From assembly GCA_021851325.1 (NCBI GenBank), contig JAJZDZ010000001.1:62001-126000 (forward strand): a stretch of DNA of 64,000 nt, read 5' to 3'. The position numbers were made by a program, and so were the translations under genes. Shown here in pieces: positions 1 through 64,000 of this stretch. Source of the DNA: Pseudomonadota bacterium (GTDB lineage: Bacteria > Pseudomonadota > Alphaproteobacteria > Micropepsales > Micropepsaceae). How positions within the stretch are numbered: the first letter of the stretch is position 1; the number at the start of each line of letters is the position of its first letter. Under the pieces are notes generated by a model that had not been told where the DNA came from, did not search any database, and saw only the letters and a list, made by a program, of their open reading frames with translations.

Positions 1-460
1 TGGCTGCCATCACACAGACCAGGCTCTGCCCGCTGCCACGTGCTAGCCATTGCGCCAAAAAATCGAGATCAATCACGCCTTCGGTGCTGACCGGAAGGTG
101 ATCGATCTGCAGGCCCGTTTCCCGCTCTCCCAATGCCCGTACCGCCGCAGCCATGCAGTCGTGCTCGATCGCCGAAACCAGCACCCGGGAAATTGGTCTG
201 CCCTCTGCCTGGGCACCATAAAATGCCCCCCACAAAGCCAGACTGCAGCTTTCCGTTCCACCGCTGGTGAACACCACGGTGCCAGGATCGACGCCCATGC
301 GCCGCGCCACCAGCGCACGGGCCTGTTCGATGATGGCGCGCGCGGTGCGGCCGGAGCGGTGCACGCTGGAGGCATTGCCGCCAGACCTGAGAGCCCGCAA
401 CATCGCCGCGCGCGCTTCGCGGCGCGGTGGCGTGGTGGCATTGTGATCCAGGTAAATCAT
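1..460 (-). CDS. Cysteine desulfurase, NifS/IscS type (partial, C-terminus beyond window)
   Basis: PLP enzyme that takes sulfur from cysteine for Fe-S cluster assembly. About 153 N-terminal residues are visible, running off the left edge. They start MIYLDHNATTPPRRE, the usual N-terminus of class V cysteine desulfurases, followed by a TSGGTESC cofactor-binding segment near residue 70 and an EH pair (SAIEHDC) whose His normally stacks on PLP. The ATG at 460 lies 7 nt after the iscR stop and no in-frame start lies upstream, so it is probably co-transcribed with iscR. In alphaproteobacteria this pair usually opens a SUF operon (sufB, sufC, sufD), which would lie to the left; that is inference. 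The active-site Lys and Cys are outside the window. Confidence 0.92.
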   Translation of the reverse strand, partial: MIYLDHNATTPPRREARAAMLRALRSGGNASSVHRSGRTARAIIEQARALVARRMGVDPGTVVFTSGGTESCSLALWGAFYGAQAEGRPISRVLVSAIEHDCMAAAVRALGERETGLQIDHLPVSTEGVIDLDFLAQWLARGSGQSLVCVMAA

Positions 461-467
461 CCGCGTC

Positions 468-932
468 TCATTCGGCGGCCACAGCCTGCAGGGCAGCCAG
501 GGCGTGAGCCCGCCCCAGAACCCGGCGCTCCACCACATCGGCGAGCGAAACCGTGGCCAGAAATACATGGATATGCCGGCCGAGTTCCTCCCACAGGTCA
601 TGGGTAACGCACCGTCCTGCCGAGCCGGTGCAGCCCTTGGCACTGCCTTCACGGCAGCGCGTCGCGGTTATAGGCTCGTCGACGGCAAGAATGATGTCAG
701 CGATACGGATGTCCTCAGCGGACCGGCTGAGGCGGTAGCCGCCTCCAGGGCCGCGCACGCTCTTGACCAGCCCCCCCCGCCGCAGCTTGGCAAACAGCTG
801 CTCCAGATAGGACAGTGAAATTTCCTGCCGTTTGGCGATCTCTGCCAGCGAGACCGGCCGGTTTGCCGCCTGCTGTGCCGCCAGATCGGCCATCGCCATA
901 ACCGCATAGCGTCCCTTGGTGCTCAACCGCAT
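468..932 (-). CDS. iscR: Rrf2-family Fe-S cluster regulator IscR
   Basis: Transcription factor of 154 residues that senses Fe-S status and controls cluster assembly genes. The N-terminus (MRLSTKGRYAVMAMADLA) is the winged helix of the Rrf2 family; residues 54-70 contain the wing with GPGGGY. The cluster-ligand region has Cys93, Cys101 and Cys108 followed by His111, which matches the three-Cys-plus-His pattern of IscR with slightly longer spacing than in E. coli. This supports a [2Fe-2S]-binding regulator and not a cluster-free Rrf2 protein. It is followed 7 nt later by a cysteine desulfurase gene. A sigma70-like promoter with an overlapping inverted repeat sits at 1062-1100, suggesting autoregulation. 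Confidence 0.92.
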   Translation of the reverse strand: MRLSTKGRYAVMAMADLAAQQAANRPVSLAEIAKRQEISLSYLEQLFAKLRRGGLVKSVRGPGGGYRLSRSAEDIRIADIILAVDEPITATRCREGSAKGCTGSAGRCVTHDLWEELGRHIHVFLATVSLADVVERRVLGRAHALAALQAVAAE

Positions 933-1240
933 ATCGACCCTCGTCTTTATCCTCTGCCGGCGAACTGCCCGTGTTTATGCTTGCTTTTTCAGGGCCGCTT
1001 CGGTGTAGAAACGGCTCCCCACCCGCTGTTGCGGCGCAGCGCCGCTCCGACGGAGGAAGGGGATATAGATATTCCGACTGTCATGGTCAAGAATTGAACG
1101 CGCCATATAGACCCTCATTCCCGGGACATGCTGCCTCACCCGGGGCTTTTTGCAACGGACCTGGGTCGCAAGGGGAAGGAAAGTCAGAGTGAAAACATCA
1201 GTTATTTGCCCCGCAGCCCTGACAAGCCGGAGAGCTCTTC
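933..1240. other. Divergent intergenic region iscR / hydrolase
   Basis: About 308 nt without a convincing gene. It holds the iscR promoter and operator candidate (1062-1090) and an apparent iscR leader of roughly 120 nt. The plus-strand half leads to the hydrolase gene and ends in a GGAG ribosome-binding site. I do not see a strong plus-strand promoter. Confidence 0.6.
1062..1090 (-). promoter_or_regulatory. Probable iscR promoter with overlapping IscR-like operator
   Basis: On the minus strand a -35 TTGACC (1090-1085) and a -10 TATATC (1067-1062) are separated by exactly 17 nt, about 130 nt before the iscR start. The -35 and spacer are covered by an imperfect inverted repeat with two GAC half-sites (plus strand CCGACT at about 1074-1079 and GGTCAAG at 1085-1091). 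It resembles the GACT...AGTC core of type 1 IscR sites in enterobacteria. The promoter match is good; the operator assignment is inference. Confidence 0.55.
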
Positions 1241-1894
1241 ATGCCTGACATCATTCTGCCCGGCCCCGCTGGGCGCATCGAAGCCCGCTATCAGCGTCAG
1301 AAGAGCCCCGGGGCTCCGATGGCCCTGGTGCTGCATCCCCATCCGCAGTTCGGCGGGACCATGAACAACCCCTTGGTCTATGATCTCTTTCACATGTTCC
1401 ACCGGCTGGGATGCACCGCCGTAAGGTTCAATTTCCGGGGTGTGGGGCGCAGCCAGGGCGCCTTTGATTCAGGCGCCGGAGAGCTATCTGACGCGGCCGC
1501 GGTATTGGATTGGATGAACACCCTTTACCCCAATCCGTCCTTTGTCTGGGTATGCGGCATTTCTTTCGGCGCCTGGATCGGCATGCAATTGCTGATGCGC
1601 CGACCCGAGATCACCGGCTTCGTCTCGATCGCGCCGCCTGCAAGCATGTATGACTTTGCCTTTCTTGCCCCCTGCCCGGCCTCCGGGCTGATTGTTCATG
1701 GCACCCGCGATCAGGTGGTGCCGGAAGCTGATGTGCAGAAGCTGGTCGACCGGCTGACGGCGCAAAAAGGTATCAAGATCACCTACGACAAGATCGAAGG
1801 CGCCAACCACTTTTTCGACAAGCATGAAGGCGAAGTGCTTGAGGCCGTCGAAGCCTATGTCTCAAGAACGATGGAGCACCCGAACGAGCGCTAG
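1241..1894 (+). CDS. Alpha/beta hydrolase (COG2945-like), unknown substrate
   Basis: Protein of 217 residues with the alpha/beta hydrolase fold. The LHPHPQFGG segment (about residues 31-39) and the NFRGVGRS motif (64-71) are typical of a short family often found beside iscR in alphaproteobacteria. The predicted triad is Ser108 in GISFG, Asp157 in GTRDQ and His190 in GANHFF. There is no signal peptide, so it should be cytoplasmic. The start has a GGAG ribosome site about 9 nt upstream. Its divergence from iscR suggests shared control, but the substrate is unknown and I would not assume a direct role in Fe-S assembly. Confidence 0.85.
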   Translation: MPDIILPGPAGRIEARYQRQKSPGAPMALVLHPHPQFGGTMNNPLVYDLFHMFHRLGCTAVRFNFRGVGRSQGAFDSGAGELSDAAAVLDWMNTLYPNPSFVWVCGISFGAWIGMQLLMRRPEITGFVSIAPPASMYDFAFLAPCPASGLIVHGTRDQVVPEADVQKLVDRLTAQKGIKITYDKIEGANHFFDKHEGEVLEAVEAYVSRTMEHPNER

Positions 1895-1925
1895 GGTGTT
1901 TCCGAGGTCAGCCGCAACCTCGGGT

Positions 1926-3026
1926 CTACCGGGGCGCACGACACAACCGGCCGCCGCGCATCGGCTCCGGCACACCTGTGGTGCTGGGCACGGAGAGGGC
2001 GAGGCCACGCTCAGACCGAGCAGCAAGGAAGGCGAACGCCTCGGCTTCCAGAAAATCGCCCCGCCAGCCTAGGTTTTCGGCTGTCATCACCGGGGCGTTC
2101 AGACGCTGACGCAGTTCTGCCATCAGCGCAGGATTATGCCGCCCGCCTCCACACACCACCCAAAGCTGAGCTGGCTGGGCAAAGTGCGCGCGCGCACGCG
2201 CGATGGCGGCGGCAGTAAAGGCGGTCAGTGTCGCAGCACCATCGGCCGCATTAAGGTGCTCCACACTGCGCAGGCCAAAATCCATACGATCGAGTGACTT
2301 GGGTGGGCGACGGGTGAAAAAATCATGCGCGAGCATTTTTTCCACCACCGTCTCATGAACATGCCCCGCTCGGGCCAGGCGGGCATCTTCGTCCAGCGGC
2401 CGGCCGGTGTGCCGCAAGGCCCAGTCATCCAGCGGGGCATTTCCCGGCCCGGTGTCAAAGGCCAACAGTTCATCCTGACCCACCCAGGTGACGTTGGCGA
2501 CCCCACCAATGTTGACCACGGCTACCGGCGGCTTAACCCCAGCCTCAGCCACCAGGGCGGCATGATAAAGCGGCACGAGAGGAGCCCCCTGCCCCCCCGC
2601 ACCCACATCCGCAGTTCGAAAGTCGTGAACCACATCGATTCCCGTGAGCTGGGCCAGACGCGCGCCATCACCCAGTTGTAATGTCCAGCGCTGCTGGGGC
2701 CGATGCAGCACCGTTTGTCCATGAAACCCCACCAGAAAGATTGCCTCAGCCGACAGGCCAGCCTGTTTGAGGAGGGCGTCAACGGCATCCGCATGGGCGT
2801 CCGTGAGCGCCCGTTCCACCTCGCGCAGTTGCTGCGGCAGCGGCGCGCCCGCCTCGAGCTCCGCGGCACAGTCGATCGCCGCACGCAGCTGGGCGCGAAG
2901 GTCCGGAGGATAAGGCTGGGTCAGGGCCTCGCCCAGAGCCCCGAGCCGAACCCCATCGGTTTCCAGCAGCGCCGCATCGATACCGTCGAGCGATGTTCCG
3001 CTCATCAGCCCGATCACTTTATGCAT
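1926..3026 (-). CDS. anmK: Anhydro-N-acetylmuramic acid kinase
   Basis: Cytoplasmic kinase that phosphorylates and hydrolyses 1,6-anhydroMurNAc during peptidoglycan recycling. The 366-residue protein opens with the family signature GLMSGTSLDGID (residues 6-17), the phosphate-binding loop of this ASKHA kinase. It also has HGQTV, NIGGVANVTW and a late VCGGGRHN segment, all expected in AnmK. Length is normal for the family. It is divergent from tyrS across 48 nt, a common arrangement in alphaproteobacteria. Its recycling role fits the cell-wall enzymes encoded at 8.5-15.6 kb. A GAAGG ribosome site precedes the ATG. Confidence 0.95.
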   Translation of the reverse strand: MHKVIGLMSGTSLDGIDAALLETDGVRLGALGEALTQPYPPDLRAQLRAAIDCAAELEAGAPLPQQLREVERALTDAHADAVDALLKQAGLSAEAIFLVGFHGQTVLHRPQQRWTLQLGDGARLAQLTGIDVVHDFRTADVGAGGQGAPLVPLYHAALVAEAGVKPPVAVVNIGGVANVTWVGQDELLAFDTGPGNAPLDDWALRHTGRPLDEDARLARAGHVHETVVEKMLAHDFFTRRPPKSLDRMDFGLRSVEHLNAADGAATLTAFTAAAIARARAHFAQPAQLWVVCGGGRHNPALMAELRQRLNAPVMTAENLGWRGDFLEAEAFAFLAARSERGLALSVPSTTGVPEPMRGGRLCRAPR

Positions 3027-3074
3027 GGCGAGCCTTCTGCTACAGACGCTGACTTTCTTAACCGAGCTTGACCA

Positions 3075-4337
3075 ATGTCCGATAGTCCCAAGCGCTTCAA
3101 ATCAGAATTCCTGCGTCAGTTCGTGGCGCGCGGGGCCTTTTACGATTGCACCGATCCGGAAGGGCTCGACGAGTTGTTCACCGGCGGCCCGGCAACCGTC
3201 TATATCGGCTTTGACTGCACCGCCGCGAGCCTTCACGTCGGCAGCCTCGTGCAGCTGATGACGCTGCGGCGGCTGCAGCAGGCCGGACACCGTCCCATTC
3301 TGCTCATGGGGGGCGGTACAACCAAGATCGGCGATCCCTCCGGCAAGGACGAAGCCCGCAAGCTCTTGTCAACCGAGCAGATCGAGGCCAACAAGCGGTC
3401 CATCCTTTCCGGCATACGCCATCTGCTGCATTTTGGTGACGGACCAAGCGACGCCATCATGGTCGACAATGCCGATTGGCTGGACCGCCTAGAATACATT
3501 CCATTCCTACGTGACTATGGACGTCATTTTTCGGTCAATCGCATGCTGACGCTCGAAAGCGTCAAACTGCGGCTGGACCGCGAGCAGCCTCTGTCGTTCC
3601 TCGAGTTCAACTATTCCATATTGCAAGCCTACGATTTCGTTGAACTCTATCGTCGCTATGGCTGCCGCGTGCAATCAAGCGGCTCGGATCAGTGGGGCAA
3701 TGTCGTCTCCGGCATCGATCTGGGTCGGCGGGTTGAAAACGTCCAGCTGTTCGGGCTGACGACGCCGCTCATCACGACCGCCTCGGGTTCTAAAATGGGT
3801 AAAACGGCAGCCGGCGCGGTGTGGCTCAATGCTGACCTGTGTTCTCCTTATGAATACTGGCAGTTCTGGCGTAACACCGAAGACCGTGATGTCGGCCGCT
3901 TTCTGCGCCTGTTCACAGAGCTTCCTGAAGCCGAAATTCGCAGACTTGAAGTGCTCGAAGGCGCCGAGCTCAATGATGCCAAGAAGTGTCTGGCAAACGA
4001 AGCCACGGCGATCCTGCATGGCCGCAGCGCTGCCGAAGCTGCCAGCGAGACCGCCCGCCGCGTGTTTGAAGAAGGTCAGCTTGGTGCATTGCTGCCAACC
4101 ATAGAGCTTCCAGCGAGCAGCTTTCCCCTGGGCGCACTCAGCCTCGCAGTTGCAAGCGGCGTCGCAGCCTCCAATTCCGCAGCCCGTCAGCTCATCGCCA
4201 ATCACGGTTTGCTGTTCAACGACGTCCTGGTGAGCGATCCGCGCGCAGAAGTCACCCTGTCCGACGTTGGTCCGGACGGAGTCATCAAGGTATCAAAAGG
4301 CAAGAAGCAGCACGTCCTGGTGCGGCCGGTGGGCTGA
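3075..4337 (+). CDS. tyrS: Tyrosyl-tRNA synthetase
   Basis: Class I aminoacyl-tRNA synthetase of 420 residues that charges tRNA-Tyr. The HIGH equivalent is HVGS at residues 54-57, and the KMSKS equivalent is KMGKT at 240-244. The tyrosine-binding pocket appears around YIGFDCTA and QSSGSDQWGN. The last ~70 residues (SNSAARQLIANHGLLFND onward) form the S4-like RNA-binding domain that contacts the anticodon arm. The stop codon lies only 3 nt from the stop of the convergent AsmA-like gene, so there is no room for a terminator between them. Confidence 0.97.
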   Translation: MSDSPKRFKSEFLRQFVARGAFYDCTDPEGLDELFTGGPATVYIGFDCTAASLHVGSLVQLMTLRRLQQAGHRPILLMGGGTTKIGDPSGKDEARKLLSTEQIEANKRSILSGIRHLLHFGDGPSDAIMVDNADWLDRLEYIPFLRDYGRHFSVNRMLTLESVKLRLDREQPLSFLEFNYSILQAYDFVELYRRYGCRVQSSGSDQWGNVVSGIDLGRRVENVQLFGLTTPLITTASGSKMGKTAAGAVWLNADLCSPYEYWQFWRNTEDRDVGRFLRLFTELPEAEIRRLEVLEGAELNDAKKCLANEATAILHGRSAAEAASETARRVFEEGQLGALLPTIELPASSFPLGALSLAVASGVAASNSAARQLIANHGLLFNDVLVSDPRAEVTLSDVGPDGVIKVSKGKKQHVLVRPVG

Positions 4338-4340
4338 CAC

Positions 4341-7300
4341 TCAGGGACCCGGTTTGCCGTTCTGATGTCCCGGCGCTGGCCGGGCCGGAACGGGTGCCGT
4401 GGGAGTGCCCTCGAAAATCCGCCTCAGGATCCCGGGTGCCAACACTGAAAGCGGATTTACGCTCACGTCAGGCTCTTCGGCATTGCCCCTAACAGCATAC
4501 GAAAAGCCGAAGATACCCTCACCTTTCTTTGATACCAGCACATCGCCAAGGACCGGGATGGCGCCGAGGATCGAGTTGAGACCGTATATTGGGACCAGCG
4601 CGCCCTCGAGTGCCACGGTGTCGTTGCGCCGGTCAAAATAGCCGCTGCCGGTGACCCCTATGGCCGGTCCGCTGGCGCGGGCATCGACGATGTTGAGAAT
4701 TCCTGCATCCATGCGGAACGGCGCCATCAGTTTGTCGACAGCGATCCCCTTTCCACCCATGAGATTGATCAGTCCCGTAAGTGATCCTGCGGAAAACAGG
4801 CGGGTCAGAAAGGGCTGGTGTATCACGGTAAAGTTCGTCATATGCAGAACGCCCCGGTAATCAATGATCCGCTTGGCCGCCAACTCGCGCGCGGTCGGTT
4901 TGGGCGACAAGGTGGCAGTGAGTTCGAGATGGCCACCGCGAATGGAGCGAAAGCCGAAAAGACCGTTGAGGAGTAAGCCGGCATTGGCGGCTTGCAGGCG
5001 CAGGCGTCGCGTCCCGCCGCTGACCAGGATATCGGCCGAGACCTTGGCGGTTTTGGACAAGTCACCACTCAGGGCCAGCGTCTGTGGCCGGTCGCCCACC
5101 CCGCTCGCCGAGAAGGCAAAAGGCGACAAAACCACGCCATCATGCAAGGCGAGGCGATCAAGATTGGCATTAAACTGGAACGGCAACTCAGAGGGCGTCG
5201 CTTTATGCCCATGCGAGGCGGTCAGCTTGAGGCGATCGAGACCCGTGCCATCGGCCGAACGCCCAGAGATGCTGATGTTCAGTCCGGTTGTAGTGCTATT
5301 GATAACACGCAGGGCAAAATCATTTCGCGGTCCAGCATGCAGCTGCGGCATGACGAGCTTCACGAGTTTGCCGTCACTATTGAACTTCGCCGTACCCTGC
5401 CCATGCAGCGAGGCCCCTTTCAGCACCATCTGCCCGGACGCGATCTGCCCCTGATCAAGACGCAGGTGAAGCTGCATCCAGGCCGGAACACCTGCCGGCT
5501 TGTGATAATTGATGAGGTTGAGCGTGACGGTCGCCGGATCGAGTACGGCCTTTATATCTGCCGAACGGATATCGCCCCGATGACCGGCAAGCTTGGCGTC
5601 AATGGCCACCGGACCGGCCAGATAATCGCCAAAATCAAATCCTAGGCGGGCCCGCGCTGCGGCATCAAGGATTCCACGTGCCGTGATATGCGTGGTAGTG
5701 GGATCTTTGGAACTGAAGTTTTCATTCCAGCTCGCGTCCAGCAGTGCCCCGGCATAACCGATACGTCCCGCCACCTGCAACGCCTTGTTATTGACGGAGA
5801 ACGTTGCGGTGCCATTGCGGATACGATGGCGACCAATGCTGAGCGCAAGGTCTTGCACCTTGCCCTTCACGCGGATTGCGACGTCCTTCATGGCTACGTT
5901 GCGCTGCGCCGGGACCTCGACCGCCAGATCAATGCTCGCCTTTCCACGCGCCGTCCGTGACGCAACATGGAATTTGCTGGGATAGCGAAGCGGTGGCATA
6001 TCGATCAGCGACAGCACATCACCAAGTGCGCCCTCGACGTGACCACGAACGTGAACCACGTTGCTGGGCAGGTGCAGCTGGGCAATGGCTACGGAGCCTG
6101 CGCTGAGCTTTAGCACTCCACCACTTGGAGGGGTGATCATGGCGGAACTGACGCTGGCATGAAAGGCATCGCCGGAGAGCACTCCGGTGCCTGAAACCGC
6201 AGTCAAAGGGGCAAGGCCGCCCAGATAGGATATTGTCGCCCCACGGATCGGAAATTTGATCGCGATCCCGTTATCCGGAAGCACGGGCGCATCGAGGGCG
6301 CCGGCCGGCAGATCGATACTGAAGGTGGCAGGCCCAACTGCACCAGCGCTGACGTTGTGTGCAATCCATGTCCGCGCATCGCCTACCACGTCCAGCGGCC
6401 AGTCTTGCAGCAGATCCTTTACCGAGAGCGCAGCAAGATGGCCCTGGATAGAGATTGCTGGCGAGCTCTCTTTTGCAAGCGTCACCGTACCCGCTAAGGC
6501 GGCCGACAATGACCCGCGCACGAAGCGAAAATCATTGATGACGATCTGGTGCTGCGCCTGGGAGTAGCTGACACGGACCTCGCCGTGGGCCGGTAGCGTT
6601 GAGCCCGGCATGAGTGCCGGCATGCGTACCATCAGCCGGTCTAGATCAAGATCGACCTCAGCCGTCTTGAGGCCACCATGGACGTCAAAGCCGAGATTTC
6701 CCCACCCGCGTAGACGCCCGGAGAACTGTTTGCCCGAAACACTCGCATCGTCGATCAGGACCCGTCCCGTGCGGCCATCATAACGGCCGATCAGATGCAG
6801 CGAGCTGATCTGAAGCGTATGCTGGAGGGCATGGAACTCACCGTGCGCCCCGAGACCAAAATCGGCGTATGCAAGGCGACTTGCGCCCTGGTCGAGGCGA
6901 AAATTGGCCCGGATACTGGTCTTGAGCGCATAGGGTTTAAGGAACGACAACGCCTGCGCACCGCGACCCAGTGCGGACAACTCGAGCCCGGTCAGTTCGA
7001 TGTCGCCAAAGGCGGCCTTTTTGCCCTGCGGTACGACAAGATGGGCGCGAAGCTCTGCCGGTCGCCCCGAAACATCGAGCTCGGCAGCCAGATTGGCGAC
7101 CATCTGGGCAGGCTTGGTACTACGCCGTGCGATCAATAACTGCGCGGAAGGAGAGACGACAAAGAGGCCGCTGGGCTCGTCATAGAACGCGAACCGTGCC
7201 CGCCGCACTGCGAAGCCCTGAAGTCTGGACCGTCCACTCTGCTCGCTGAGGATCTTACGCAGACGGGCGAGAAGATCGCCCTGTCCGCGATCGCCGACGA

Positions 7301-7754
7301 CGCCCAGATGCAAGGTGCCATCCTTGGTGCGAACCAGTGTCAGCTGGACGCCGATCAGGGCGATGCGCTTGACCACAAGCCTGCCGGCAAGCAGTGGGGC
7401 CGCGGCCAGATCGATCTCAGCCTTGGGAGCCTGGGCGATGATGCGCTGCCGATGATCGAAGATGCGAGCGCCCAGGATGGCAACATTGACGCGTCCCTCC
7501 GAGCGTGACCACTCCAGCGCCGCGCTGTCATAGCGGATGCCAAGTCCTGGAACCGCCTCATTGATGGCTGAGGCGATCTGGCTCGAGAAAGGACCCAGCG
7601 ACACCGGACCCGAGAGCAGCCGCACCCCCGCACCCAATACGAAGAACACGGCCGCAATGATAATGCCGGCGATGGTCAGGCCTGCCCAACGACCGGAAAG
7701 ACGGAGCTTATGAGGTTTCAATCCGAAAGACTTTCGACCATCCCGGTGGCTCAT
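4341..7754 (-). CDS. AsmA/YhdP-like envelope protein (DUF3971 + AsmA-like C-terminus)
   Basis: Protein of 1137 residues. A short basic N-terminus is followed by one membrane helix (about residues 25-45) and then a long beta-rich periplasmic body. The opening SINEAVPGLGIRYDSAALEWSR region and the late YRGVLHMTNFTVIHQPFLTRLFSAGSLTGLINLM region are those of YhdP-type proteins. Relatives in the AsmA/TamB group are thought to form bridges that carry phospholipids to the outer membrane; transport here is inferred. The C-terminal tail is Pro-rich. It is convergent with tyrS and divergent from the peroxiredoxin gene. Exact domain borders would need profile searches. Confidence 0.85.
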   Translation of the reverse strand: MSHRDGRKSFGLKPHKLRLSGRWAGLTIAGIIIAAVFFVLGAGVRLLSGPVSLGPFSSQIASAINEAVPGLGIRYDSAALEWSRSEGRVNVAILGARIFDHRQRIIAQAPKAEIDLAAAPLLAGRLVVKRIALIGVQLTLVRTKDGTLHLGVVGDRGQGDLLARLRKILSEQSGRSRLQGFAVRRARFAFYDEPSGLFVVSPSAQLLIARRSTKPAQMVANLAAELDVSGRPAELRAHLVVPQGKKAAFGDIELTGLELSALGRGAQALSFLKPYALKTSIRANFRLDQGASRLAYADFGLGAHGEFHALQHTLQISSLHLIGRYDGRTGRVLIDDASVSGKQFSGRLRGWGNLGFDVHGGLKTAEVDLDLDRLMVRMPALMPGSTLPAHGEVRVSYSQAQHQIVINDFRFVRGSLSAALAGTVTLAKESSPAISIQGHLAALSVKDLLQDWPLDVVGDARTWIAHNVSAGAVGPATFSIDLPAGALDAPVLPDNGIAIKFPIRGATISYLGGLAPLTAVSGTGVLSGDAFHASVSSAMITPPSGGVLKLSAGSVAIAQLHLPSNVVHVRGHVEGALGDVLSLIDMPPLRYPSKFHVASRTARGKASIDLAVEVPAQRNVAMKDVAIRVKGKVQDLALSIGRHRIRNGTATFSVNNKALQVAGRIGYAGALLDASWNENFSSKDPTTTHITARGILDAAARARLGFDFGDYLAGPVAIDAKLAGHRGDIRSADIKAVLDPATVTLNLINYHKPAGVPAWMQLHLRLDQGQIASGQMVLKGASLHGQGTAKFNSDGKLVKLVMPQLHAGPRNDFALRVINSTTTGLNISISGRSADGTGLDRLKLTASHGHKATPSELPFQFNANLDRLALHDGVVLSPFAFSASGVGDRPQTLALSGDLSKTAKVSADILVSGGTRRLRLQAANAGLLLNGLFGFRSIRGGHLELTATLSPKPTARELAAKRIIDYRGVLHMTNFTVIHQPFLTRLFSAGSLTGLINLMGGKGIAVDKLMAPFRMDAGILNIVDARASGPAIGVTGSGYFDRRNDTVALEGALVPIYGLNSILGAIPVLGDVLVSKKGEGIFGFSYAVRGNAEEPDVSVNPLSVLAPGILRRIFEGTPTAPVPARPAPGHQNGKPGP

Positions 7755-7879
7755 ACACCACCCGATCGACCCGCCGGCCCGAGAGCCTTGCGCCGCATCG
7801 CACCACTGTCTTATCGCCTAATCGCGCTCTACAGTAAACGCTGAGCGCGCAGGGCGCCCAAGGGGATGAAGGAGGATAT

Positions 7880-8365
7880 ATGAGCAAGTCTGACGCCACG
7901 CAGGAACTCAAGGCCGGTGACCGGGCCCCCGCCTTTAAAATGCCCAGCGATGGTGGCGGGCAGATCACCTCGGCAAGCCTTAAAGGCAAGCCCTACGTCC
8001 TCTATTTCTACCCCAAGGACGACACCTCCGGATGCACCAAGGAGGCCATCGCCTTTTCCGCTGCCAAAAAGCGCTTTGACGCCCTCGGCGTCACCGTGAT
8101 CGGAGTCTCGAAAGACAGCGTTGCCAGCCATGACCGCTTCAAGTCCAAGCACAAGCTCACCATCACTCTTGCCTCCGATCCGGAAACTGCCACCGCGGCG
8201 CTCTATGGCACCTGGGTGGAAAAGAGCCTCTATGGGCGCAAGTATATGGGAATGGAGCGGGCAACATTCCTGATTGGGGCTGACGGAAAGATTGTCCGGG
8301 TCTGGCGCAAGGTGAAGGTACCCGGCCACATCGAAGAGGTTCTGGCGGCCGCCAAGGCTCTGTGA
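7880..8365 (+). CDS. bcp: Bcp/PrxQ-type thioredoxin-dependent peroxiredoxin
   Basis: Cytoplasmic thiol peroxidase of 161 residues that reduces H2O2 and organic peroxides. It has the peroxiredoxin fold with FYPKDDTSGCTKEA at about residues 43-56; Cys52 is the peroxidatic cysteine. The usual second cysteine five residues later is replaced by Ile57, so it should act as a 1-Cys enzyme or use an external thiol. No other Cys is visible in the protein. A GGAGG ribosome site ends 4 nt before the ATG. It is divergent from the AsmA-like gene and precedes the M23 peptidase. Confidence 0.93.
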   Translation: MSKSDATQELKAGDRAPAFKMPSDGGGQITSASLKGKPYVLYFYPKDDTSGCTKEAIAFSAAKKRFDALGVTVIGVSKDSVASHDRFKSKHKLTITLASDPETATAALYGTWVEKSLYGRKYMGMERATFLIGADGKIVRVWRKVKVPGHIEEVLAAAKAL

Positions 8366-8506
8366 GGAAGCCGCCTGAAGGCGCCCACCCGACCTCTATT
8401 TTTACCTGCAAAAAAACAGGCAAGGCCTTGAATTTTCTAGGCAAGCCTGTCTCAAATACGGCCCGGAAAGGGACCGCGCCATCGGCGCAGCTGGGGATGC
8501 TACGAG

Positions 8507-9913
8507 ATGGCAAAGCGGCTCATTGAGCGGGTTTGGACCTGGCTGCACACCACCTTTCCCGAGCGCCAGCTTTATCTGCGCAGCAATGACGGGGTGCAGT
8601 TTTTCAGCCTCTCACCGACTCTCCAGGTCACCGCCGCCGGGCTCTTCGTCATCTTCCTGGGGTGGGTGGCGTTTGCCTCGGTCAACGTGATTTTCAAGGA
8701 CCGTATCATTGAGGCAAAGGATCACCGCTACGCCGAAATGCGCTCGGAGTACGAGAGCCAGCTGGCCGGCATGCAGCTCTCCTACGACCAGGTTAACGAC
8801 GCCCTGGTGACGGCCGAGGACAGATTCCGCTCGACAGCAGGAAAGCTCGAAGCCAAGCAGCGGGCCATCCTGCGGCTGTTACATGACAAGCAGCAGGTCA
8901 GCCAGGGACTGGCCAGGTTGGGGACGCTGCACGCGCTGCCCGAGGGGACAAGCAGAAGCTTCGACAATCCCTTTTCCTCGGCGCGACCTCCAGTTCCACG
9001 GCCAGCACCGAGCCCGATCGCGGAGGGATCCGTATTGGATGCGCTTCCCAGCGCTCCACCTTCCGCCCCCCGTGTTGCCAAGCCGGTGGACGGCAGCATG
9101 ATGGGGGGACTGATCGCGCTTTTGAAACACGGCCTGGCGGCACTCCTGGCCTCCTCGACACGCCCCTCAAACCCAGCTCGCAATCTCCCGGCTTTCCGGG
9201 TGCTGGCGGCGCAGACCGCCCGGGTAGCCCATCTCGATACGCACGAAACCGCTCTTCTGATTAAGGCTGACCAGCAGATCAAGGGACGAATCGCACAGGC
9301 GGACCGACTGCTGCGGGCGGTAGGACTTCACCCTGCGACGGTGATGGCGCAGAACGTGTCTGCGGGCATTGGCGGTCCGGAGTTCCCACTTTCCGCGGCA
9401 CATATGGCCGGAATATCCGACCCCCGCTTTACCACGACCTATGTCGATGCGGCCGCACGCATGAGCGAGCTCGAGGATCTCTATGCCGTGGTCCGTCACG
9501 TCCCGTTGACCACTCCCGTTCATGGACCGGACTTTGATCTGAGTAGCGGTTTCGGTCCCCGGATTGACCCCTTCACGCACCGCTTGGCGTTTCATCCCGG
9601 ACTCGATTTTGCCGGACCCTGGGGTGCTCCGATACATGCCACCGCTCCGGGCAGGGTCATCTGGGCCGGCCCTTTTGGCGGTTACGGAAACATGGTCGAG
9701 ATCAACAACGGCTTCGGGATACGAACCCGCTACGGCCACATGTCGCGGATACTCGTACATGTCGGCGAGCATGTGACGCGTGGAATGGTGATCGGTCGCA
9801 TCGGTTCCACCGGGCGCAGCACCGGACCTCACGTTCATTATGAGATCTGGGTCGGAAACGAGGTCATCAATCCGGGCCGTTTTCTCGCCGCCGGACAGCG
9901 CATCCTAGGCTGA
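8507..9913 (+). CDS. M23-family murein endopeptidase with N-terminal anchor and coiled coil
   Basis: Protein of 468 residues. A cytoplasmic start is followed by a membrane helix (about residues 40-62) and a charged helical region (66-135) likely to be a coiled coil. A Pro/Ala/Ser-rich linker follows, then a LytM/M23 domain at the C-terminus. Zn-binding motifs are intact: HPGLDFAG gives the His and Asp, RYGHMS is present, and HVHYE supplies the last His. It should cleave peptidoglycan cross-bridges, or act as a divisome regulator as some LytM proteins do. The 141-nt gap upstream contains a short AGGCAAG direct/inverted repeat (about 8421-8452) of unknown role. Confidence 0.92.
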   Translation: MAKRLIERVWTWLHTTFPERQLYLRSNDGVQFFSLSPTLQVTAAGLFVIFLGWVAFASVNVIFKDRIIEAKDHRYAEMRSEYESQLAGMQLSYDQVNDALVTAEDRFRSTAGKLEAKQRAILRLLHDKQQVSQGLARLGTLHALPEGTSRSFDNPFSSARPPVPRPAPSPIAEGSVLDALPSAPPSAPRVAKPVDGSMMGGLIALLKHGLAALLASSTRPSNPARNLPAFRVLAAQTARVAHLDTHETALLIKADQQIKGRIAQADRLLRAVGLHPATVMAQNVSAGIGGPEFPLSAAHMAGISDPRFTTTYVDAAARMSELEDLYAVVRHVPLTTPVHGPDFDLSSGFGPRIDPFTHRLAFHPGLDFAGPWGAPIHATAPGRVIWAGPFGGYGNMVEINNGFGIRTRYGHMSRILVHVGEHVTRGMVIGRIGSTGRSTGPHVHYEIWVGNEVINPGRFLAAGQRILG

Positions 9914-9926
9914 AGTCGCGCACGCC

Positions 9927-11058
9927 TTACTCGATATCGCTCACAGCCTCAGGCTTGTTGCCGCCAATTGCCTGGGCCAGTGCCGCCGCCATGAAACTGT
10001 CGATGTCGCCGTCTAGAACCCGGTCGGGCTCGCGAATTTCGACGCCAGTGCGCAGATCCTTCACCAGCTGATAAGGCTGCAGCACATAGGAGCGGATCTG
10101 GTGACCCCAGCCTATATCTGTCTTCTCGCCAATGCGCGCATCGGCTTCAGCCTGCCGCTTCTCGAGCTCTAGCTCATAAAGCTTGGAGCGCAGCATCTCC
10201 CAGCAGATCGCCCGATTCTGGTGCTGCGACTTTTCCGTCTGGCACTGAACCGCAATCCCGGTTGGCAGATGGGTGATGCGGACCGCACTTTCGGTCTTGT
10301 TGACGTGCTGGCCACCCGCCCCGGAGGCCCGGTAAGTGTCAATGCGGACATCTTTTTCGGGAATGTCGATATTGATCGTCTCGTCGACGACAGGATAGAC
10401 CGTAACTGAGGTAAAGCTCGTATGCCGGCGCGCATTGGCATCGAACGGCGAAATCCGTACCAGGCGATGCACACCAGCCTCGGTTTTCAGCCAGCCATAG
10501 GCATTGCGACCCCTGACGAGAATGGTTGCCGACTTCAGTCCGGCCCCCTCACCTGCGCTTTCCTCCAGGTACTCAACCTTGTAGCCACGCCGCTCGGCCC
10601 AGCGTGTATACATGCGCAGCAGCATCTGCGCCCAATCCTGACTTTCAGTACCGCCGGCTCCGGCGTGGATTTCCAGGTAGCTGTCATTGCCATCGGCCTC
10701 GCCGGACAGCATGGATTCCAGGCGCAGGGTTTCGGCACGCTGGTGCAGCCGGCTCAAACCGAGCTCGGCATCAGCCACCATGGCTTCGTCACCCTCGGCC
10801 TCTGCCAGCTCGATCAGCCCTTCGCCGTCGGCCAGATCGCGCTCAATGGCTTTGACCCCGGTAATGGCTTCATCCAGATGCTGGCGTTCACGCATAAGCT
10901 TCTGCGCTGACACCGGATCATTCCAGATGCTGGCGTCCTCGGCCTTCGCGTTCAGTTCATCAAGTCGTCGCAGGGCCGCATCCCAGTCAAAGATGCCTCC
11001 TCAGCAGGGCCAGTGCCTGCTTGATCTCATCGATGGTCCGCTCGGTTTCGGCGCGCAT
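9927..11058 (-). CDS. prfB: Peptide chain release factor 2 with programmed +1 frameshift
   Basis: RF2 ends translation at UGA and UAA. The gene starts with ATG at 11058 and reads 23 codons (MRAETERT...LLRRHL) to CTT at 10992-10990, then an in-frame TGA at 10989-10987. Shifting +1 reads GAC TGG GAT and continues to 9927, giving 376 residues, a normal RF2 length. The class-I signature GAGGQHVNK and the RF2 anticodon-like SPF (in [10 protein letters not shown]) are both present. A product begun only at the internal ATG at 10913 would lack the N-terminal helices. The gene is the last of the amidase-PBP1A-TonB-prfB series. The start lacks a strong ribosome site. Confidence 0.95.
10986..11001 (-). 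promoter_or_regulatory. prfB programmed +1 frameshift site
   Basis: Read on the minus strand the site is AGGAGG-CAT-CTT-TGA-C. It has all three classic elements: a Shine-Dalgarno-like AGGAGG, a 3-nt spacer, and the slippery CTT followed by a UGA with a C after it. The E. coli site is AGGGGG-TAT-CTT-TGA-C, so the two differ only by G-to-A in the SD-like element and T-to-C in the spacer. Low RF2 would let the ribosome slip and make more RF2. Confidence 0.95.
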
Positions 11059-11128
11059 GCTTTTTCTGTCGGCTCCGGCTTTGGTTCCAGGAGCGGCAGG
11101 TTGTAGAGCAGCCAGAGGCGCCCTGCAA

Positions 11129-11533
11129 TCAGTGCGCTGGCTGCGAAGCCTTGTGGGGCGGCAGATGATAATTGATCTTGAGATAGACCCAACCCCAGGT
11201 CGGATCACCGGCGGCATTGTGAGCCGGAACATAGTGCCAGTTCATCGCGGACTGCAGGGCTGCCGTATCCAGTTCCGGATGCCCTGAAGATTTGATGATC
11301 CGGTAGGTGGTCTGGGCCTGACCATCCGAATCAATCAGCAGCGCCAGTTCAACGACACCGGCTTCACCGGCAATCTGCGCGGACTTCGGATAGATCACCT
11401 GCGCCGGAAATTGGGCATTGACGTGTGCCGGTGTACCGCCACCACCGGCCTTGGCCTGCACCACCAGCGCCGGAGTAAATGTCAGCAACGCTCCAACCAC
11501 GGCAATTTTGCTCATCCCTCGCATCTGGCGCAT
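11129..11533 (-). CDS. Small exported TonB C-terminal-domain protein
   Basis: About 134 residues. A hydrophobic N-terminus (IAVVGALLTFTPALVVQAKA) looks like a signal peptide or short anchor. It is followed by a TonB_C fold with PAQVIYPKSAQIAGEAG, a VVELALLIDSDGQ strand and a final WVYLKINYHL. There is no Pro-rich spacer and no exbB/exbD nearby, so a classic TonB energy-transducing role is doubtful. Three in-frame ATGs (11533, 11524, 11515) follow an AGGAGG site; 11524 has the more usual spacing, and I give the longest form. It lies between the PBP1A gene and prfB on the same strand, suggesting an envelope role. Confidence 0.75.
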   Translation of the reverse strand: MRQMRGMSKIAVVGALLTFTPALVVQAKAGGGGTPAHVNAQFPAQVIYPKSAQIAGEAGVVELALLIDSDGQAQTTYRIIKSSGHPELDTAALQSAMNWHYVPAHNAAGDPTWGWVYLKINYHLPPHKASQPAH

Positions 11534-11627
11534 GTCCTCCTGCCTGACCGTGAGATGATAGCCTCCACCTGGGCCCAGGCAAATGGGCCGGGTGCCCGAC
11601 AGCGACCTTAATCCGCTCGCCACCGCC

Positions 11628-14024
11628 TCAATAAAGGCCGCCGGTTCCCTTCCCGACCTTGGCCACCGGTTTCTTCGCCTTGCCCACTACCGCTGCCAGA
11701 TTGGGTTCGGTACCGGCCTTGAACGCCTCCAGGATGCTTCCGGGCGTACCCGGAGGAACCGGCTTGCCCGTGTCATGGTCCACCGTTTCAAAATCGATGC
11801 CCGGAGGAACCCGGAAGGGTGTTGGTGGAACGCCCTTGAGAGCATCCGCCATGAAGTCGCGGAAGATCGGCGCGGCAACCGTCGCGCCTTGCTCATTATA
11901 TCCGAGGCTGCGCGGATTATCGAAACCGACATAGACCCCGCAGGTCAGATCAGGGGAAAAGCCGACAAACCACGCGTCCTTCGCCTGGTTGGAGGTTCCG
12001 GTCTTGCCTGCCAACGGCCATTTGAGGACGCTGATGGCAATCCCAGTGCCACGTTGGACCACCCCCTGAAGCATATAGACGATCTGATAGGCGGTCTGCG
12101 GATCGATCAGCTGCTTGCGAGTGTCTGGCAGCAACGGCTCTGATTGCCCATGCCACGGCGCGTTGCACCCCGGACAGGGGCGGTTATCGTGACGATAGAT
12201 CGTCATCCCGTACCGGTTCTGAATACGATCGATCAGTGTTGCGGTAACCTTCTTGCCACCATTGACGAATTCCGAATAGCCCGTGACCATGCGCATCAGC
12301 GTCGTATCCTGTGCGCCCAACGCATTGGACAGATAGTCCGGCATGTGGTCATAGACTCCGAAACGCTCGGCGGTGGCGATGATCTTCTTCATGCCGACAT
12401 CATGGGCAAGACGGATTGTCAGCAGGTTGCGGGACAGCTCCAGCCCGCGCCGCAATGTCGTCATTCCAAGAAACGTTGGCTCGTAATTCTTGGGCGTCCA
12501 CATTGGCAGACCTGGACCTTGAGGAAAGGAAACGGGTCCGTCGAGCACTTCACTTGCCGGTGTATATCCGTTTTCAAGCGCGGTGGCATACACGAACGGC
12601 TTGAATGATGAACCTGGCTGACGTTCGGCCTGCATTGCGCGATCAAACTGACTGGAGGCGTATGAAAAGCCGCCCGACATGGCCAGAACCCGACCGGTAT
12701 GCGGATCCATCACCACAATGGCACCGTTGACCTCCGGAACCTGCCGTAAGCCATAGATCGCGTGCCGTACATTATCAGCTTCGACATAGACCACGTCACC
12801 GACCTTGACCACCTGCTGGGGCTGGGTTGGCACTGGACCTACCGCACCGTTTTTGTATTCCTTGCGGGCCCATGTGAGCTTGGCGAACGGGATGGTACCG
12901 GTGGTGCCGTTATCGAGGCCGATACGCACGGACCGGTGCGGGCCATAACCGAGCACAGCCGCAACCTGCCAGGTTTCAATTCCGGAGTGGTTGCCAAGCG
13001 CCTCAAGCGCAGCCGCCCAGTTTGCCTGCACGTCGACATGACCGATGGCACCACGCCAGCCATGGCGGCGGTCATAACTTACCAAACCGGTTCTGAGGGC
13101 GTTGACGGCATAATTCTGCAGACGCGTATCCAGCGTCGAACGAACCTGCAGGCCGGCATTATAGAGCTTGCGCCCGCCATATTTGGCGTAGAGCCAGCGT
13201 CTTACTTCCTCGACGAAGTACTGGGCATCTTCGGTTTGGGCGCCTAGTGCGCGGGTCTGGGTGATCAGCGGCTGCGCGATCGCCTGGCGGGCCTGCGCCG
13301 CAGTGATGTAGCCATTGGCCTCCATCTGGCCAATCACCCAGTTGCGTCGTGCGAGAGCCGCTGCGTGGTGAAAGCGCGGATCATAATGCGTGGGAGAACG
13401 CGGCAGTGAAGCCAGAAAGGCACAGTCAGCAATCGACAGCTGATCCAGCGACTTGCCAAAATAGTTGAGCGCGGCCGCAGCGACGCCATAGGAATTTTCG
13501 CCGAGGAAAATCTCGTTGAGATAAAGCTCGAGGATCTTGTCCTTCGAGTAGGTGGCGTCAATGCGAATGGCGAGGATGGCTTCGCGGATTTTGCGGCTGA
13601 GCCGCAGCTGATCATTGAGCAGAAAATTGCGGGCCACCTGCTGGGTGATGGTCGAGGCGCCCTGTGGGCGGCGACCTTCCAGAACCAGGCCTATATCCTT
13701 GACGCCCGCGCGCAGGATGCGGCCAAGATCAATGCCTGGTTGCGTGTAGAAATTCTTGTCTTCCGCAGAAATGAAGGCGTCTATGACCCGGCGCGGTACA
13801 AAGGCGATGGGGACAAAGATCCGCCGCTGGCGCGCATATTCGCCGATGACAGTGCCATTTGATGCATAGACCCGCGTGGTAACGGGGGGATTGTAGTTCT
13901 TCAGCGACTGGATGCTGGGCAGATCCCGTGTCACCAGATAGACATAGATGCCAAGCACGATAAAGCCGGCGACCAAAAGCGTGCCCGCCACCATGCCAAG
14001 TGTCGCCCAGATCTTACGCGCCAT
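11628..14024 (-). CDS. mrcA: Bifunctional penicillin-binding protein 1A
   Basis: Inner-membrane peptidoglycan synthase of 798 residues. An N-terminal membrane helix (about residues 8-30) is followed by a GT51 glycosyltransferase domain with catalytic Glu88 in the SAEDKNFY motif and the QGASTITQQVARN segment. The C-terminal transpeptidase has the serine motif S472-S-F-K475 (in QPGSSFKPF), SRN, and GKTGTSNQ. The PBP1A-specific inserted domain lies between the two. It follows the amidase gene with a 59-nt gap on the same strand, so both are probably co-transcribed. It makes and cross-links glycan strands in the periplasm. Confidence 0.96.
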   Translation of the reverse strand: MARKIWATLGMVAGTLLVAGFIVLGIYVYLVTRDLPSIQSLKNYNPPVTTRVYASNGTVIGEYARQRRIFVPIAFVPRRVIDAFISAEDKNFYTQPGIDLGRILRAGVKDIGLVLEGRRPQGASTITQQVARNFLLNDQLRLSRKIREAILAIRIDATYSKDKILELYLNEIFLGENSYGVAAAALNYFGKSLDQLSIADCAFLASLPRSPTHYDPRFHHAAALARRNWVIGQMEANGYITAAQARQAIAQPLITQTRALGAQTEDAQYFVEEVRRWLYAKYGGRKLYNAGLQVRSTLDTRLQNYAVNALRTGLVSYDRRHGWRGAIGHVDVQANWAAALEALGNHSGIETWQVAAVLGYGPHRSVRIGLDNGTTGTIPFAKLTWARKEYKNGAVGPVPTQPQQVVKVGDVVYVEADNVRHAIYGLRQVPEVNGAIVVMDPHTGRVLAMSGGFSYASSQFDRAMQAERQPGSSFKPFVYATALENGYTPASEVLDGPVSFPQGPGLPMWTPKNYEPTFLGMTTLRRGLELSRNLLTIRLAHDVGMKKIIATAERFGVYDHMPDYLSNALGAQDTTLMRMVTGYSEFVNGGKKVTATLIDRIQNRYGMTIYRHDNRPCPGCNAPWHGQSEPLLPDTRKQLIDPQTAYQIVYMLQGVVQRGTGIAISVLKWPLAGKTGTSNQAKDAWFVGFSPDLTCGVYVGFDNPRSLGYNEQGATVAAPIFRDFMADALKGVPPTPFRVPPGIDFETVDHDTGKPVPPGTPGSILEAFKAGTEPNLAAVVGKAKKPVAKVGKGTGGLY

Positions 14025-14083
14025 GCCTAACCCTTACTGTCGCTACCTTCTGCGGGTACCTGGTTGCGTCGCCAAGGCCCTGC

Positions 14084-15595
14084 CTACTCCACCGGTCGCT
14101 TGAGCCGCAACCGACCTCGCGTCGCGATCGGTGTATTGCCCGGAGGTCGGGCGAAATGGCGATCGACAGCGTCGGCAATAGCCTTTGCCACGCGATTACG
14201 CCAGACCGAAGTGGCCATTTGGTGGCAATCATAGGGATTGGACAGATATCCCATTTCGATCAGGACCGAGGGAACAACCGGAGAGCGCAAAACCACAAAA
14301 TTGGCGGATCGCACCGGGTCCGGATGCAAGATATCGGTGACCTTTGCCAATTGATGGAGGGCCGTATGCGCAAAACTAATCGATTGATTCATTGTATTTC
14401 TTTGCGCCAGGTCGATCAGGATAGAGGCAACCGACGAATCGTCCTTTGGCAGGTCGATCCCGGCGACGATGTCCGAGCGGTTTTCCTTGCGGGCCAGGGC
14501 CGCCGCCTCCTTGTTCGAGCCCTTTTCGGACAGGGTGTAGATCGAGGCACCGTCGATTCTGGGATCCGGATTGGAATTGGCGTGTAACGAGATCATCAGA
14601 TCGGCATGGTGGCGCATGGCGAAGGGCGCGCGTTGGTAGAGCGGCACAAAGACATCCGTGGTGCGGGTCATGAACACCTTGTAACCGCGGGCGCGGAGTA
14701 TCTTGGCCAGCTTGAGGCCCACCGCAAGAACTACATTCTTTTCTTCAAGGCCGGTCACCCCGATGGTGCCCGAATCGATCCCGCCATGACCGGGGTCGAT
14801 GACAATGACCTTGCGCCGTCGCGCCGCTCTTGGTTGCGGGGTTATGACCGGCGGCGGGGCCATGGAAGCGAGCATGGCCGCAGCTTCCTCTCGAGCGCGC
14901 AGATCGGCGGGCCAGCCGGCAGTTTTGTCGAACTCCTTCTGCGAGGTCGGATACATGTCGAGAACGAGCCGGTAGCCATAGCCATCCTGCGGGGGCAGGA
15001 CGAGTGGTTCCGCCAGCCGAATGGGCTTACGCAGATCCAGCACAAAACGAGCATTTCCCGGCCGGAAGAGCCCGTATCGCCAGGTCCGAATGGCGCCAAG
15101 CCCGTGGCGGGGCGGTCCATTCAGCTTCCACAGCACCTGCGGCATGTCGATGATCAGGCGGTCCGGATTGGCGAGCGTGAAGATATGCACCTTGATCGGA
15201 TCGGACAGTTCAACGACGAAACGGGTGCTTTTTCCGTGCAGCCCGGCCCGCGCCGCGAGGACAACCGGCTCATCGGCGGTGGACGGCACAGGGGATGCCG
15301 CCTGAAGCGGTGCAGGTGACGGTACGAGGTCTGGGGCCGGCTGCCCGCGCAGCGATGGCCTGGGGCTCGGCATCACCACCCCAAACAGCGTCCCGGTGGC
15401 GGTCTCCAGCTTTGGCGAGGGCCGAGGGGTCGGGATTATGAACCCATCCAGCTGCGCCCCGGCACCACGCTGTTGCATCGGCTCTGGCCTTGGGGTCGGT
15501 ACCATGAACGCATGGGCAGCGGCCGGCCCGCCAAGGCCGAACGCAACCATCAAAGCCAGCCGCCCTCCCCAAGTCCGAATCGCTGCCTTACCCAT
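14084..15595 (-). CDS. amiC: Exported N-acetylmuramoyl-L-alanine amidase (AMIN + Amidase_3)
   Basis: Zinc amidase that splits septal peptidoglycan between MurNAc and L-Ala. With the ATG at 15595 the protein has 503 residues and a signal peptide (residues 1-29, ending AAAHA). A Pro-rich stretch with three PTPRP/PSPRP repeats (30-39, 52-61, 73-82) follows, then an AMIN domain (about 110-220) and Amidase_3 from about 265. Zn-binding His270 (IDPGHGG), Glu in LEEKN and His in SLHANS are present, with the catalytic Glu in VLIEMGYLSN. Open frame continues to a TTG at 15763, but that start would bury the signal peptide. Divergent from rne. Confidence 0.92.
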   Translation of the reverse strand: MGKAAIRTWGGRLALMVAFGLGGPAAAHAFMVPTPRPEPMQQRGAGAQLDGFIIPTPRPSPKLETATGTLFGVVMPSPRPSLRGQPAPDLVPSPAPLQAASPVPSTADEPVVLAARAGLHGKSTRFVVELSDPIKVHIFTLANPDRLIIDMPQVLWKLNGPPRHGLGAIRTWRYGLFRPGNARFVLDLRKPIRLAEPLVLPPQDGYGYRLVLDMYPTSQKEFDKTAGWPADLRAREEAAAMLASMAPPPVITPQPRAARRRKVIVIDPGHGGIDSGTIGVTGLEEKNVVLAVGLKLAKILRARGYKVFMTRTTDVFVPLYQRAPFAMRHHADLMISLHANSNPDPRIDGASIYTLSEKGSNKEAAALARKENRSDIVAGIDLPKDDSSVASILIDLAQRNTMNQSISFAHTALHQLAKVTDILHPDPVRSANFVVLRSPVVPSVLIEMGYLSNPYDCHQMATSVWRNRVAKAIADAVDRHFARPPGNTPIATRGRLRLKRPVE

Positions 15596-16049
15596 GAAGG
15601 TAAACTGCCCCCCAAAGCATTTACGTTTCGTTAGCATATGCAGGAATTTGAATGAATCCGTCCGAGCCACTTGTCGCCGGGCAATGGAATACCTAAAAGA
15701 TACCGGTACTGCTTTGTCGCAGCGGGAACGGCATCGGGCTATCTGGTTAATTGAGCCCCCCAATCCTGCGGCACCTGACCGGCCGATGGCTGGGCTGGCT
15801 GAGAAGCCGGCTTGAGATCACGGTGGTGCTGGGACGGCAGGATGACCCGGCGGGCGATTGGCGTCTGCCGAAAATGTGAATTTGCAATGACCCACGACGC
15901 TTGGACCCTTACGACGCAGACCGAGGCACAGCCCCGGCGCGCGGGCTCCTCGCGCACCCCAACCACACGCCCTGTCCGCCTCATCGCTCCATCCGCCGCG
16001 TTCTTGCGCGTGCGGAGGATGCCCGCGCGCGGAGGGCCCGGAGAATTAA
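15596..16049. other. Divergent amidase / rne intergenic region, long rne leader
   Basis: About 454 nt without a supported gene. The half next to rne is GC-rich with several short self-complementary runs and ends in GGAGAATTAA just before the rne ATG, an ideal ribosome site. Long structured leaders allowing RNase E to control its own mRNA are known in enterobacteria; whether this leader does so is inference. No clear -35/-10 pair was found for either gene. Confidence 0.4.
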
Positions 16050-18668
16050 ATGCCGAAGCGTATGTTGATCGACGCCAGCCACCCGGAGGAGACCCGGGTG
16101 GTCGTTCTGGACGGCCAAAAAGTCGAAGAATTTGATTTTGAAGCCGCCGCCAAGCGTCCCCTGAAAGGCAACATCTATCTCGCCAAGGTGACGCGCGTGG
16201 AGCCGTCGCTCCAGGCCGCCTTCGTGGAATATGGCGGCAACCGGCAAGGGTTTCTGGCATTTTCAGAAATCCACCCCGATTACTACCAGATCCCGATTGC
16301 CGACCGCCAAGCGCTCCTTGCCGAGCAGGAGGCCGAAGCCCGCCGCCGCAACGAGGATGAGTTCGAGGCAGTAGAGACCGCCAGAAGCCGGCGGCGCCCC
16401 GAACCGGCCACCAGCGAGGGGGATGAAGATGCCCCCACAGCGTCGCTTGCGTCCATGGACGAGGATGGCACGCTCGAGGCTGAGGAGGCTTTGGAGGACA
16501 GCGCTGATGCCGGCGAAGACCTCGAAGACCGTGAGCCGGATCTGCCGCTTGACGCGGACGGCAGCGACGAGGCCGACGGGCAAGAGGCGGCCCCCGGAGC
16601 CGAGGACAGCGGTGCTTCAAGCGTGGCTGCAGCACGCCCGTCGCAACGCTGGGTGCGCAAGCGTCATTACAAGATCCAGGAAGTCATCAAACGCCGCCAG
16701 GTGATGCTGGTTCAGGTGGTCAAAGAAGAGCGCGGCAACAAGGGCGCGGCTCTCACAACCTATATGTCCCTGGCCGGACGCTATTGTGTGCTGATGCCAA
16801 ACACGCCGCGCGGCGGCGGTATCTCGCGCAAGATCACCAATGCAGCCGATCGCAAGCGTTTGAAAAGCGCGGCAGCGTCACTGGAACTGCCCGAGGGCAT
16901 GGGTCTTATCATCCGTACCGCCGGCGCCAATCGGACAAAACTCGAAATCAAGCGCGACTATGAGTACCTGCTGCGGATGTGGGATGCCGTACGAGAGCTG
17001 ACGCTAAAATCCAATGCTCCGTCCTGTGTGTATGAGGAAGGTGATCTCATCAAGCGGGCCATCCGTGATCTTTACAACAAGGATGTCAGTGAGGTCATTG
17101 TCGAGGGCGAAGACGGCTATCGTAACGCCAAGGACTTCATGCGCATGCTGATGCCCAGCCATGCGAAGAATGTCAAACAGTACAAAGACTCGGTTCCACT
17201 CTTCCACCGCCACCACATCGAAGCCCAGCTCGATGCGATGTTTTCCAACACCGTAACCTTGAAATCGGGCGGTTACATTGTGATTAACCAGACCGAAGCG
17301 CTGGTTGCAATCGACGTCAACTCGGGACGGGCGACACGCGAGCACAATATCGAGGATACCGCCTACAAGACCAATCTCGAGGCTGCCGAGGAAATCACGC
17401 GCCAGTTGCGGCTGCGCGATCTGGCCGGACTTATCGTCATCGACTTCATCGACATGGAGGACGCGCGTAACGATCGCAATGTCGAGAAGCGGTTACGGGA
17501 TTGCATCAAGAATGATCGGGCGCGGATACAGATCGGAAAGATCAGCCAGTTCGGCCTTCTGGAAATGTCGCGCCAGCGGCTGCGGGCCGGAGTTATCGCC
17601 GGATCGACCGTACCCTGCCCCCATTGTGCGGGCCAAGGCATCGTACGCAGCGTGGAATCGACGGCATTGCGCGTGCTGCGCGGACTGGAAGAGGAAGGCC
17701 AAAAGCAGCGTGCCGCCGCCTTGAGCATCCGCGTTCCCGCTGATGTAGCAATCTATACGCTGAACCAGAAGCGGCGTGAACTGATGCGCATCGAGTCCGA
17801 CTACCAGGTCGCCATCACTTTCGAACCCGATAACCAGGTCACACCCGGAAATTTCGAGATCGAGCGTTCCTTGCCGCGTATTCCCGAAGAACGTGAGCGC
17901 GTTGCCAGAGTAGCTGAGATCGAAATCCCGGCAGCGGAAGAGACCGGGAGCGAGGAACCCATAAGCGCGGAGACCCGACCCGAACCCGCCACGGCCGAAA
18001 GCACGGGCGGTAGACGCCGTCGCCGCCGTCGACGCGGACGTGATCGGGGGGAACTCGCAGGCCCGATCCCAGAAAGCGGTGCGGAAGAAACCTCCGCGGA
18101 AGCCCCCAGCGAGAGCTTGGAGACAGCCGCAGATGGGGAGACGCCAGCAGGTGAAGACGGTGCGGGCCGGCGTAAGCGCCGACGTCGTCGCAGAGGTCGG
18201 CGCGGCCGGCGGGAGCAATCTGCTGACGGCACGTTTGCCGAGACGGCTTCTGAAGCCGACGAGTTCGCGGCAGAGGACGCAAGCCCGTCTGACATTGTCG
18301 TGAACGAGGACGCCCTACCTGCGCCGACCGCCGATACCCTCTCATCGCAGCCAGTATTTGGCCTCGATATAGCACCAAACGCGGCCTCCACGCCGCAGTG
18401 GTCGCTCACCGCGCAAACCACCGAGCCCAAATCCCTGCCGGAGGCAAAGGCAACGCCCGCTCCGGTTGCGCCGGCAGATGACGCCATCAGCCAGTCAGAC
18501 AGACCGGGCACGGACTCAACGACGCCGCCAGCTGCCGCCAGTGCGTCCGAGCCGGCGGCCGAAGCGTCGCCGGACGTTGCCCAACCAGCACCGGTGCCCG
18601 AGGCAAAGCCCGCCGAGCCGCCCCGCAAGGGCTGGTGGCAACGCTCTTTCCTTAGCCGAGAGGGATAG
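16050..18668 (+). CDS. rne: Ribonuclease E/G
   Basis: Endoribonuclease for mRNA decay and rRNA/tRNA processing, 872 residues. The catalytic core starts at MPKRMLIDASHPEE. The S1 domain begins near residue 37 (KGNIYLAKVTRVEPSLQAAF) and is split by a long acidic Asp/Glu insert at about residues 95-195. DNase I-like catalytic residues are Asp422 (AIDVNSGRAT) and the Asp in VIDFIDMED; the Zn-link is C523-P-H-C526. The C-terminal ~280 residues are disordered, with two Arg-rich tracts (about 653-665 and 713-727) likely to bind RNA, and a Pro/Ala-rich tail ending KGWWQRSFLSREG. That tail is the likely degradosome scaffold. Confidence 0.96.
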   Translation: MPKRMLIDASHPEETRVVVLDGQKVEEFDFEAAAKRPLKGNIYLAKVTRVEPSLQAAFVEYGGNRQGFLAFSEIHPDYYQIPIADRQALLAEQEAEARRRNEDEFEAVETARSRRRPEPATSEGDEDAPTASLASMDEDGTLEAEEALEDSADAGEDLEDREPDLPLDADGSDEADGQEAAPGAEDSGASSVAAARPSQRWVRKRHYKIQEVIKRRQVMLVQVVKEERGNKGAALTTYMSLAGRYCVLMPNTPRGGGISRKITNAADRKRLKSAAASLELPEGMGLIIRTAGANRTKLEIKRDYEYLLRMWDAVRELTLKSNAPSCVYEEGDLIKRAIRDLYNKDVSEVIVEGEDGYRNAKDFMRMLMPSHAKNVKQYKDSVPLFHRHHIEAQLDAMFSNTVTLKSGGYIVINQTEALVAIDVNSGRATREHNIEDTAYKTNLEAAEEITRQLRLRDLAGLIVIDFIDMEDARNDRNVEKRLRDCIKNDRARIQIGKISQFGLLEMSRQRLRAGVIAGSTVPCPHCAGQGIVRSVESTALRVLRGLEEEGQKQRAAALSIRVPADVAIYTLNQKRRELMRIESDYQVAITFEPDNQVTPGNFEIERSLPRIPEERERVARVAEIEIPAAEETGSEEPISAETRPEPATAESTGGRRRRRRRRGRDRGELAGPIPESGAEETSAEAPSESLETAADGETPAGEDGAGRRKRRRRRRGRRGRREQSADGTFAETASEADEFAAEDASPSDIVVNEDALPAPTADTLSSQPVFGLDIAPNAASTPQWSLTAQTTEPKSLPEAKATPAPVAPADDAISQSDRPGTDSTTPPAAASASEPAAEASPDVAQPAPVPEAKPAEPPRKGWWQRSFLSREG

Positions 18669-18684
18669 GGACGCGGCTGTTGGT

Positions 18685-20181
18685 TCAGGACTTTCGCTTG
18701 CGGGCGGCAATGGCTACGGCAAAACCTGCCGCCCGCGGGTTGGTGAGAACCGAACACACCCCTTCGTGACAGGCGATGGCATTGACGCTGTCATTGCTGG
18801 TGACAAGTCCTTGTGGAATTCGGCTCATCGCGGTGAGACCACCGCCCCGTTCCAACTGATAGATGGCATAGGCCATCGCCGCTGCACTGCCCGGCCCCCC
18901 TGCGCCGGCACCGGCCAGAACCGGAGCAAAATCCGGGCCTGAGCCCGGGAGCAGGATCGGTCCGGTGTCATTGCGCACCAGAATCATCGGACTGAGGATC
19001 GCGGCATTTGCCAGCGCCTGTGCGCCATCGGGAGCCGCGGCCAGAACGATCCCGGTTCCCGCAATCGTGTGCCCGGCACCGAATGGTCCGTCCATGGTTA
19101 CCCCACAGGCAACCGCCTGGCCATTCTTGTCGAGCGCCGCAAAACCCGTGGCCCCCTCATCAGGCGTAGGCACAGCGAGACGGTCTGCGGCACGCGCCTG
19201 CGCCAGCGCACTTGCCGCAAGTGCCCCGGCATTGGCGTCACGCGCAGCGGCGCCGGCGGCGAAGAGTGCACGAACAACCGTCTGCGCAAAGCCACCTTCA
19301 CGCCGTTTGCCCGACGCCAGGAAAAGGCGGTCGCCATCGAGGCGCATGCTGGGAGCGGATTCAACCTGGGCGCGATAGGCCGCCAGTTGCTCCAGGCTCA
19401 AGGTACCACCCTCAGCAACGATGGCGTGCACGATCTGTGCACCCAGACGACCGCTATAGAACGCACCCGGCCCCTGACGACGCAGTCTGTCGAGCGTCGC
19501 CGCCAGCGCGGGAGCCCGAACGATGGTGCCGATCGGCTTAACCTGTCCGGTGGCAGTGAGAAATTCCCCTGCCAGGGTTGGGTCCTGGCGAATACGTTCC
19601 AGATTTGCAGTCAGCCGCTGCTCAAGCGCCGCCGATACCGGAAATCCGGTTGCGGCCATCGCTTCGGCATAGGCCACGTCCCGCGCCCAGGGCAGCTTGC
19701 CATACCGGCTATGAAGTACCTGAAAGCCGCGCACATTACCCGGAATCCCATATTTGCCGGCTCCCGCCCTGCCCGTCATGAAGGTGACGGTATGCGCCTT
19801 ACCGCTGTGTTCATCATAGACCACACAGGCCCCACCTCCGCCCAGGCTGGCAGCCCCAGGGAAGGTCACGGCCATTGCAAGGTAGAGTGCGGTCACCGCG
19901 TCCGTCGCACTGCCGCCTTCGTGCAGCACTGCGGAGGCGGCCTTGACCGCCGAGGGCTCGTCCCCGACGACATAGCCGGCGCGCGGATAACTGGTACCCG
20001 TACCCAACAGCGCGCCAAGTGAGAGGCTACCGCTGCCACTGCTCTTCGCGCTTGAACCGGAGGCTTGCCCCGATTGAGATACCTCGAGCCCCCGATTGGG
20101 GTTATAGGTTAATCCGCCCAACGAGCAGCCGCTGAGAAGAAGAACCCCTGAAAGACACAGCAGAAGGCGCAGACGTGGCAT
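18685..20181 (-). CDS. Gamma-glutamyltransferase-like lipoprotein
   Basis: Protein of 498 residues resembling gamma-glutamyltranspeptidase, an N-terminal nucleophile hydrolase. A lipoprotein signal is clear: hydrophobic residues 5-17 and lipobox L-S-G-C19. The N-terminal half has the family segment GGSATDAVTALYLAMAV and GGGGACVVYD. The presumed autocleavage and catalytic Thr is Thr345 in DEGATGF, where classical enzymes have TTH. Late GPFGAG and SMxxxR-like features are only partly conserved. Activity on glutathione is therefore uncertain. I chose the ATG at 20181 because it opens the lipoprotein signal; the frame extends upstream to 20307. It converges on rne with 16 nt between stops. Confidence 0.8.
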   Translation of the reverse strand: MPRLRLLLCLSGVLLLSGCSLGGLTYNPNRGLEVSQSGQASGSSAKSSGSGSLSLGALLGTGTSYPRAGYVVGDEPSAVKAASAVLHEGGSATDAVTALYLAMAVTFPGAASLGGGGACVVYDEHSGKAHTVTFMTGRAGAGKYGIPGNVRGFQVLHSRYGKLPWARDVAYAEAMAATGFPVSAALEQRLTANLERIRQDPTLAGEFLTATGQVKPIGTIVRAPALAATLDRLRRQGPGAFYSGRLGAQIVHAIVAEGGTLSLEQLAAYRAQVESAPSMRLDGDRLFLASGKRREGGFAQTVVRALFAAGAAARDANAGALAASALAQARAADRLAVPTPDEGATGFAALDKNGQAVACGVTMDGPFGAGHTIAGTGIVLAAAPDGAQALANAAILSPMILVRNDTGPILLPGSGPDFAPVLAGAGAGGPGSAAAMAYAIYQLERGGGLTAMSRIPQGLVTSNDSVNAIACHEGVCSVLTNPRAAGFAVAIAARKRKS

Positions 20182-20310
20182 GAAATGGTCCAATTTTTGT
20201 GGTTCAGATCGCGCGTCGACGTGACATAGCGGCCCTGATTGACGCCGGGCGGCCCCACTCATAGGGTCCGCTTCCGGGATGTGGCGCGGGCTGAGAGGAG
20301 AGGTCAAGCC

Positions 20311-21735
20311 TTGGCGTTTTGCAACCCTCGGATCCGCATATTTGCCGGCCGCCTCAAAGTGGTGCTGCGGATCCTCGTTTTTGCCGGACCGACCCTGGTC
20401 GCGTTACTGGCAGCGACAACATCAGCCTCGGCGCAAGGCATCGAAATCATCCGCGACACAGAAATCGAGCGCGTCCTTTATTCGTATGAGCGTCCCCTGC
20501 TGCGGGCCGCCGGCGTCGATCCCTCGACAATACATATCTATCTGAATGCTGATCCGACCATTAATGCTTTCGCCGCGCAAAGCCCGCTCCAAAGTGAAGG
20601 CGAGGACATCTTCGTCAATACCGGGCTTTTGACCCAGCTTAAAACTCCCAACGAGGTCAAGGGCGTGCTCGCGCACGAGACCGGACACATCGCCGGTGGC
20701 GATGTGATTCGCGGCGCCATGGCGATGCAGAAGGCCACCATCCCGATGCTGCTCGGAATGCTCGTGGGTGTTGTGGCGATGGTTGCAGGGGGGGGAGCTG
20801 CCGGGATGGGCGCCTTTGTCCTTGGCCAGCAGGCGGCCATGTCACAGTATTTGGAGTTTTCTCGGGCGCAGGAATCTACCGCCGACCAGCGCGGTGTCAC
20901 CTATCTGACCCGTACCCATCAGTCTGCCGAAGGCATGCTGAAGGTGTTCGAAATGCTGGCCCAGCAGCAGCGCATGAGCGCGGATTTCAACAAGACCTTC
21001 ATTTCGGATCACCCCGCAGACGACATTCGCATCGATGAGTTGCGCAAACGAGTGGACGAAAGCCCCTATAAGGACGTCAAGGACAGTCCTGCGGTCGTCC
21101 ATGAATTCCACATGATTCAGGCCAAGCTGATCGGCTATCTCGACAAGCCGTCCGAGGTCCTGCGCCTTTATCCGCCCTCCAACAACAGCGATGAGGCGCT
21201 CTATGCCCGCGCCATGGCCTATTTCCGCGAGCCCGACTTCACCAAGGCGCTGTCGCAGATCCAGACCTTGATCAAACGCGAGCCCAAGAATCCGTATTTC
21301 TGGGAGATGTACGGGCAGATCCTGGTCGAAATGAGCAAGCCAAGAGCCGGCATCATTCCTTATCAGAAGGCCGTGGACCTGCTGCCTGACGCGCCACTGA
21401 TCCGGGTCTCGCTCGCAGCGGCGCAAATCGCCACCAATGAGCCCTCCGAAATCAAGGCCGCAGTCGGCAATCTACAGGTTGCCATGCAGCAGGACAGAAC
21501 CAACACCTTTGGCTGGTACGAGGAAGCCCAGGCCTATTCAACACTGGGCAATCAAGCGATGGCAGACCTGGCCACCGCTGAACGCTATTACTGGAGTGGT
21601 GGCATGCAGGCTGCGGCGATGTTCGCCAATCGCGCGGCGCATGGTTTAAAACCGGGCACGGTTGCCTGGCAGCGGGCGAGCGACATCATCTCTACGGCAA
21701 CATCCCTCGTTCGCCAGCAACACGATAGAGGCTAA
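20311..21735 (+). CDS. Periplasmic M48 metalloprotease with TPR-like C-terminus (BepA-like)
   Basis: With the TTG start at 20311 the protein has 474 residues. I prefer that start because an AGGAGAGG ribosome site lies 7 nt before it; the open frame begins at another TTG (20239). A signal peptide (about residues 16-42, ending SASAQ) is followed by an M48 domain with H122-E-T-G-H126 and the downstream Glu in a FSRAQESTADQRG segment. The C-terminal ~180 residues are helical with TPR character (DEALYARAMAYFREPDF, KNPYFWEMYGQIL). The layout matches BepA/YfgC, which assists or degrades outer-membrane proteins. It is followed 7 nt later by a DsbA-like gene. Confidence 0.88.
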   Translation: MAFCNPRIRIFAGRLKVVLRILVFAGPTLVALLAATTSASAQGIEIIRDTEIERVLYSYERPLLRAAGVDPSTIHIYLNADPTINAFAAQSPLQSEGEDIFVNTGLLTQLKTPNEVKGVLAHETGHIAGGDVIRGAMAMQKATIPMLLGMLVGVVAMVAGGGAAGMGAFVLGQQAAMSQYLEFSRAQESTADQRGVTYLTRTHQSAEGMLKVFEMLAQQQRMSADFNKTFISDHPADDIRIDELRKRVDESPYKDVKDSPAVVHEFHMIQAKLIGYLDKPSEVLRLYPPSNNSDEALYARAMAYFREPDFTKALSQIQTLIKREPKNPYFWEMYGQILVEMSKPRAGIIPYQKAVDLLPDAPLIRVSLAAAQIATNEPSEIKAAVGNLQVAMQQDRTNTFGWYEEAQAYSTLGNQAMADLATAERYYWSGGMQAAAMFANRAAHGLKPGTVAWQRASDIISTATSLVRQQHDRG

Positions 21736-21742
21736 GTACACC

Positions 21743-22489
21743 ATGAGTTTCAGAACTACGCTGACAAGTGCCCTGGCCGGCGCGGTCATCGCCGTGGCAA
21801 GTGTCTATGGCCTGTCAGTGGCCGGACTGCTTCCGACACCAAACACGACGGCGACGGTGCGCAGCTATCTTCTTGCCCATCCCGACATTCTTGTGGCGAT
21901 GAGCAACCGCTTGCAGGAGGAGCAGCAAATTGCCGATGACGCAGCCCGTCAGTCCGCCGTCGACAAGCTTGGCCTGAAGCCGTTCTTTGATCCCAAACTC
22001 GCCTTTATCACCGGACCCGCCAACGCCAAGACAACATTTGTCGAGTTCTTCGATTATAATTGCCCCTTCTGCCGTGCCTCCAATCCAGCGGTTGAAGCCT
22101 TTTACAATGCGCACAAGAAGGATGCCCGTTTTGCCTTCATTGAATTTCCTATCAAGGGGAGCGCATCGGTCGCAGCGGCACGCCTTGCCATCGCGGCGCG
22201 GTCACAACCAGACAAATATCTTGCATATCATTTTGCCATGATGCGTCAGCACGGCGTGGTGGACCGCAAGGTCGCCCTTGCCATTGCGCAAGAGGTTGGA
22301 CTGGACGTGAAGAAGCTGCGGCAGGACGCACGGGACAATTCCGTAACCGAAGCTATCAACAACGCCAATGCTCTGGCCATGGCGGCTGATATTGACGGCA
22401 CACCCGCATTCATTGTCGACGGACGGATGCGCGAAGGCGCCGTCAATGCCCACCAGCTGACGCGCCTGATGCGTCCGCGCTCAAGTTAG
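21743..22489 (+). CDS. DsbA-family periplasmic thiol oxidoreductase
   Basis: Protein of 248 residues, start at 21743 just after the M48 gene (7-nt gap), so co-expression is likely. The N-terminal hydrophobic segment (residues 8-30) is a signal peptide or anchor. A helical stretch (35-75) precedes the thioredoxin fold. The active site is C107-P-F-C110 in DYNCPFCR, and the cis-Pro loop is GTPAF. This is the BdbD/ScsC-like branch (COG1651) and not classical DsbA, which has CPHC. It probably forms or isomerises disulfides in envelope proteins; pairing with the M48 protease suggests shared work in outer-membrane protein folding. Confidence 0.9.
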   Translation: MSFRTTLTSALAGAVIAVASVYGLSVAGLLPTPNTTATVRSYLLAHPDILVAMSNRLQEEQQIADDAARQSAVDKLGLKPFFDPKLAFITGPANAKTTFVEFFDYNCPFCRASNPAVEAFYNAHKKDARFAFIEFPIKGSASVAAARLAIAARSQPDKYLAYHFAMMRQHGVVDRKVALAIAQEVGLDVKKLRQDARDNSVTEAINNANALAMAADIDGTPAFIVDGRMREGAVNAHQLTRLMRPRSS

Positions 22490-22531
22490 ATCATTGCAGC
22501 CGCATTGCGTTCTGCAACACGCGAAGGCAGC

Positions 22532-23518
22532 TCAGATCAGGCCCGCCAAAGGGCTGGAGGGGTCGGCATAGCGCTTTTTGGGCATGCGTCCAGCCAGATA
22601 GGCGAGCCGCCCTGCCTGTACCGCATGCCTCATGGCCGCCGCCATCAAGACCGGATGCTTGGCTTCGGCGATGGCGGTGTTCATCAGCACGGCGTCACAG
22701 CCCAGCTCCATGGCAATGGCGGCATCGGAGGCTGTACCCACGCCCGCATCCACGATGACAGGAACCTTGGCCTCCTCGATGATCATGCGGATGCCGACCG
22801 GATTCTGCAGCCCCAGCCCGGAGCCGATCGGAGCGGCCAGCGGCATGATTGCGCAGACACCCAATTCCTCAAGACGTTTGGCCATCAGGGGGTCATCGCT
22901 GCAATACACCATGACCTGAAAGCCTTCCCTGATCAGCAGTTCCGTCGCCCGCAGGGTTTCGATCATGTCCGGGTAAAGCGTCTTACGATCGCCCAGCACT
23001 TCGAGTTTAACGAGGTCCCAGCCACCGACTTCGCGAGCCAGACGCAGCGTTCTGACCGCCTCTTCACCGGTGAAGCAGCCCGCCGTGTTAGGCAGATAGG
23101 TGTATTTCCGCGGATCGATGAAATCCATCAGCTTGGGCTGGGCCGGGTCGCTCAGATTAACCCGGCGCACTGCCACGGTCACCATTTCGGCCCCGGAGGC
23201 TTCCAGCGCTGCCGCGTTCTCGGCATAGCTCTTGTACTTGCCAGTGCCCACAATCAGCCGCGATTGGAATTGACGCCCGGCGATCACCAGCGGCTGCGCG
23301 GCGGCCGACAGATTGCCCCCGCCGATGAAATGAACAATTTCAAGCCGGTCGCCAGCGGCAACCTCGACGCTATCATATTGAGAGCGCGGCACGATCTCGA
23401 GATTGCGCTCAATCGCAATCTTGCCGGTCTCGATCCCGAGCTCCGCCAAGAGGGCAGCCAGGGTCATGGGTCCGGACAACTTGCGGTCCTCGCCGTTGAT
23501 GATGACATGAAGGGACAT
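22532..23518 (-). CDS. thiG: Fused sulfur carrier ThiS and thiazole synthase ThiG
   Basis: One 328-residue protein with two thiamin-pathway modules. Residues 1-68 are a ThiS ubiquitin-like domain ([14 protein letters not shown]...) ending HFIGGG, the sulfur-accepting Gly-Gly. After a short linker, residues 77-328 are ThiG ([20 protein letters not shown]...), with the Schiff-base Lys171 in [10 protein letters not shown] and the phosphate-site segments [11 protein letters not shown] and [10 protein letters not shown]. It forms the thiazole ring from deoxyxylulose phosphate, dehydroglycine and ThiS sulfur. The ATG at 23518 has an AGGAACAGG ribosome site. No other thi gene is in the window. Divergent from aroQ. 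Confidence 0.94.
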
Positions 23519-23602
23519 AAAGCCTGTTCCTAGCTGGTATTTCCATTGGCCGCGCTCGCCCAGTATAACGGCCAGCGCAAACCGGGTGAACGGGAGAAAC
23601 CC

Positions 23603-24058
23603 TTGGCCAAAGCCAGGCCGATATATGTGCTGAACGGGCCCAATCTCAACCTTCTGGGGCTTCGCGAACCCGAGATCTATGGCCGCACACGTCTCAGCGA
23701 CATCGAAGCTGCGGTGGTGGCACGCGCGGCTACCCACAAGCTTGACGTGACATTTCGTCAGTCAAATCATGAAGGTATGCTGGTGGACTGGATCCAGGAG
23801 GCCCGTAATGAGGCTTCCGGGCTGATTCTCAATGCCGGCGCCTTCACCCATACCTCGGTCGCCATTCACGATGCGTTGCGGGCGCTTGACCGGCCGGTAA
23901 TCGAAGTCCATCTCTCCAATCCTTACGCTCGGGAATCTTTCCGGCACCACTCCTATGTCAGCCCCATTGCCACAGGGGTGATTTGCGGGTTGAAAGAGCA
24001 AGGCTACCTCTTGGCCGTCGACGCACTGGCCAAGCTTCTCAAGGATGCGAACGCATGA
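23603..24058 (+). CDS. aroQ: Type II 3-dehydroquinate dehydratase
   Basis: Shikimate-pathway enzyme of 151 residues that dehydrates 3-dehydroquinate. The N-terminal [21 protein letters not shown] contains the catalytic Tyr26. [14 protein letters not shown] and the HLSN motif with its catalytic His are all present. I place the start at TTG 23603, preceded by GGGAG at good spacing; another TTG at 23546 would add 19 atypical residues. A -10-like TATAAC lies at 23564-23569. The stop overlaps the accB start as ATGA, which ties it to the accB-accC operon, a common alphaproteobacterial arrangement. Confidence 0.94.
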
Positions 24059-24552
24059 GCAGTAAAGACGCCAAAGAGGCGCAACAATCTCCACGGGCGA
24101 GCGGCAGCATCGACGCCTCGGTCATCCGTGAGCTGGCTGAGCTTTTGACTGAAACCAGCCTCACGGAAATCGAAGTGGAGCAGGCGGGCCTGCGCATCCG
24201 GGTCGCACGCCAGCTCAACACGGTCTATGGCGGCATCCCTGCGGCCATGCCCGCAGCTGCCCCGCCAGCTCCTGCTCTGGCCCCTGACGCTACTGCGGCG
24301 AGGCGCGAAACCCCTTCAGCAGGTACCATCACCTCGCCGATGGTCGGCACGGTCTATGTCGCCCCCGAGCCCGGAGCTCCGGCCTTTGTCAAACCCGGAG
24401 ACAGCGTCAAGGAAGGCGACACACTTCTGATCGTCGAGGCGATGAAGACCATGAACCCGATCACGGCGCCACGTTCCGGCGTGGTCAAGGAAATTTGTGT
24501 ACGGGACGGCGAGCCGGTCGAGTTCGGCCAGGCACTGGTCGTGCTGGGCTGA
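24055..24552 (+). CDS. accB: Biotin carboxyl carrier protein of acetyl-CoA carboxylase
   Basis: Carries biotin between the carboxylase and transferase halves of acetyl-CoA carboxylase, first step of fatty acid synthesis. It has 165 residues. The N-terminal helix (about 20-52, [22 protein letters not shown]) is followed by a Pro/Ala-rich hinge (60-85) and the biotinyl domain (92-165). Biotin is attached to Lys131 in EAMKTMN. The start overlaps the aroQ stop (ATGA), and accC begins 1 nt after its stop, indicating tight coupling of the three genes. Confidence 0.96.
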
Positions 24553-24553
24553 C

Positions 24554-25900
24554 ATGTTCGAGAAAGTCCTCATCGCCAATCGCGGCGAAATCGCCCTGCG
24601 CATCAACCGTGCCTGCAAGGAAATGGGCATCTCGACGGTGGCCATTCACAGCACCGCCGATGCCGACGCCATGCATGTACGTCTTGCTGACGAAAGCGTC
24701 TGTGTTGGCCCTCCCGCCGCCGCGCAGTCCTATCTCAACATCCCGCAAATCATTGCGGCGTGTGAGATCACCGGTGCCGAGGCTATCCACCCCGGTTATG
24801 GCTTTTTGTCCGAGAACGCCCGCTTTGCTGAAATCGTGAAGGAGCATGGTCTCGTATTCATCGGGCCACAACCCGAGCAGATTCGCCTCATGGGGGACAA
24901 GATCGCGGCCAAACAGGCTGCCAAATCCGCGGGCATTCCCACGGTTCCGGGGTCGGACGGAGGCGTCACCTCCGATGACCAAGCCAAGCGCATCGCCGGC
25001 GACATTGGTTACCCGGTCCTGATCAAGGCCGCGGCCGGCGGTGGCGGCCGCGGCATGAAGGTGGCCCGTTCGGAAAGCGAACTGCACCTCGCCTTGGCCA
25101 CCGCCCGCGCGGAAGCCAAGGCCGCTTTCGGTGATGATGCCGTCTATATCGAAAAATATCTCTCCCGGCCCCGGCACATTGAAGTTCAGGTTCTTGCCGA
25201 TTCATTTGGCAAGGTGCTGCACCTGGGCGAACGGGACTGCTCGCTGCAGCGACGGCACCAGAAGGTGTGGGAAGAAGCTCCCTCCCCGGCGCTCAATGCA
25301 ACCCAGCGCCAGGAAATTGGCCGCACCGTCACGACGGCGCTCGAGAAACTGGGGTATCTGGGGGCCGGGACGATCGAATTCCTGTTTGAGGACGGGCGCT
25401 TCTATTTCATTGAAATGAACACCCGACTTCAGGTCGAGCACCCCATTACCGAGGCCATCACCGGCATCGACATCGTGCGTGAGCAGCTGCGCATTGCCGC
25501 GGGCTTTCCGCTCGAGCTGGAGCAGCGCGACATCACCATCTCCGGCCATGCCATCGAGTGTCGCATCAATGCTGAAAATCCCTTTACTTTCAGGCCCTCG
25601 CCGGGACTCATTGAGGCGTTTCATTCGCCCGGCGGGCTCGGCGTTCGCTTTGATTCGGCAATGTATACCGGGTACCGCATTCCGCCCTATTACGACAGCC
25701 TCGCGGGCAAGCTGATCGTGCATGGCCGCAACCGCAATGAATGTCTGATGCGTCTGCGCCGGGCTCTTGATGAACTTGTTGTCGCCGGGATTGAGACCAC
25801 GATCCCGTTGTTTCAGCGCCTGGTCCGCGAACCCGACATCATCAACGGTGACTATAACATTCACTGGCTTGAACACTGGCTGGCCAGCCACCCCTCCTGA
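24554..25900 (+). CDS. accC: Biotin carboxylase subunit of acetyl-CoA carboxylase
   Basis: ATP-grasp enzyme of 448 residues that carboxylates biotin on AccB. The N-terminal [17 protein letters not shown] is diagnostic. The Gly-rich ATP loop [12 protein letters not shown], the HIEVQ segment, the [13 protein letters not shown] stretch and the catalytic [14 protein letters not shown] motif are intact. Length is normal. The ATG at 24554 follows the accB stop by 1 nt. The open frame extends further upstream inside accB but that part is not AccC sequence. Confidence 0.97.
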
Positions 25901-25958
25901 TTTCATGTGGCAGGGCAAATCGGCTATGCTGCCCCCACAAACACGGGGGGACCCAGCC

Positions 25959-26345
25959 ATGGGATTGCAGTTCTTACAAAACTATCAGCCCAAGTTGCTG
26001 AGCATTCTGCGTATCGTCGTTGCCCTGCTCTTCTTGCAGCATGCAACCGCAAAGCTGTTCGGTTATCCCGAACCCATGATGACCGGACACCTGCCGCCAC
26101 TTCTGCTCGCCGCCGGCATCATTGAACTGGTTGGCAGCGTGCTGATCGGCCTTGGCCTCTTTACCCGCATTGCCGCATTCATCTGTTCAGGTGAAATGGC
26201 GGTGGCGTACTGGCTTTATCATGTCGGCCAATCCGGCCAGTGGATCCCCCTGCTCAACCAGGGCGACGAAGCAATTCTTTATTGCTTCGTCTTTCTTTAC
26301 ATCGCCGCGGCAGGCCCAGGTCCCTGGAGCATCGACCGCAGCTAG
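25959..26345 (+). CDS. DoxX-family integral membrane protein
   Basis: Protein of 128 residues with about four membrane helices (roughly residues 12-30, 46-66, 70-92, 104-122). The ALLFLQHATAKLFG start and LIGLGLFTRIAAF segment are typical of DoxX/DoxD. Function in bacteria is poorly defined; some members join redox or terminal-oxidase-associated complexes. I chose ATG 25959 with a G-rich site just upstream; the frame continues back into accC. The stop codon TAG is embedded in CTAG and overlaps the stop of the convergent DUF938 gene. Confidence 0.85.
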   Translation: MGLQFLQNYQPKLLSILRIVVALLFLQHATAKLFGYPEPMMTGHLPPLLLAAGIIELVGSVLIGLGLFTRIAAFICSGEMAVAYWLYHVGQSGQWIPLLNQGDEAILYCFVFLYIAAAGPGPWSIDRS

Positions 26346-26935
26346 CGTCGGCGCCAGATAACGCTGAGATTGTTGGCCGGCATCGTAACGATCTCGGCCA
26401 AGGCAAATCCGTTGCTCTCGGCCAGCGGCAAAACTTCGCTGTCGAGGCAGCGCACGCCATAGCGCAGATCGCTGCCCTGCAGCCAGGTTTCGAACTGAGC
26501 GTTGGACGGCGCGGTATGCTCGCCATTGCGCTTGAAGGGGCCATAGAGGATCAGCAAAGCCGATGGCGGCAGCAGACGTGCCGCCCCGGCAAACATCCCC
26601 TCGGCGGCAGTCCACGGTGCGATATGGATCATGTTGCAACAGAAAATCGCATCAGCGCGGTCAATCGGCCAGTTTGCGGCCGTCACATCAAGCTGCAATG
26701 CAGGCAGAATACGCGAACAGCCACTGGCCTGTGTCCTCGCATTGATGTCATCAAGTGCCGCCGGATCCGCCTCACTCGGCTGCCAGACGAGCCCTGCGAG
26801 CGCGGGCGCCATGAACGCGGCATGCTCCCCCGTTCCACTGGCGATTTCGAGCAAAAGCCCGCGTTGCGGCAATAGCTGCTTCAGCATATTCAAAATTGGT
26901 TCGCGGTTACGAAGCGTCGCCGGCGCGTGGCGCAT
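26342..26935 (-). CDS. DUF938 SAM-dependent methyltransferase-like protein
   Basis: Protein of 197 residues with a Rossmann methyltransferase core. Motif I reads LLLEIASGTGEHAAFMAP (about residues 26-43). It is followed by WQPSEADP, LDVTAANWPI, and CCNMIHIAPW around residue 100, which match the DUF938 family. The substrate is unknown. ATG 26935 is preferred over a TTG two codons earlier; neither has a good ribosome site. It shares its last four bases with the DoxX gene on the other strand. An inverted repeat (GAGCGA...TCGCTC, 26949-26963) lies just upstream of the start. Confidence 0.85.
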   Translation of the reverse strand: MRHAPATLRNREPILNMLKQLLPQRGLLLEIASGTGEHAAFMAPALAGLVWQPSEADPAALDDINARTQASGCSRILPALQLDVTAANWPIDRADAIFCCNMIHIAPWTAAEGMFAGAARLLPPSALLILYGPFKRNGEHTAPSNAQFETWLQGSDLRYGVRCLDSEVLPLAESNGFALAEIVTMPANNLSVIWRRR

Positions 26936-27254
26936 GATCAATCCGGAGGAGCGAGGGTCGCTCTCCTGCAGCGCAAAAGCCTCCAGGCTGTCAAGTCTTA
27001 AGCTCCGCAGCCGGCAGCGGTTCCGTCGCTCGCCCTGCCTCCCGCGGACCGCAAGCCGTTAAAGACCCGAGACTGAGAACCGGCGCGGTGGCGCCGCACC
27101 ATCATTACCCCGCCCCACTGCCGCAGGCTGCAGTCGCAGGAGCAGCTATCGCGGCCATGATCCGGGCGCCAGTCCATTGCCGCATGTCGGCCTGCCGTGA
27201 AACCCGATCTTAACCATAGCGGTCCAGGATCCGCATAACTCGATGAGGCCCAAC
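26936..27254. other. Divergent intergenic region, DUF938 / ATP-grasp gene
   Basis: About 319 nt with no convincing gene. It contains the GAGCGA/TCGCTC inverted repeat at 26949-26963 and a TTAACCAT octamer at 27210-27217, identical to a CtrA half-site, about 38 nt before the ATP-grasp start. A CATAAC hexamer follows 18 nt after TTAACC. The centre of the region is GC-rich and otherwise featureless to me. Confidence 0.4.
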
Positions 27255-28499
27255 ATGTCCCAAGCCTTCCGCTTCGTGTCCGCTCAATCCCTGGGCCTTA
27301 AACCCCGCATCGGGGTTGCCGCCCTTGCCAAGCAGGCATTTGACGGCATCGATCTCAATCCCCTGTGGGGGGAACTCGTGGCCCGGCTACAGGCTGATAA
27401 TGCCGACGTTGAAGCCGCGATGGACCTTTCCGTCATCGCGCAGCTGCTCGGGCATCCCGAGCTCGGCAAGCAGCTTCAGGACGAAGCCCTGTGGGTGAGG
27501 CCGCTCTATCGCTCCGCCTCGGCGACTAAGAACCCGCGGCTTCGCCTGCTTGTCTTCGCCGCCGCCACCGATATGGGCGGCAACACTCCGATCGAGTTTC
27601 TACTCGAAGGTTCGGACATTGAAATCTATACCTATTATGTGGTCCCAGGCGGCGTGCAGCCCGAGCTTTTGCCGGACCATGACGTGGCCTTCGTGGCGGT
27701 CCCGGACTCTGATGAAACCCGCCTGACGCTGCATGAAATACAGCGACTGACCTTTGGCTGGCCGCGTCCTTTGCTGAACCTGCCCCGCCGCATTCGCGAT
27801 CTGGAACGCGACCGCCTGTTCAAGCTGCTCGATGGCGTTGCAGGGGTAAAGGTTCCCGCTACCTGCAGGGTCGACCGCGATGATCTCAACGATGTCCTGG
27901 ATGGCACCAGCACACTGAGCGATCTGGGAGCCGAACTGAGCTTTCCCTTCATCATCCGTCCCGTTGGCAGCCAGGCCGGCCGCGGACTTGAGCGCCTCGA
28001 AGACCCAGACGCCCTGCGTGCCTATCTGGACGCGTGCACCCACACCGATTTTTTCGTTTCGCAGTTCATCGATTACAGCGGCGATGACGGGCTGTTCCGC
28101 AAATATCGCATCGTGTTCATCGATGGCAGGCCCTTCGCCTGCCATATGGCGATCGCCGATCTGTGGAAGCTTTGGTACCTCAATGCCGGCATGGAGCAGT
28201 CTGAACTCAAGCGCACCGAAGAAGCTGAGTTCATGAGCAATTTTTCCTCCGGGATGGGAGCCCGCCATGCCAAGGCATTGGCCACGATCGCCCAACGGGT
28301 CGGGCTTGACTACTTTGCCATCGACTGTGCCGAAACCAGAGACGGCGACTTGCTGATCTTTGAAGCCGACATCGCCATGATCGTGCACAATATGGATCCT
28401 CCCGAGCTGTTTCCGTACAAGGGTCCACAGATGAAGACGGTTTTTGCCGCCTTCACCGCCATGATCGAGGCACGGGCACAAAAGGAAGAGGCAGCCTGA
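27255..28499 (+). CDS. ATP-grasp-like protein of unknown function
   Basis: Protein of 414 residues that I cannot assign to a named family. Residues 1-75 are helical (SQAFRFVSAQSLGLKPRIG..., then an ADNADVEAAMDLSVIAQLLG stretch), perhaps TPR-like. A Rossmann-like middle (about 92-170) precedes an ATP-grasp-like C-terminal half: FPFIIRPVGSQAGRGLERL resembles the nucleotide-binding Lys/Gly loop with Arg at the usual Lys, KYRIVFIDGRPFACHMAI resembles the central strands, and DYFAIDCAE plus LIFEADIAMIVHNM supply the acidic Mg ligands and an Asn-bearing end. This suggests a carboxylate-amine ligase. GAGG at 27245-27248 favours ATG 27255 over 27243. It precedes the rod-like small gene by 63 nt. Confidence 0.72.
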   Translation: MSQAFRFVSAQSLGLKPRIGVAALAKQAFDGIDLNPLWGELVARLQADNADVEAAMDLSVIAQLLGHPELGKQLQDEALWVRPLYRSASATKNPRLRLLVFAAATDMGGNTPIEFLLEGSDIEIYTYYVVPGGVQPELLPDHDVAFVAVPDSDETRLTLHEIQRLTFGWPRPLLNLPRRIRDLERDRLFKLLDGVAGVKVPATCRVDRDDLNDVLDGTSTLSDLGAELSFPFIIRPVGSQAGRGLERLEDPDALRAYLDACTHTDFFVSQFIDYSGDDGLFRKYRIVFIDGRPFACHMAIADLWKLWYLNAGMEQSELKRTEEAEFMSNFSSGMGARHAKALATIAQRVGLDYFAIDCAETRDGDLLIFEADIAMIVHNMDPPELFPYKGPQMKTVFAAFTAMIEARAQKEEAA

Positions 28500-28526
28500 T
28501 AGCCACCTGCTCGGTACAATTTGAAT

Positions 28527-28557
28527 AAAGATTTAGGAAACCCGTTGCCCAATCTTT
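28527..28557. repeat. Inverted repeat upstream of rod-like gene
   Basis: Perfect 7-nt arms AAAGATT (28527-28533) and AATCTTT (28551-28557) with 17 nt between, in an AT-rich gap that stands out from GC-rich surroundings. Candidate operator or weak hairpin; no T-run follows, so a terminator is unlikely. Confidence 0.35.
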
Positions 28558-28562
28558 AGCAA

Positions 28563-28904
28563 ATGGCGGCGATAATGGCCGGCATGTGGAACGCGTTTTC
28601 GATCTCCGCAAGTGGGCTTGCCACCAGTGCCGCGCAGCTGACCTCCGCTGCCAGCAAGCTGGTAAATGCCTTTACCGGGACCCCTTCCCCAGCTGCACAG
28701 GCGACCACCCAGACCGCGCCGGCAGCGCCAGCAACGCCCCCATCCCGGCCCCTCGCGGGGGCAACCGCCGTGGCGGCCCAGAACGCCACGCCGAATTCCT
28801 GGATGGTGGAAATCCTTTCCGCAAAATATGCCTATCGCGCCAACCTCGATGCGCTGAAAAGCGCCGATAAGATGGCGCAGAAGACCATCGACACCGTCGG
28901 CTGA
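28563..28904 (+). CDS. Small protein resembling flagellar rod (FlgC-type) termini
   Basis: Protein of 113 residues with two ends joined by a low-complexity middle. Residues 9-36 (FSISASGLATSAAQL...ASKLVNAFT) resemble the conserved N-terminal helix of axial rod proteins, in which SASGL and N-A are typical. Residues 80-113 (EILSAKYAYRANLDALKSA, then KMAQKTIDTVG) resemble the C-terminal helix (SRAYEAN...LKTAD...TIDILG). The middle (38-75) is Pro/Ala/Thr-rich and lacks the rod D1 domain. No other flagellar gene is in the window. It might be a real orphan axial-like coiled-coil protein or a decayed flgC. The start codon has no good ribosome site; ATG 28584 is possible. Confidence 0.6.
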   Translation: MAAIMAGMWNAFSISASGLATSAAQLTSAASKLVNAFTGTPSPAAQATTQTAPAAPATPPSRPLAGATAVAAQNATPNSWMVEILSAKYAYRANLDALKSADKMAQKTIDTVG

Positions 28905-29227
28905 CGCCACCGCGAAGCCCCCGTGCAAGGCCGAAGCGGCGCAAGACCGGCGTGGAGCCAGCCCCCGGGCGCGGCGCATAAACTACACCTCTTCCTCTCG
29001 GCAAGGCTTGAGGCCGCCCCTCGCACCCGGCAGGTGGCAGTACTTTTGCGTCCCGCTTTTCTTCACGGCTGTGACGCGCCTGCGGCAACACCTATATTTG
29101 CTTATAGCTAGGGCAATCCCCTTGGAGGCAGCACGGCGCAGGACGACCCTAGATGTCCCGATCTCAGGCCTGCGCGCGCAGGTCGAGAGGGACAAGAGGT
29201 CGTCAGACGGTAGGGAGAGATTTAAAG
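28905..29227. other. Non-coding stretch upstream of aat
   Basis: About 320 nt in which I find no supported gene. It contains a perfect 14-nt palindrome CCTGCGCGCGCAGG (29169-29182) and an AT-rich TATATTTGCTTATAGC patch (about 29092-29107) that could hold a -10 element. No tRNA-like cloverleaf was recognised. Confidence 0.35.
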
Positions 29228-29377
29228 ATGCCTAACTTTTCAAATAATTATGAAGTATTCTTGAGAAATCTTCAAAGCTCCGAAACCGCCGCTTCGGCAG
29301 CCTTCCCTGACGGCTGGAGCAGCCGCCAGCGAGAGCTTTACACCATGAGTTCGCAATGCGTGCACCCGCTCGTCTGA
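29228..29377 (+). CDS. Possible small upstream ORF overlapping aat start
   Basis: Open frame of 49 codons ([15 protein letters not shown]...) preceded by GGGAGAG about 8 nt before the ATG. Its first 16 codons are AT-rich, unlike neighbouring genes. It ends at 29377, overlapping the first 22 nt of aat in another frame. No homologue is recognised. It could be a real leader peptide coupled to aat translation, since aat itself has a weak ribosome site, or just the aat 5' leader. Confidence 0.3.
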
Positions 29378-30105
29378 CCCCGGAGCTGGTCCTGCGGGCC
29401 TATGCGGAAGGGCTTTTCCCGATGGCCGAAGCCCGCACTGACCCGAGCCTCTACTGGATCAGTCCCGATGCGCGCGGGATTATTCCGCTCGATGGCCTGC
29501 ATGTCAGTCACCGCCTTGCCCGCACGGTGCGAAGCGAGCGCTTCACGATCACAAGCGACCAGGACTTTCCGGCTGTGATTGCCGCCTGCGCTGCCCCCGG
29601 GCAGGGCCGCACCGAGACCTGGATCAATCGGGAGATCGAAAGCCTTTACACTGAGCTCTTTCACCGAGGCCATGCCCACAGCCTCGAGTGCTGGCAGGAC
29701 GGCGAGCTCGTCGGTGGCCTTTATGGCATCAAGCTCGGTGGAGCCTTCTTTGGCGAAAGCATGTTTTCCCGGGCGCGCGATGCCAGCAAGGTGGCCCTTG
29801 TCCATCTTGTCGCCCGCTTGAGAGCCGGTGGCTTCTGCCTGCTCGATACCCAGTTCATCACCGCCCATCTGGCCCGGATGGGAGCAATCGAGATCCCACG
29901 TACCCAGTACCATGACCTGCTCGATGATGCCCTGACCCGCTCAGGGGTTTGGCTGCGTCACTGCCCTGATCCGGGCGGCAGCACGATCTTGCCGTCCTTG
30001 GGACCCTTGTCAGGCGACACTGGCTTGACCGGCGTCGTCGGGGGCACTGGCGGACCTTCCTGGCCCGGCTGGTTGGTTTTGCAGCTGATCACCCAGACAT
30101 CATAA
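29356..30105 (+). CDS. aat: Leucyl/phenylalanyl-tRNA--protein transferase
   Basis: Cytoplasmic N-end-rule enzyme that adds Leu or Phe to proteins with N-terminal Arg or Lys, marking them for ClpAP. The 249-residue protein has the expected [19 protein letters not shown] start, [40 protein letters not shown], and [16 protein letters not shown]. The last ~50 residues are low-complexity and end LQLITQTS; I recall similar QTS endings in alphaproteobacterial Aat, so the tail may be genuine. That tail overlaps the convergent DUF2155 gene by 148 nt. The ATG at 29356 has no strong ribosome site of its own. Confidence 0.94.
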
Positions 30106-30539
30106 AGCGGGTGTTGCATGGCGTTGAGCGATGGCGTCGACGCCCACATCCATCCCGAAAAAACCTGCCGTGGCGGCTTGTCTGGACGGTGATCGACGAT
30201 GCTCAGAAACGCCGTAGTTTCAGGCGTTTCGCTGGGGGGGGTCGAATAGCACCAGTGTGCGGTGATGGTCAGCGTGGCGTAGTGAACCGGTAGCCCGATC
30301 GGCGCATCGATGTTCACCGCCTGGCCGGTGATCTTGTCCAGCCCCCGCAAGATCACCATGCGCTTGATGCCGTCCTTGCCGGGTATCGCCTGGGAAACCG
30401 TATGCGGGCGCGGTACCCGGGCCAGCTCCTTTGCGGTGCTCGTGGTGTTGCTTGGCCCCTGGTCTGCCGTTGCAGAATAGGTGGCCAGGCCGGCCAGAAC
30501 CAAAATCGGTGCCCCCACAATCACCCAGGACGGGCGCAT
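29958..30539 (-). CDS. DUF2155 exported protein
   Basis: Protein of 193 residues with an N-terminal signal peptide or anchor (about residues 5-25). The DUF2155 core follows: [50 protein letters not shown] and [28 protein letters not shown]. The last ~40 residues are a Pro/Gly/Lys-rich tail that runs opposite the aat 3' end. The family is alphaproteobacterial and its function is unknown; position beside NDUFA12 and mlaD is typical. The ATG overlaps the mlaD stop (TGATG), so the three minus-strand genes form one operon. Confidence 0.88.
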
Positions 30540-30985
30540 CAGCCTTTGCCTCCACTCGTGATCATGCGGCCGATAAGTCCCATGAGGTCGACCGAGCCCT
30601 GCGTATTGTTGATGCTGCCACCTGGCGGAATCATCCGGTTGCTGCCCCCCGGAGAAATCGACAGATACGCACTGCCAAGGATCCCTGAGGAAGTAATTTT
30701 TATAGAAGAATCAACCGGTAATTCGATTCCGTTCTTAATCGAAAGCTGCGCTACCGCCTCATAGGTTTTGGGATTGAGCGTCAGCGCTGAAACCGTCCCG
30801 ATCTTGATGCCGGAGAGGCGCACATCGCTTCCCGGATTGATGCCGTCCACCCGGCTGAACACAGCCGTCACTTCATACCCGGAAATTCCGGTCTCGTTGG
30901 TCGTCTTATAGGCAAACCAGACAAATCCGATCGCAATCGCGATAACGATCGCGCCGATCATGGTCTCAAGGCTCCGCTGGGTCAT
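30539..30985 (-). CDS. mlaD: Outer-membrane lipid asymmetry protein MlaD (MCE domain)
   Basis: Inner-membrane-anchored MCE protein of 148 residues; in the Mla system it forms a ring that shuttles phospholipids in the periplasm. It has one membrane helix (about residues 9-27) and an MCE domain with GYEVTAVFSRVDGINPGSDVRLSGIKIG, followed by GILGSAYLSISPGG. I start at ATG 30985; the longer frame to 31768 runs through the NDUFA12 gene and is not MlaD. No mlaE, mlaF or mlaC is nearby. It begins 11 nt after the NDUFA12 stop. Confidence 0.92.
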   Translation of the reverse strand: MTQRSLETMIGAIVIAIAIGFVWFAYKTTNETGISGYEVTAVFSRVDGINPGSDVRLSGIKIGTVSALTLNPKTYEAVAQLSIKNGIELPVDSSIKITSSGILGSAYLSISPGGSNRMIPPGGSINNTQGSVDLMGLIGRMITSGGKG

Positions 30986-30996
30986 GATGACTGCAC

Positions 30997-31380
30997 CTAT
31001 TTGGGCTCCCAGGCTTCGTAGTCGCTGGTTGAGGGCTGGCGCACCCCAGATTGGGCCAGGCTGCCCCGCGGACGGTAGGCCAGCGGGGTTCCCGTCAGAT
31101 TGGGACGATGATCCTGCTCCCAGGACCTGATTTTGGGAGGCGCCACGGTAGGAGGCTCCCGGAAGGTATGATGCAGCCAGCCGTGCCAGTCCGGCGGAAT
31201 GAGGCTGGCATCGACCGTATTTTTGTAAATTACCCAGCGGCGGGTACCACTGCGGTCCTGAAAGTAGCGGTTGCCCAGATTGTCCGCGCCGACAAACCGG
31301 CCGTGGCGCCATGTCTGCCATAGCGTTCCCAAGGTGGCGCCACTCCACCAGATGAAGATTCGTTTGATCAGTTTTATCAT
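30997..31380 (-). CDS. NADH:ubiquinone oxidoreductase accessory subunit, NDUFA12 family
   Basis: Protein of 127 residues matching the NDUFA12/B17.2 family, a peripheral complex I subunit or assembly factor shared by alphaproteobacteria and mitochondria. The WWSGATLGTLWQTWRHG start, GNRYFQDRSGTRRWVIYK and IPPDWHGWLHHTFREPP are characteristic. The tail is rich in Pro/Arg. ATG 31380 follows a GTGAGGC site; the open frame extends 59 codons upstream but without family features. It heads the NDUFA12-mlaD-DUF2155 set and is divergent from nrdJ. Confidence 0.93.
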   Translation of the reverse strand: MIKLIKRIFIWWSGATLGTLWQTWRHGRFVGADNLGNRYFQDRSGTRRWVIYKNTVDASLIPPDWHGWLHHTFREPPTVAPPKIRSWEQDHRPNLTGTPLAYRPRGSLAQSGVRQPSTSDYEAWEPK

Positions 31381-31893
31381 GCCTCGCCTCACCCTGACGT
31401 CCTGTCGCCTTCGGGCGGAATCGCGCCGGACTATAGGGGCGCCGCTTCTTAGAGCCAAGCGCCGCCGTGGACGCAGTTGCGTCCGATTCGAGCTTAAGGC
31501 TTTGCCCTGCCGGCGCTTTACAGAGCCTACACGCAGCCAGCCCCTGCCCCGCCACACTCATCCACATTCCGTGAACAAAAAACTGGGGCTGTGAAAAATT
31601 TTTTCGGCAGCCATCGGCTGCGTCTTGACAGCCAGCTTTTGCAGGGACTTCTGCGCCATAGCTTACCCACCACATGTAGTGGGTAACCTCATCGGGTGTG
31701 ATTAGCTCTTGCGTGCACGCCGAGCTCATGTCCATACTTTGCCCCTGTCGCCGCTCGCGACACCACATCTAGGACACTCCAGCATCCGGAGCGTCCGGGA
31801 GCCCCGCTGCACGGGGTCTTTCCGGCGCAGGGAACAGGTGTCTCCGCGTGGTGCCGCGAGCAGACAACCGCAGCAGACCTACCGGGGGAGATT
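31381..31893. other. Divergent NDUFA12 / nrdJ intergenic region
   Basis: About 513 nt without a convincing gene. It contains an A/T run next to a GCAGCC-ATC-GGCTGC hairpin (about 31604-31623), a TTGACA (31625-31630) lacking a good -10, and the NrdR-like palindrome at 31663-31686. A GGGGGAG site precedes the nrdJ ATG. The roughly 200 nt between palindrome and start are probably the nrdJ leader. Confidence 0.5.
31663..31686. promoter_or_regulatory. Probable NrdR box (24-nt palindrome)
   Basis: Arms TTACCCAC and GTGGGTAA flank CACATGTA, giving 11 of 12 paired positions. The central CACCACATGTAGTG fits the NrdR operator pattern (CAC-A-ATAT-T-GTG) in spacing and outer bases. NrdR represses ribonucleotide reductase genes when ATP/dATP is bound. 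A second box at the usual 15-16 nt spacing was not found on either side. Confidence 0.6.
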
Positions 31894-34800
31894 ATGCGCA
31901 TTCGTCGTCATTTTACGGTCGCAGGACATTCGCCCTATGAGGGCATCACCTTTCGTCATGCGACGAGCGAAATCCGCAACCCGGACGGGTCCGTTGTGTT
32001 TCAGCAGACCGGCATCGAGGTGCCCGAAGACTGGAGCCAGGTCGCCTGCGATGTTCTGGCGCAGAAATATTTCCGCAAGGCGGGCGTGCCCAGCTCCTGC
32101 AAGCCCGTCGCTGAAGACGGTGTGCCGCAATGGCTGTGGCGCCGGCAAGCGGATGCCGAGACTTCCGGCGCTGCGACCGAGGGTGAGACCTCGGCCAAGC
32201 AGGTCTTTGACCGCCTGGCAGGGACCTGGACTTATTGGGGCTGGAAGGCCGGCTATTTCGATGAAGAGGCCGACGCCCGCACCTTTTTCGACGAGCTCTG
32301 CTATATGCTCGCCACCCAAAAGGTCGCCCCCAACTCACCGCAATGGTTCAATACCGGGCTCTTCTGGGCCTACGGCATCGATGGCCCGAGCCAGGGTCAC
32401 TATTACGTCGATCACCTCAGCGGCCATCTGGTGAAGTCCGCCAGTGCCTATGAGCATCCCCAGCCTCACGCCTGCTTCATCCAGTCCGTCCATGATGATC
32501 TCGTCAACGACGGCGGGATCATGGATCTGTGGACCCGGGAGGCCCGCCTGTTCAAATACGGCTCCGGTACCGGAACCAACTTTTCCTCCCTGCGTGGCGA
32601 GAACGAACCTTTGTCCGGGGGCGGAAAATCCTCCGGCCTGATGAGCTTTCTGAAGATCGGTGACCGGGCTGCAGGCGCCATCAAGTCGGGTGGTACCACC
32701 AGACGTGCGGCGAAGATGGTAATCGTTGACGTCGATCATCCGGACATCGAGCAATTCATCGAATGGAAGGTGATCGAGGAACAGAAGGTCGCCGCCATGG
32801 TGGCGGGCTCCAAGCTGGCGCAAAAGCATCTTGCCGCGGTCATGAAGGCCTGTATCAACTGCGAAGGCCAGGGGGAAGACTGCTTTGATCCCAAGAAAAA
32901 CCCCGCCCTGCGCCGCGAAGTGCGCGCCGCGCGCAAGGCGATGATCCCCGACAATTACATCGAGCGGGTCATCAGTTTTGCCAAGCAGGGTTACACCAGC
33001 ATCAACTTCAAGACCTACGACACCGACTGGGATTCGGAAGCCTATTTGTCGGTATCGGGCCAGAACTCAAACAATTCGGTGCGGGTAACCGATGCCTTTC
33101 TTGAAGCGGTGCTGAAGAATGCCGACTGGAATCTGACCGCGCGGCGTGACGGACGCATCGTAAAGACCATCAAGGCGCGGGAGCTGTGGGAGAAGATCTC
33201 CTATGCCGCTTGGGCCTGCGCCGATCCAGGTATCCAGTTCCACACCACTGTTAATGACTGGCACACCTGCCCGGCGGGAGGCGAAATCCGCGCCAGCAAT
33301 CCCTGCTCGGAATACATGTTCCTGGACGACACAGCCTGCAATCTCGCCTCTCTCAACCTGATGAGCTTCCGCAAGGACGTACAGGGGCGAAAGCAGTTTG
33401 ATGTCGCGGCTTTCGAGCACGCCGTTAGGCTTTGGACCATGGTGCTGGAAATCAGCGTGCTGATGGCGCAGTTCCCCTCAAAAGAGATCGCCCAGCTCTC
33501 CTATGACTATCGCACCCTCGGGCTTGGCTTTGCCAATATCGGCGGACTTTTGATGGCCGCAGGCATTCCCTATGACTCCCGGCAGGGACGCGCCATCGCC
33601 AGCGCGATCTCCGCGGTGATGACCGGCGTATCCTATGCCACCAGCGCCGAAATGGCTGGAGAACTAGGACCCTTCCCGGAGTTCCATAACAACAAGGGCG
33701 CGATGCTGCGGGTGATCCGCAATCACCGGCGTGCGGCCTATGGCATGACAAGCGGTTATGAGAACCTGCACGTCAATCCGGTCCCGCTCGATCACGGCGC
33801 ACTTACCCAGACCGAGCTGTCCGAGGCAGCGAAGCGGGCCTGGGACCAAGCCCTCGCCCTTGGCGAACAGTTCGGCTTCCGTAATGCCCAGGCAACGGTG
33901 ATTGCGCCAACCGGCACCATCGGCCTCGTCATGGACTGCGACACCACCGGGGTTGAGCCTGATTTTGCCCTGGTGAAGTTCAAGAAGCTCGCCGGTGGCG
34001 GCTACTTCAAGATCATCAACCGCTGCGTGCCCGAAGCGCTGGCGACACTGGGCTATCAGGCGGATGAAATTGACCGCATCGTTGCCTATGCGGTCGGACA
34101 CGGTACGCTCGAGGGTCTGCACAGTGGCATCACCCATGATGCATTGCGGGCCAAGGGCTTCGGCGCTGAACAGATCGCCGCCGTGGAAGCTGCGCTTGAA
34201 TCAGCCTTCGATATTCGCTTCGTCTTCAATAAGTGGACGCTCGGTGCCGATTTCTGTGTGCAGGCACTGGGCATTGATCCCGCCGCCCTCGATGCTGCCG
34301 ATTTCGACATGTTGAAGGCGCTTGGCTTCTCTAAAGCAGAGATCGAGGCCGCTAACCTGCATGTCTGTGGCGCCATGACGCTGGAGGGTGCCCCGCATCT
34401 GAAGGCCGAGCATCTGCCGGTGTTCGACTGCGCCAATCCATGCGGACGCATCGGCACCCGCGCGCTCTCGGTGCACAGCCATATCCAGATGATGGCTGCC
34501 GTGCAGCCCTTCATCTCGGGCGCCATTTCCAAGACCATCAACATGCCCAACGCCGCAACGGTTTCCGAATGCGGTGAAAGCTATCTGATGAGCTGGAAAC
34601 TCGGTCTCAAGGCCAATGCGCTTTACCGTGACGGCTCAAAACTGAGCCAACCTCTGGCGTCGTCAGTTCTTGCCATTGCAGACGATGAGGAGGAGGACGA
34701 ACTCGAGACCATCGCCGCCGCGCCTGCTGCACAGCGCTCCGCGATCGTTGCAGAGCGCGTCGTCGAAAGGATCGTCGAACGTGTCGTCGATCAGCAACGC

Positions 34801-35640
34801 CATGAGCGGGAGAGGCTGCCGCATCGCCGCAAGGGTTACACCCAGAAGGCGGTCGTTGGCGGCCACAAGGTCTATCTGCGTACCGGCGAATACGAGGATG
34901 GTCGCCCAGGAGAAATCTTCATCGACATGCACAAGGAAGGCGCTGCCTTCCGCTCGCTGATGAACAATTTCGCCATCGCGATTTCCATCGGTCTGCAATA
35001 TGGCGTACCGCTTGAGGAGTTCGTGGAGGCCTTCACCTTTACGCGCTTTGAGCCAGCGGGCATCGTCATTGGCAATGACTCCATCAAGAACGCCACCAGT
35101 ATACTGGATTATATCTTCCGCGAACTGGCGGTGTCCTATCTTGGGCGCAACGACCTTGCCCATGTACCACCAGCCCAGGATGAGGATCTTGGCAATGCTG
35201 GCGCGACCCAGCCGTCACGGGCACCGGCCGAACTGGCCCGCGCAGTGTCGAGCGGTTTCGTACGCGGCAAAAGTCTCGTCGTCCTCGAAGGTGGCGCAGC
35301 GCGCAAGCTTGAGCTGCATGCCGAACACGCTGAAGCCCTGAGCCAGGTCCATGCCCTGATCGAGGATCCGGAAGCCGAGACCTTCTTCAGCGAGGACGAG
35401 GAGGTCCACGAAACCCTCAATGAAATACGCGCCAGCGTGCTTCAGGCCTCGGCCGAGAGCGAAGCTAACAGCAGCAGTCACCGCAGCGGCGAAAAGGAGC
35501 TCTATGCCCGCCGTTCGGCCGAGGCGCGCATGAAAGGCTATGAAGGTGATGCCTGTGGTTCCTGCGGCAACTTTACCCTGGTACGCAATGGCACCTGCAT
35601 GAAGTGCAACACCTGCGGCTCTACCAGCGGCTGCAGCTGA
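31894..35640 (+). CDS. nrdJ: Adenosylcobalamin-dependent (class II) ribonucleotide reductase
   Basis: Makes deoxyribonucleotides without oxygen dependence, using adenosylcobalamin as radical source. The protein has 1248 residues. ATP-cone-like and B12-type features include [27 protein letters not shown] and [20 protein letters not shown]. The active-site Asn-Cys-Glu set is N469, C471 and E473 in [34 protein letters not shown] and the final domain with IFIDMHKEG are also typical. The C-terminus ends in a Cys cluster (CGSCGNF...[13 protein letters not shown]) that likely holds zinc and redox thiols. A rho-independent terminator follows. Confidence 0.97.
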
Positions 35641-35663
35641 TCGTCTTCAAGCGGGTTGGGCAG

Positions 35664-35690
35664 ACGGCCGCAGGCAACTGCGGCCGTTTT
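35664..35690 (+). terminator. Rho-independent terminator of nrdJ
   Basis: Perfect 10-bp stem ACGGCCGCAG / CTGCGGCCGT with a GCAA loop, followed by TTT, 24 nt after the nrdJ stop. The T-run is short, but the tetraloop and perfect stem make this the clearest intrinsic terminator in the window. Confidence 0.8.
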
Positions 35691-35784
35691 GCTATTGCCC
35701 CCACGGCGACGGCACAGTGCCCGGCAACAACCGGGCGGGAGGGCAGAACCATCACCCTGCCACAGCGTGATGGCCTCCTGCTCC

Positions 35785-37353
35785 CTATTCCGCGGCTTGC
35801 GCGATCTTGGCCTCGGTCCAGCGCAGCACCGGTCGGCGCGCCGCGGCGGTCTCATCCAGGCGCTGCCGCGGTGCATAATGAGGTGCGCCCGCAAAGCGCT
35901 CCAGCCTGCCTGCCTTTGCCTCCTGCGCGAGTCCGCGCAGTACGGCAACAAAACGGTCAAGAGATTCCTTGGATTCAGACTCGGTCGGCTCGATAAGCAT
36001 GGCACCGTGAACCACGAGCGGAAAATACATGGTCATGGGATGGTAGCCCTCATCGATCATCGCCTTGGCAAAATCGAGCGTGGTGACACCCGTATCGGCA
36101 AGGAAACTGTCATCAAACAGGGCTTCATGCATGCACGGCCCCTCGGCAAAGGGCGCCGTCATGACATCCTTGAGTGAGGCAAGAACATAGTTGGCCGATA
36201 GCACTGCATCCTCGCTGGCCTGACGGATGCCGTCGGCACCATGGCTGAGCATATAGCTGAGGGCCCGCACAAACATGCCCATCTGACCATGGAAGGCACA
36301 CATGCGTCCGAAGGGATCGCTGTTCGTGGGCAGCGATGAGCGGTCCTCGACAAGCCGCAAGCCGTTCGCGTCGCCAACGAGCAGCGGCAGTGGCGCATAG
36401 GGTGCCAGGGCCTTCGACAACACTACTGGCCCCGCCCCTGGTCCGCCACCGCCATGTGGCGTCGAGAATGTCTTGTGCAAGTTGATGTGCATGCCATCAA
36501 TGCCGAGGTCTCCCGGGCGCACCCGTCCGGCAATGGCGTTGAAATTGGCACCGTCGCAATAGAAAAAGGCGCCCACTTGATGTACCGCCTCTGCGACCTC
36601 GAGGATCCTGCGCTCGAAAAGGCCGCAAGTATTCGGGTTGGTAAGCATGATGGCCGCCACGTCGGAATCGAGCTTGGCACGCAGCGCCTCAATATTTACA
36701 TGCCCGTCACCGCTGGCCGGAATCTGATCGACGCGAAACCCGGCAAAGGCCGCAGTAGCCGGATTGGTACCATGGGCCGATTCCGGAACAAGAACGCGCG
36801 GACGATGCTCGGCGCGGGCCGCAATAGCCGCCTTGATTGCCAGCATGCCACAGAGTTCGCCATGCGCACCGGCCTTGGGCGACATCGCCACCGCCGGCAT
36901 GCCGGTCAGTTCCATCAGCCAGTGCATCAGTTCCTGGATCAGCTGCAGCGCGCCCTGGACAGTGCTTTGCGGCTGCAGCGGATGCAGGTCGGAAAATCCC
37001 GGCAACCGCGCCATCTTCTCGTTCAGGCGCGGGTTGTGCTTCATGGTGCAGGAACCCAGAGGATAGAGACCTGCATCAATTGCGTAATTGTTACGCGAAA
37101 GCCTCACATAATGGCGCACCACTTCCGGCTCGGAGAGACCAGGCAGCCCGATCTTCTGCCGCCGCTCTAGCCCACCCAGGCGCGCCTTATGCGCTGGCGC
37201 TTCGGGCAGATCGACACCGCAGATGCCACGACGGCCAAGCTCAAAGATCAGCTTCTCCTCGTGGTCGAGGCCATGATCGCCTGACAGTGTGTCCGGCAGC
37301 GTCGCGCCAGCAGTACCTGGGGTGGTCGGACGGCCCTGATTGTTCATGGTCAT
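35785..37353 (-). CDS. gcvPB: Glycine dehydrogenase (decarboxylating) subunit 2
   Basis: One half of the P-protein of the glycine cleavage system, which decarboxylates glycine and passes aminomethyl to GcvH. The 522-residue protein has the PLP-binding Lys294 in [18 protein letters not shown], plus [12 protein letters not shown] and [10 protein letters not shown] split P-protein (PA + PB) is common in many bacteria; here the genes overlap by ATGA. A second ATG lies two codons in. Controlled with gcvT by the riboswitch at 40271-40465. Confidence 0.96.
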
Positions 37354-38699
37354 GAGAGCACCTTGGCAAGAGCGTGAGCATAGGTCTCAATGTCGTCGGT
37401 CGAATTGGTCTCTGTCGCCGCCACGATGAGGAGCGACTGGGCAGCGCTGTCGCCGGGGAACAACCGGCTCGCCGGAACCCCTCCGAGGACGTTCTCCTCC
37501 ACCAGGGCATCGATCACCGCCTCGGCAGGCCGCGGCAGGCGCAGTGTAAACTCGTTGAAAAAATTCTGGGTGACGAGTTCGACACCCCGGACCGCCCCAA
37601 GCCGCTCAGCGAGGAGCACGGCGCGGGCGTGATTGAGGCGAGCCAGGCGGGCAAACCCCTCCTCGCCCAGAAGCGACAGATGGATGGTGAACGCCAGCGC
37701 GCACAATCCTGAATTGGTGCAGATATTGCTCGTAGCCTTTTCCCGGCGGATGTGCTGTTCGCGTGTGGAAAGCGTCAATACATAGCCGCGCCGTCCAGCT
37801 GCATCCATGGTCTCACCAGCGAGGCGGCCAGGCATCTGCCGCAGGAATTTCTCGCGCGTAGCAAACAGCCCGACATAGGGGCCGCCGAAATTAAGACCAT
37901 TGCCGATGGACTGACCTTCCGCGGCAACGATATCGGCCCCCATCGCCCCGGGCGCTTCAAGCAGTCCGAGCGAAACCACCTCATTCAGTACGGCAACCAG
38001 CAATGCACCCTTGGCATGAGCGGCCTCAGCGAGGGGACGCAGATCATGCAAAAGGCCAAACACATCTGGGCTCTGTATCACCACGCAGGCGGTTTCGCCG
38101 TCGATCAGGGACGCGAGATCTTCACCCTGGCCGGGACGACGTGGCGCAGCGATGATTTCGCCACCAGACAACTGCGCCAGCGTGGTGATTGTGGCGGCAT
38201 AGTGAGGATGAAGACCGCCACACAACACCACCTTGGCCCGCTTTGTGATGCGCCGGGCCATCTCGACTGCCTCGGCTGCTGCGGTCGAGCCGTCATAGAG
38301 GGAAGCATTGGCCACCTCCATTCCCGTCAGCATCGCCACCTGGGTCTGGAACTCAAACAGGTATTGCAGCGTGCCCTGGCTGATTTCCGGCTGATAAGGC
38401 GTGTAGGAGGTGAGAAATTCGGAACGCTGGATCAAATGATCGACGCTAGCCGGAACATGGTGCCGGTAGGCGCCTGAACCGCAAAAGAACGCTGCTGATC
38501 CGGCTGCAAGATTCTTGGCCGACAGCCTGGACAGGTGACGCTCAACCTCGAGTTCACCCATGCCGTCGGGCAGGGCAAACCGTCCGCGGTCGACGACCGC
38601 AGCAGAAGGAACATCGACAAACAGGTCATCGATGCTTTTGGCACCGATGCGCGCCAGCATCGCGGCGCGGTCGTCGGGCGTCAGAGGCAGATAGCGCAT
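37350..38699 (-). CDS. gcvPA: Glycine dehydrogenase (decarboxylating) subunit 1
   Basis: Partner half of the P-protein, 449 residues. It has [48 protein letters not shown]-type sequence (spread over residues 73-105), [11 protein letters not shown] and [13 protein letters not shown], all standard for GcvPA. It lacks the PLP Lys, which is supplied by GcvPB. The start lies 4 nt after the gcvH stop, and its stop overlaps gcvPB as ATGA, so translation is probably coupled to keep subunits equal. Confidence 0.96.
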
Positions 38700-38703
38700 G
38701 GGC

Positions 38704-39078
38704 TCAGGATTCCTTCACGAGGGCGTCGTACTCGGCCTGCTGCATCAGGCTGTCGAATTCGCCGCGGTTGGCAATTCTGAGCTTGAAAAACCAGCCTGCG
38801 CCCTCCGGATCGGCATTGACGCCAGCCGGATCATCGGTCAGCGCCACATTGACTTCCAGAACCTCGCCGCTCACCGGCGCAAACACATCCGATGCGGCCT
38901 TGACGCTTTCCACCACTGCAGCCTCACCGTGGGCCGAGAGGCTACGGCCCACCTCCGGCAGTTCAACAAACACCACATCGCCCAATTGTTCAGCTGCGTG
39001 GCGGGTGATCCCGATGGTGGCAACATCACCTTCAAGACGTACCCATTCATGATCTTTGCTAAATCGGGTCTGGCTCAT
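38704..39078 (-). CDS. gcvH: Glycine cleavage system H protein
   Basis: Lipoylated carrier of the glycine cleavage system, 124 residues. It starts with [19 protein letters not shown], and the lipoyl site is Lys60 in [10 protein letters not shown]. The rest ([17 protein letters not shown]) is standard. Length is normal. An AAGAGGAAGAG site precedes the ATG. It sits between gcvT and gcvPA; spacing to gcvT is 9 nt. Confidence 0.97.
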
Positions 39079-39087
39079 CTCTTCCTC

Positions 39088-40209
39088 TTAACGTTTGTAG
39101 CGATTGGGTACGAAAGGTAGCGGTGCAACGCGCGCAGCAAGCGCCTTGCCGCGAACCATGATGTCGAGTTCGCAGCCATCGGCAGCAAAAGCCGGTGTCA
39201 CATAGCCCATGGCGATCGGGGCGTTCAGTGAGGGCGAAAATCCGCCCGAGGTAACCCGGCCGATGATCTGTCCGTCACGACTTGCAATCTGCGCACCCTC
39301 ACGGGCGGGGGCGCGGCCCTCGAGACGCAAGCCGACCCGCCGGCGCGACGGGCCGTCGAACAACTGCCCCATGATCGTAGCCGCAGCAGGAAAATCCTGG
39401 TCAATCTTGCGCCGCTTGGCGATGGTCCAGACGAGATTGGCTTCCACCGGGTTGGTCGTCTCATCGATATCATGGCCGTAAAGGCAGAGCCCCGCCTCCA
39501 GGCGCAAGGAATCCCGTGCCCCCAGACCGATGGGCAGAACCTCAGGCTCAGCCAGCAGCGCACGAGCCACCGTCTGGGCATCCGCGGCCGCCACGGAAAT
39601 CTCAAACCCATCCTCGCCGGTATAGCCTGAGCGGGAGATGTGACAGGCAATTCCATCGAAGCTTGCCGGTGAGGCGGCCATGAAGGACAGCGCCTCGGCC
39701 TGGGGGCAATGCCGTCCCAGTGCTGCAGCAGCCTTGGGGCCCTGCAGTGCCAGCAGTGCACGGTCCTCGAGGGCCAGAAGGTCCACGACGCCAGGCAGCC
39801 GTGCCCGCACAAAGGCGTCATCCACCGCTTTGCGGGCACCGTTGAAAACGAGGCCAAGGCGGCCATCCTCGGCGGTGCGCGTCACCATCAGGTCATCGAC
39901 CATCCCGCCCACCGCGTTGAGGAGCATGGTGTAACGCATGCGCCCGGATCCGAGACCGGCGATATCACCGGGAGTGAGCGCCTCCAGCGCCCTTGCCGTG
40001 GTGGCATGGTCTGGGCCGACGAGCTGACGCTGGCCCATATGCGAGACATCAAAAAGGCCCGCGGCCGTGCGCGTGTGCAGATGCTCTTTCATGATCCCGC
40101 TCGGGTAGTGAACCGCGAGCGCATAGCCGGCAAACTCGACCATCTTGCCGCCGAGTTCGACGTGCAGATCATAAAGCGGCGTACGCTTGAGTGCAGAAGT
40201 GGCGTCCAT
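39088..40209 (-). CDS. gcvT: Aminomethyltransferase (glycine cleavage T protein)
   Basis: Transfers the methylene group from GcvH to tetrahydrofolate and releases ammonia. It has 373 residues from ATG 40209. Typical segments are LKRTPLYDLHVELGGKMVEFAGY, GLFDVSHMGQ, GGMVDDLMV, SGYTGEDGFEI and LGARDSLRLEAGLCLYGHD. The frame continues to a TTG at 40251 without family sequence. It is the first gene of the gcv operon, 61 nt downstream of the second glycine aptamer. Confidence 0.95.
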   Translation of the reverse strand: MDATSALKRTPLYDLHVELGGKMVEFAGYALAVHYPSGIMKEHLHTRTAAGLFDVSHMGQRQLVGPDHATTARALEALTPGDIAGLGSGRMRYTMLLNAVGGMVDDLMVTRTAEDGRLGLVFNGARKAVDDAFVRARLPGVVDLLALEDRALLALQGPKAAAALGRHCPQAEALSFMAASPASFDGIACHISRSGYTGEDGFEISVAAADAQTVARALLAEPEVLPIGLGARDSLRLEAGLCLYGHDIDETTNPVEANLVWTIAKRRKIDQDFPAAATIMGQLFDGPSRRRVGLRLEGRAPAREGAQIASRDGQIIGRVTSGGFSPSLNAPIAMGYVTPAFAADGCELDIMVRGKALAARVAPLPFVPNRYKR

Positions 40210-40270
40210 GTGAAGTCCGATCAACAGCTGATAGCGGCGCGGACGGCGCAACCCTGCGACCGGACACGCG

Positions 40271-40465
40271 CCCCTCTGTCATCGGACCTGAGAGATTTCC
40301 CGGTACAGCCGTGCCCGGGATTACCCCTTCGGTGGGCGCAACCACAGGGCGCGCCGCTTTCCAGAGATTCAACCCCTTCGCGGTCCTTTTGCCTGAGAGT
40401 TTCCGGGGCGGTTGCTCCTTCGGCGCCCGGCAACCAGAGTTCATGGCAGCAGGGGCTCTCCCGCG
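40271..40465 (-). ncRNA. Tandem glycine riboswitch (gcvT motif, two aptamers)
   Basis: On the minus strand the first aptamer has GGGAGAG (40463-40457), CCGAAGGAGCAA (40423-40412) and ACTCTCAGGC followed by AGGACCG (40400-40381). The second has CCGAAGGGGTAA (40332-40321) and CTCTCAGG (40294-40287), closing with GACAGAGGGG (40280-40271). These are the conserved parts of the glycine riboswitch. A tandem arrangement upstream of a full gcvT operon usually turns expression on when glycine is plentiful. I do not see a clear terminator, so control may be at translation initiation. Confidence 0.95.
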
Positions 40466-40522
40466 AGGGAGTATGCGATGGCCGTCCGGCCGCGCCTCGC
40501 GGCGGGGGCGGACGTCGCGCTG

Positions 40523-40550
40523 GATCATAGTCGGCTATTGCCGGCAGTCA
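40523..40550 (-). promoter_or_regulatory. Probable sigma70 promoter of the gcv operon
   Basis: Minus strand: -35 TTGACT (40550-40545), 16-nt spacer, -10 TATGAT (40528-40523). The start of transcription would be near 40516, giving a leader of about 50 nt before the first glycine aptamer. This is among the best hexamer pairs in the window. Confidence 0.7.
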
Positions 40551-40655
40551 ATCTGAGCTCCCAGCCGGATCCGACAAATGCCGTCCCGGCCGCTGTCATC
40601 CACAACCTTCCGTGGGGCGGCAACAAACCGAGACAGGCGCTGCCGCCGCTGTGGG

Positions 40656-42419
40656 CTACATGCGCGCCGGAACCTCGATACCGAGCAGATCGAGCACCTT
40701 GGTCAGTACCGCCAGCGTCAGACGCGCCAGTTCCAGTCGCGCCACCCGAACCGCGCGGTCCTCCTCGGCAAGAATGTGACGGGAGGCGTAAACGCGCGAA
40801 AAGCGTTGGGCAAGCTCGAAGGCGTAGTCGCACAGGATGTTGGGCGCCCGTCTTTCTTCGGCATTTGCCATCGCCTCGTCCAGCAGCAAAAGCTGCAACA
40901 TCAGCGCCCGCTCCTCGACCGAATCAAGGACATGCAAGCTGACCTCTTCAAGCTCGGCGGCAGCTGCCTTGCGGAGGATCGACTGGATGCGGACGGCCGC
41001 ATATTGCAGATAGGGGCCGGTCTTGCCTTCAAAGCGCATGAACCGGTTGAGGTCAAAGACGTAATCCGTGGTCCGGTGATTGGAAAGATCCGCAAACTTG
41101 ATGGCGGCGATGCCTACCTTGCGCGCGATTTCGGCCCGTTCGTCGTCACCATAATCAGCTGCCAGCCCTGCTTCCGTGAGCCGCTTCAGGGCCTCATCCT
41201 TGGCCATTTCGATCAGCTCAAAGAGCTTCATCACGCCGCCGGCGCGCGTCTTGAACGGTTTGCCGTCTGGCCCGTTCATAGTGCCGAAGCCGGCGTGCTC
41301 CAGATGGGCCCGCCGCACCAGACCGGCCTTGCGGGCGGCGCGAAAGACCTGTTCGAAATGCACGTGCTGGCGCTGGTCCACGATGTAGAGAATGAGGTCG
41401 GGATCATGGCGGCCGACGCGGGCCAGGATGGTGGCAAGATCGGTGGTGCCATAGAGTACGGCGCCATCGGACTTGAGCAGCAGAAGGGGCGGAATTTCCT
41501 TTTTGTCATCAGGCTCGGCAACCGCCATGACCAGCGCCCCCTCGCTGGAGACCGCAAGCCCACGGCGCTTGAGATCCAAAATCATGTCGCCAATCAGGGG
41601 ATCGGCGTCGGATTCGCCTTTCCATTCGTCGAAATGTACGCCGAGCGAGGAAAATTCGCGGGTCAGTCCTTCCTCCGACACCCGGACAAAATGCTGCCAC
41701 AGAGCACGATAGCCAGGACGCCCGGCCTGCAGCTCGGCAGTGGCCACGCGGGCCGCCTCCAATCGTGCCGGATCGGCCTTGCAGGCCGCAGCTGCGGCCG
41801 GATAGAGCGCTTCCAGATCATCCATGCTGACCGGCGATTGAGCGGGGTAAGGACCATCATGGCTGGCATCAAAATAAACCGGCGCCAGTCCGCGGATCTG
41901 TATCTCCGAGATCAGCTGTCCCATCTGCAGCCCCCAGTCGCCCAGATGGACATCACTGATCACCCGCCAGCCATTGGCGCGAAACAGACGTTGCAGGCAA
42001 TCGCCGATGATCGATGAGCGCAGATGGCCCACATGCATGGGTTTGGCGACATTGGGACCGCCAAAATCCAGAATGGCGAGACGTCCGCCACCGGTCTGGG
42101 GCGCTCCAAGGTCGCTGCTGTGCAACTGCGTGCGCAGACGGCTTTGGAGTTCCGCATCGCGGACGTCGAGATTGATGAAGCCTGGACCGGCGACCTCGAT
42201 CCGCGCCAGGAGCGGATCATGCTTCAACCGTTCGGCAAGACGTGTGGCCAGTTCGCGTGGATTAGTCCGTTGCGCCTTGGCTGCTGCCAACGCGCCGTTG
42301 CACTGGAACTGAGCCAGATCGGGACGATCGGCAAGGCGCACCTGACCAAGTTCGGCAGCCAGTCCCTCGGCAACAAAGGCGGCGGCCACACGCTGTGACA
42401 GCTCCTCCAGAAGGCCCAT
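40656..42419 (-). CDS. argS: Arginyl-tRNA synthetase
   Basis: Class I synthetase of 587 residues that charges tRNA-Arg. The N-terminal tRNA D-loop domain (about residues 1-85) is followed by the HIGH motif as HVGHLRSS in NVAKPMHVGHLRSS. The FHQxH-like catalytic region is seen as VDQRQHVHFEQV, and a DALR anticodon-binding domain closes the protein (LQYAAVRIQSILRKA to the end). As usual for ArgS, no canonical KMSKS is obvious. The start overlaps the stop of the upstream lipoprotein gene (TGATG). Confidence 0.97.
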   Translation of the reverse strand: MGLLEELSQRVAAAFVAEGLAAELGQVRLADRPDLAQFQCNGALAAAKAQRTNPRELATRLAERLKHDPLLARIEVAGPGFINLDVRDAELQSRLRTQLHSSDLGAPQTGGGRLAILDFGGPNVAKPMHVGHLRSSIIGDCLQRLFRANGWRVISDVHLGDWGLQMGQLISEIQIRGLAPVYFDASHDGPYPAQSPVSMDDLEALYPAAAAACKADPARLEAARVATAELQAGRPGYRALWQHFVRVSEEGLTREFSSLGVHFDEWKGESDADPLIGDMILDLKRRGLAVSSEGALVMAVAEPDDKKEIPPLLLLKSDGAVLYGTTDLATILARVGRHDPDLILYIVDQRQHVHFEQVFRAARKAGLVRRAHLEHAGFGTMNGPDGKPFKTRAGGVMKLFELIEMAKDEALKRLTEAGLAADYGDDERAEIARKVGIAAIKFADLSNHRTTDYVFDLNRFMRFEGKTGPYLQYAAVRIQSILRKAAAAELEEVSLHVLDSVEERALMLQLLLLDEAMANAEERRAPNILCDYAFELAQRFSRVYASRHILAEEDRAVRVARLELARLTLAVLTKVLDLLGIEVPARM

Positions 42420-42946
42420 CAGAGCCCGTCCTTGCGGTTATACTCAAGCTCGCGCTTGCTCAGCTGCAGCCCTGCGAGCAGCTGATAGTCAAATGCCATC
42501 TTGTCGAGCGGAACATGGATCTGGGCGGAGCTGATATGATCGCTGAAAAACGCCGTGGTCTGGCCCGGGGCAAAGTGGAAGCGGATGGTGAAGATGCGCT
42601 TGGCAGTAATGTCTGCGCCACTGTGGATCGCCACGAAATAAGGGACACTATAGGTAACCGCCGTCGCCGACGGGCTCCTTGTCGCGCGGAAATGCACGGT
42701 CAAGGTGGAATCAACGGTGCGGGTCTTGTTGTCCAGGCTACAGTCTGTGCTTACCCCGGTCAGTTCCACCCGGTAGAGCATGTGCGCCGGGTCCTCGCTC
42801 GCCCCAGGGGCAAATTTGGTCAGGGACGAGGCATCGACGAGGCCAGCGGCCGTTGGACAGGAAGGATTGACACCGCTCGCACAGCCCGACAGGGCTGCAC
42901 AGGCGGCAATGGCCGCGAAGGCTGACAGCAGAACTTTGCGCAACAT
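42419..42946 (-). CDS. Conserved hypothetical lipoprotein
   Basis: Protein of 175 residues with a lipoprotein signal: MLRKVLLSAFAAIAACAALSGC, lipobox L-S-G-C (written here only to show the signal ends at the Cys near residue 22). The mature part has two further Cys (NPSCPTAA and STDCSLDNK) that could form a disulfide, and beta-rich sequence with VDSTLTVHFRATRS and FAPGQTTAFFSDHISSAQI. I do not recognise the family. ATG 42946 is preferred; a GTG at 42955 would add three residues. It overlaps argS and is divergent from ispH. Confidence 0.75.
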   Translation of the reverse strand: MLRKVLLSAFAAIAACAALSGCASGVNPSCPTAAGLVDASSLTKFAPGASEDPAHMLYRVELTGVSTDCSLDNKTRTVDSTLTVHFRATRSPSATAVTYSVPYFVAIHSGADITAKRIFTIRFHFAPGQTTAFFSDHISSAQIHVPLDKMAFDYQLLAGLQLSKRELEYNRKDGL

Positions 42947-43073
42947 ATCTCTCACATTCGATCCGGCGGCGTGGGCACAGAGGACACCCTGCGCGCCGGA
43001 TGGCTTGCCCTGCGGCAGGGGACCATCCCACTTCCGCTTGACTTTTCAGGTGCCCGGGCCGACTCCATGGCCA

Positions 43074-43093
43074 AGTCCCGCGGGCGCGGGACT
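43074..43093 (+). other. Perfect hairpin in ispH leader
   Basis: AGTCCCGC and GCGGGACT form a perfect 8-bp stem with a GGGC loop, ending 19 nt before the ispH ATG. It could affect ribosome access or mRNA stability. No T-run follows, so it is not an intrinsic terminator. Confidence 0.4.
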
Positions 43094-43112
43094 GTAACCA
43101 AGCGGAACAGCC

Positions 43113-44099
43113 ATGGGAAGCACAGACCATCTTCGCGAGGGCCTCTCGCTGTCAGCGGAAAAGCCGCACCTGACCCTGTTGCTTGCGGCCCCCCGGGGGT
43201 TTTGCGCGGGCGTCGAGCGGGCCATCCGGATCGTCGAGCTGGCGCTCGAGAAATACGGTGCCCCGGTCTATGTGCGTCATGAAATCGTCCACAACCGCTT
43301 TGTCGTCGAGCGCCTCGAGAAGCTGGGCGCGGTCTTTGTCGAGGAACTGAACGAGGTTCCGGAGGGCGCACGGGTCATATTTTCGGCCCATGGCGTCCCC
43401 AAATCCGTCCCGGCCGAAGCCCAATCCCGCCAGCTGCACTATTTTGACGCGACCTGCCCGCTGGTCTCCAAGGTCCATGTCGAGGCCGAGCGCCATCACA
43501 AGGCCGGTCATGAGATCGTCCTCATCGGTCATGCCGGCCATCCTGAGGTTGAAGGGACCATGGGTCAGCTTCCTGAGGGCTCGATCAGACTGGTGGAAAC
43601 CGTGGCCGATGTTGACGCCTTCACGCCGCGTGACGCCAACCGCCTTGCCTACATCACCCAGACGACCCTGAGTGTCGACGACACCGCCGAAATGGTCAGC
43701 CGCCTGCGTCAGCGCTTTCCTCACATCGCAGGACCGCACAAGGAGGACATCTGCTACGCCACGACCAATCGCCAGGAGGCGATGAAGGCGATCGCCCCGC
43801 GTGCCGACGTCGTGTTCGTCGTGGGAGCGCCAAACTCTTCTAACTCCATGCGCCTGGTCGAGGTGGCAATGCGCTCAGGCGCCAAGAAAGCGACCCTGAT
43901 CCAGCGCGCCAGCGATATCGACTGGGCGCTCGTCGACCAGGCCAAAGTGATCGGTCTGTCGGCCGGAGCATCAGCGCCCGAACTCCTGGTCGAACAGGTG
44001 ATCGCCGCCTTCCAGGAACGCTACCGCCTCGATGTCGAAGAAACCCGCGTCACCCGTGAAGACGTGATCTTCAACGTGCCGCGCGCCCTCGCCCCCTAG
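43113..44099 (+). CDS. ispH: 4-hydroxy-3-methylbut-2-enyl diphosphate reductase
   Basis: Last enzyme of the MEP isoprenoid pathway; reduces HMBPP to IPP and DMAPP with a [4Fe-4S] cluster. The 328-residue protein has all three cluster ligands: Cys31 (GFCAGV), Cys115 (ATCPLV) and Cys214 ([10 protein letters not shown]). The catalytic Glu145 is in [10 protein letters not shown]. Length is normal. It opens a plus-strand set ispH-thrB-rnhA, common in alphaproteobacteria. The short spacing to thrB (15 nt) supports co-transcription. Confidence 0.97.
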
Positions 44100-44114
44100 C
44101 CCAGAACTCTGCGC

Positions 44115-45074
44115 ATGGCAGTTTATACCGAGGTCTCGTTCGAAGCCCTGGAGGCTTTGCTCGAACACTACGACATCGGGGTGCCGACCAGTTTCAAAGG
44201 CATCGCCGAAGGCGTGGAAAATTCCAACTATCTGCTTCATACGACCAAGGGCAATTTCATTCTGACGCTCTACGAAAAGCGCGTTGCCGCAGCAGACCTG
44301 CCCTTTTTCCTTTCGCTCATGCGCCATCTGGCCGCCCAGGGGCTACCCTGCCCGCTTCCCGTCACGAACAAGGCTGGAGCCGCGACGGCCAGCGTCAACG
44401 GCCGGCCTGCCGCCATCCTGACCTTTCTTGAGGGACTATCCTTGCGTCGCCCCCAACCGGTCCACTGCGAAGCCGCGGGCGAAGCTCTGGCCCGTCTGCA
44501 TATAGCCGGACAGAGTTTCACTATGAGCCGACCGAACGCACTCGGTCCTTCAGGCTGGCAGGCGCTCGTCGAGGCTACCCGTAAGCAAGCCGATCGCGTT
44601 CAGGAGGGGCTTGCCCAGCTGATCATCCGCAGCCACGACGAACTCCGCGCCCGCTGGCCCGAGACATTGCCGGCAGGAGTCATTCATGCTGATTTGTTTC
44701 CCGACAATGTCCTGTTCGTCGACAGTGCGGTCTCAGGGCTTATCGATTTCTATTTCGCCTGCAACGACGCCCTGGCCTACGACCTCGCGGTGATGCTGAA
44801 TTCCTGGTGTTTCGAAGCCGATGGCGCGTTTAACGTGACCAAGTCCAAGGCGCTGCTCAAGGGCTATCGCCGCCGGCGCGAACTGGATACGGCCGAGGTT
44901 GAGGCGATGCCGCTGTTATGCGCCGGCGCGGCATTGCGCTTTACCCTGACGCGTCTATACGACTGGCTGAACCCCGATCAAGGGGCCCTCGTCCGGCCCA
45001 AGGATCCACGTGAATTCGCACGTGCCTTGCGCTTTCACCTCTCCGTCAGGCGTGCGGGAGAATATGGGCTTTGA
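44115..45074 (+). CDS. thrB: Homoserine kinase, APH-fold type
   Basis: Phosphorylates homoserine, penultimate step to threonine. The 319-residue protein has the aminoglycoside-phosphotransferase fold of alphaproteobacterial ThrB, not the GHMP fold of E. coli. [16 protein letters not shown], the [11 protein letters not shown] loop, the catalytic loop [13 protein letters not shown] and the Mg-binding [10 protein letters not shown] are present. Threonine synthase (thrC) is elsewhere in this window at 51706-53097. The stop overlaps the rnhA start (TTGA). Confidence 0.94.
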
Positions 45075-45502
45075 GCACGCGGATAGAAATTTTCACCGAT
45101 GGGGCGTGTTCCGGCAATCCTGGGCCCGGTGGCTGGGCTGCAATTCTCCGTGCCGGTGCGCACGAGAAGGAAATCAGTGGCGGCGAACCGCTGACCACCA
45201 ATAACCGCATGGAAATGCAGGCCGCCATCAGCGCATTGTCGGCCTTGCGTCAGCCAAGTCAGGTGGTGCTCTATACCGATTCCCGGTATCTGCTCGACGG
45301 CATCACCCAATGGTTGCCACGCTGGAAAGCTCGGGGCTGGAAGACGGCCGACAACAAAGCCGTCAAAAATGAGGATCTGTGGCGCGCGCTTGATCGCCAG
45401 ACCCAGCGTCACCATGTAGAGTGGCTCTGGGTCCGCGGCCACAATAATCATGTCGAGAACGAACGGGCCGACGCGCTCGCCAGAGCCGCGATCCCGCGCT
45501 GA
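45071..45502 (+). CDS. rnhA: Ribonuclease HI
   Basis: Cuts RNA in RNA-DNA hybrids. The 143-residue protein has the four catalytic acids at Asp10, Glu48, Asp70 and Asp134, the same numbers as in E. coli RNase HI, in [30 protein letters not shown] and ENERADALA. The start codon is TTG, sharing bases with the thrB stop (TTGA), so translation is probably coupled to thrB. It lacks any extra hybrid-binding domain. Confidence 0.96.
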
Positions 45503-45537
45503 CGGACGCAACACCGCCGCCCCGCAGCGCTGCCAGG

Positions 45538-45561
45538 CTTTGGCGCGCAAGCGCGCCAAAG
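45538..45561. terminator. Strong hairpin between convergent rnhA and peroxiredoxin genes
   Basis: Arms CTTTGGCGCG and CGCGCCAAAG pair perfectly around a CAAG loop, with outer CAGCG/CGCTG able to extend the stem. It lies between two convergent genes, so it could stop or protect transcripts from both sides. No T-run is present, so factor-dependent termination or 3' end protection is as likely as intrinsic termination. Confidence 0.55.
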
Positions 45562-45582
45562 CGCTGTCATGCAGGCCCTCTC

Positions 45583-46065
45583 TTAAAGGTGCTTGAGCAT
45601 GTACTCGGCACTCGATACTTCGAAGGCGCCAGGCTCTTCGACATGGAGCTGCTTGACCACACCATTGTCTACCACCATGGAGTAACGCTGGCTGCGCTCG
45701 CCCATACCGAACTTGCTGCCATCAAGGGTCAGTCCGACTTTGCGGGTGAACTCACCATTGCCGTCGGCCAGCATATGAACATTGTCGCCAACCCCCTGAT
45801 CCTTGCCCCAGGCGCCCATCACGAAAGCGTCGTTGACCGAGATACAGGCAATCTCATTGATTCCCTTGTTCCTGAGTTCCTGCGCATGCTGCACAAACCC
45901 CGGCAGGTGCTTGGCCGAGCAGGTTGGGGTAAAGGCACCTGGCAGGGCGAATACCGCTACCTTCTTGCCGGCGAAGAAATCGTCGGTCTTGATTGGGGTG
46001 GGTGACCCGTTCTTCATTTCGAGAAGGGTGGCACTGGGAAGTTTCTCGCCTACTTTTATGGTCAT
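45583..46065 (-). CDS. Prx5-type peroxiredoxin
   Basis: Thiol peroxidase of 160 residues. The peroxidatic residue is Cys49 in PGAFTPTCSAKHLPGF, the hallmark of the Prx5/glutaredoxin-linked group. A second Cys at about residue 74 (NEIACISVND) may be structural. Other family segments are VNDAFVMGAWG and RYSMVVDNG. It probably uses glutathione/glutaredoxin. It is transcribed towards rnhA, and an AGGAGGAGC site precedes the ATG. It is divergent from the AlgH gene. Confidence 0.94.
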   Translation of the reverse strand: MTIKVGEKLPSATLLEMKNGSPTPIKTDDFFAGKKVAVFALPGAFTPTCSAKHLPGFVQHAQELRNKGINEIACISVNDAFVMGAWGKDQGVGDNVHMLADGNGEFTRKVGLTLDGSKFGMGERSQRYSMVVDNGVVKQLHVEEPGAFEVSSAEYMLKHL

Positions 46066-46218
46066 TCGGATGCTCCTCCTGGGATGAACAAATGCCCGTC
46101 CCTGCGCTTGTAAACCAGTCGCCTTGCCTGCGAAAGCCCGTCGGCCGGGTTTGCGGCGCTGCCGGCGCGGCGCGCAAGTTTCACTGGCGGCAATTCGCGG
46201 CCGTGTTAGGTTTAGCGC

Positions 46219-46812
46219 ATGGTAGGACCTACGACGAAGACAATCCAGGGCGAGAGCTTCCTAGAAGGCAAGCTGCTGATTGCCCTGCCCGGAATGGGCG
46301 ACGAGCGGTTCGAAAAGAGCGTGATTTTCATGTGCGCCCATTCGCTCGATACCGGCGCTATGGGTCTTTGCATCAATCGCCCCATCGACGGCCTCAATTT
46401 TCGTGAACTGGCGAGCCGGCTGGAGTTGATGACCACCCCGGTCACCCCGGATTTTCCTATACTCCTGGGCGGGCCGATGGATACCGGGCGGGGATTTGTG
46501 CTGCATTCCTCCGATTATGAAAGCGATGACTCGACGCTCCCCATCACCGAGACAATTTCCCTGACGGCGACTCTGGATATCTTGCGCGCCCTGGCGGCCG
46601 GCGAAGGACCCCGCCAGGCTCTGTTCGCCCTCGGCTATGCGGGCTGGCGTGAAGGGCAGATTGAGGACGAGATCCGCGCCAATGCCTGGATCCACTGCGA
46701 CGCCGATGACACGCTTTTGTTCGAGACGCCGCATTCCGAGATCTGGTCCGCGGCGCTCGCCAAGCTTGGCATCGACATATCAGGTCTCAGCAGCCTGAAT
46801 GGCCGGGCCTGA
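46219..46812 (+). CDS. YqgE/AlgH-family protein (DUF179)
   Basis: Cytoplasmic protein of 197 residues. The family signature is visible throughout: GKLLIALPGMGDERFEKSVIF (split: LLIALPGM at about 19-26), GAMGLCINRP, LLGGPMDTGRGFVLHS and ALGYAGWREGQIEDEI. AlgH was linked to alginate regulation in Pseudomonas, but the molecular role is not settled. Orientation is divergent from the peroxiredoxin gene and convergent with the GGDEF/EAL gene, with 14 nt between the stops. Confidence 0.93.
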   Translation: MVGPTTKTIQGESFLEGKLLIALPGMGDERFEKSVIFMCAHSLDTGAMGLCINRPIDGLNFRELASRLELMTTPVTPDFPILLGGPMDTGRGFVLHSSDYESDDSTLPITETISLTATLDILRALAAGEGPRQALFALGYAGWREGQIEDEIRANAWIHCDADDTLLFETPHSEIWSAALAKLGIDISGLSSLNGRA

Positions 46813-46826
46813 GCCTGCGCGGCCGC

Positions 46827-49739
46827 TCAGCCACCACTGACCCCGCTCTTGGACTGGCCGCCCGTCCTAAGTGCGACGAAATTTTGCACGTCAGCTGCGG
46901 GCATGGCGGAGCTGAAGAGAAAACCCTGCGCCAGACGACACCCCATCTGGGTCAGTTTTTCTACCTCTTCCTCCTGCTCCACTCCCTCGACGACGACATA
47001 ACGCTTCAGGTCTGCGGCCATCCTTATGATCGAGGCGAGGATCACATCAGCCTCCTTTCCCGCCTTGCCGCGAACCAGAAAGCTGCGATCAATTTTCAGC
47101 GCGTCAAAGGGCAGTGAGCCCAGCTGGCTGAGATTGGAAAGTCCGGTGCCAAAGTCGTCGATGGCCAGAACCGCACCAGCGCTTTTCAGACGCTCCAGAG
47201 CGGCGAGATCGGCACCTGCCCCGGCAATGGCACTCTCGGTTATCTCAAGGCACAGCGATCCGGCTGGGAGATGGTGGCGTGAGAGCGCCTCTGCGACCAG
47301 CGGCGCCAACTGCTCATCACCCAGCTGACGGCGGGAGACATTGACACTGACGAAGAGCCCGGGATCCGTTGTGAGCTGGTCTCGCCAGCGCGCCAGATCC
47401 TCCGCCGCCCGTGCGATGGCAAAACGTCCCAGCGCCACAATCAGTCCGCTTTCCTCGCTGTGGGTGATGAAGTCCGAGGGCCAGATCATCCCACGTTCGG
47501 GATGATGCCAGCGCAGCAGCGCCTCGAAGCCTGCAACGGTACGGGCGGGAAGATGCAGGACCGGCTGATAGAAGAGATCGATCTGACCGTCTTCAAGGGC
47601 CCGCCTCAGCTCGGTTTCGAGGCGTACGGCATCTTTCGGGACGCTGCCATCCATGTCCACGGAATAGATCCGCGCACAGCCACCGCCGGCGCGTTTGGCC
47701 AGACGCAGAGCGAGCTCCGAATTGCTGATCAGATCAATGGGTTCAACACAGTCAGCACCGCGCGCCACACCAACGCTGGCAGGCGCAAAGATGCGCCGAC
47801 CATTTTCTGTCAGGGCAGCCCCGCATAGCTCGACCAATTCCGCACCGATCTGATCGGCCTCGGTCCCACGGGCTCTGAACAGCAGGGCAAAAGCATCGCC
47901 ACCAGCGCGGAAGATCTCCGCGCTGGTGGCGTAACGGCGCACCAGGCGCTCGGCGACATGACGCAGCACTGCATCACCACCAGCGTCACCAAGGCTGGCA
48001 TGAATGCTCTTAAAACGATCGATGTCGAGCATGGCGAGTATGCTGTCACGCGGACGCCGCCCCAGACGTTCCACTGCCGCCATCAGGGCCACGCGGTTAC
48101 CCAGCCCGGTCAACGCATCACGCCACGAGCGGTCAAAGGATGCCGCCTCGCTCTCCTTGCGCGCGGTGACATCACCGATCAGACCGAGACAGCGCGCCGC
48201 ATGCTCGGCCCCGCCCTGCATGCTCGCGCGAAGCTCCAGCCAGCCATAGCGGCCAGTTTCGTTGCGCACGCGAAATTCGATGCGGAAGGCAAGTCCCGGA
48301 TGGGAGCGATAGTCGTTCATCGCCTGCTTGTAGATCATCCTGTCATCGGGATGGATGCGTGACAGGAAGTTCGGATGGCTGATGACCAGAGGTTGCCGCG
48401 GCAGCGCAAGCAGGATCGCGGCATCGCCCGATAGCTGCAGGGTATCCGCGCGGAAATCGAGTTCATAGACACCTTGATGGGAGGCCGCGATCGCAGCGAG
48501 AGGTTCCGGTGCCGCATCGCGTACCGCCGGCTCGACCAGCGCGGCACGGCGCGGGCGCAAGGACGGAGTGCCGAACAGTCCCAAGCCCTCGCCCGAGGCC
48601 ACGGCCAGCGCCACCAGCACCGCGCCGGCAGCGGCAAAGCCACCGATGATTTTCGACGCCAGTGGATTGCCATGAAAGAACCCGAAAGCCGCCAGAGCTG
48701 CCGCCAGCTCCACGAGCGCAAAGACAGCAGCGCTCGGTGCCAGCACGCGGGCAGCCTGTAATCCAGCCGCGCCCCTTCGCACCAGATAAGCGGAAAGCGC
48801 TGCCGCGCCCACAACGGTCAGCGCACTGATGGCAAGCGCGGCACCGGGCATGCCGGCCAGGGCAAGGACCGACAGGCCGACAAGCCCCCCGACGACAAAC
48901 CGGCGATAGCGACCATATTCAGGCCAGACATCGGAATAAGGAGCCACTGCCCCGACGAATTTAAGGGCGGCAAGCAGCGTCAGTCCTTCTATGAGTGCAA
49001 TCAGCCCGTAAGGTCCGCCCATCGGCATGATCATCGCCCGCTCGAGCAGACCCGTTGCTGCCATCCAGAACAGGAATACCCCAAGAAGCGAGAGCGCCGC
49101 CCAGCGCGCGGCCACATGCCCGGTCATCGCGGCAAGGCCGCCGGTGATGGCAGCGGCAGCCGCAATCAGCCCGCCGATTGCGGCGATGAAAATCGCCAAC
49201 CGGCGGTGATAGGCAACCAGCGCCGGCTCACTCCATGCCAGAACGGAGGGCGGGTTATCTGCATTGAGCATCCGCATGGCCAGCGCGGCCGTGGTCTGTG
49301 CCGGAACCGTGAGGCGAAAGGCGTGATCGCCCAGGGCGTGTTCCCGTACAATATTGATCCCGCCATCAGAGCTGGCCACCTGCAGGATGCGCGCTGGTGT
49401 CTGAGGCGGCCACAAACGGGCGAGTGCATCTGCGGATTCGGTGGCAAGAAGAACGCGGGTGATGGGATGAAGCGACGGATTGGCAATGCGCGTGATATAC
49501 CACTTCGATCCGTCCGCGTCGGCAGCGCCCGCAGCGTGATAGGGTGACAACACATCTTTAAGTTCGAGTGCAGCTTCCGGGCGTGCGAGATTGAGGGCGT
49601 GATGCGACTGTTGTGGCATTGCGGCGCCAACTGCCAGCCCGTCCAGGCCGAGCAGCATGACGGCGAGGACCACAATCGCGCCCAAGACATGGGAGCAAGC
49701 CTCTCCTCGCCCGCAGGATTGCCATCTCAACCTGATCAC
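46827..49739 (-). CDS. Membrane PAS-GGDEF-EAL protein, likely c-di-GMP phosphodiesterase
   Basis: Protein of 970 residues. An N-terminal signal or anchor (about 18-40) is followed by a periplasmic region (about 41-178), seven or so membrane helices (179-380), a PAS domain (about 415-528), GGDEF (535-695) and EAL (705-955). The GGDEF signature is degenerate (G613-G-D-A-F617), so cyclase activity is unlikely. The EAL active site is complete: E739-A-L, EITES 832-836, DDFGTG 861-866, K882-I-D and E918. It should degrade c-di-GMP in response to a periplasmic or redox signal. GTG 49739 starts the frame; later starts are possible. Confidence 0.9.
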   Translation of the reverse strand: MIRLRWQSCGRGEACSHVLGAIVVLAVMLLGLDGLAVGAAMPQQSHHALNLARPEAALELKDVLSPYHAAGAADADGSKWYITRIANPSLHPITRVLLATESADALARLWPPQTPARILQVASSDGGINIVREHALGDHAFRLTVPAQTTAALAMRMLNADNPPSVLAWSEPALVAYHRRLAIFIAAIGGLIAAAAAITGGLAAMTGHVAARWAALSLLGVFLFWMAATGLLERAMIMPMGGPYGLIALIEGLTLLAALKFVGAVAPYSDVWPEYGRYRRFVVGGLVGLSVLALAGMPGAALAISALTVVGAAALSAYLVRRGAAGLQAARVLAPSAAVFALVELAAALAAFGFFHGNPLASKIIGGFAAAGAVLVALAVASGEGLGLFGTPSLRPRRAALVEPAVRDAAPEPLAAIAASHQGVYELDFRADTLQLSGDAAILLALPRQPLVISHPNFLSRIHPDDRMIYKQAMNDYRSHPGLAFRIEFRVRNETGRYGWLELRASMQGGAEHAARCLGLIGDVTARKESEAASFDRSWRDALTGLGNRVALMAAVERLGRRPRDSILAMLDIDRFKSIHASLGDAGGDAVLRHVAERLVRRYATSAEIFRAGGDAFALLFRARGTEADQIGAELVELCGAALTENGRRIFAPASVGVARGADCVEPIDLISNSELALRLAKRAGGGCARIYSVDMDGSVPKDAVRLETELRRALEDGQIDLFYQPVLHLPARTVAGFEALLRWHHPERGMIWPSDFITHSEESGLIVALGRFAIARAAEDLARWRDQLTTDPGLFVSVNVSRRQLGDEQLAPLVAEALSRHHLPAGSLCLEITESAIAGAGADLAALERLKSAGAVLAIDDFGTGLSNLSQLGSLPFDALKIDRSFLVRGKAGKEADVILASIIRMAADLKRYVVVEGVEQEEEVEKLTQMGCRLAQGFLFSSAMPAADVQNFVALRTGGQSKSGVSGG

Positions 49740-49838
49740 CCTAACGACGCCATCCTGTTAGACCGTCTACTTCAACCCTCTGCACACCGTCGGCAAACCA
49801 CACGCCTGCGCCCGGCCGCGATCGCCTGCGCGTCACGC

Positions 49839-50435
49839 CTAGGCCCTCGGCCAGGGCTCATCCTCAAGCAGACCGAAAAGAACATGATCGCGCCATTCGC
49901 CATTGATCTGCAAATAGCGCAAGGCAAGACCTTCCTCGCGGAATCCAGCCTTGGCCAGCAAGGCCCGCGAGGCCGTGTTTTCCGGCAGACAGGCAGCTTC
50001 GATACGATGAAGCCCGAGCGTTTCGAAAATGAAAGGCACCATCGCTGCCACCGCCTCAAAGGTATAACCATGACGGGCGAAGGGCTGACCAGACCAGTAC
50101 CCCATGGCACAGGTCTGAACCACTCCGCGGCGCACATTGGACAGCGTCACCCCTCCGGTCAGAACGTCATCGTCCTGGCGGAACACGAGAAAGGCATAGG
50201 CCTGGTCTTGGCGCGCATCATGATGATAGCGCTTAAGCCGCCGTCGGAAGGCAGCTTTGCTGAGTTCATCGTCGCTCCAGACAGGTTCCCAAGGTCTCAG
50301 AAACTCCTGGCTGCCACCGCGCAGCTGGGCCCACGCCGCATAGTCGGCCATCCGCGGATAGCGCAGGTAGATACGCCGCCCGCGTAACACCGGCTGCTGA
50401 CCGCCGGGAAAGGTAAGACCGCGCATAAACGCCAT
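49839..50435 (-). CDS. GNAT-family N-acetyltransferase, RimJ/RimL-like
   Basis: Protein of 198 residues that matches ribosomal-protein N-acetyltransferases. It opens with LRGRRIYLRYPRMADYAAWAQLR and has SLSN-type core with VTLSNVRRGVVQTCAMGYW, followed by the acetyl-CoA loop GQPFARHGYTFEAV. HRIEAACLPENTASRALLAKAGFREEG is typical of this branch. The substrate may be a ribosomal protein N-terminus, but that is inference. It follows the M16 gene by 8 nt in the thrC-M16-GNAT series. ATG 50435 and 50426 are both possible. Confidence 0.9.
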   Translation of the reverse strand: MAFMRGLTFPGGQQPVLRGRRIYLRYPRMADYAAWAQLRGGSQEFLRPWEPVWSDDELSKAAFRRRLKRYHHDARQDQAYAFLVFRQDDDVLTGGVTLSNVRRGVVQTCAMGYWSGQPFARHGYTFEAVAAMVPFIFETLGLHRIEAACLPENTASRALLAKAGFREEGLALRYLQINGEWRDHVLFGLLEDEPWPRA

Positions 50436-50443
50436 AGCCCGCC

Positions 50444-51709
50444 TCAGCGAGGTCCGAACCGCGCCGCAAATTTGTCGTAGGATTCTACACGTTCAATCGG
50501 TCCCAGCGCTACCAGGGAGGGCTGGTCGGTTCCGATCACCTGGGCCGCAAAGCGGCGAACCGCATCGACATCGACCGCCTCCAGCTCTTCCAGCAGCTCC
50601 GCAACCGGCACCACCCGGCCATAGCTGAGGATGTGGCTGGCGATCTGCTCAGCCCGCGCGGCGGGGCGCTCAAGTCCCATCAGAAGGCCGGCGCGCAGCT
50701 GCGCCTTGGCGCGCTCGACCTCTGTCGCGCTCAGGCTCTCGGCGATATCTGCCATCTGCCCGGCCACGACCTGTGACAGCTCCGCCGCGGCGTCCGCGCC
50801 AGTGCCGGCATATATTCCGATCATGCCGCTGTCGCGGAAACTGTTGAGAAAGGCGTAGACGGAGTAGCAGAGCCCACGTTTTTCCCGCACCTCCTGAAAG
50901 AGGCGGGAGGACATGCCGCCACCCAGCGCCGTGACATAGACCTGGGCGACATAATTCAGTGGATCCGCAGAGCCGACGCCCGGGAACCCGAAGGTGATGT
51001 GGACCTGCTCGTGGTCTTCGGCGAGGCGGAAGTCACCTCCGGCATAACAGGCTGGTGCAGGTTTGGGAGCGCGACCGACCGGCAGGGTCGCAAATTTTTC
51101 TTCGGCCAGACGCAGGATTTCCTCATGGCGCACCGCACCAGAGGCGATCAGCACCATCTGCTCGGCACGATAATGGGACGCCATGTAGGCGCGCAGTGCC
51201 GGCTCGCCAAAGCCGCTGACGGTCTCGTCATTGCCAAGGATGGGAAACCCCATCGGTTGATCGGGATAGGCCGTAGACTGGAGGTGATCAAAGATGATTT
51301 CATCAGGAGTATCGCGCGCCTGACCGAGTTCTTGCAGCACCACCTGGCGCTCGCGCTCGATTTCCTCCGGCAAAAAGCTCGGCTCGGTGAGAATATCGGC
51401 AAGAATATCCAGACCAAGGGCGACATCCGCCTTCAGCGTGCGACCATGAAACGCCGTCTGTTCGCGGCTCGTATAGGCGTTCAGATAACCGCCAACGGCC
51501 TCGATCTCCTCTACGATAGCCCGTGCGGTGCGCCGGCGCGTACCTTTGAACGCCATATGCTCAAGCATGTGGCTGATACCCATTTCGGCCGCGGTCTCGT
51601 TGCGTGTTCCGGCATTGACCCAGACCCCGAAGGCCGCACTTTCGAGCCCGGACATGGGATCGGTGATGACAGTCAGGCCGCTTTTCAGGCGCGTGATCTC
51701 GACGTTCAT
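50444..51709 (-). CDS. M16-family zinc peptidase (processing-peptidase-like)
   Basis: Protein of 421 residues related to mitochondrial processing peptidase beta and pitrilysin. The inverted zinc motif is H47-M-L-E-H51 in ISHMLEHMAFKGT, with the distal Glu expected about 76 residues later (EEIERERQVVLQEL region). GGGMSSRLFQEVREKRGLCYSVYAF is the second-domain signature. There is no signal peptide. It overlaps the thrC stop (ATGA) and has an AGGAG ribosome site. thrC-M16-GNAT order is common in alphaproteobacteria; the substrate is unknown. Confidence 0.95.
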   Translation of the reverse strand: MNVEITRLKSGLTVITDPMSGLESAAFGVWVNAGTRNETAAEMGISHMLEHMAFKGTRRRTARAIVEEIEAVGGYLNAYTSREQTAFHGRTLKADVALGLDILADILTEPSFLPEEIERERQVVLQELGQARDTPDEIIFDHLQSTAYPDQPMGFPILGNDETVSGFGEPALRAYMASHYRAEQMVLIASGAVRHEEILRLAEEKFATLPVGRAPKPAPACYAGGDFRLAEDHEQVHITFGFPGVGSADPLNYVAQVYVTALGGGMSSRLFQEVREKRGLCYSVYAFLNSFRDSGMIGIYAGTGADAAAELSQVVAGQMADIAESLSATEVERAKAQLRAGLLMGLERPAARAEQIASHILSYGRVVPVAELLEELEAVDVDAVRRFAAQVIGTDQPSLVALGPIERVESYDKFAARFGPR

Positions 51710-53097
51710 TTTGCTCCTGCGCGCGAGGTGATGAAATTCCGCACCAGATCCAGATCATTGGCCAGCACAGTCTGCCGCTCTTCCCCCTCATAGAGGGCAC
51801 GAAGGCGCTCCGGCAAGGGGGGGATCTGTCCGGTTGCCGTCCGCACCGCATCGGGAAATTTCGCCGGATGCGCGGTTGCAAGCATTACCAGCGGGCCTTC
51901 TAGGGTGAGCCCGTCGGCAGCCGCCAGCGCTACTGCGGTGTGGGGATCAACCAGTTGCCCGGTGTTTTCATAATGGCGCGCGATGGCAGCAAGGGTTTGA
52001 GCATCGCTGATCGCCACCGCACCGTAGCGGGCACGCAGTGCCTCAAGGGCCGCGGGCGCTATGGCAAGACTGCGGCGCAGCGCGAATTGCTCCATTGCCG
52101 TCCGGCAGGCATTGGCATCCCGTCCAAGGGCTTCATAGAGGGCGCGCTCGAAATTGCTGGCGACCTGGATGTCCATGGAGGGGCTCAATGTCGCCTGCAC
52201 CGAACCCACTGCATAGGTCCCGGTCGCAAAAGTGCGGGTTAGGATGTCATTGGCATTGGTCGCAATGATCAGCTGCTCGACCGGAAGACCCATGCGCATC
52301 GCCGCTTCCCCGGCAAAAACGTCACCAAAATTTCCCGTCGGTACAACAAATGTCGGGGCCACGCCGAGCGCGGCCGCGGCAGTAAAATAGTAGACGGCTT
52401 GCGCGGCGATCCGCACGAAGTTGATGGAGTTGACGGCTGTCAGATTCTGCTCTGCGGCGAACTCTCGATCGGCAAACAGAGCCTTCACAATCGCCTGGGC
52501 GTCATCAAAACTGCCCTCCAATGCAATATTGTGCACATTGACATGACGGCTTGTCGTCATCTGGCGACGCTGAACTTCGCTGACCCGCCCCAAGGGATGG
52601 ATAACAAAAAGCTCAATTCCCTCCCGTCCGCCCAACGCCGCGATGGCCGCAGATCCGGTATCGCCCGAGGTCGCGGCGAGCACTGTGGCCCGTTGTCCGC
52701 GCCGACGCAGGGCCTGGGCCAGCAACCCACCCAAAAGCTGCAATGCAATATCCTTGAACGCCAGGGTGGGGCCGTGAAACAGCTCGAGGAGAAAGCGCCC
52801 GTCTGCGATCTCCCGCAAGGGCGCCACATCTTCGCTCGCAAATTCGGCATAAGCGCGCGGGATTTCGCGATCGAGGACATCCTCCCCCAGCCCACCGAGA
52901 AGTCGGCCAAGGATCTCGCGCGCGACCAGCGCATAGGGCTTGCCCCTGAAGCTGGCGATCTCGGCACGGGACAGCTGCGGCCAGGATTGCGGCAAAAACA
53001 GGCCTCCATCTGGGGCCAGACCCGCAATAAGAACGTCCTCGATACCCTGGGCCGGCGAGCGACCACGCGTCGAGACATATCTGAGGTGCTCGGCCAT
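51706..53097 (-). CDS. thrC: Threonine synthase
   Basis: PLP enzyme that converts O-phosphohomoserine to threonine; 463 residues from ATG 53097. MAEHLRYVSTRG is a typical start. The PLP Lys is in TLAFKDIALQLLG, and AATSGDTGSAAI and FVVPTGNFGDVFAG are cofactor-binding segments. It is the E. coli/yeast-type (long) form. The frame extends 28 codons upstream into the SURF1 gap without family sequence. It works with thrB at 44115-45074. Confidence 0.95.
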   Translation of the reverse strand: MAEHLRYVSTRGRSPAQGIEDVLIAGLAPDGGLFLPQSWPQLSRAEIASFRGKPYALVAREILGRLLGGLGEDVLDREIPRAYAEFASEDVAPLREIADGRFLLELFHGPTLAFKDIALQLLGGLLAQALRRRGQRATVLAATSGDTGSAAIAALGGREGIELFVIHPLGRVSEVQRRQMTTSRHVNVHNIALEGSFDDAQAIVKALFADREFAAEQNLTAVNSINFVRIAAQAVYYFTAAAALGVAPTFVVPTGNFGDVFAGEAAMRMGLPVEQLIIATNANDILTRTFATGTYAVGSVQATLSPSMDIQVASNFERALYEALGRDANACRTAMEQFALRRSLAIAPAALEALRARYGAVAISDAQTLAAIARHYENTGQLVDPHTAVALAAADGLTLEGPLVMLATAHPAKFPDAVRTATGQIPPLPERLRALYEGEERQTVLANDLDLVRNFITSRAGAK

Positions 53098-53134
53098 AGA
53101 AGGTCGTACTTTCACAGTTTGAGAGAGCCAGCGC

Positions 53135-53863
53135 CTAGTCGCGCCACTCCAAGCGTCCCTGGTTGAGATGATAGAGCACATAGACGCCCAGAAGTCCTAG
53201 CGCCAGCGCAAACCAGGTTATGGCATATCCCAGATGCTCGTTGTGAAAGTGAACCACCGTCTGTCCCCCCTTGGGCCAGCCGCCGGGGTTGGGAGCTGCG
53301 TCGGCGTCCAGCAGGACCGGGGCTATCAGCCTGACCCCGTCTGCCCGGGCTATGCCTTGGGCATCGCGGATAAACCATTCGCGGGCCTTGAGGTCTGGGG
53401 CCGGGGTGAAGAGACCGGGGCTGTAACTGTGGCGCCAGATGCCGACGATGCGCACCGTCCCCTTGAGTTCGCCGGCAAGCCGGGTTTTTGGGTTCTTGAG
53501 CGCGAGCGGGATGTAGCCCCGGTCGACCATGATGGCCCGCCCGCCCTCACCCGCGACGATAAAGGGTGTAAGCACGTGATAGACCGGCCGCTCCGCGGTC
53601 ACGGTGTAGACATAGGCCTCTTTGCGGTTTTCGAAATGGCCAACCAGAGCGACACGATGATACTCGGCCTTGGCAAATCCCATCGCCAGGGCCTGGTGTA
53701 ACGAAAGAGCTGGCCCGGTCATATGGGAGTGAACCGTGCGGATCAGCGCGAGTTTCCAGTGCAGACGTTGGATCTGCCACAAGCCCAGGCCGACCAGGAG
53801 TGCCAGCATGACCGCAAACACCGCAGTTAGCGAAGGTACGGGCCGGAAATAGAGCCGCTTCAC
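53135..53863 (-). CDS. SURF1-family cytochrome oxidase assembly protein
   Basis: Inner-membrane assembly factor of 242 residues that helps insert heme a into subunit I. It has two membrane helices, one N-terminal (about 8-28) and one C-terminal (about 212-232), with a periplasmic domain between. GLGLWQIQRLHWKLALI, the FENRKEAYVYT segment, VDRGYIPL and NEHLGYAITWFALA are typical. The start is GTG 53863, overlapping the DUF983 stop (GTGA), so it is coupled to that gene. It belongs to the cox cluster. Confidence 0.93.
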   Translation of the reverse strand: MKRLYFRPVPSLTAVFAVMLALLVGLGLWQIQRLHWKLALIRTVHSHMTGPALSLHQALAMGFAKAEYHRVALVGHFENRKEAYVYTVTAERPVYHVLTPFIVAGEGGRAIMVDRGYIPLALKNPKTRLAGELKGTVRIVGIWRHSYSPGLFTPAPDLKAREWFIRDAQGIARADGVRLIAPVLLDADAAPNPGGWPKGGQTVVHFHNEHLGYAITWFALALGLLGVYVLYHLNQGRLEWRD

Positions 53864-54231
53864 TTGACCCGCCGCCCCTCCTGGGCCTCGTTGCGATATT
53901 GCAGTACCACGAGCAGAGCCTTGGCCAGACGCAGAAAGCCCAGGCTGAGGGCCGCGATCCCGGGGATCCAGATTGCCGCCTGTACCCATAGCGGCGGCGA
54001 AAAGGTGAAGTCGAGCCAGAGCGCGCCACCGGCGACAATGGCCCCGACGATCAGGATGCCGAATACGGCCGGTCCATCGCCGGGGTCAAACTGCGTGTAG
54101 TCAAGGCCGCAGTGGGAACACGCCGGTGCGAGATCGAGCAGCCTCGTAAACAAGGGACCGTTCCCGCACCGCGGGCAGCGTCCGCGCAGCGCCTTGACAC
54201 AGGTATCAGCGAAGCTGCCCGGCTTGGCCAT
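53860..54231 (-). CDS. DUF983 protein with zinc-ribbon and membrane helices
   Basis: Protein of 123 residues. Two CxxC pairs (CPRC at about 19-22, CSHC at about 38-41) form a zinc ribbon, followed by the FDPGDGPAVF motif and two membrane helices (about 56-76 and 82-106). DUF983 genes sit between ctaE and SURF1 in many alphaproteobacteria; a part in oxidase assembly is likely but unproven. It begins directly after the ctaE stop and overlaps the SURF1 start. Confidence 0.9.
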   Translation of the reverse strand: MAKPGSFADTCVKALRGRCPRCGNGPLFTRLLDLAPACSHCGLDYTQFDPGDGPAVFGILIVGAIVAGGALWLDFTFSPPLWVQAAIWIPGIAALSLGFLRLAKALLVVLQYRNEAQEGRRVK

Positions 54232-55143
54232 TCACTGCATCATCGATCCGGCGCCCCAGACGTAGATGCACATGAACAGGAACAGCCAGACGACGTCGAC
54301 AAAGTGCCAGTACCAGGCAGCGGCTTCAAAGCCGAAGTGCCGATCCGGCGTGAATTGGCCCGCGATCGCCCGTCCCAGGCACACCGTCAGGAATATCGTC
54401 CCGATAATGACATGGAAGCCGTGGAACCCGGTCGCCATGAAGAAGGTCGAGCCGTAGATCGCATCCAGCGTTCCCACCGGGTCGGAGAGCTGCGCGTGCG
54501 CGATATCGGTCAGTGGCCCCACCGCTGCACCATTGAACCCGAAGGTGAAGGGGGCATTGAGATATTCGTGGGCCTGAAGACCCGTGAAAGACAGGCCGAG
54601 CAGTACGGTGATGATGAGACCTTGGATTGCGCCCTTGCGATCGCCCTTCTGCAGCGCATGGTGAGCCCAGGTCACTGTGGTGCCCGAGCACAGCAGGACC
54701 AGGGTGTTAAGCAGTGGCAGATGCCAGGGGTCGATGGTCACAATACCGCTCGGAGGCCAGCCGCTCAGGCCCACATCATGCGGAAAGATCGCTGAATTGA
54801 AGAAGGCCCAGAACCAGGCGACGAAGAACATCACCTCCGAGGCAATGAACAACACCATGCCATAGCGCAGCCCCAGCTTGACCACCGGCGTATGGGCGTG
54901 CTCGACGACGGACTCCTTGATGACGTCGCGCCACCAGCCTGCCATGGTGTAAAGCACCAAGAGCACGCCGATAATGAATATCCAGGGTTTGCCTTCAACC
55001 GGAAGTCCCCAGAAGTTGGTGTAGTCCTTGTTCATCCAGAACACGGCGCCCACCAGCATGACGAAGGCGCCAAACGAACCGATGAACGGCCAAGGACTTG
55101 GATCAACCAGATGATAGTCGTGTTTGACTTCCGAATGCGCCAT
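54232..55143 (-). CDS. ctaE: Cytochrome c oxidase subunit III
   Basis: Seven-helix subunit III of aa3 oxidase, 303 residues. [23 protein letters not shown] is the usual start. [45 protein letters not shown] and [16 protein letters not shown] are all characteristic; they include the lipid-binding and His-rich segments. The gene follows coxF, where ctaG would normally come first. A GAGAGG...GGAAG leader precedes the ATG. Confidence 0.97.
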
Positions 55144-55200
55144 GTTCGCTTCCGCCTCTCTAATCCCCTCTTAGAGCCACGACTGCGGCCCCCTCACGCC

Positions 55201-55332
55201 TCAACCATAAAAGCCTTGGATACGTACCATCGTCATCACGAAGAATAGCAGCACCAGTCCCGCAAGCACGGCCGCGATCGCAAGATTACGCCGTTGCCGG
55301 ATTCTGTCGTCATCATGGTTCAGATCGCCCAT
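55201..55332 (-). CDS. CoxF-like small membrane protein of the cox cluster
   Basis: A 43-residue protein (start MGDLNHDDDRIRQRRNLA, end MVRIQGFYG). A charged N-terminus of about 17 residues is followed by one membrane helix (about 18-34, IAAVLAGLVLLFFVMTM). It matches the small CoxF-type proteins that lie between ctaB and ctaG/ctaE in alphaproteobacteria. The ATG at 55332 is 5 nt after the ctaB stop. The role is not established; it may help assemble or stabilise the oxidase. It is easily missed because of its size. Confidence 0.8.
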   Translation of the reverse strand: MGDLNHDDDRIRQRRNLAIAAVLAGLVLLFFVMTMVRIQGFYG

Positions 55333-55337
55333 CGCGC

Positions 55338-56279
55338 TCACATCCAAGCTCCAAAATGTGCCGATCCGAACGGCGCGATTCCTACCAAGTGTTCCACCAT
55401 GAGCGCGCCAAACAGCACGAAGAGGTAGGCAATCGAGACGGCAAACAGACGCTTGGCAGCAGGTTCTTTGACGTCATCGGTTTCGCGCAGCACCGCACGG
55501 GCTTCAACCACCATCCAGACACCAAAGAGCAATGCCACCGCACTGTAGAGAGGGCCGGCAAAGCCTGCGACTGCTGGCGCAAGACCCGCTGGGAGCAGGA
55601 CCAGGGAATACGCGAAAATATGGCGCCGGGTGCTTGGCTTGCCCCTCACCACAGGCAGCATCGGCACGCCGGCACGCGCGTAATCGTCTGACCGCCACAG
55701 CGCCAGGGCCCAGAAATGCGGCGGCGTCCAAAGGAAAATCAGTGCCACCAGCAGCAAGGGCGGCAGTGTGAGATTACCGGTCACCGCGGCCCAGCCAATG
55801 GCAGGCGGCAGAGCACCGGCAAGCCCTCCGATCACGATGTTCTGTGGCGTCCGCCGCTTCAGCCACAGAGTATAGACACCGACGTAGAAGAATATCGTGA
55901 ACGCCAGCAAGGCTGCGGCGATGGCATTGACGAGAAGCGCCATCACCGTCACCGAAGACACGGCCAGCGCCCAGCCAAAGGCAAGCGCATCCCCCTGAGA
56001 AATGCGTCCCATGGGCACGGGGCGGGCAGCCGTACGGGCCATCTTGATGTCGATGTCGGCATCATAAGCCATGTTAAGTGCCCCCGAAGCACCGGCGCCA
56101 ACGGCGATACACAACAGCGCCGTCAGTGCCGTGAACGGATTGATTGCGCCCGGCGCGACCACAATGCCGCATAGCCCCGTGAACACCACCAGACTCATCA
56201 CCCGCGGCTTCAGCAGTGTGAAAAAGTCGGTCGTGGTCGCAGGCCGCGGCGGATATACGGTGGCAGACGCCATTGTCAT
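55338..56279 (-). CDS. ctaB: Protoheme IX farnesyltransferase (heme O synthase)
   Basis: UbiA-type prenyltransferase of 313 residues that converts heme B to heme O for the oxidase. It starts near [18 protein letters not shown]. The two Asp-rich motifs are [19 protein letters not shown] and [14 protein letters not shown]. About nine membrane helices are expected. It lies 22 nt after the ctaD stop. Heme A synthase (ctaA) is not in the window. ATG 56279 or 56273 could be used. Confidence 0.96.
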
Positions 56280-56301
56280 GGATGTTGTTACCCTTTAGCG
56301 C

Positions 56302-58792
<2,491 letters not shown>

Positions 58793-59090
58793 CCAGCAAC
58801 CTCGCAACGGTTTGTCAGGGCGCCCATCGACCCCTTCCCCAAGACTCGCCGATTTTGGTGTACGCGGGCGAAGCCCATGGAGTCAGTGCGACCTTCTGCC
58901 ACGTGGGCTGTTTGACATCTTGCACAGGGGTAAATCGTTCTGTCCAGCAGCCTTTTTTTGTCCCCCCTTGGAGCGGGCGCGCGCTTGTGCTCGAGTGGGT
59001 GCAGCACCTATCCGGTCGCAACTGGTGCGGGCCGATCCCCCAGGGGTCTGCCAAGCCCTTTGCAACCGATCCGCCCCGAGGAGGTATGTC
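58793..59090. other. Divergent ctaC / tldD intergenic region
   Basis: About 298 nt with no supported gene. It contains a TTGACA (58912-58917) on the plus strand without a good -10 at 16-18 nt, a T7 run (58952-58958), and an AGGAGG ribosome site for tldD at the right end. The cox promoter must lie here but I cannot place it. Confidence 0.45.
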
Positions 59091-60518
59091 GTGTCCGATC
59101 AGGAGCTCTTCTTTCAGCGCACCGGCATGAGCCGCGGCCGGGTGCAGCAGCTGGTCGAGGACGCCCTTGCCGGCGCCGATGACGGCGAACTTTTCCTGGA
59201 GTACCGGCAAAGCGAGAGCTTTGCCTTTGATGACGGGCGCCTCAAGGCCGCCAGCTTCGATACCACCCAGGGGTTCGGTCTGAGATCTGTCGCCGGCGAA
59301 GCCAGTGGCTACGCCCACGCGTCGGAGCTGAGCGAAGATGCGATTCGTCGCGCCGGGCAGACCGTGCGCGCTGTCACCCAGGGCTATTCGGGACGGCTGG
59401 CAGCGGCCCCAGCCCGCAGCAACGTCAAGCTCTACACCGACGCCGACCCGCTCAAGTCCGCGGCGTTCGCTGCCAAGGTCAAGCTCCTGCAGGACATCGA
59501 CGCCTATGCCCGCAGCCGCGACGCGCGCGTGCGCCAGGTCTCCTGCTCACTTTCCGGAGAATGGCAGTCCGTCGAAATCCTGCGCCCGGGCGGGCAGACC
59601 TATCGTGATGTCCGCCCTCTGGTGCGGGTTGGGGTCGCAATCGTCGTGGATGAGAACGGGCGCCAGGAATCCGGGCAGTTCGGAGGCGGTGGCCGCAGCA
59701 CCTATGAGACTTATCTTGATCCGGCCTATTGGCACCTCGCGGTGGACGAAGCCCTGCGCATGGCGCTCGTAAACCTTGAGGCGGTTCCGGCACCGGCGGG
59801 AGAAATGCCCGTGGTCCTCGGACCAGGCTGGCCCGGGGTCCTCCTGCATGAAGCCATCGGCCATGGGCTTGAAGGTGACTTCAACCGCAAAAAGACCTCA
59901 GCCTTTGCCGGGCTGATGGGCCAGCGCGTCGCGGCCGAAGGGGTCACTGTCGTCGACGACGGCACCATGGCGGGTCGCCGTGGCTCACTGTCAATTGATG
60001 ACGAGGGGACGCCCACCTCACGCACCGTGCTGATCGAGGACGGCATTCTCAAAGGCTACATGCAGGACCGGCAAAATGCGCGCCTGATGGGCATGGCGGC
60101 TACCGGCAATGGTCGACGTGAGAGTTTCGCAGCAACGGTCATGCCGCGCATGACCAATACCTATATGCTGGCGGGCGACAAGGATCCCAAAGAAATCATC
60201 GCTTCGGTCGAGCGGGGGATCTATGCCGTCAATTTTGGAGGTGGCCAGGTTGACATCACTTCAGGCAAGTTCGTCTTTTCGTGCACCGAGGCCTATCTTA
60301 TCGAAAGCGGCCGGATCGGCCCCCCGATCAAAGGCGCGACGCTTATCGGCGACGGACCTCAGGCGCTGACCCGGGTCAAGCTCATCGGCAATGATCTCAA
60401 GCTCGATACCGGCGTCGGTGTCTGCGGCAAGAATGGTCAGTCTGTTCCGGTAGGAGTAGGTCAGCCAACCATGCGCATAGACGGGCTCACCGTGGGCGGC
60501 ACCCAGCAGGCGGCCTAG
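59091..60518 (+). CDS. tldD: Metalloprotease TldD
   Basis: Subunit of the TldD/TldE zinc protease that trims modified peptides and other substrates; 475 residues. The start is GTG 59091 with AGGAGG 6 nt upstream, far better than the open frame's earlier codons. The zinc motif is HEAIGH in LLHEAIGHGLEGDFNRK. GRSTYETY and GGGQVDITSGKFVFSCTEAYLIE are typical. tldE (pmbA) is not in the window. Divergent from the cox cluster, a common alphaproteobacterial arrangement. Confidence 0.95.
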   Translation: MSDQELFFQRTGMSRGRVQQLVEDALAGADDGELFLEYRQSESFAFDDGRLKAASFDTTQGFGLRSVAGEASGYAHASELSEDAIRRAGQTVRAVTQGYSGRLAAAPARSNVKLYTDADPLKSAAFAAKVKLLQDIDAYARSRDARVRQVSCSLSGEWQSVEILRPGGQTYRDVRPLVRVGVAIVVDENGRQESGQFGGGGRSTYETYLDPAYWHLAVDEALRMALVNLEAVPAPAGEMPVVLGPGWPGVLLHEAIGHGLEGDFNRKKTSAFAGLMGQRVAAEGVTVVDDGTMAGRRGSLSIDDEGTPTSRTVLIEDGILKGYMQDRQNARLMGMAATGNGRRESFAATVMPRMTNTYMLAGDKDPKEIIASVERGIYAVNFGGGQVDITSGKFVFSCTEAYLIESGRIGPPIKGATLIGDGPQALTRVKLIGNDLKLDTGVGVCGKNGQSVPVGVGQPTMRIDGLTVGGTQQAA

Positions 60519-60540
60519 GTCAAAGCCACGGGGGCGAGCC

Positions 60541-60903
60541 ATGCTCATTTTCAAGATTTGCCATGACGTGGAATGGCGTGAGGCGACACTACGCGGCATC
60601 TACGGCGGAACGGACAAAGACCGGCGGGATGGCTTCCTGCACTTTTCCACGGAGCCTCAGCTCCTCGGCACATTGCAGAAATGGTACGCGGCGGCGACAG
60701 ATCTTGTTCTGGTGGCCGTTGACGCCGACTTTCTTGGCTCCGATCTCAAGTGGGAAGCCGCGCGTGACGGCGCGCTGTTTCCCCATCTTTACGGTTCACT
60801 GCCGGCAGCCGCAGCCATTTGGGTTGCACCGATTGGACGTGACGCAAGCGGTCGCTTCATTCTGCCCACGGCCGCGATGCACAATCCTGTGATGCCGGCC
60901 TAA
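60541..60903 (+). CDS. DUF952 protein
   Basis: Cytoplasmic protein of 120 residues. The pattern GFLHFSTEPQLLGTLQKWYAAATDLVLVAVD followed by LKWEAARDGALFPHLYGSLP is that of DUF952, a fold often described as glutathione-S-transferase-domain-associated; its function is unknown. It follows tldD by 22 nt on the same strand and is probably co-transcribed. Confidence 0.9.
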   Translation: MLIFKICHDVEWREATLRGIYGGTDKDRRDGFLHFSTEPQLLGTLQKWYAAATDLVLVAVDADFLGSDLKWEAARDGALFPHLYGSLPAAAAIWVAPIGRDASGRFILPTAAMHNPVMPA

Positions 60904-61085
60904 AGGCTTCCCCTCCCTTGGGGCATCCGCCCTGACCGTCGCGCAAGGCCTCCCCCCATCCCCCGGTTCATGACGTGCGGGCAGCGCGGTCATGGGCCTC
61001 CATGTAAAGGGTGGCACACGGCAGCTACGAGCAGTAATGTCGGCCAAGGAACGCGGTTCAATCGCGTCGTGTGGGGACAGTGATC

Positions 61086-62114
61086 ATGCGCTACAGCCAA
61101 CTGGGAAATACTGGTCTTTATGTTTCCAACATCTGCCTGGGAACCATGACCTTTGGTGGTCAGGGCTTCTGGAAGATGGTGGGTAATCTCGAGCAGCCGA
61201 CGGCAACCAAACTGATCGGTCGTGCCCTCGAGGCTGGCGTCAACTTTCTTGACACTGCGGATGTCTATTCCGAAGGCCGCTCCGAACAGATGGTCGGGCA
61301 GGCGTTCAAGGATCTTGGGCTCAGGCGCTCCGAAATCGTGCTCGCCACCAAATGCTGCGGGCGCGTCGGACGCGGCGTGAACGATATCGGCGCCTCCAGG
61401 GGCCATATCCTGGATGCGGTGGAGCGCAGCCTTGAACGTCTGCAGACCAATTACATCGACCTCTATCAGATCCATGCGAATGACCCCATAACCCCGGTGG
61501 AAGAGACGATGGGCGCGCTCGATGATCTCGTCCGGCGCGGCCTGGTGCGGTATGCGGCGGTCTCGAACTGGCAGGCCTGGAAAATCGTCAAGGCCAATGA
61601 GTTTGCCCGGCACAGAGGACTTGCACGGTTCGAAACCCTGCAGGCCTACTACTCGATCGCCGGTCGCGATCTTGAACGTGAAATAGCGCCAATGCTCGCA
61701 GATCAGAAAATGGGACTGCTGGTCTGGAGCCCTCTGGCTGGCGGGCTCCTGTCCGGCAAGTTCAGTGCTGGCAGCAATGGTCCGGAGGGAGCTCGACGCA
61801 CGCAGTTCGATTTTCCGCCGGTCGACAAAGACCGCGCCTTCCGCTGTATCGCGGCAATGCGCGAGGTCGCAGCGGCCCACGACGTTTCCGTCGCCCGCGT
61901 CGCCCTGGCCTGGGTACTTGCCAAGCCGTTCGTCACCAGCGTGATCATCGGCGCCAAGACCGAAGAACAGCTGAATGACAATCTCGCCGCCGGAGAACTT
62001 GAGCTAACCCCGAGCGAAATCACGCGGCTGGATGAAGTCAGCGCCCTTCCCGCCGAGTATCCTGGCTGGATGCTGGCGCGCCAGAGCTCCGAGCGCGTGC
62101 CGGGACCACGCTGA
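61086..62114 (+). CDS. Aldo/keto reductase
   Basis: NADPH-dependent oxidoreductase of 342 residues with a TIM barrel. It starts RYSQLGNTGLYVSNICLGTMTFG. The catalytic set is Asp and Tyr in FLDTADVYSEGRSE, Lys in VLATKCCG, and His in LYQIHAND. WSPLAGGLLSGKF and VIIGAKTEEQLNDN form the cofactor site. It resembles YajO/Tas-type or voltage-channel-beta-like AKRs, with unknown substrate. ATG 61086 follows a GGGGAC site; a GTG five codons earlier is possible. Confidence 0.93.
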   Translation: MRYSQLGNTGLYVSNICLGTMTFGGQGFWKMVGNLEQPTATKLIGRALEAGVNFLDTADVYSEGRSEQMVGQAFKDLGLRRSEIVLATKCCGRVGRGVNDIGASRGHILDAVERSLERLQTNYIDLYQIHANDPITPVEETMGALDDLVRRGLVRYAAVSNWQAWKIVKANEFARHRGLARFETLQAYYSIAGRDLEREIAPMLADQKMGLLVWSPLAGGLLSGKFSAGSNGPEGARRTQFDFPPVDKDRAFRCIAAMREVAAAHDVSVARVALAWVLAKPFVTSVIIGAKTEEQLNDNLAAGELELTPSEITRLDEVSALPAEYPGWMLARQSSERVPGPR

Positions 62115-62126
62115 CGGGAGCCCGCC

Positions 62127-62984
62127 ATGAGGCGCATCGAGGGTCAGCGACGGCAGATCAGTCCGGGCTTTTCCGTAAACCGGCTGCTCCCCAGTCTCGT
62201 GGCACGCAGCGTTGGGCCGTTTGTGTTCTTCGATGCATTTGGTCCAGTTGACCTGCCGCCAGGTCAGGGACTTGATGTACGTCCGCACCCGCATATCGGT
62301 CTTTGCACCGTCACTTATCTTTTCGAGGGCGGCCAGATCCACCGCGACAGTCTCGGATCGGTGCAGGAAATCCGCCCCGGCGCCGTCAACTGGATGACCG
62401 CCGGACGGGGGATCGTGCATTCCGAGCGAACCTCACCCCAAATGCGGGCGGCCGGCCATCGCATGCACGGGGTTCAGAGCTGGGTTGCCTTGCCCACAGA
62501 TGATGAGGAGATTGAACCAAGCTTCGAACACGCCGCCAGTCAAACGCTGCCGGTCATGGATGCCCCTGGCATTCACCTGCGCCTGCTCGCCGGTCATGGC
62601 TTTGGCCTGATCGCCCCGGTGCGCGTGCTCTCACCGCTGTTTTACGCCGATATCACATTTGCCCGCGACAGCCACTTTGCGCTGGGCCATGAGCACCAGG
62701 AACAGGCCATGTATGTCGTGTCAGGCTCAGTGACAGTCGGCAACCAGAACTTCGGGGAAGGCGTGCTGGTCGTCTTTGACCGTGACGATGAGGTTGTCAT
62801 TGCCGCCGATGAGCCGGCACGCGCACTGGTGTTCGGCGGCGCCCCTCTCGATGGCCCACGCCATCTGTGGTGGAACTTTGTCGCCACCTCCACCGCGCGC
62901 ATTGCGCAGGCGAAGGCCGATTGGCGCGCGATGCGCCTCGGACGCATTCCAGGCGATGACGAGTTCATTCCCCTGCCTGATTAA
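62127..62984 (+). CDS. Pirin-family protein
   Basis: Bicupin protein of 285 residues. The N-terminal cupin has the metal-site residues of pirins: HPHIGLCTVTYLFEG (two His), GIVHSE (His and Glu). FVFFDAFGPVDLPPG is typical. Some pirins have quercetinase activity, others regulate metabolism or redox; the role here is unknown. The start lies 12 nt after the aldo/keto reductase stop with a GGGAG site, so the two are likely one unit. Confidence 0.93.
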   Translation: MRRIEGQRRQISPGFSVNRLLPSLVARSVGPFVFFDAFGPVDLPPGQGLDVRPHPHIGLCTVTYLFEGGQIHRDSLGSVQEIRPGAVNWMTAGRGIVHSERTSPQMRAAGHRMHGVQSWVALPTDDEEIEPSFEHAASQTLPVMDAPGIHLRLLAGHGFGLIAPVRVLSPLFYADITFARDSHFALGHEHQEQAMYVVSGSVTVGNQNFGEGVLVVFDRDDEVVIAADEPARALVFGGAPLDGPRHLWWNFVATSTARIAQAKADWRAMRLGRIPGDDEFIPLPD

Positions 62985-63030
62985 TGTGCTAGGCTACCTG
63001 CTGCAATTGGCTCGGGGAGAATTTAATTTC

Positions 63031-63222
63031 ATGCGCCTTCTGTTGATTGTTGTCGGACTTTTTGCTCTGGCCACCGGATTGCTGTGGATCGGTCAGGGAA
63101 CCGGCTACGTGATGTGGCCGTCATCCAGCTTCATGCTGCGTCAGACCGCATGGGCATGGTATGGTGTAGCGCTAACAATCGGTGCGCTGCTGATCCTTAC
63201 CTACGCCGCGCGCGGGCGCTAA
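63031..63222 (+). CDS. Small membrane protein, two helices
   Basis: A 63-residue protein with two membrane helices (about residues 2-22 and 42-60). The GLLWIGQGTGYVMWPSSSFM segment between them resembles a small uncharacterised family in proteobacteria; I do not know a function. ATG 63031 follows GGGGAGA about 11 nt upstream. It lies 46 nt after the pirin gene. Confidence 0.7.
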   Translation: MRLLLIVVGLFALATGLLWIGQGTGYVMWPSSSFMLRQTAWAWYGVALTIGALLILTYAARGR

Positions 63223-63250
63223 CCCGGGCCCGCCCTGCTGCTCCCAGGTC

Positions 63251-64000
63251 TCAGAGAAAATTATACTCCGTGAACAGCGGGCGCAGATCGCCACCCCAGC
63301 TCTGCTGATAGCGCTGAAGCAGTTCTTCCGCACGGCTGTAGCCGCGGTCGACCAGCACACGCAAAGAGTTGAGATAGCCATCCTCACTCATGCCCGCCGC
63401 ATCGGTCGCGGCTCGCCGTTTCAGACCGTCACTTGAAATTTCAAGCATCCTGCGGGCCAGCGCCAAAACATTGCTACCCCGGAACGGCGTCGCAAAGCCC
63501 TGCCGTGGAACCGCATCGCGCAAGGCCTGACGTTCTTCAGTAGTCCAGTCCTTGACCATGTCCCATGCCGCGTCAAGGGCCGTTTGGTCATAGTAAATTC
63601 CAGTCCAAAGCGCAGGCAGCGCGCAGATGCGTTGCCAGGAGCCGCCATCAGCTCCGCGCATTTCGAGAAAGCGCTTGAGGCGGACCTCTGGAAAGATTGT
63701 CGTCAGATGATCGGCCCAGTCCGAGAGCATCGGCTGAATACCCTTGAGCTCAGGGATCCGACCGGCAAGAAAATCACGAAAGCTTTTGCCCGCAACATCG
63801 ATATAGGCGCCATCACGATAGACAAAATACATCGGTACATCGAGCGCATAGTCGGCGTAGCGTTCAAATCCCATCCCATCTTCAAAGACAAACGGCAGAA
63901 GCCCTGCGCGCGCATTGTCAACGTCCGTCCAGATGTGACTACGATAAGACACAAAGCCGTTTGGCCGTCCCTCTCGGAAAGGGGAGTTGGCAAAAAGCGC
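63251..64000 (-). CDS. gshA: Glutamate-cysteine ligase, plant/alphaproteobacterial type (partial)
   Basis: First enzyme of glutathione synthesis. The C-terminal 249 residues are visible; the N-terminus lies to the right of the window. Visible segments include ANSPFREGRPNGF, SYRSHIWTDVDNARAGLLPF and EMRGADGGSW, with VDRGYSRAEELL near the end, which fit the GCS2-type ligase shared by alphaproteobacteria and plants. The frame is open to the right edge. Glutathione could feed the Prx5-type peroxiredoxin at 45.6-46.1 kb. Confidence 0.94.
   Translation of the reverse strand, partial: ALFANSPFREGRPNGFVSYRSHIWTDVDNARAGLLPFVFEDGMGFERYADYALDVPMYFVYRDGAYIDVAGKSFRDFLAGRIPELKGIQPMLSDWADHLTTIFPEVRLKRFLEMRGADGGSWQRICALPALWTGIYYDQTALDAAWDMVKDWTTEERQALRDAVPRQGFATPFRGSNVLALARRMLEISSDGLKRRAATDAAGMSEDGYLNSLRVLVDRGYSRAEELLQRYQQSWGGDLRPLFTEYNFL

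Follow-up and report, generated by a model that had tools for sequence, protein, structure and literature searches.

The locus carries an ATP-grasp gene, A, followed on the same strand by a short gene, B, whose product resembles the axial protein FlgC. The window, as we call the whole 64-kb stretch of DNA that was analysed, lies on contig 37 of a 3.53 Mb genome (G000; 103 contigs, 98% complete). A motif search points to a conserved element between the two genes, and aat lies downstream of B. The features discussed below are as follows:

27255..28499, + strand: gene A, predicted ATP-grasp enzyme of 414 aa with a helical N-terminus (AlphaFold2 (AF2) model, Foldseek matches, invariant columns).
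27315..27497, + strand: residues 21-81 of A, four TPR-like helices (DSSP of the AF2 model; profile matches to TPR chains).
28516..28530, + strand: candidate upstream element of B, ACAATTTGAATAAAG (family consensus AAATTTGAATCAAA; motif search with controls; aligned in G023 and G005).
28584..28904, + strand: gene B, mini-FlgC protein, 106 aa from a conserved ATG (113 aa from an unconserved ATG at 28563).
28593..28676, + strand: N-terminal helix of B, residues 4-31 (AF2, low confidence; pN 0.015 against G023).
28677..28790, + strand: Pro/Ala/Thr-rich linker of B, replacing the FlgC middle (AF2, profile alignment; pN 0.184 against G023).
28791..28898, + strand: C-terminal helix of B, residues 70-105, Flg_bbr_C-like (Pfam and profile matches, AF2; pN 0.032 against G023).
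29356..30105, + strand: aat, leucyl/phenylalanyl-tRNA protein transferase, neighbour of B (PF03588, E 4e-68).

Gene A is predicted to encode a stand-alone ATP-grasp enzyme with a ligase-type fold. Its reading frame is open and intact from the ATG at 27255 (MSQAFRF), a start also present in the G023 orthologue, to the stop codon ending at 28499. Matches to family libraries are weak and lie under the curated cutoffs (PF08443, E 0.0036; TIGR00768, 6e-5). The AF2 model, based on a 31-row alignment, has a pLDDT of 93.6, and Foldseek searches with this model return LysX/ArgX and D-Ala-D-Ala ligases (Ddl) first and the graspetide ligase PsnB at rank 14, the top hits to LysX, Ddl and PsnB having E-values between 1e-11 and 6e-11 and TM-scores by query of about 0.4-0.5. 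The alignment contains 26 invariant columns, including R235, K283, R285, D357, E370 and H378, which we take to be ATP-grasp active-site residues, and this conservation suggests that A is an active enzyme. Fold and conserved active-site residues thus place A in the ATP-grasp superfamily, in agreement with the first-pass annotation, which had described an ATP-grasp protein with a helical N-terminus. A differs from LysX/RimK, Ddl and PsnB in its weak sequence-family matches, its TPR-like N-terminus and the neighbours of many of its relatives, which adjoin a gene for a PLP decarboxylase and another whose product Pfam does not recognize. The A-family profile matches tetratricopeptide chains across the N-terminal helices, a support that is partly built in because a branch of the family that carries TPRs contributes 3 of the 31 rows; in one relative from this branch, L062, the N-terminal part contains clear TPRs.

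Gene B encodes a small protein that resembles both ends of FlgC and lacks its middle domain. The ATG at 28563 is replaced by ATA in G023 and is absent in G029, and the ATG at 28584 is common to all four aligned sequences, so that translation more likely starts at 28584; the reading frame given earlier as 113 residues is present and its product is likely 106 aa long. B matches the FlgC family TIGR01395 with an E-value of 2.9e-6 and 27.6-28.2 bits against a cutoff of 102.1, missing the equivalog threshold, and by itself this match covers the C-terminal half. Pfam Flg_bbr_C (E 2.6e-4) falls just below cutoff, and FlgC in PDB entry 7bin is matched with an E-value of 3.7e-6. A 40-row profile of the mini family (A2) aligns with both ends of 7bin FlgC (E 1.3e-13), and the 7bin middle has no counterpart in the profile. 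These matches bear out the initial description of two axial-rod end helices joined by a Pro/Ala/Thr-rich linker; we take the paired end helices to be the D0 part of the axial protein. The AF2 model of B contains two long helices and one short helix (residues 61-66) within the linker, but is poor (pLDDT 54.5), and a Foldseek search with it gave no match. FliE and other small rod-base proteins, which sit at the base of the rod, are likewise about 100 aa long and mostly helical; no FliE family is found among the Pfam and NCBIfam matches of B or the first rows of its profile matches. Unlike flgC, the gene lies away from a flgB-flgC-fliE arrangement and upstream of aat, with a candidate element of its own.

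Sequence comparison of the nearest orthologues indicates that B is under selection. Pairwise comparison of G000, G005 and G023 gives Nei-Gojobori dN/dS values of 0.112, 0.126 and 0.103, and these three sequences contain no frameshifts or stops. Between G000 and G023 nonsynonymous change is concentrated in the linker, with low pN in both helices. Comparisons with the more distant G029 yield dN/dS values of 0.32 and 0.27 for two pairs, the third not being computable, at synonymous change near saturation, and the contrast between helices (pN 0.27 and 0.37) and linker (0.56) is weaker.

Mini-FlgC genes recur in the genus, in genomes that also match the axial profile elsewhere, and are found beyond it. 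The A2 profile was built from 40 of 45 stretches, leaving out L167 (a near copy of L168), L185, L187, L193 and L201; L072 and L073, duplicates of L044 and L045, were dropped, and the mini set excludes true FlgC (L095 and L184 at 1675), L199 and L200 (second FlgC-like, with their own flagellar neighbours) and other axial fragments. Among 69 genomes of the genus, 58 have some match to the 40-protein profile and at least 31 carry a mini gene, a count that represents our reading of the matches listed with true-FlgC places and long axial ORFs set aside (the sequences retrieved do not include G058). No mini gene is discernible among the matches listed for the other 27 of the 58, so flagella can apparently do without the mini protein. 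In every one of the 31 mini genomes the axial profile has one or more additional matches; a simple draw, uncorrected for relatedness, would leave all 31 outside the 11 genomes that lack other matches with a probability of 7e-4. Across the class, 189 of 385 genomes match the first profile, many of these matches looking like FlgC itself by ORF length and place, and short orphan mini ORFs are also found in other families of the class. Plasmid records contain no match to B or to the G182 mini protein. A literature search conducted largely outside subscription journals, covering FlgC paralogues, truncated, orphan or second FlgC, the C-terminal domain of rod proteins and accessory rod parts, returned no description of such a family.

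Within the same genomes, mini proteins and FlgC form separate groups. In the genome studied here, a full-scoring FlgC (146.6 bits) is encoded on contig 42, where a FlgB-like ORF precedes flgC and, as read by eye, fliE-, fliR- and flhB-like ORFs follow it; further axial ORFs lie on contigs 13 and 51. The genome thus carries flagellar genes on other contigs, a point the first-pass annotation had wished to see checked, and its statement that no other flagellar gene lies nearby holds for axial proteins, B being the sole Flg_bbr_C or FlgC match on its contig (E up to 10). Of 15 mini genomes covered by the FlgC search, 14 encode a FlgC above cutoff, the exception being G017, which is 82% complete. 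A 60-row tree of 40 mini and 20 FlgC sequences separates the two sets by a single branch with 100/100 support; the tree is unrooted, and long branches are common among the mini proteins, which diverge fast compared with FlgC (of 20 FlgC regions fetched, filtering removed G002 and G072, and several FlgC rows are incomplete at their N-terminal end). Family members range from about 70 to 140 aa in length. A FlgC-like middle is kept in the members from G017, G047, G372, G363, G398 and G098, none of which reaches the FlgC cutoff. B is assigned to an orphan, fast-diverging mini-FlgC family.

The adjacency of A and B is confined to three related genomes. In searches of 100 genomes each, A is matched in 17 and B, at an E-value of 0.01, in 18, of which 4, including G000, match at E-values below 1e-15. 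The two genes stand side by side in the same orientation in G000, G023 and G029; the G005 contig begins 51 bases before B, which leaves too little sequence to show an upstream neighbour. The mini gene lies upstream of aat at eight loci (the window, G023, G029, G005, G049, G100, G021 and G022), in four of which a small ORF of doubtful reality intervenes, and G049, G100, G021 and G022 have no A gene beside it. At nine further loci (G053, G032, G026, G038, G002, G007, G010, G043 and G019) the mini gene is found near ffh, prolyl oligopeptidase, dapF or methylthiotransferase clusters, identities resting on one checked member of each cluster. Some of these genes also lie near the mini gene in G299 and G201, which belong to another family, and the remaining mini loci are in other places (all ORF maps are script-made and do not represent gene annotation). 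Small ORFs trail the mini gene in G007 (L178:6458-6921), G010 (L179:6565-7124), G032 (L172:5514-5813) and G038 (L176, after the mini gene at 6397); four small ORFs behind mini genes were compared with Pfam, none scoring above cutoff.

These distributions bear on the proposal that A is a ligase, graspetide-like or RimK-like, that modifies B as a small protein substrate. Consistent with such a pair are the co-oriented adjacency in the three genomes and the resemblance of the A fold to LysX and PsnB. The first-pass annotation had held that the pairing would fall if homologues were never adjacent in other genomes; taken literally that did not happen, A and B being neighbours in two other, related genomes. 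However, relatives of B occur without A upstream of aat and in other places, and 27 of 29 A-family loci, some cut by contig ends, lack B, which is not the side-by-side arrangement by which graspetide pairs are recognized. The B linker, read from the translation, holds no Asp or Glu, making a graspetide-type ring there unlikely; the C-terminal helix contains some of these residues, and no graspetide core is defined. Because A and B are each conserved apart and B has its own upstream element, we reject the ligase-substrate pair, to which we give very little credence. A and B are most likely two unrelated genes, and their proximity is probably a lineage-specific accident of location, as the alternative of chance adjacency raised at the outset would have it.

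A palindrome-like candidate promoter element is conserved about 60 nt ahead of the mini-gene start codon in the genus. The copy upstream of B, the best-scoring site in the window, starts 17 nt past the A stop codon, at a distance of 68 nt from the ATG at 28584; a second window site at 15643 was dropped as it overlaps a long ORF. A motif search of 29 upstream regions, controlled by shuffles of base pairs, returned AAAATTTGAATCAAA, which starts 67-69 nt before the ATG in 23 of the 29. After removal of the near copies G005, G023 and G442, the remaining 26 regions give a likelihood of 187, compared with 48-62 for eight control gene sets of the same loci (30 random starts for the mini set and 12 for each control set), and 22 of the 26 sites lie within 2 nt of one position, compared with 3-5 in control genes, which were picked by a simple ORF script and surely include some wrong starts. 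The element is weak or displaced in G014, G055, G047, G051, G048, G446 and G442, and inspection by eye does not reveal it before 14 mini genes from outside the genus whose upstream region is complete. A different sequence, AAGTCATTGATTTTATTACATTTTCTTGAC, is common to G285 and G182, where it lies upstream of the mini genes at L188:3022-3342 (- strand) and L192:6292-6615 (- strand).

The element is rare away from mini genes. The surroundings of 20 genus mini genes, 236.6 kb in all, contain 28 sites of at least 14 bits, counting both strands, 27 of which lie just before the mini gene or just after it, ahead of the next small ORF; the motif was learnt from these same loci, and its rarity elsewhere is the informative part. 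Similar elements precede a second small ORF behind the mini gene in G032 (76 aa) and G038, and weaker versions are visible by eye at this position in G007 and G010, two genomes with a third small ORF further along. Among five genomes counted, the exact palindrome TTTGAWTCAAA occurs once per genome in G100, G021 and G038, always before the mini gene, and four times in G037, once before the mini gene, once between flagellin-like ORFs and twice inside predicted ORFs; it does not occur in exact form in G000, whose own site has diverged. A reversed control pattern was found once, in G100. The G037 copy between two flagellin-like ORFs (L225:1501-1511, TTTGAATCAAA) is all that hints at a connection between the element and the flagellum.

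Two identities considered for the element were discarded. GANTC, the CcrM site, is contained in 11 of 19 sites and is not a common feature. The element does not behave as a general flagellar promoter either: the scanned flagellar-gene stretches of G000 (L095-L097; 48.7 kb with axial, fliE-, fliR- and flhB-like ORFs) contain no site of at least 11 bits, so that co-regulation with the flagellum is not supported. The flgB gene of this genome is preceded by TTAA-N7-TTAA, which we liken to a CtrA box. In the part of the literature accessible to our search, the papers listed for the letters of the element include one on a Shewanella Fnr regulator.

We tentatively propose, with a confidence slightly short of an even chance, that A and B are independent and that B is a non-essential accessory subunit of the flagellum. 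A would be a stand-alone ATP-grasp enzyme placed beside B by an accident of lineage. B, which appears to retain the paired end helices in a family many of whose members keep little or nothing of the middle, would be transcribed under its own element, potentially bound by an activator, exported through the flagellar type III machine and packed with the rod or its base; the activator, export and assembly are steps we infer. Two observations argue against a simple structural role: the family is patchily distributed, and the scanned flagellar stretches lack the element. An alternative, which we consider unlikely, is that B is a conserved FlgC-derived protein working in the cell or outside the flagellum, for example as a helical decoy or regulator of export proteins, under a regulator of its own. 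Orphan locations, the lack of the element in those same stretches, fast divergence compared with FlgC and presence in 31 of 69 genomes among the matches listed are all in keeping with this alternative, whereas the further axial-profile matches in all 31 mini genomes argue against it, as does the fact that the end helices, the packing parts of axial proteins, are what is conserved. That B is a decaying flgC copy, as had also been suggested, could account for its FlgC resemblance without the middle and for the variable lengths in the family. We regard decay as highly improbable and reject it because of the dN/dS of 0.10-0.13 among nearest orthologues and the breadth of the family; the fixed position of the element, the presence of an intact FlgC in 14 of the 15 mini genomes searched and the fully supported split between the two sets also speak against it.

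In the accessory-subunit reading, the mini proteins could represent an undescribed accessory flagellar class, FlgC cut to its end helices and orphan in Alphaproteobacteria, with an almost private promoter element, TTTGAWTCAAA, in the genus and two further small proteins in some genomes; we regard this wider claim as possible and rather doubtful. The axial proteins of the flagellum are commonly treated as an invariant set. If the claim is true, an optional part, or a regulator, would be added to a heavily studied machine, revealing which part of FlgC can act alone. The analysis also corrects the tempting ligase-and-substrate reading of neighbouring A and B.

A-family genes form a cassette in other genomes. 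Among the 29 A-family loci, with the truncations mentioned, 16 contain the PLP decarboxylase, 13 the second gene (c2), 12 both and 2 B, the window being a third locus with B. The decarboxylase is a group II PLP decarboxylase (PF00282 in the copy tested), found beside the A-family gene at L046:7314-11598 and other loci. The c2 product is about 450-540 aa long with an invariant S-K pair; searches with the L046 copy in Pfam (E up to 0.1) and NCBIfam (E up to 0.01) gave no match, nor did the c2 profile match any PDB sequence. The literature open to our search yielded nothing on the cassette, and ATP-grasp protein, decarboxylase and c2 possibly constitute an undescribed small-molecule pathway. The genome studied here has no c2 match (5 of 61 genomes have one). 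Its closest decarboxylase shows about 30% identity to the cassette enzyme, and the cassette decarboxylases are 52-88% identical to the L046 copy; A therefore looks like a solo copy in this genome. In G049, A is located inside a cassette on a different contig from the mini gene. In two metagenome-assembled genomes (L074:6532-14204 and L076:1123-8845) the cassette lies between CheB/HDOD/HD genes and flgA, flgB, flgC, flgD and flgE, with families checked for L074 and assigned via shared clusters for L076.
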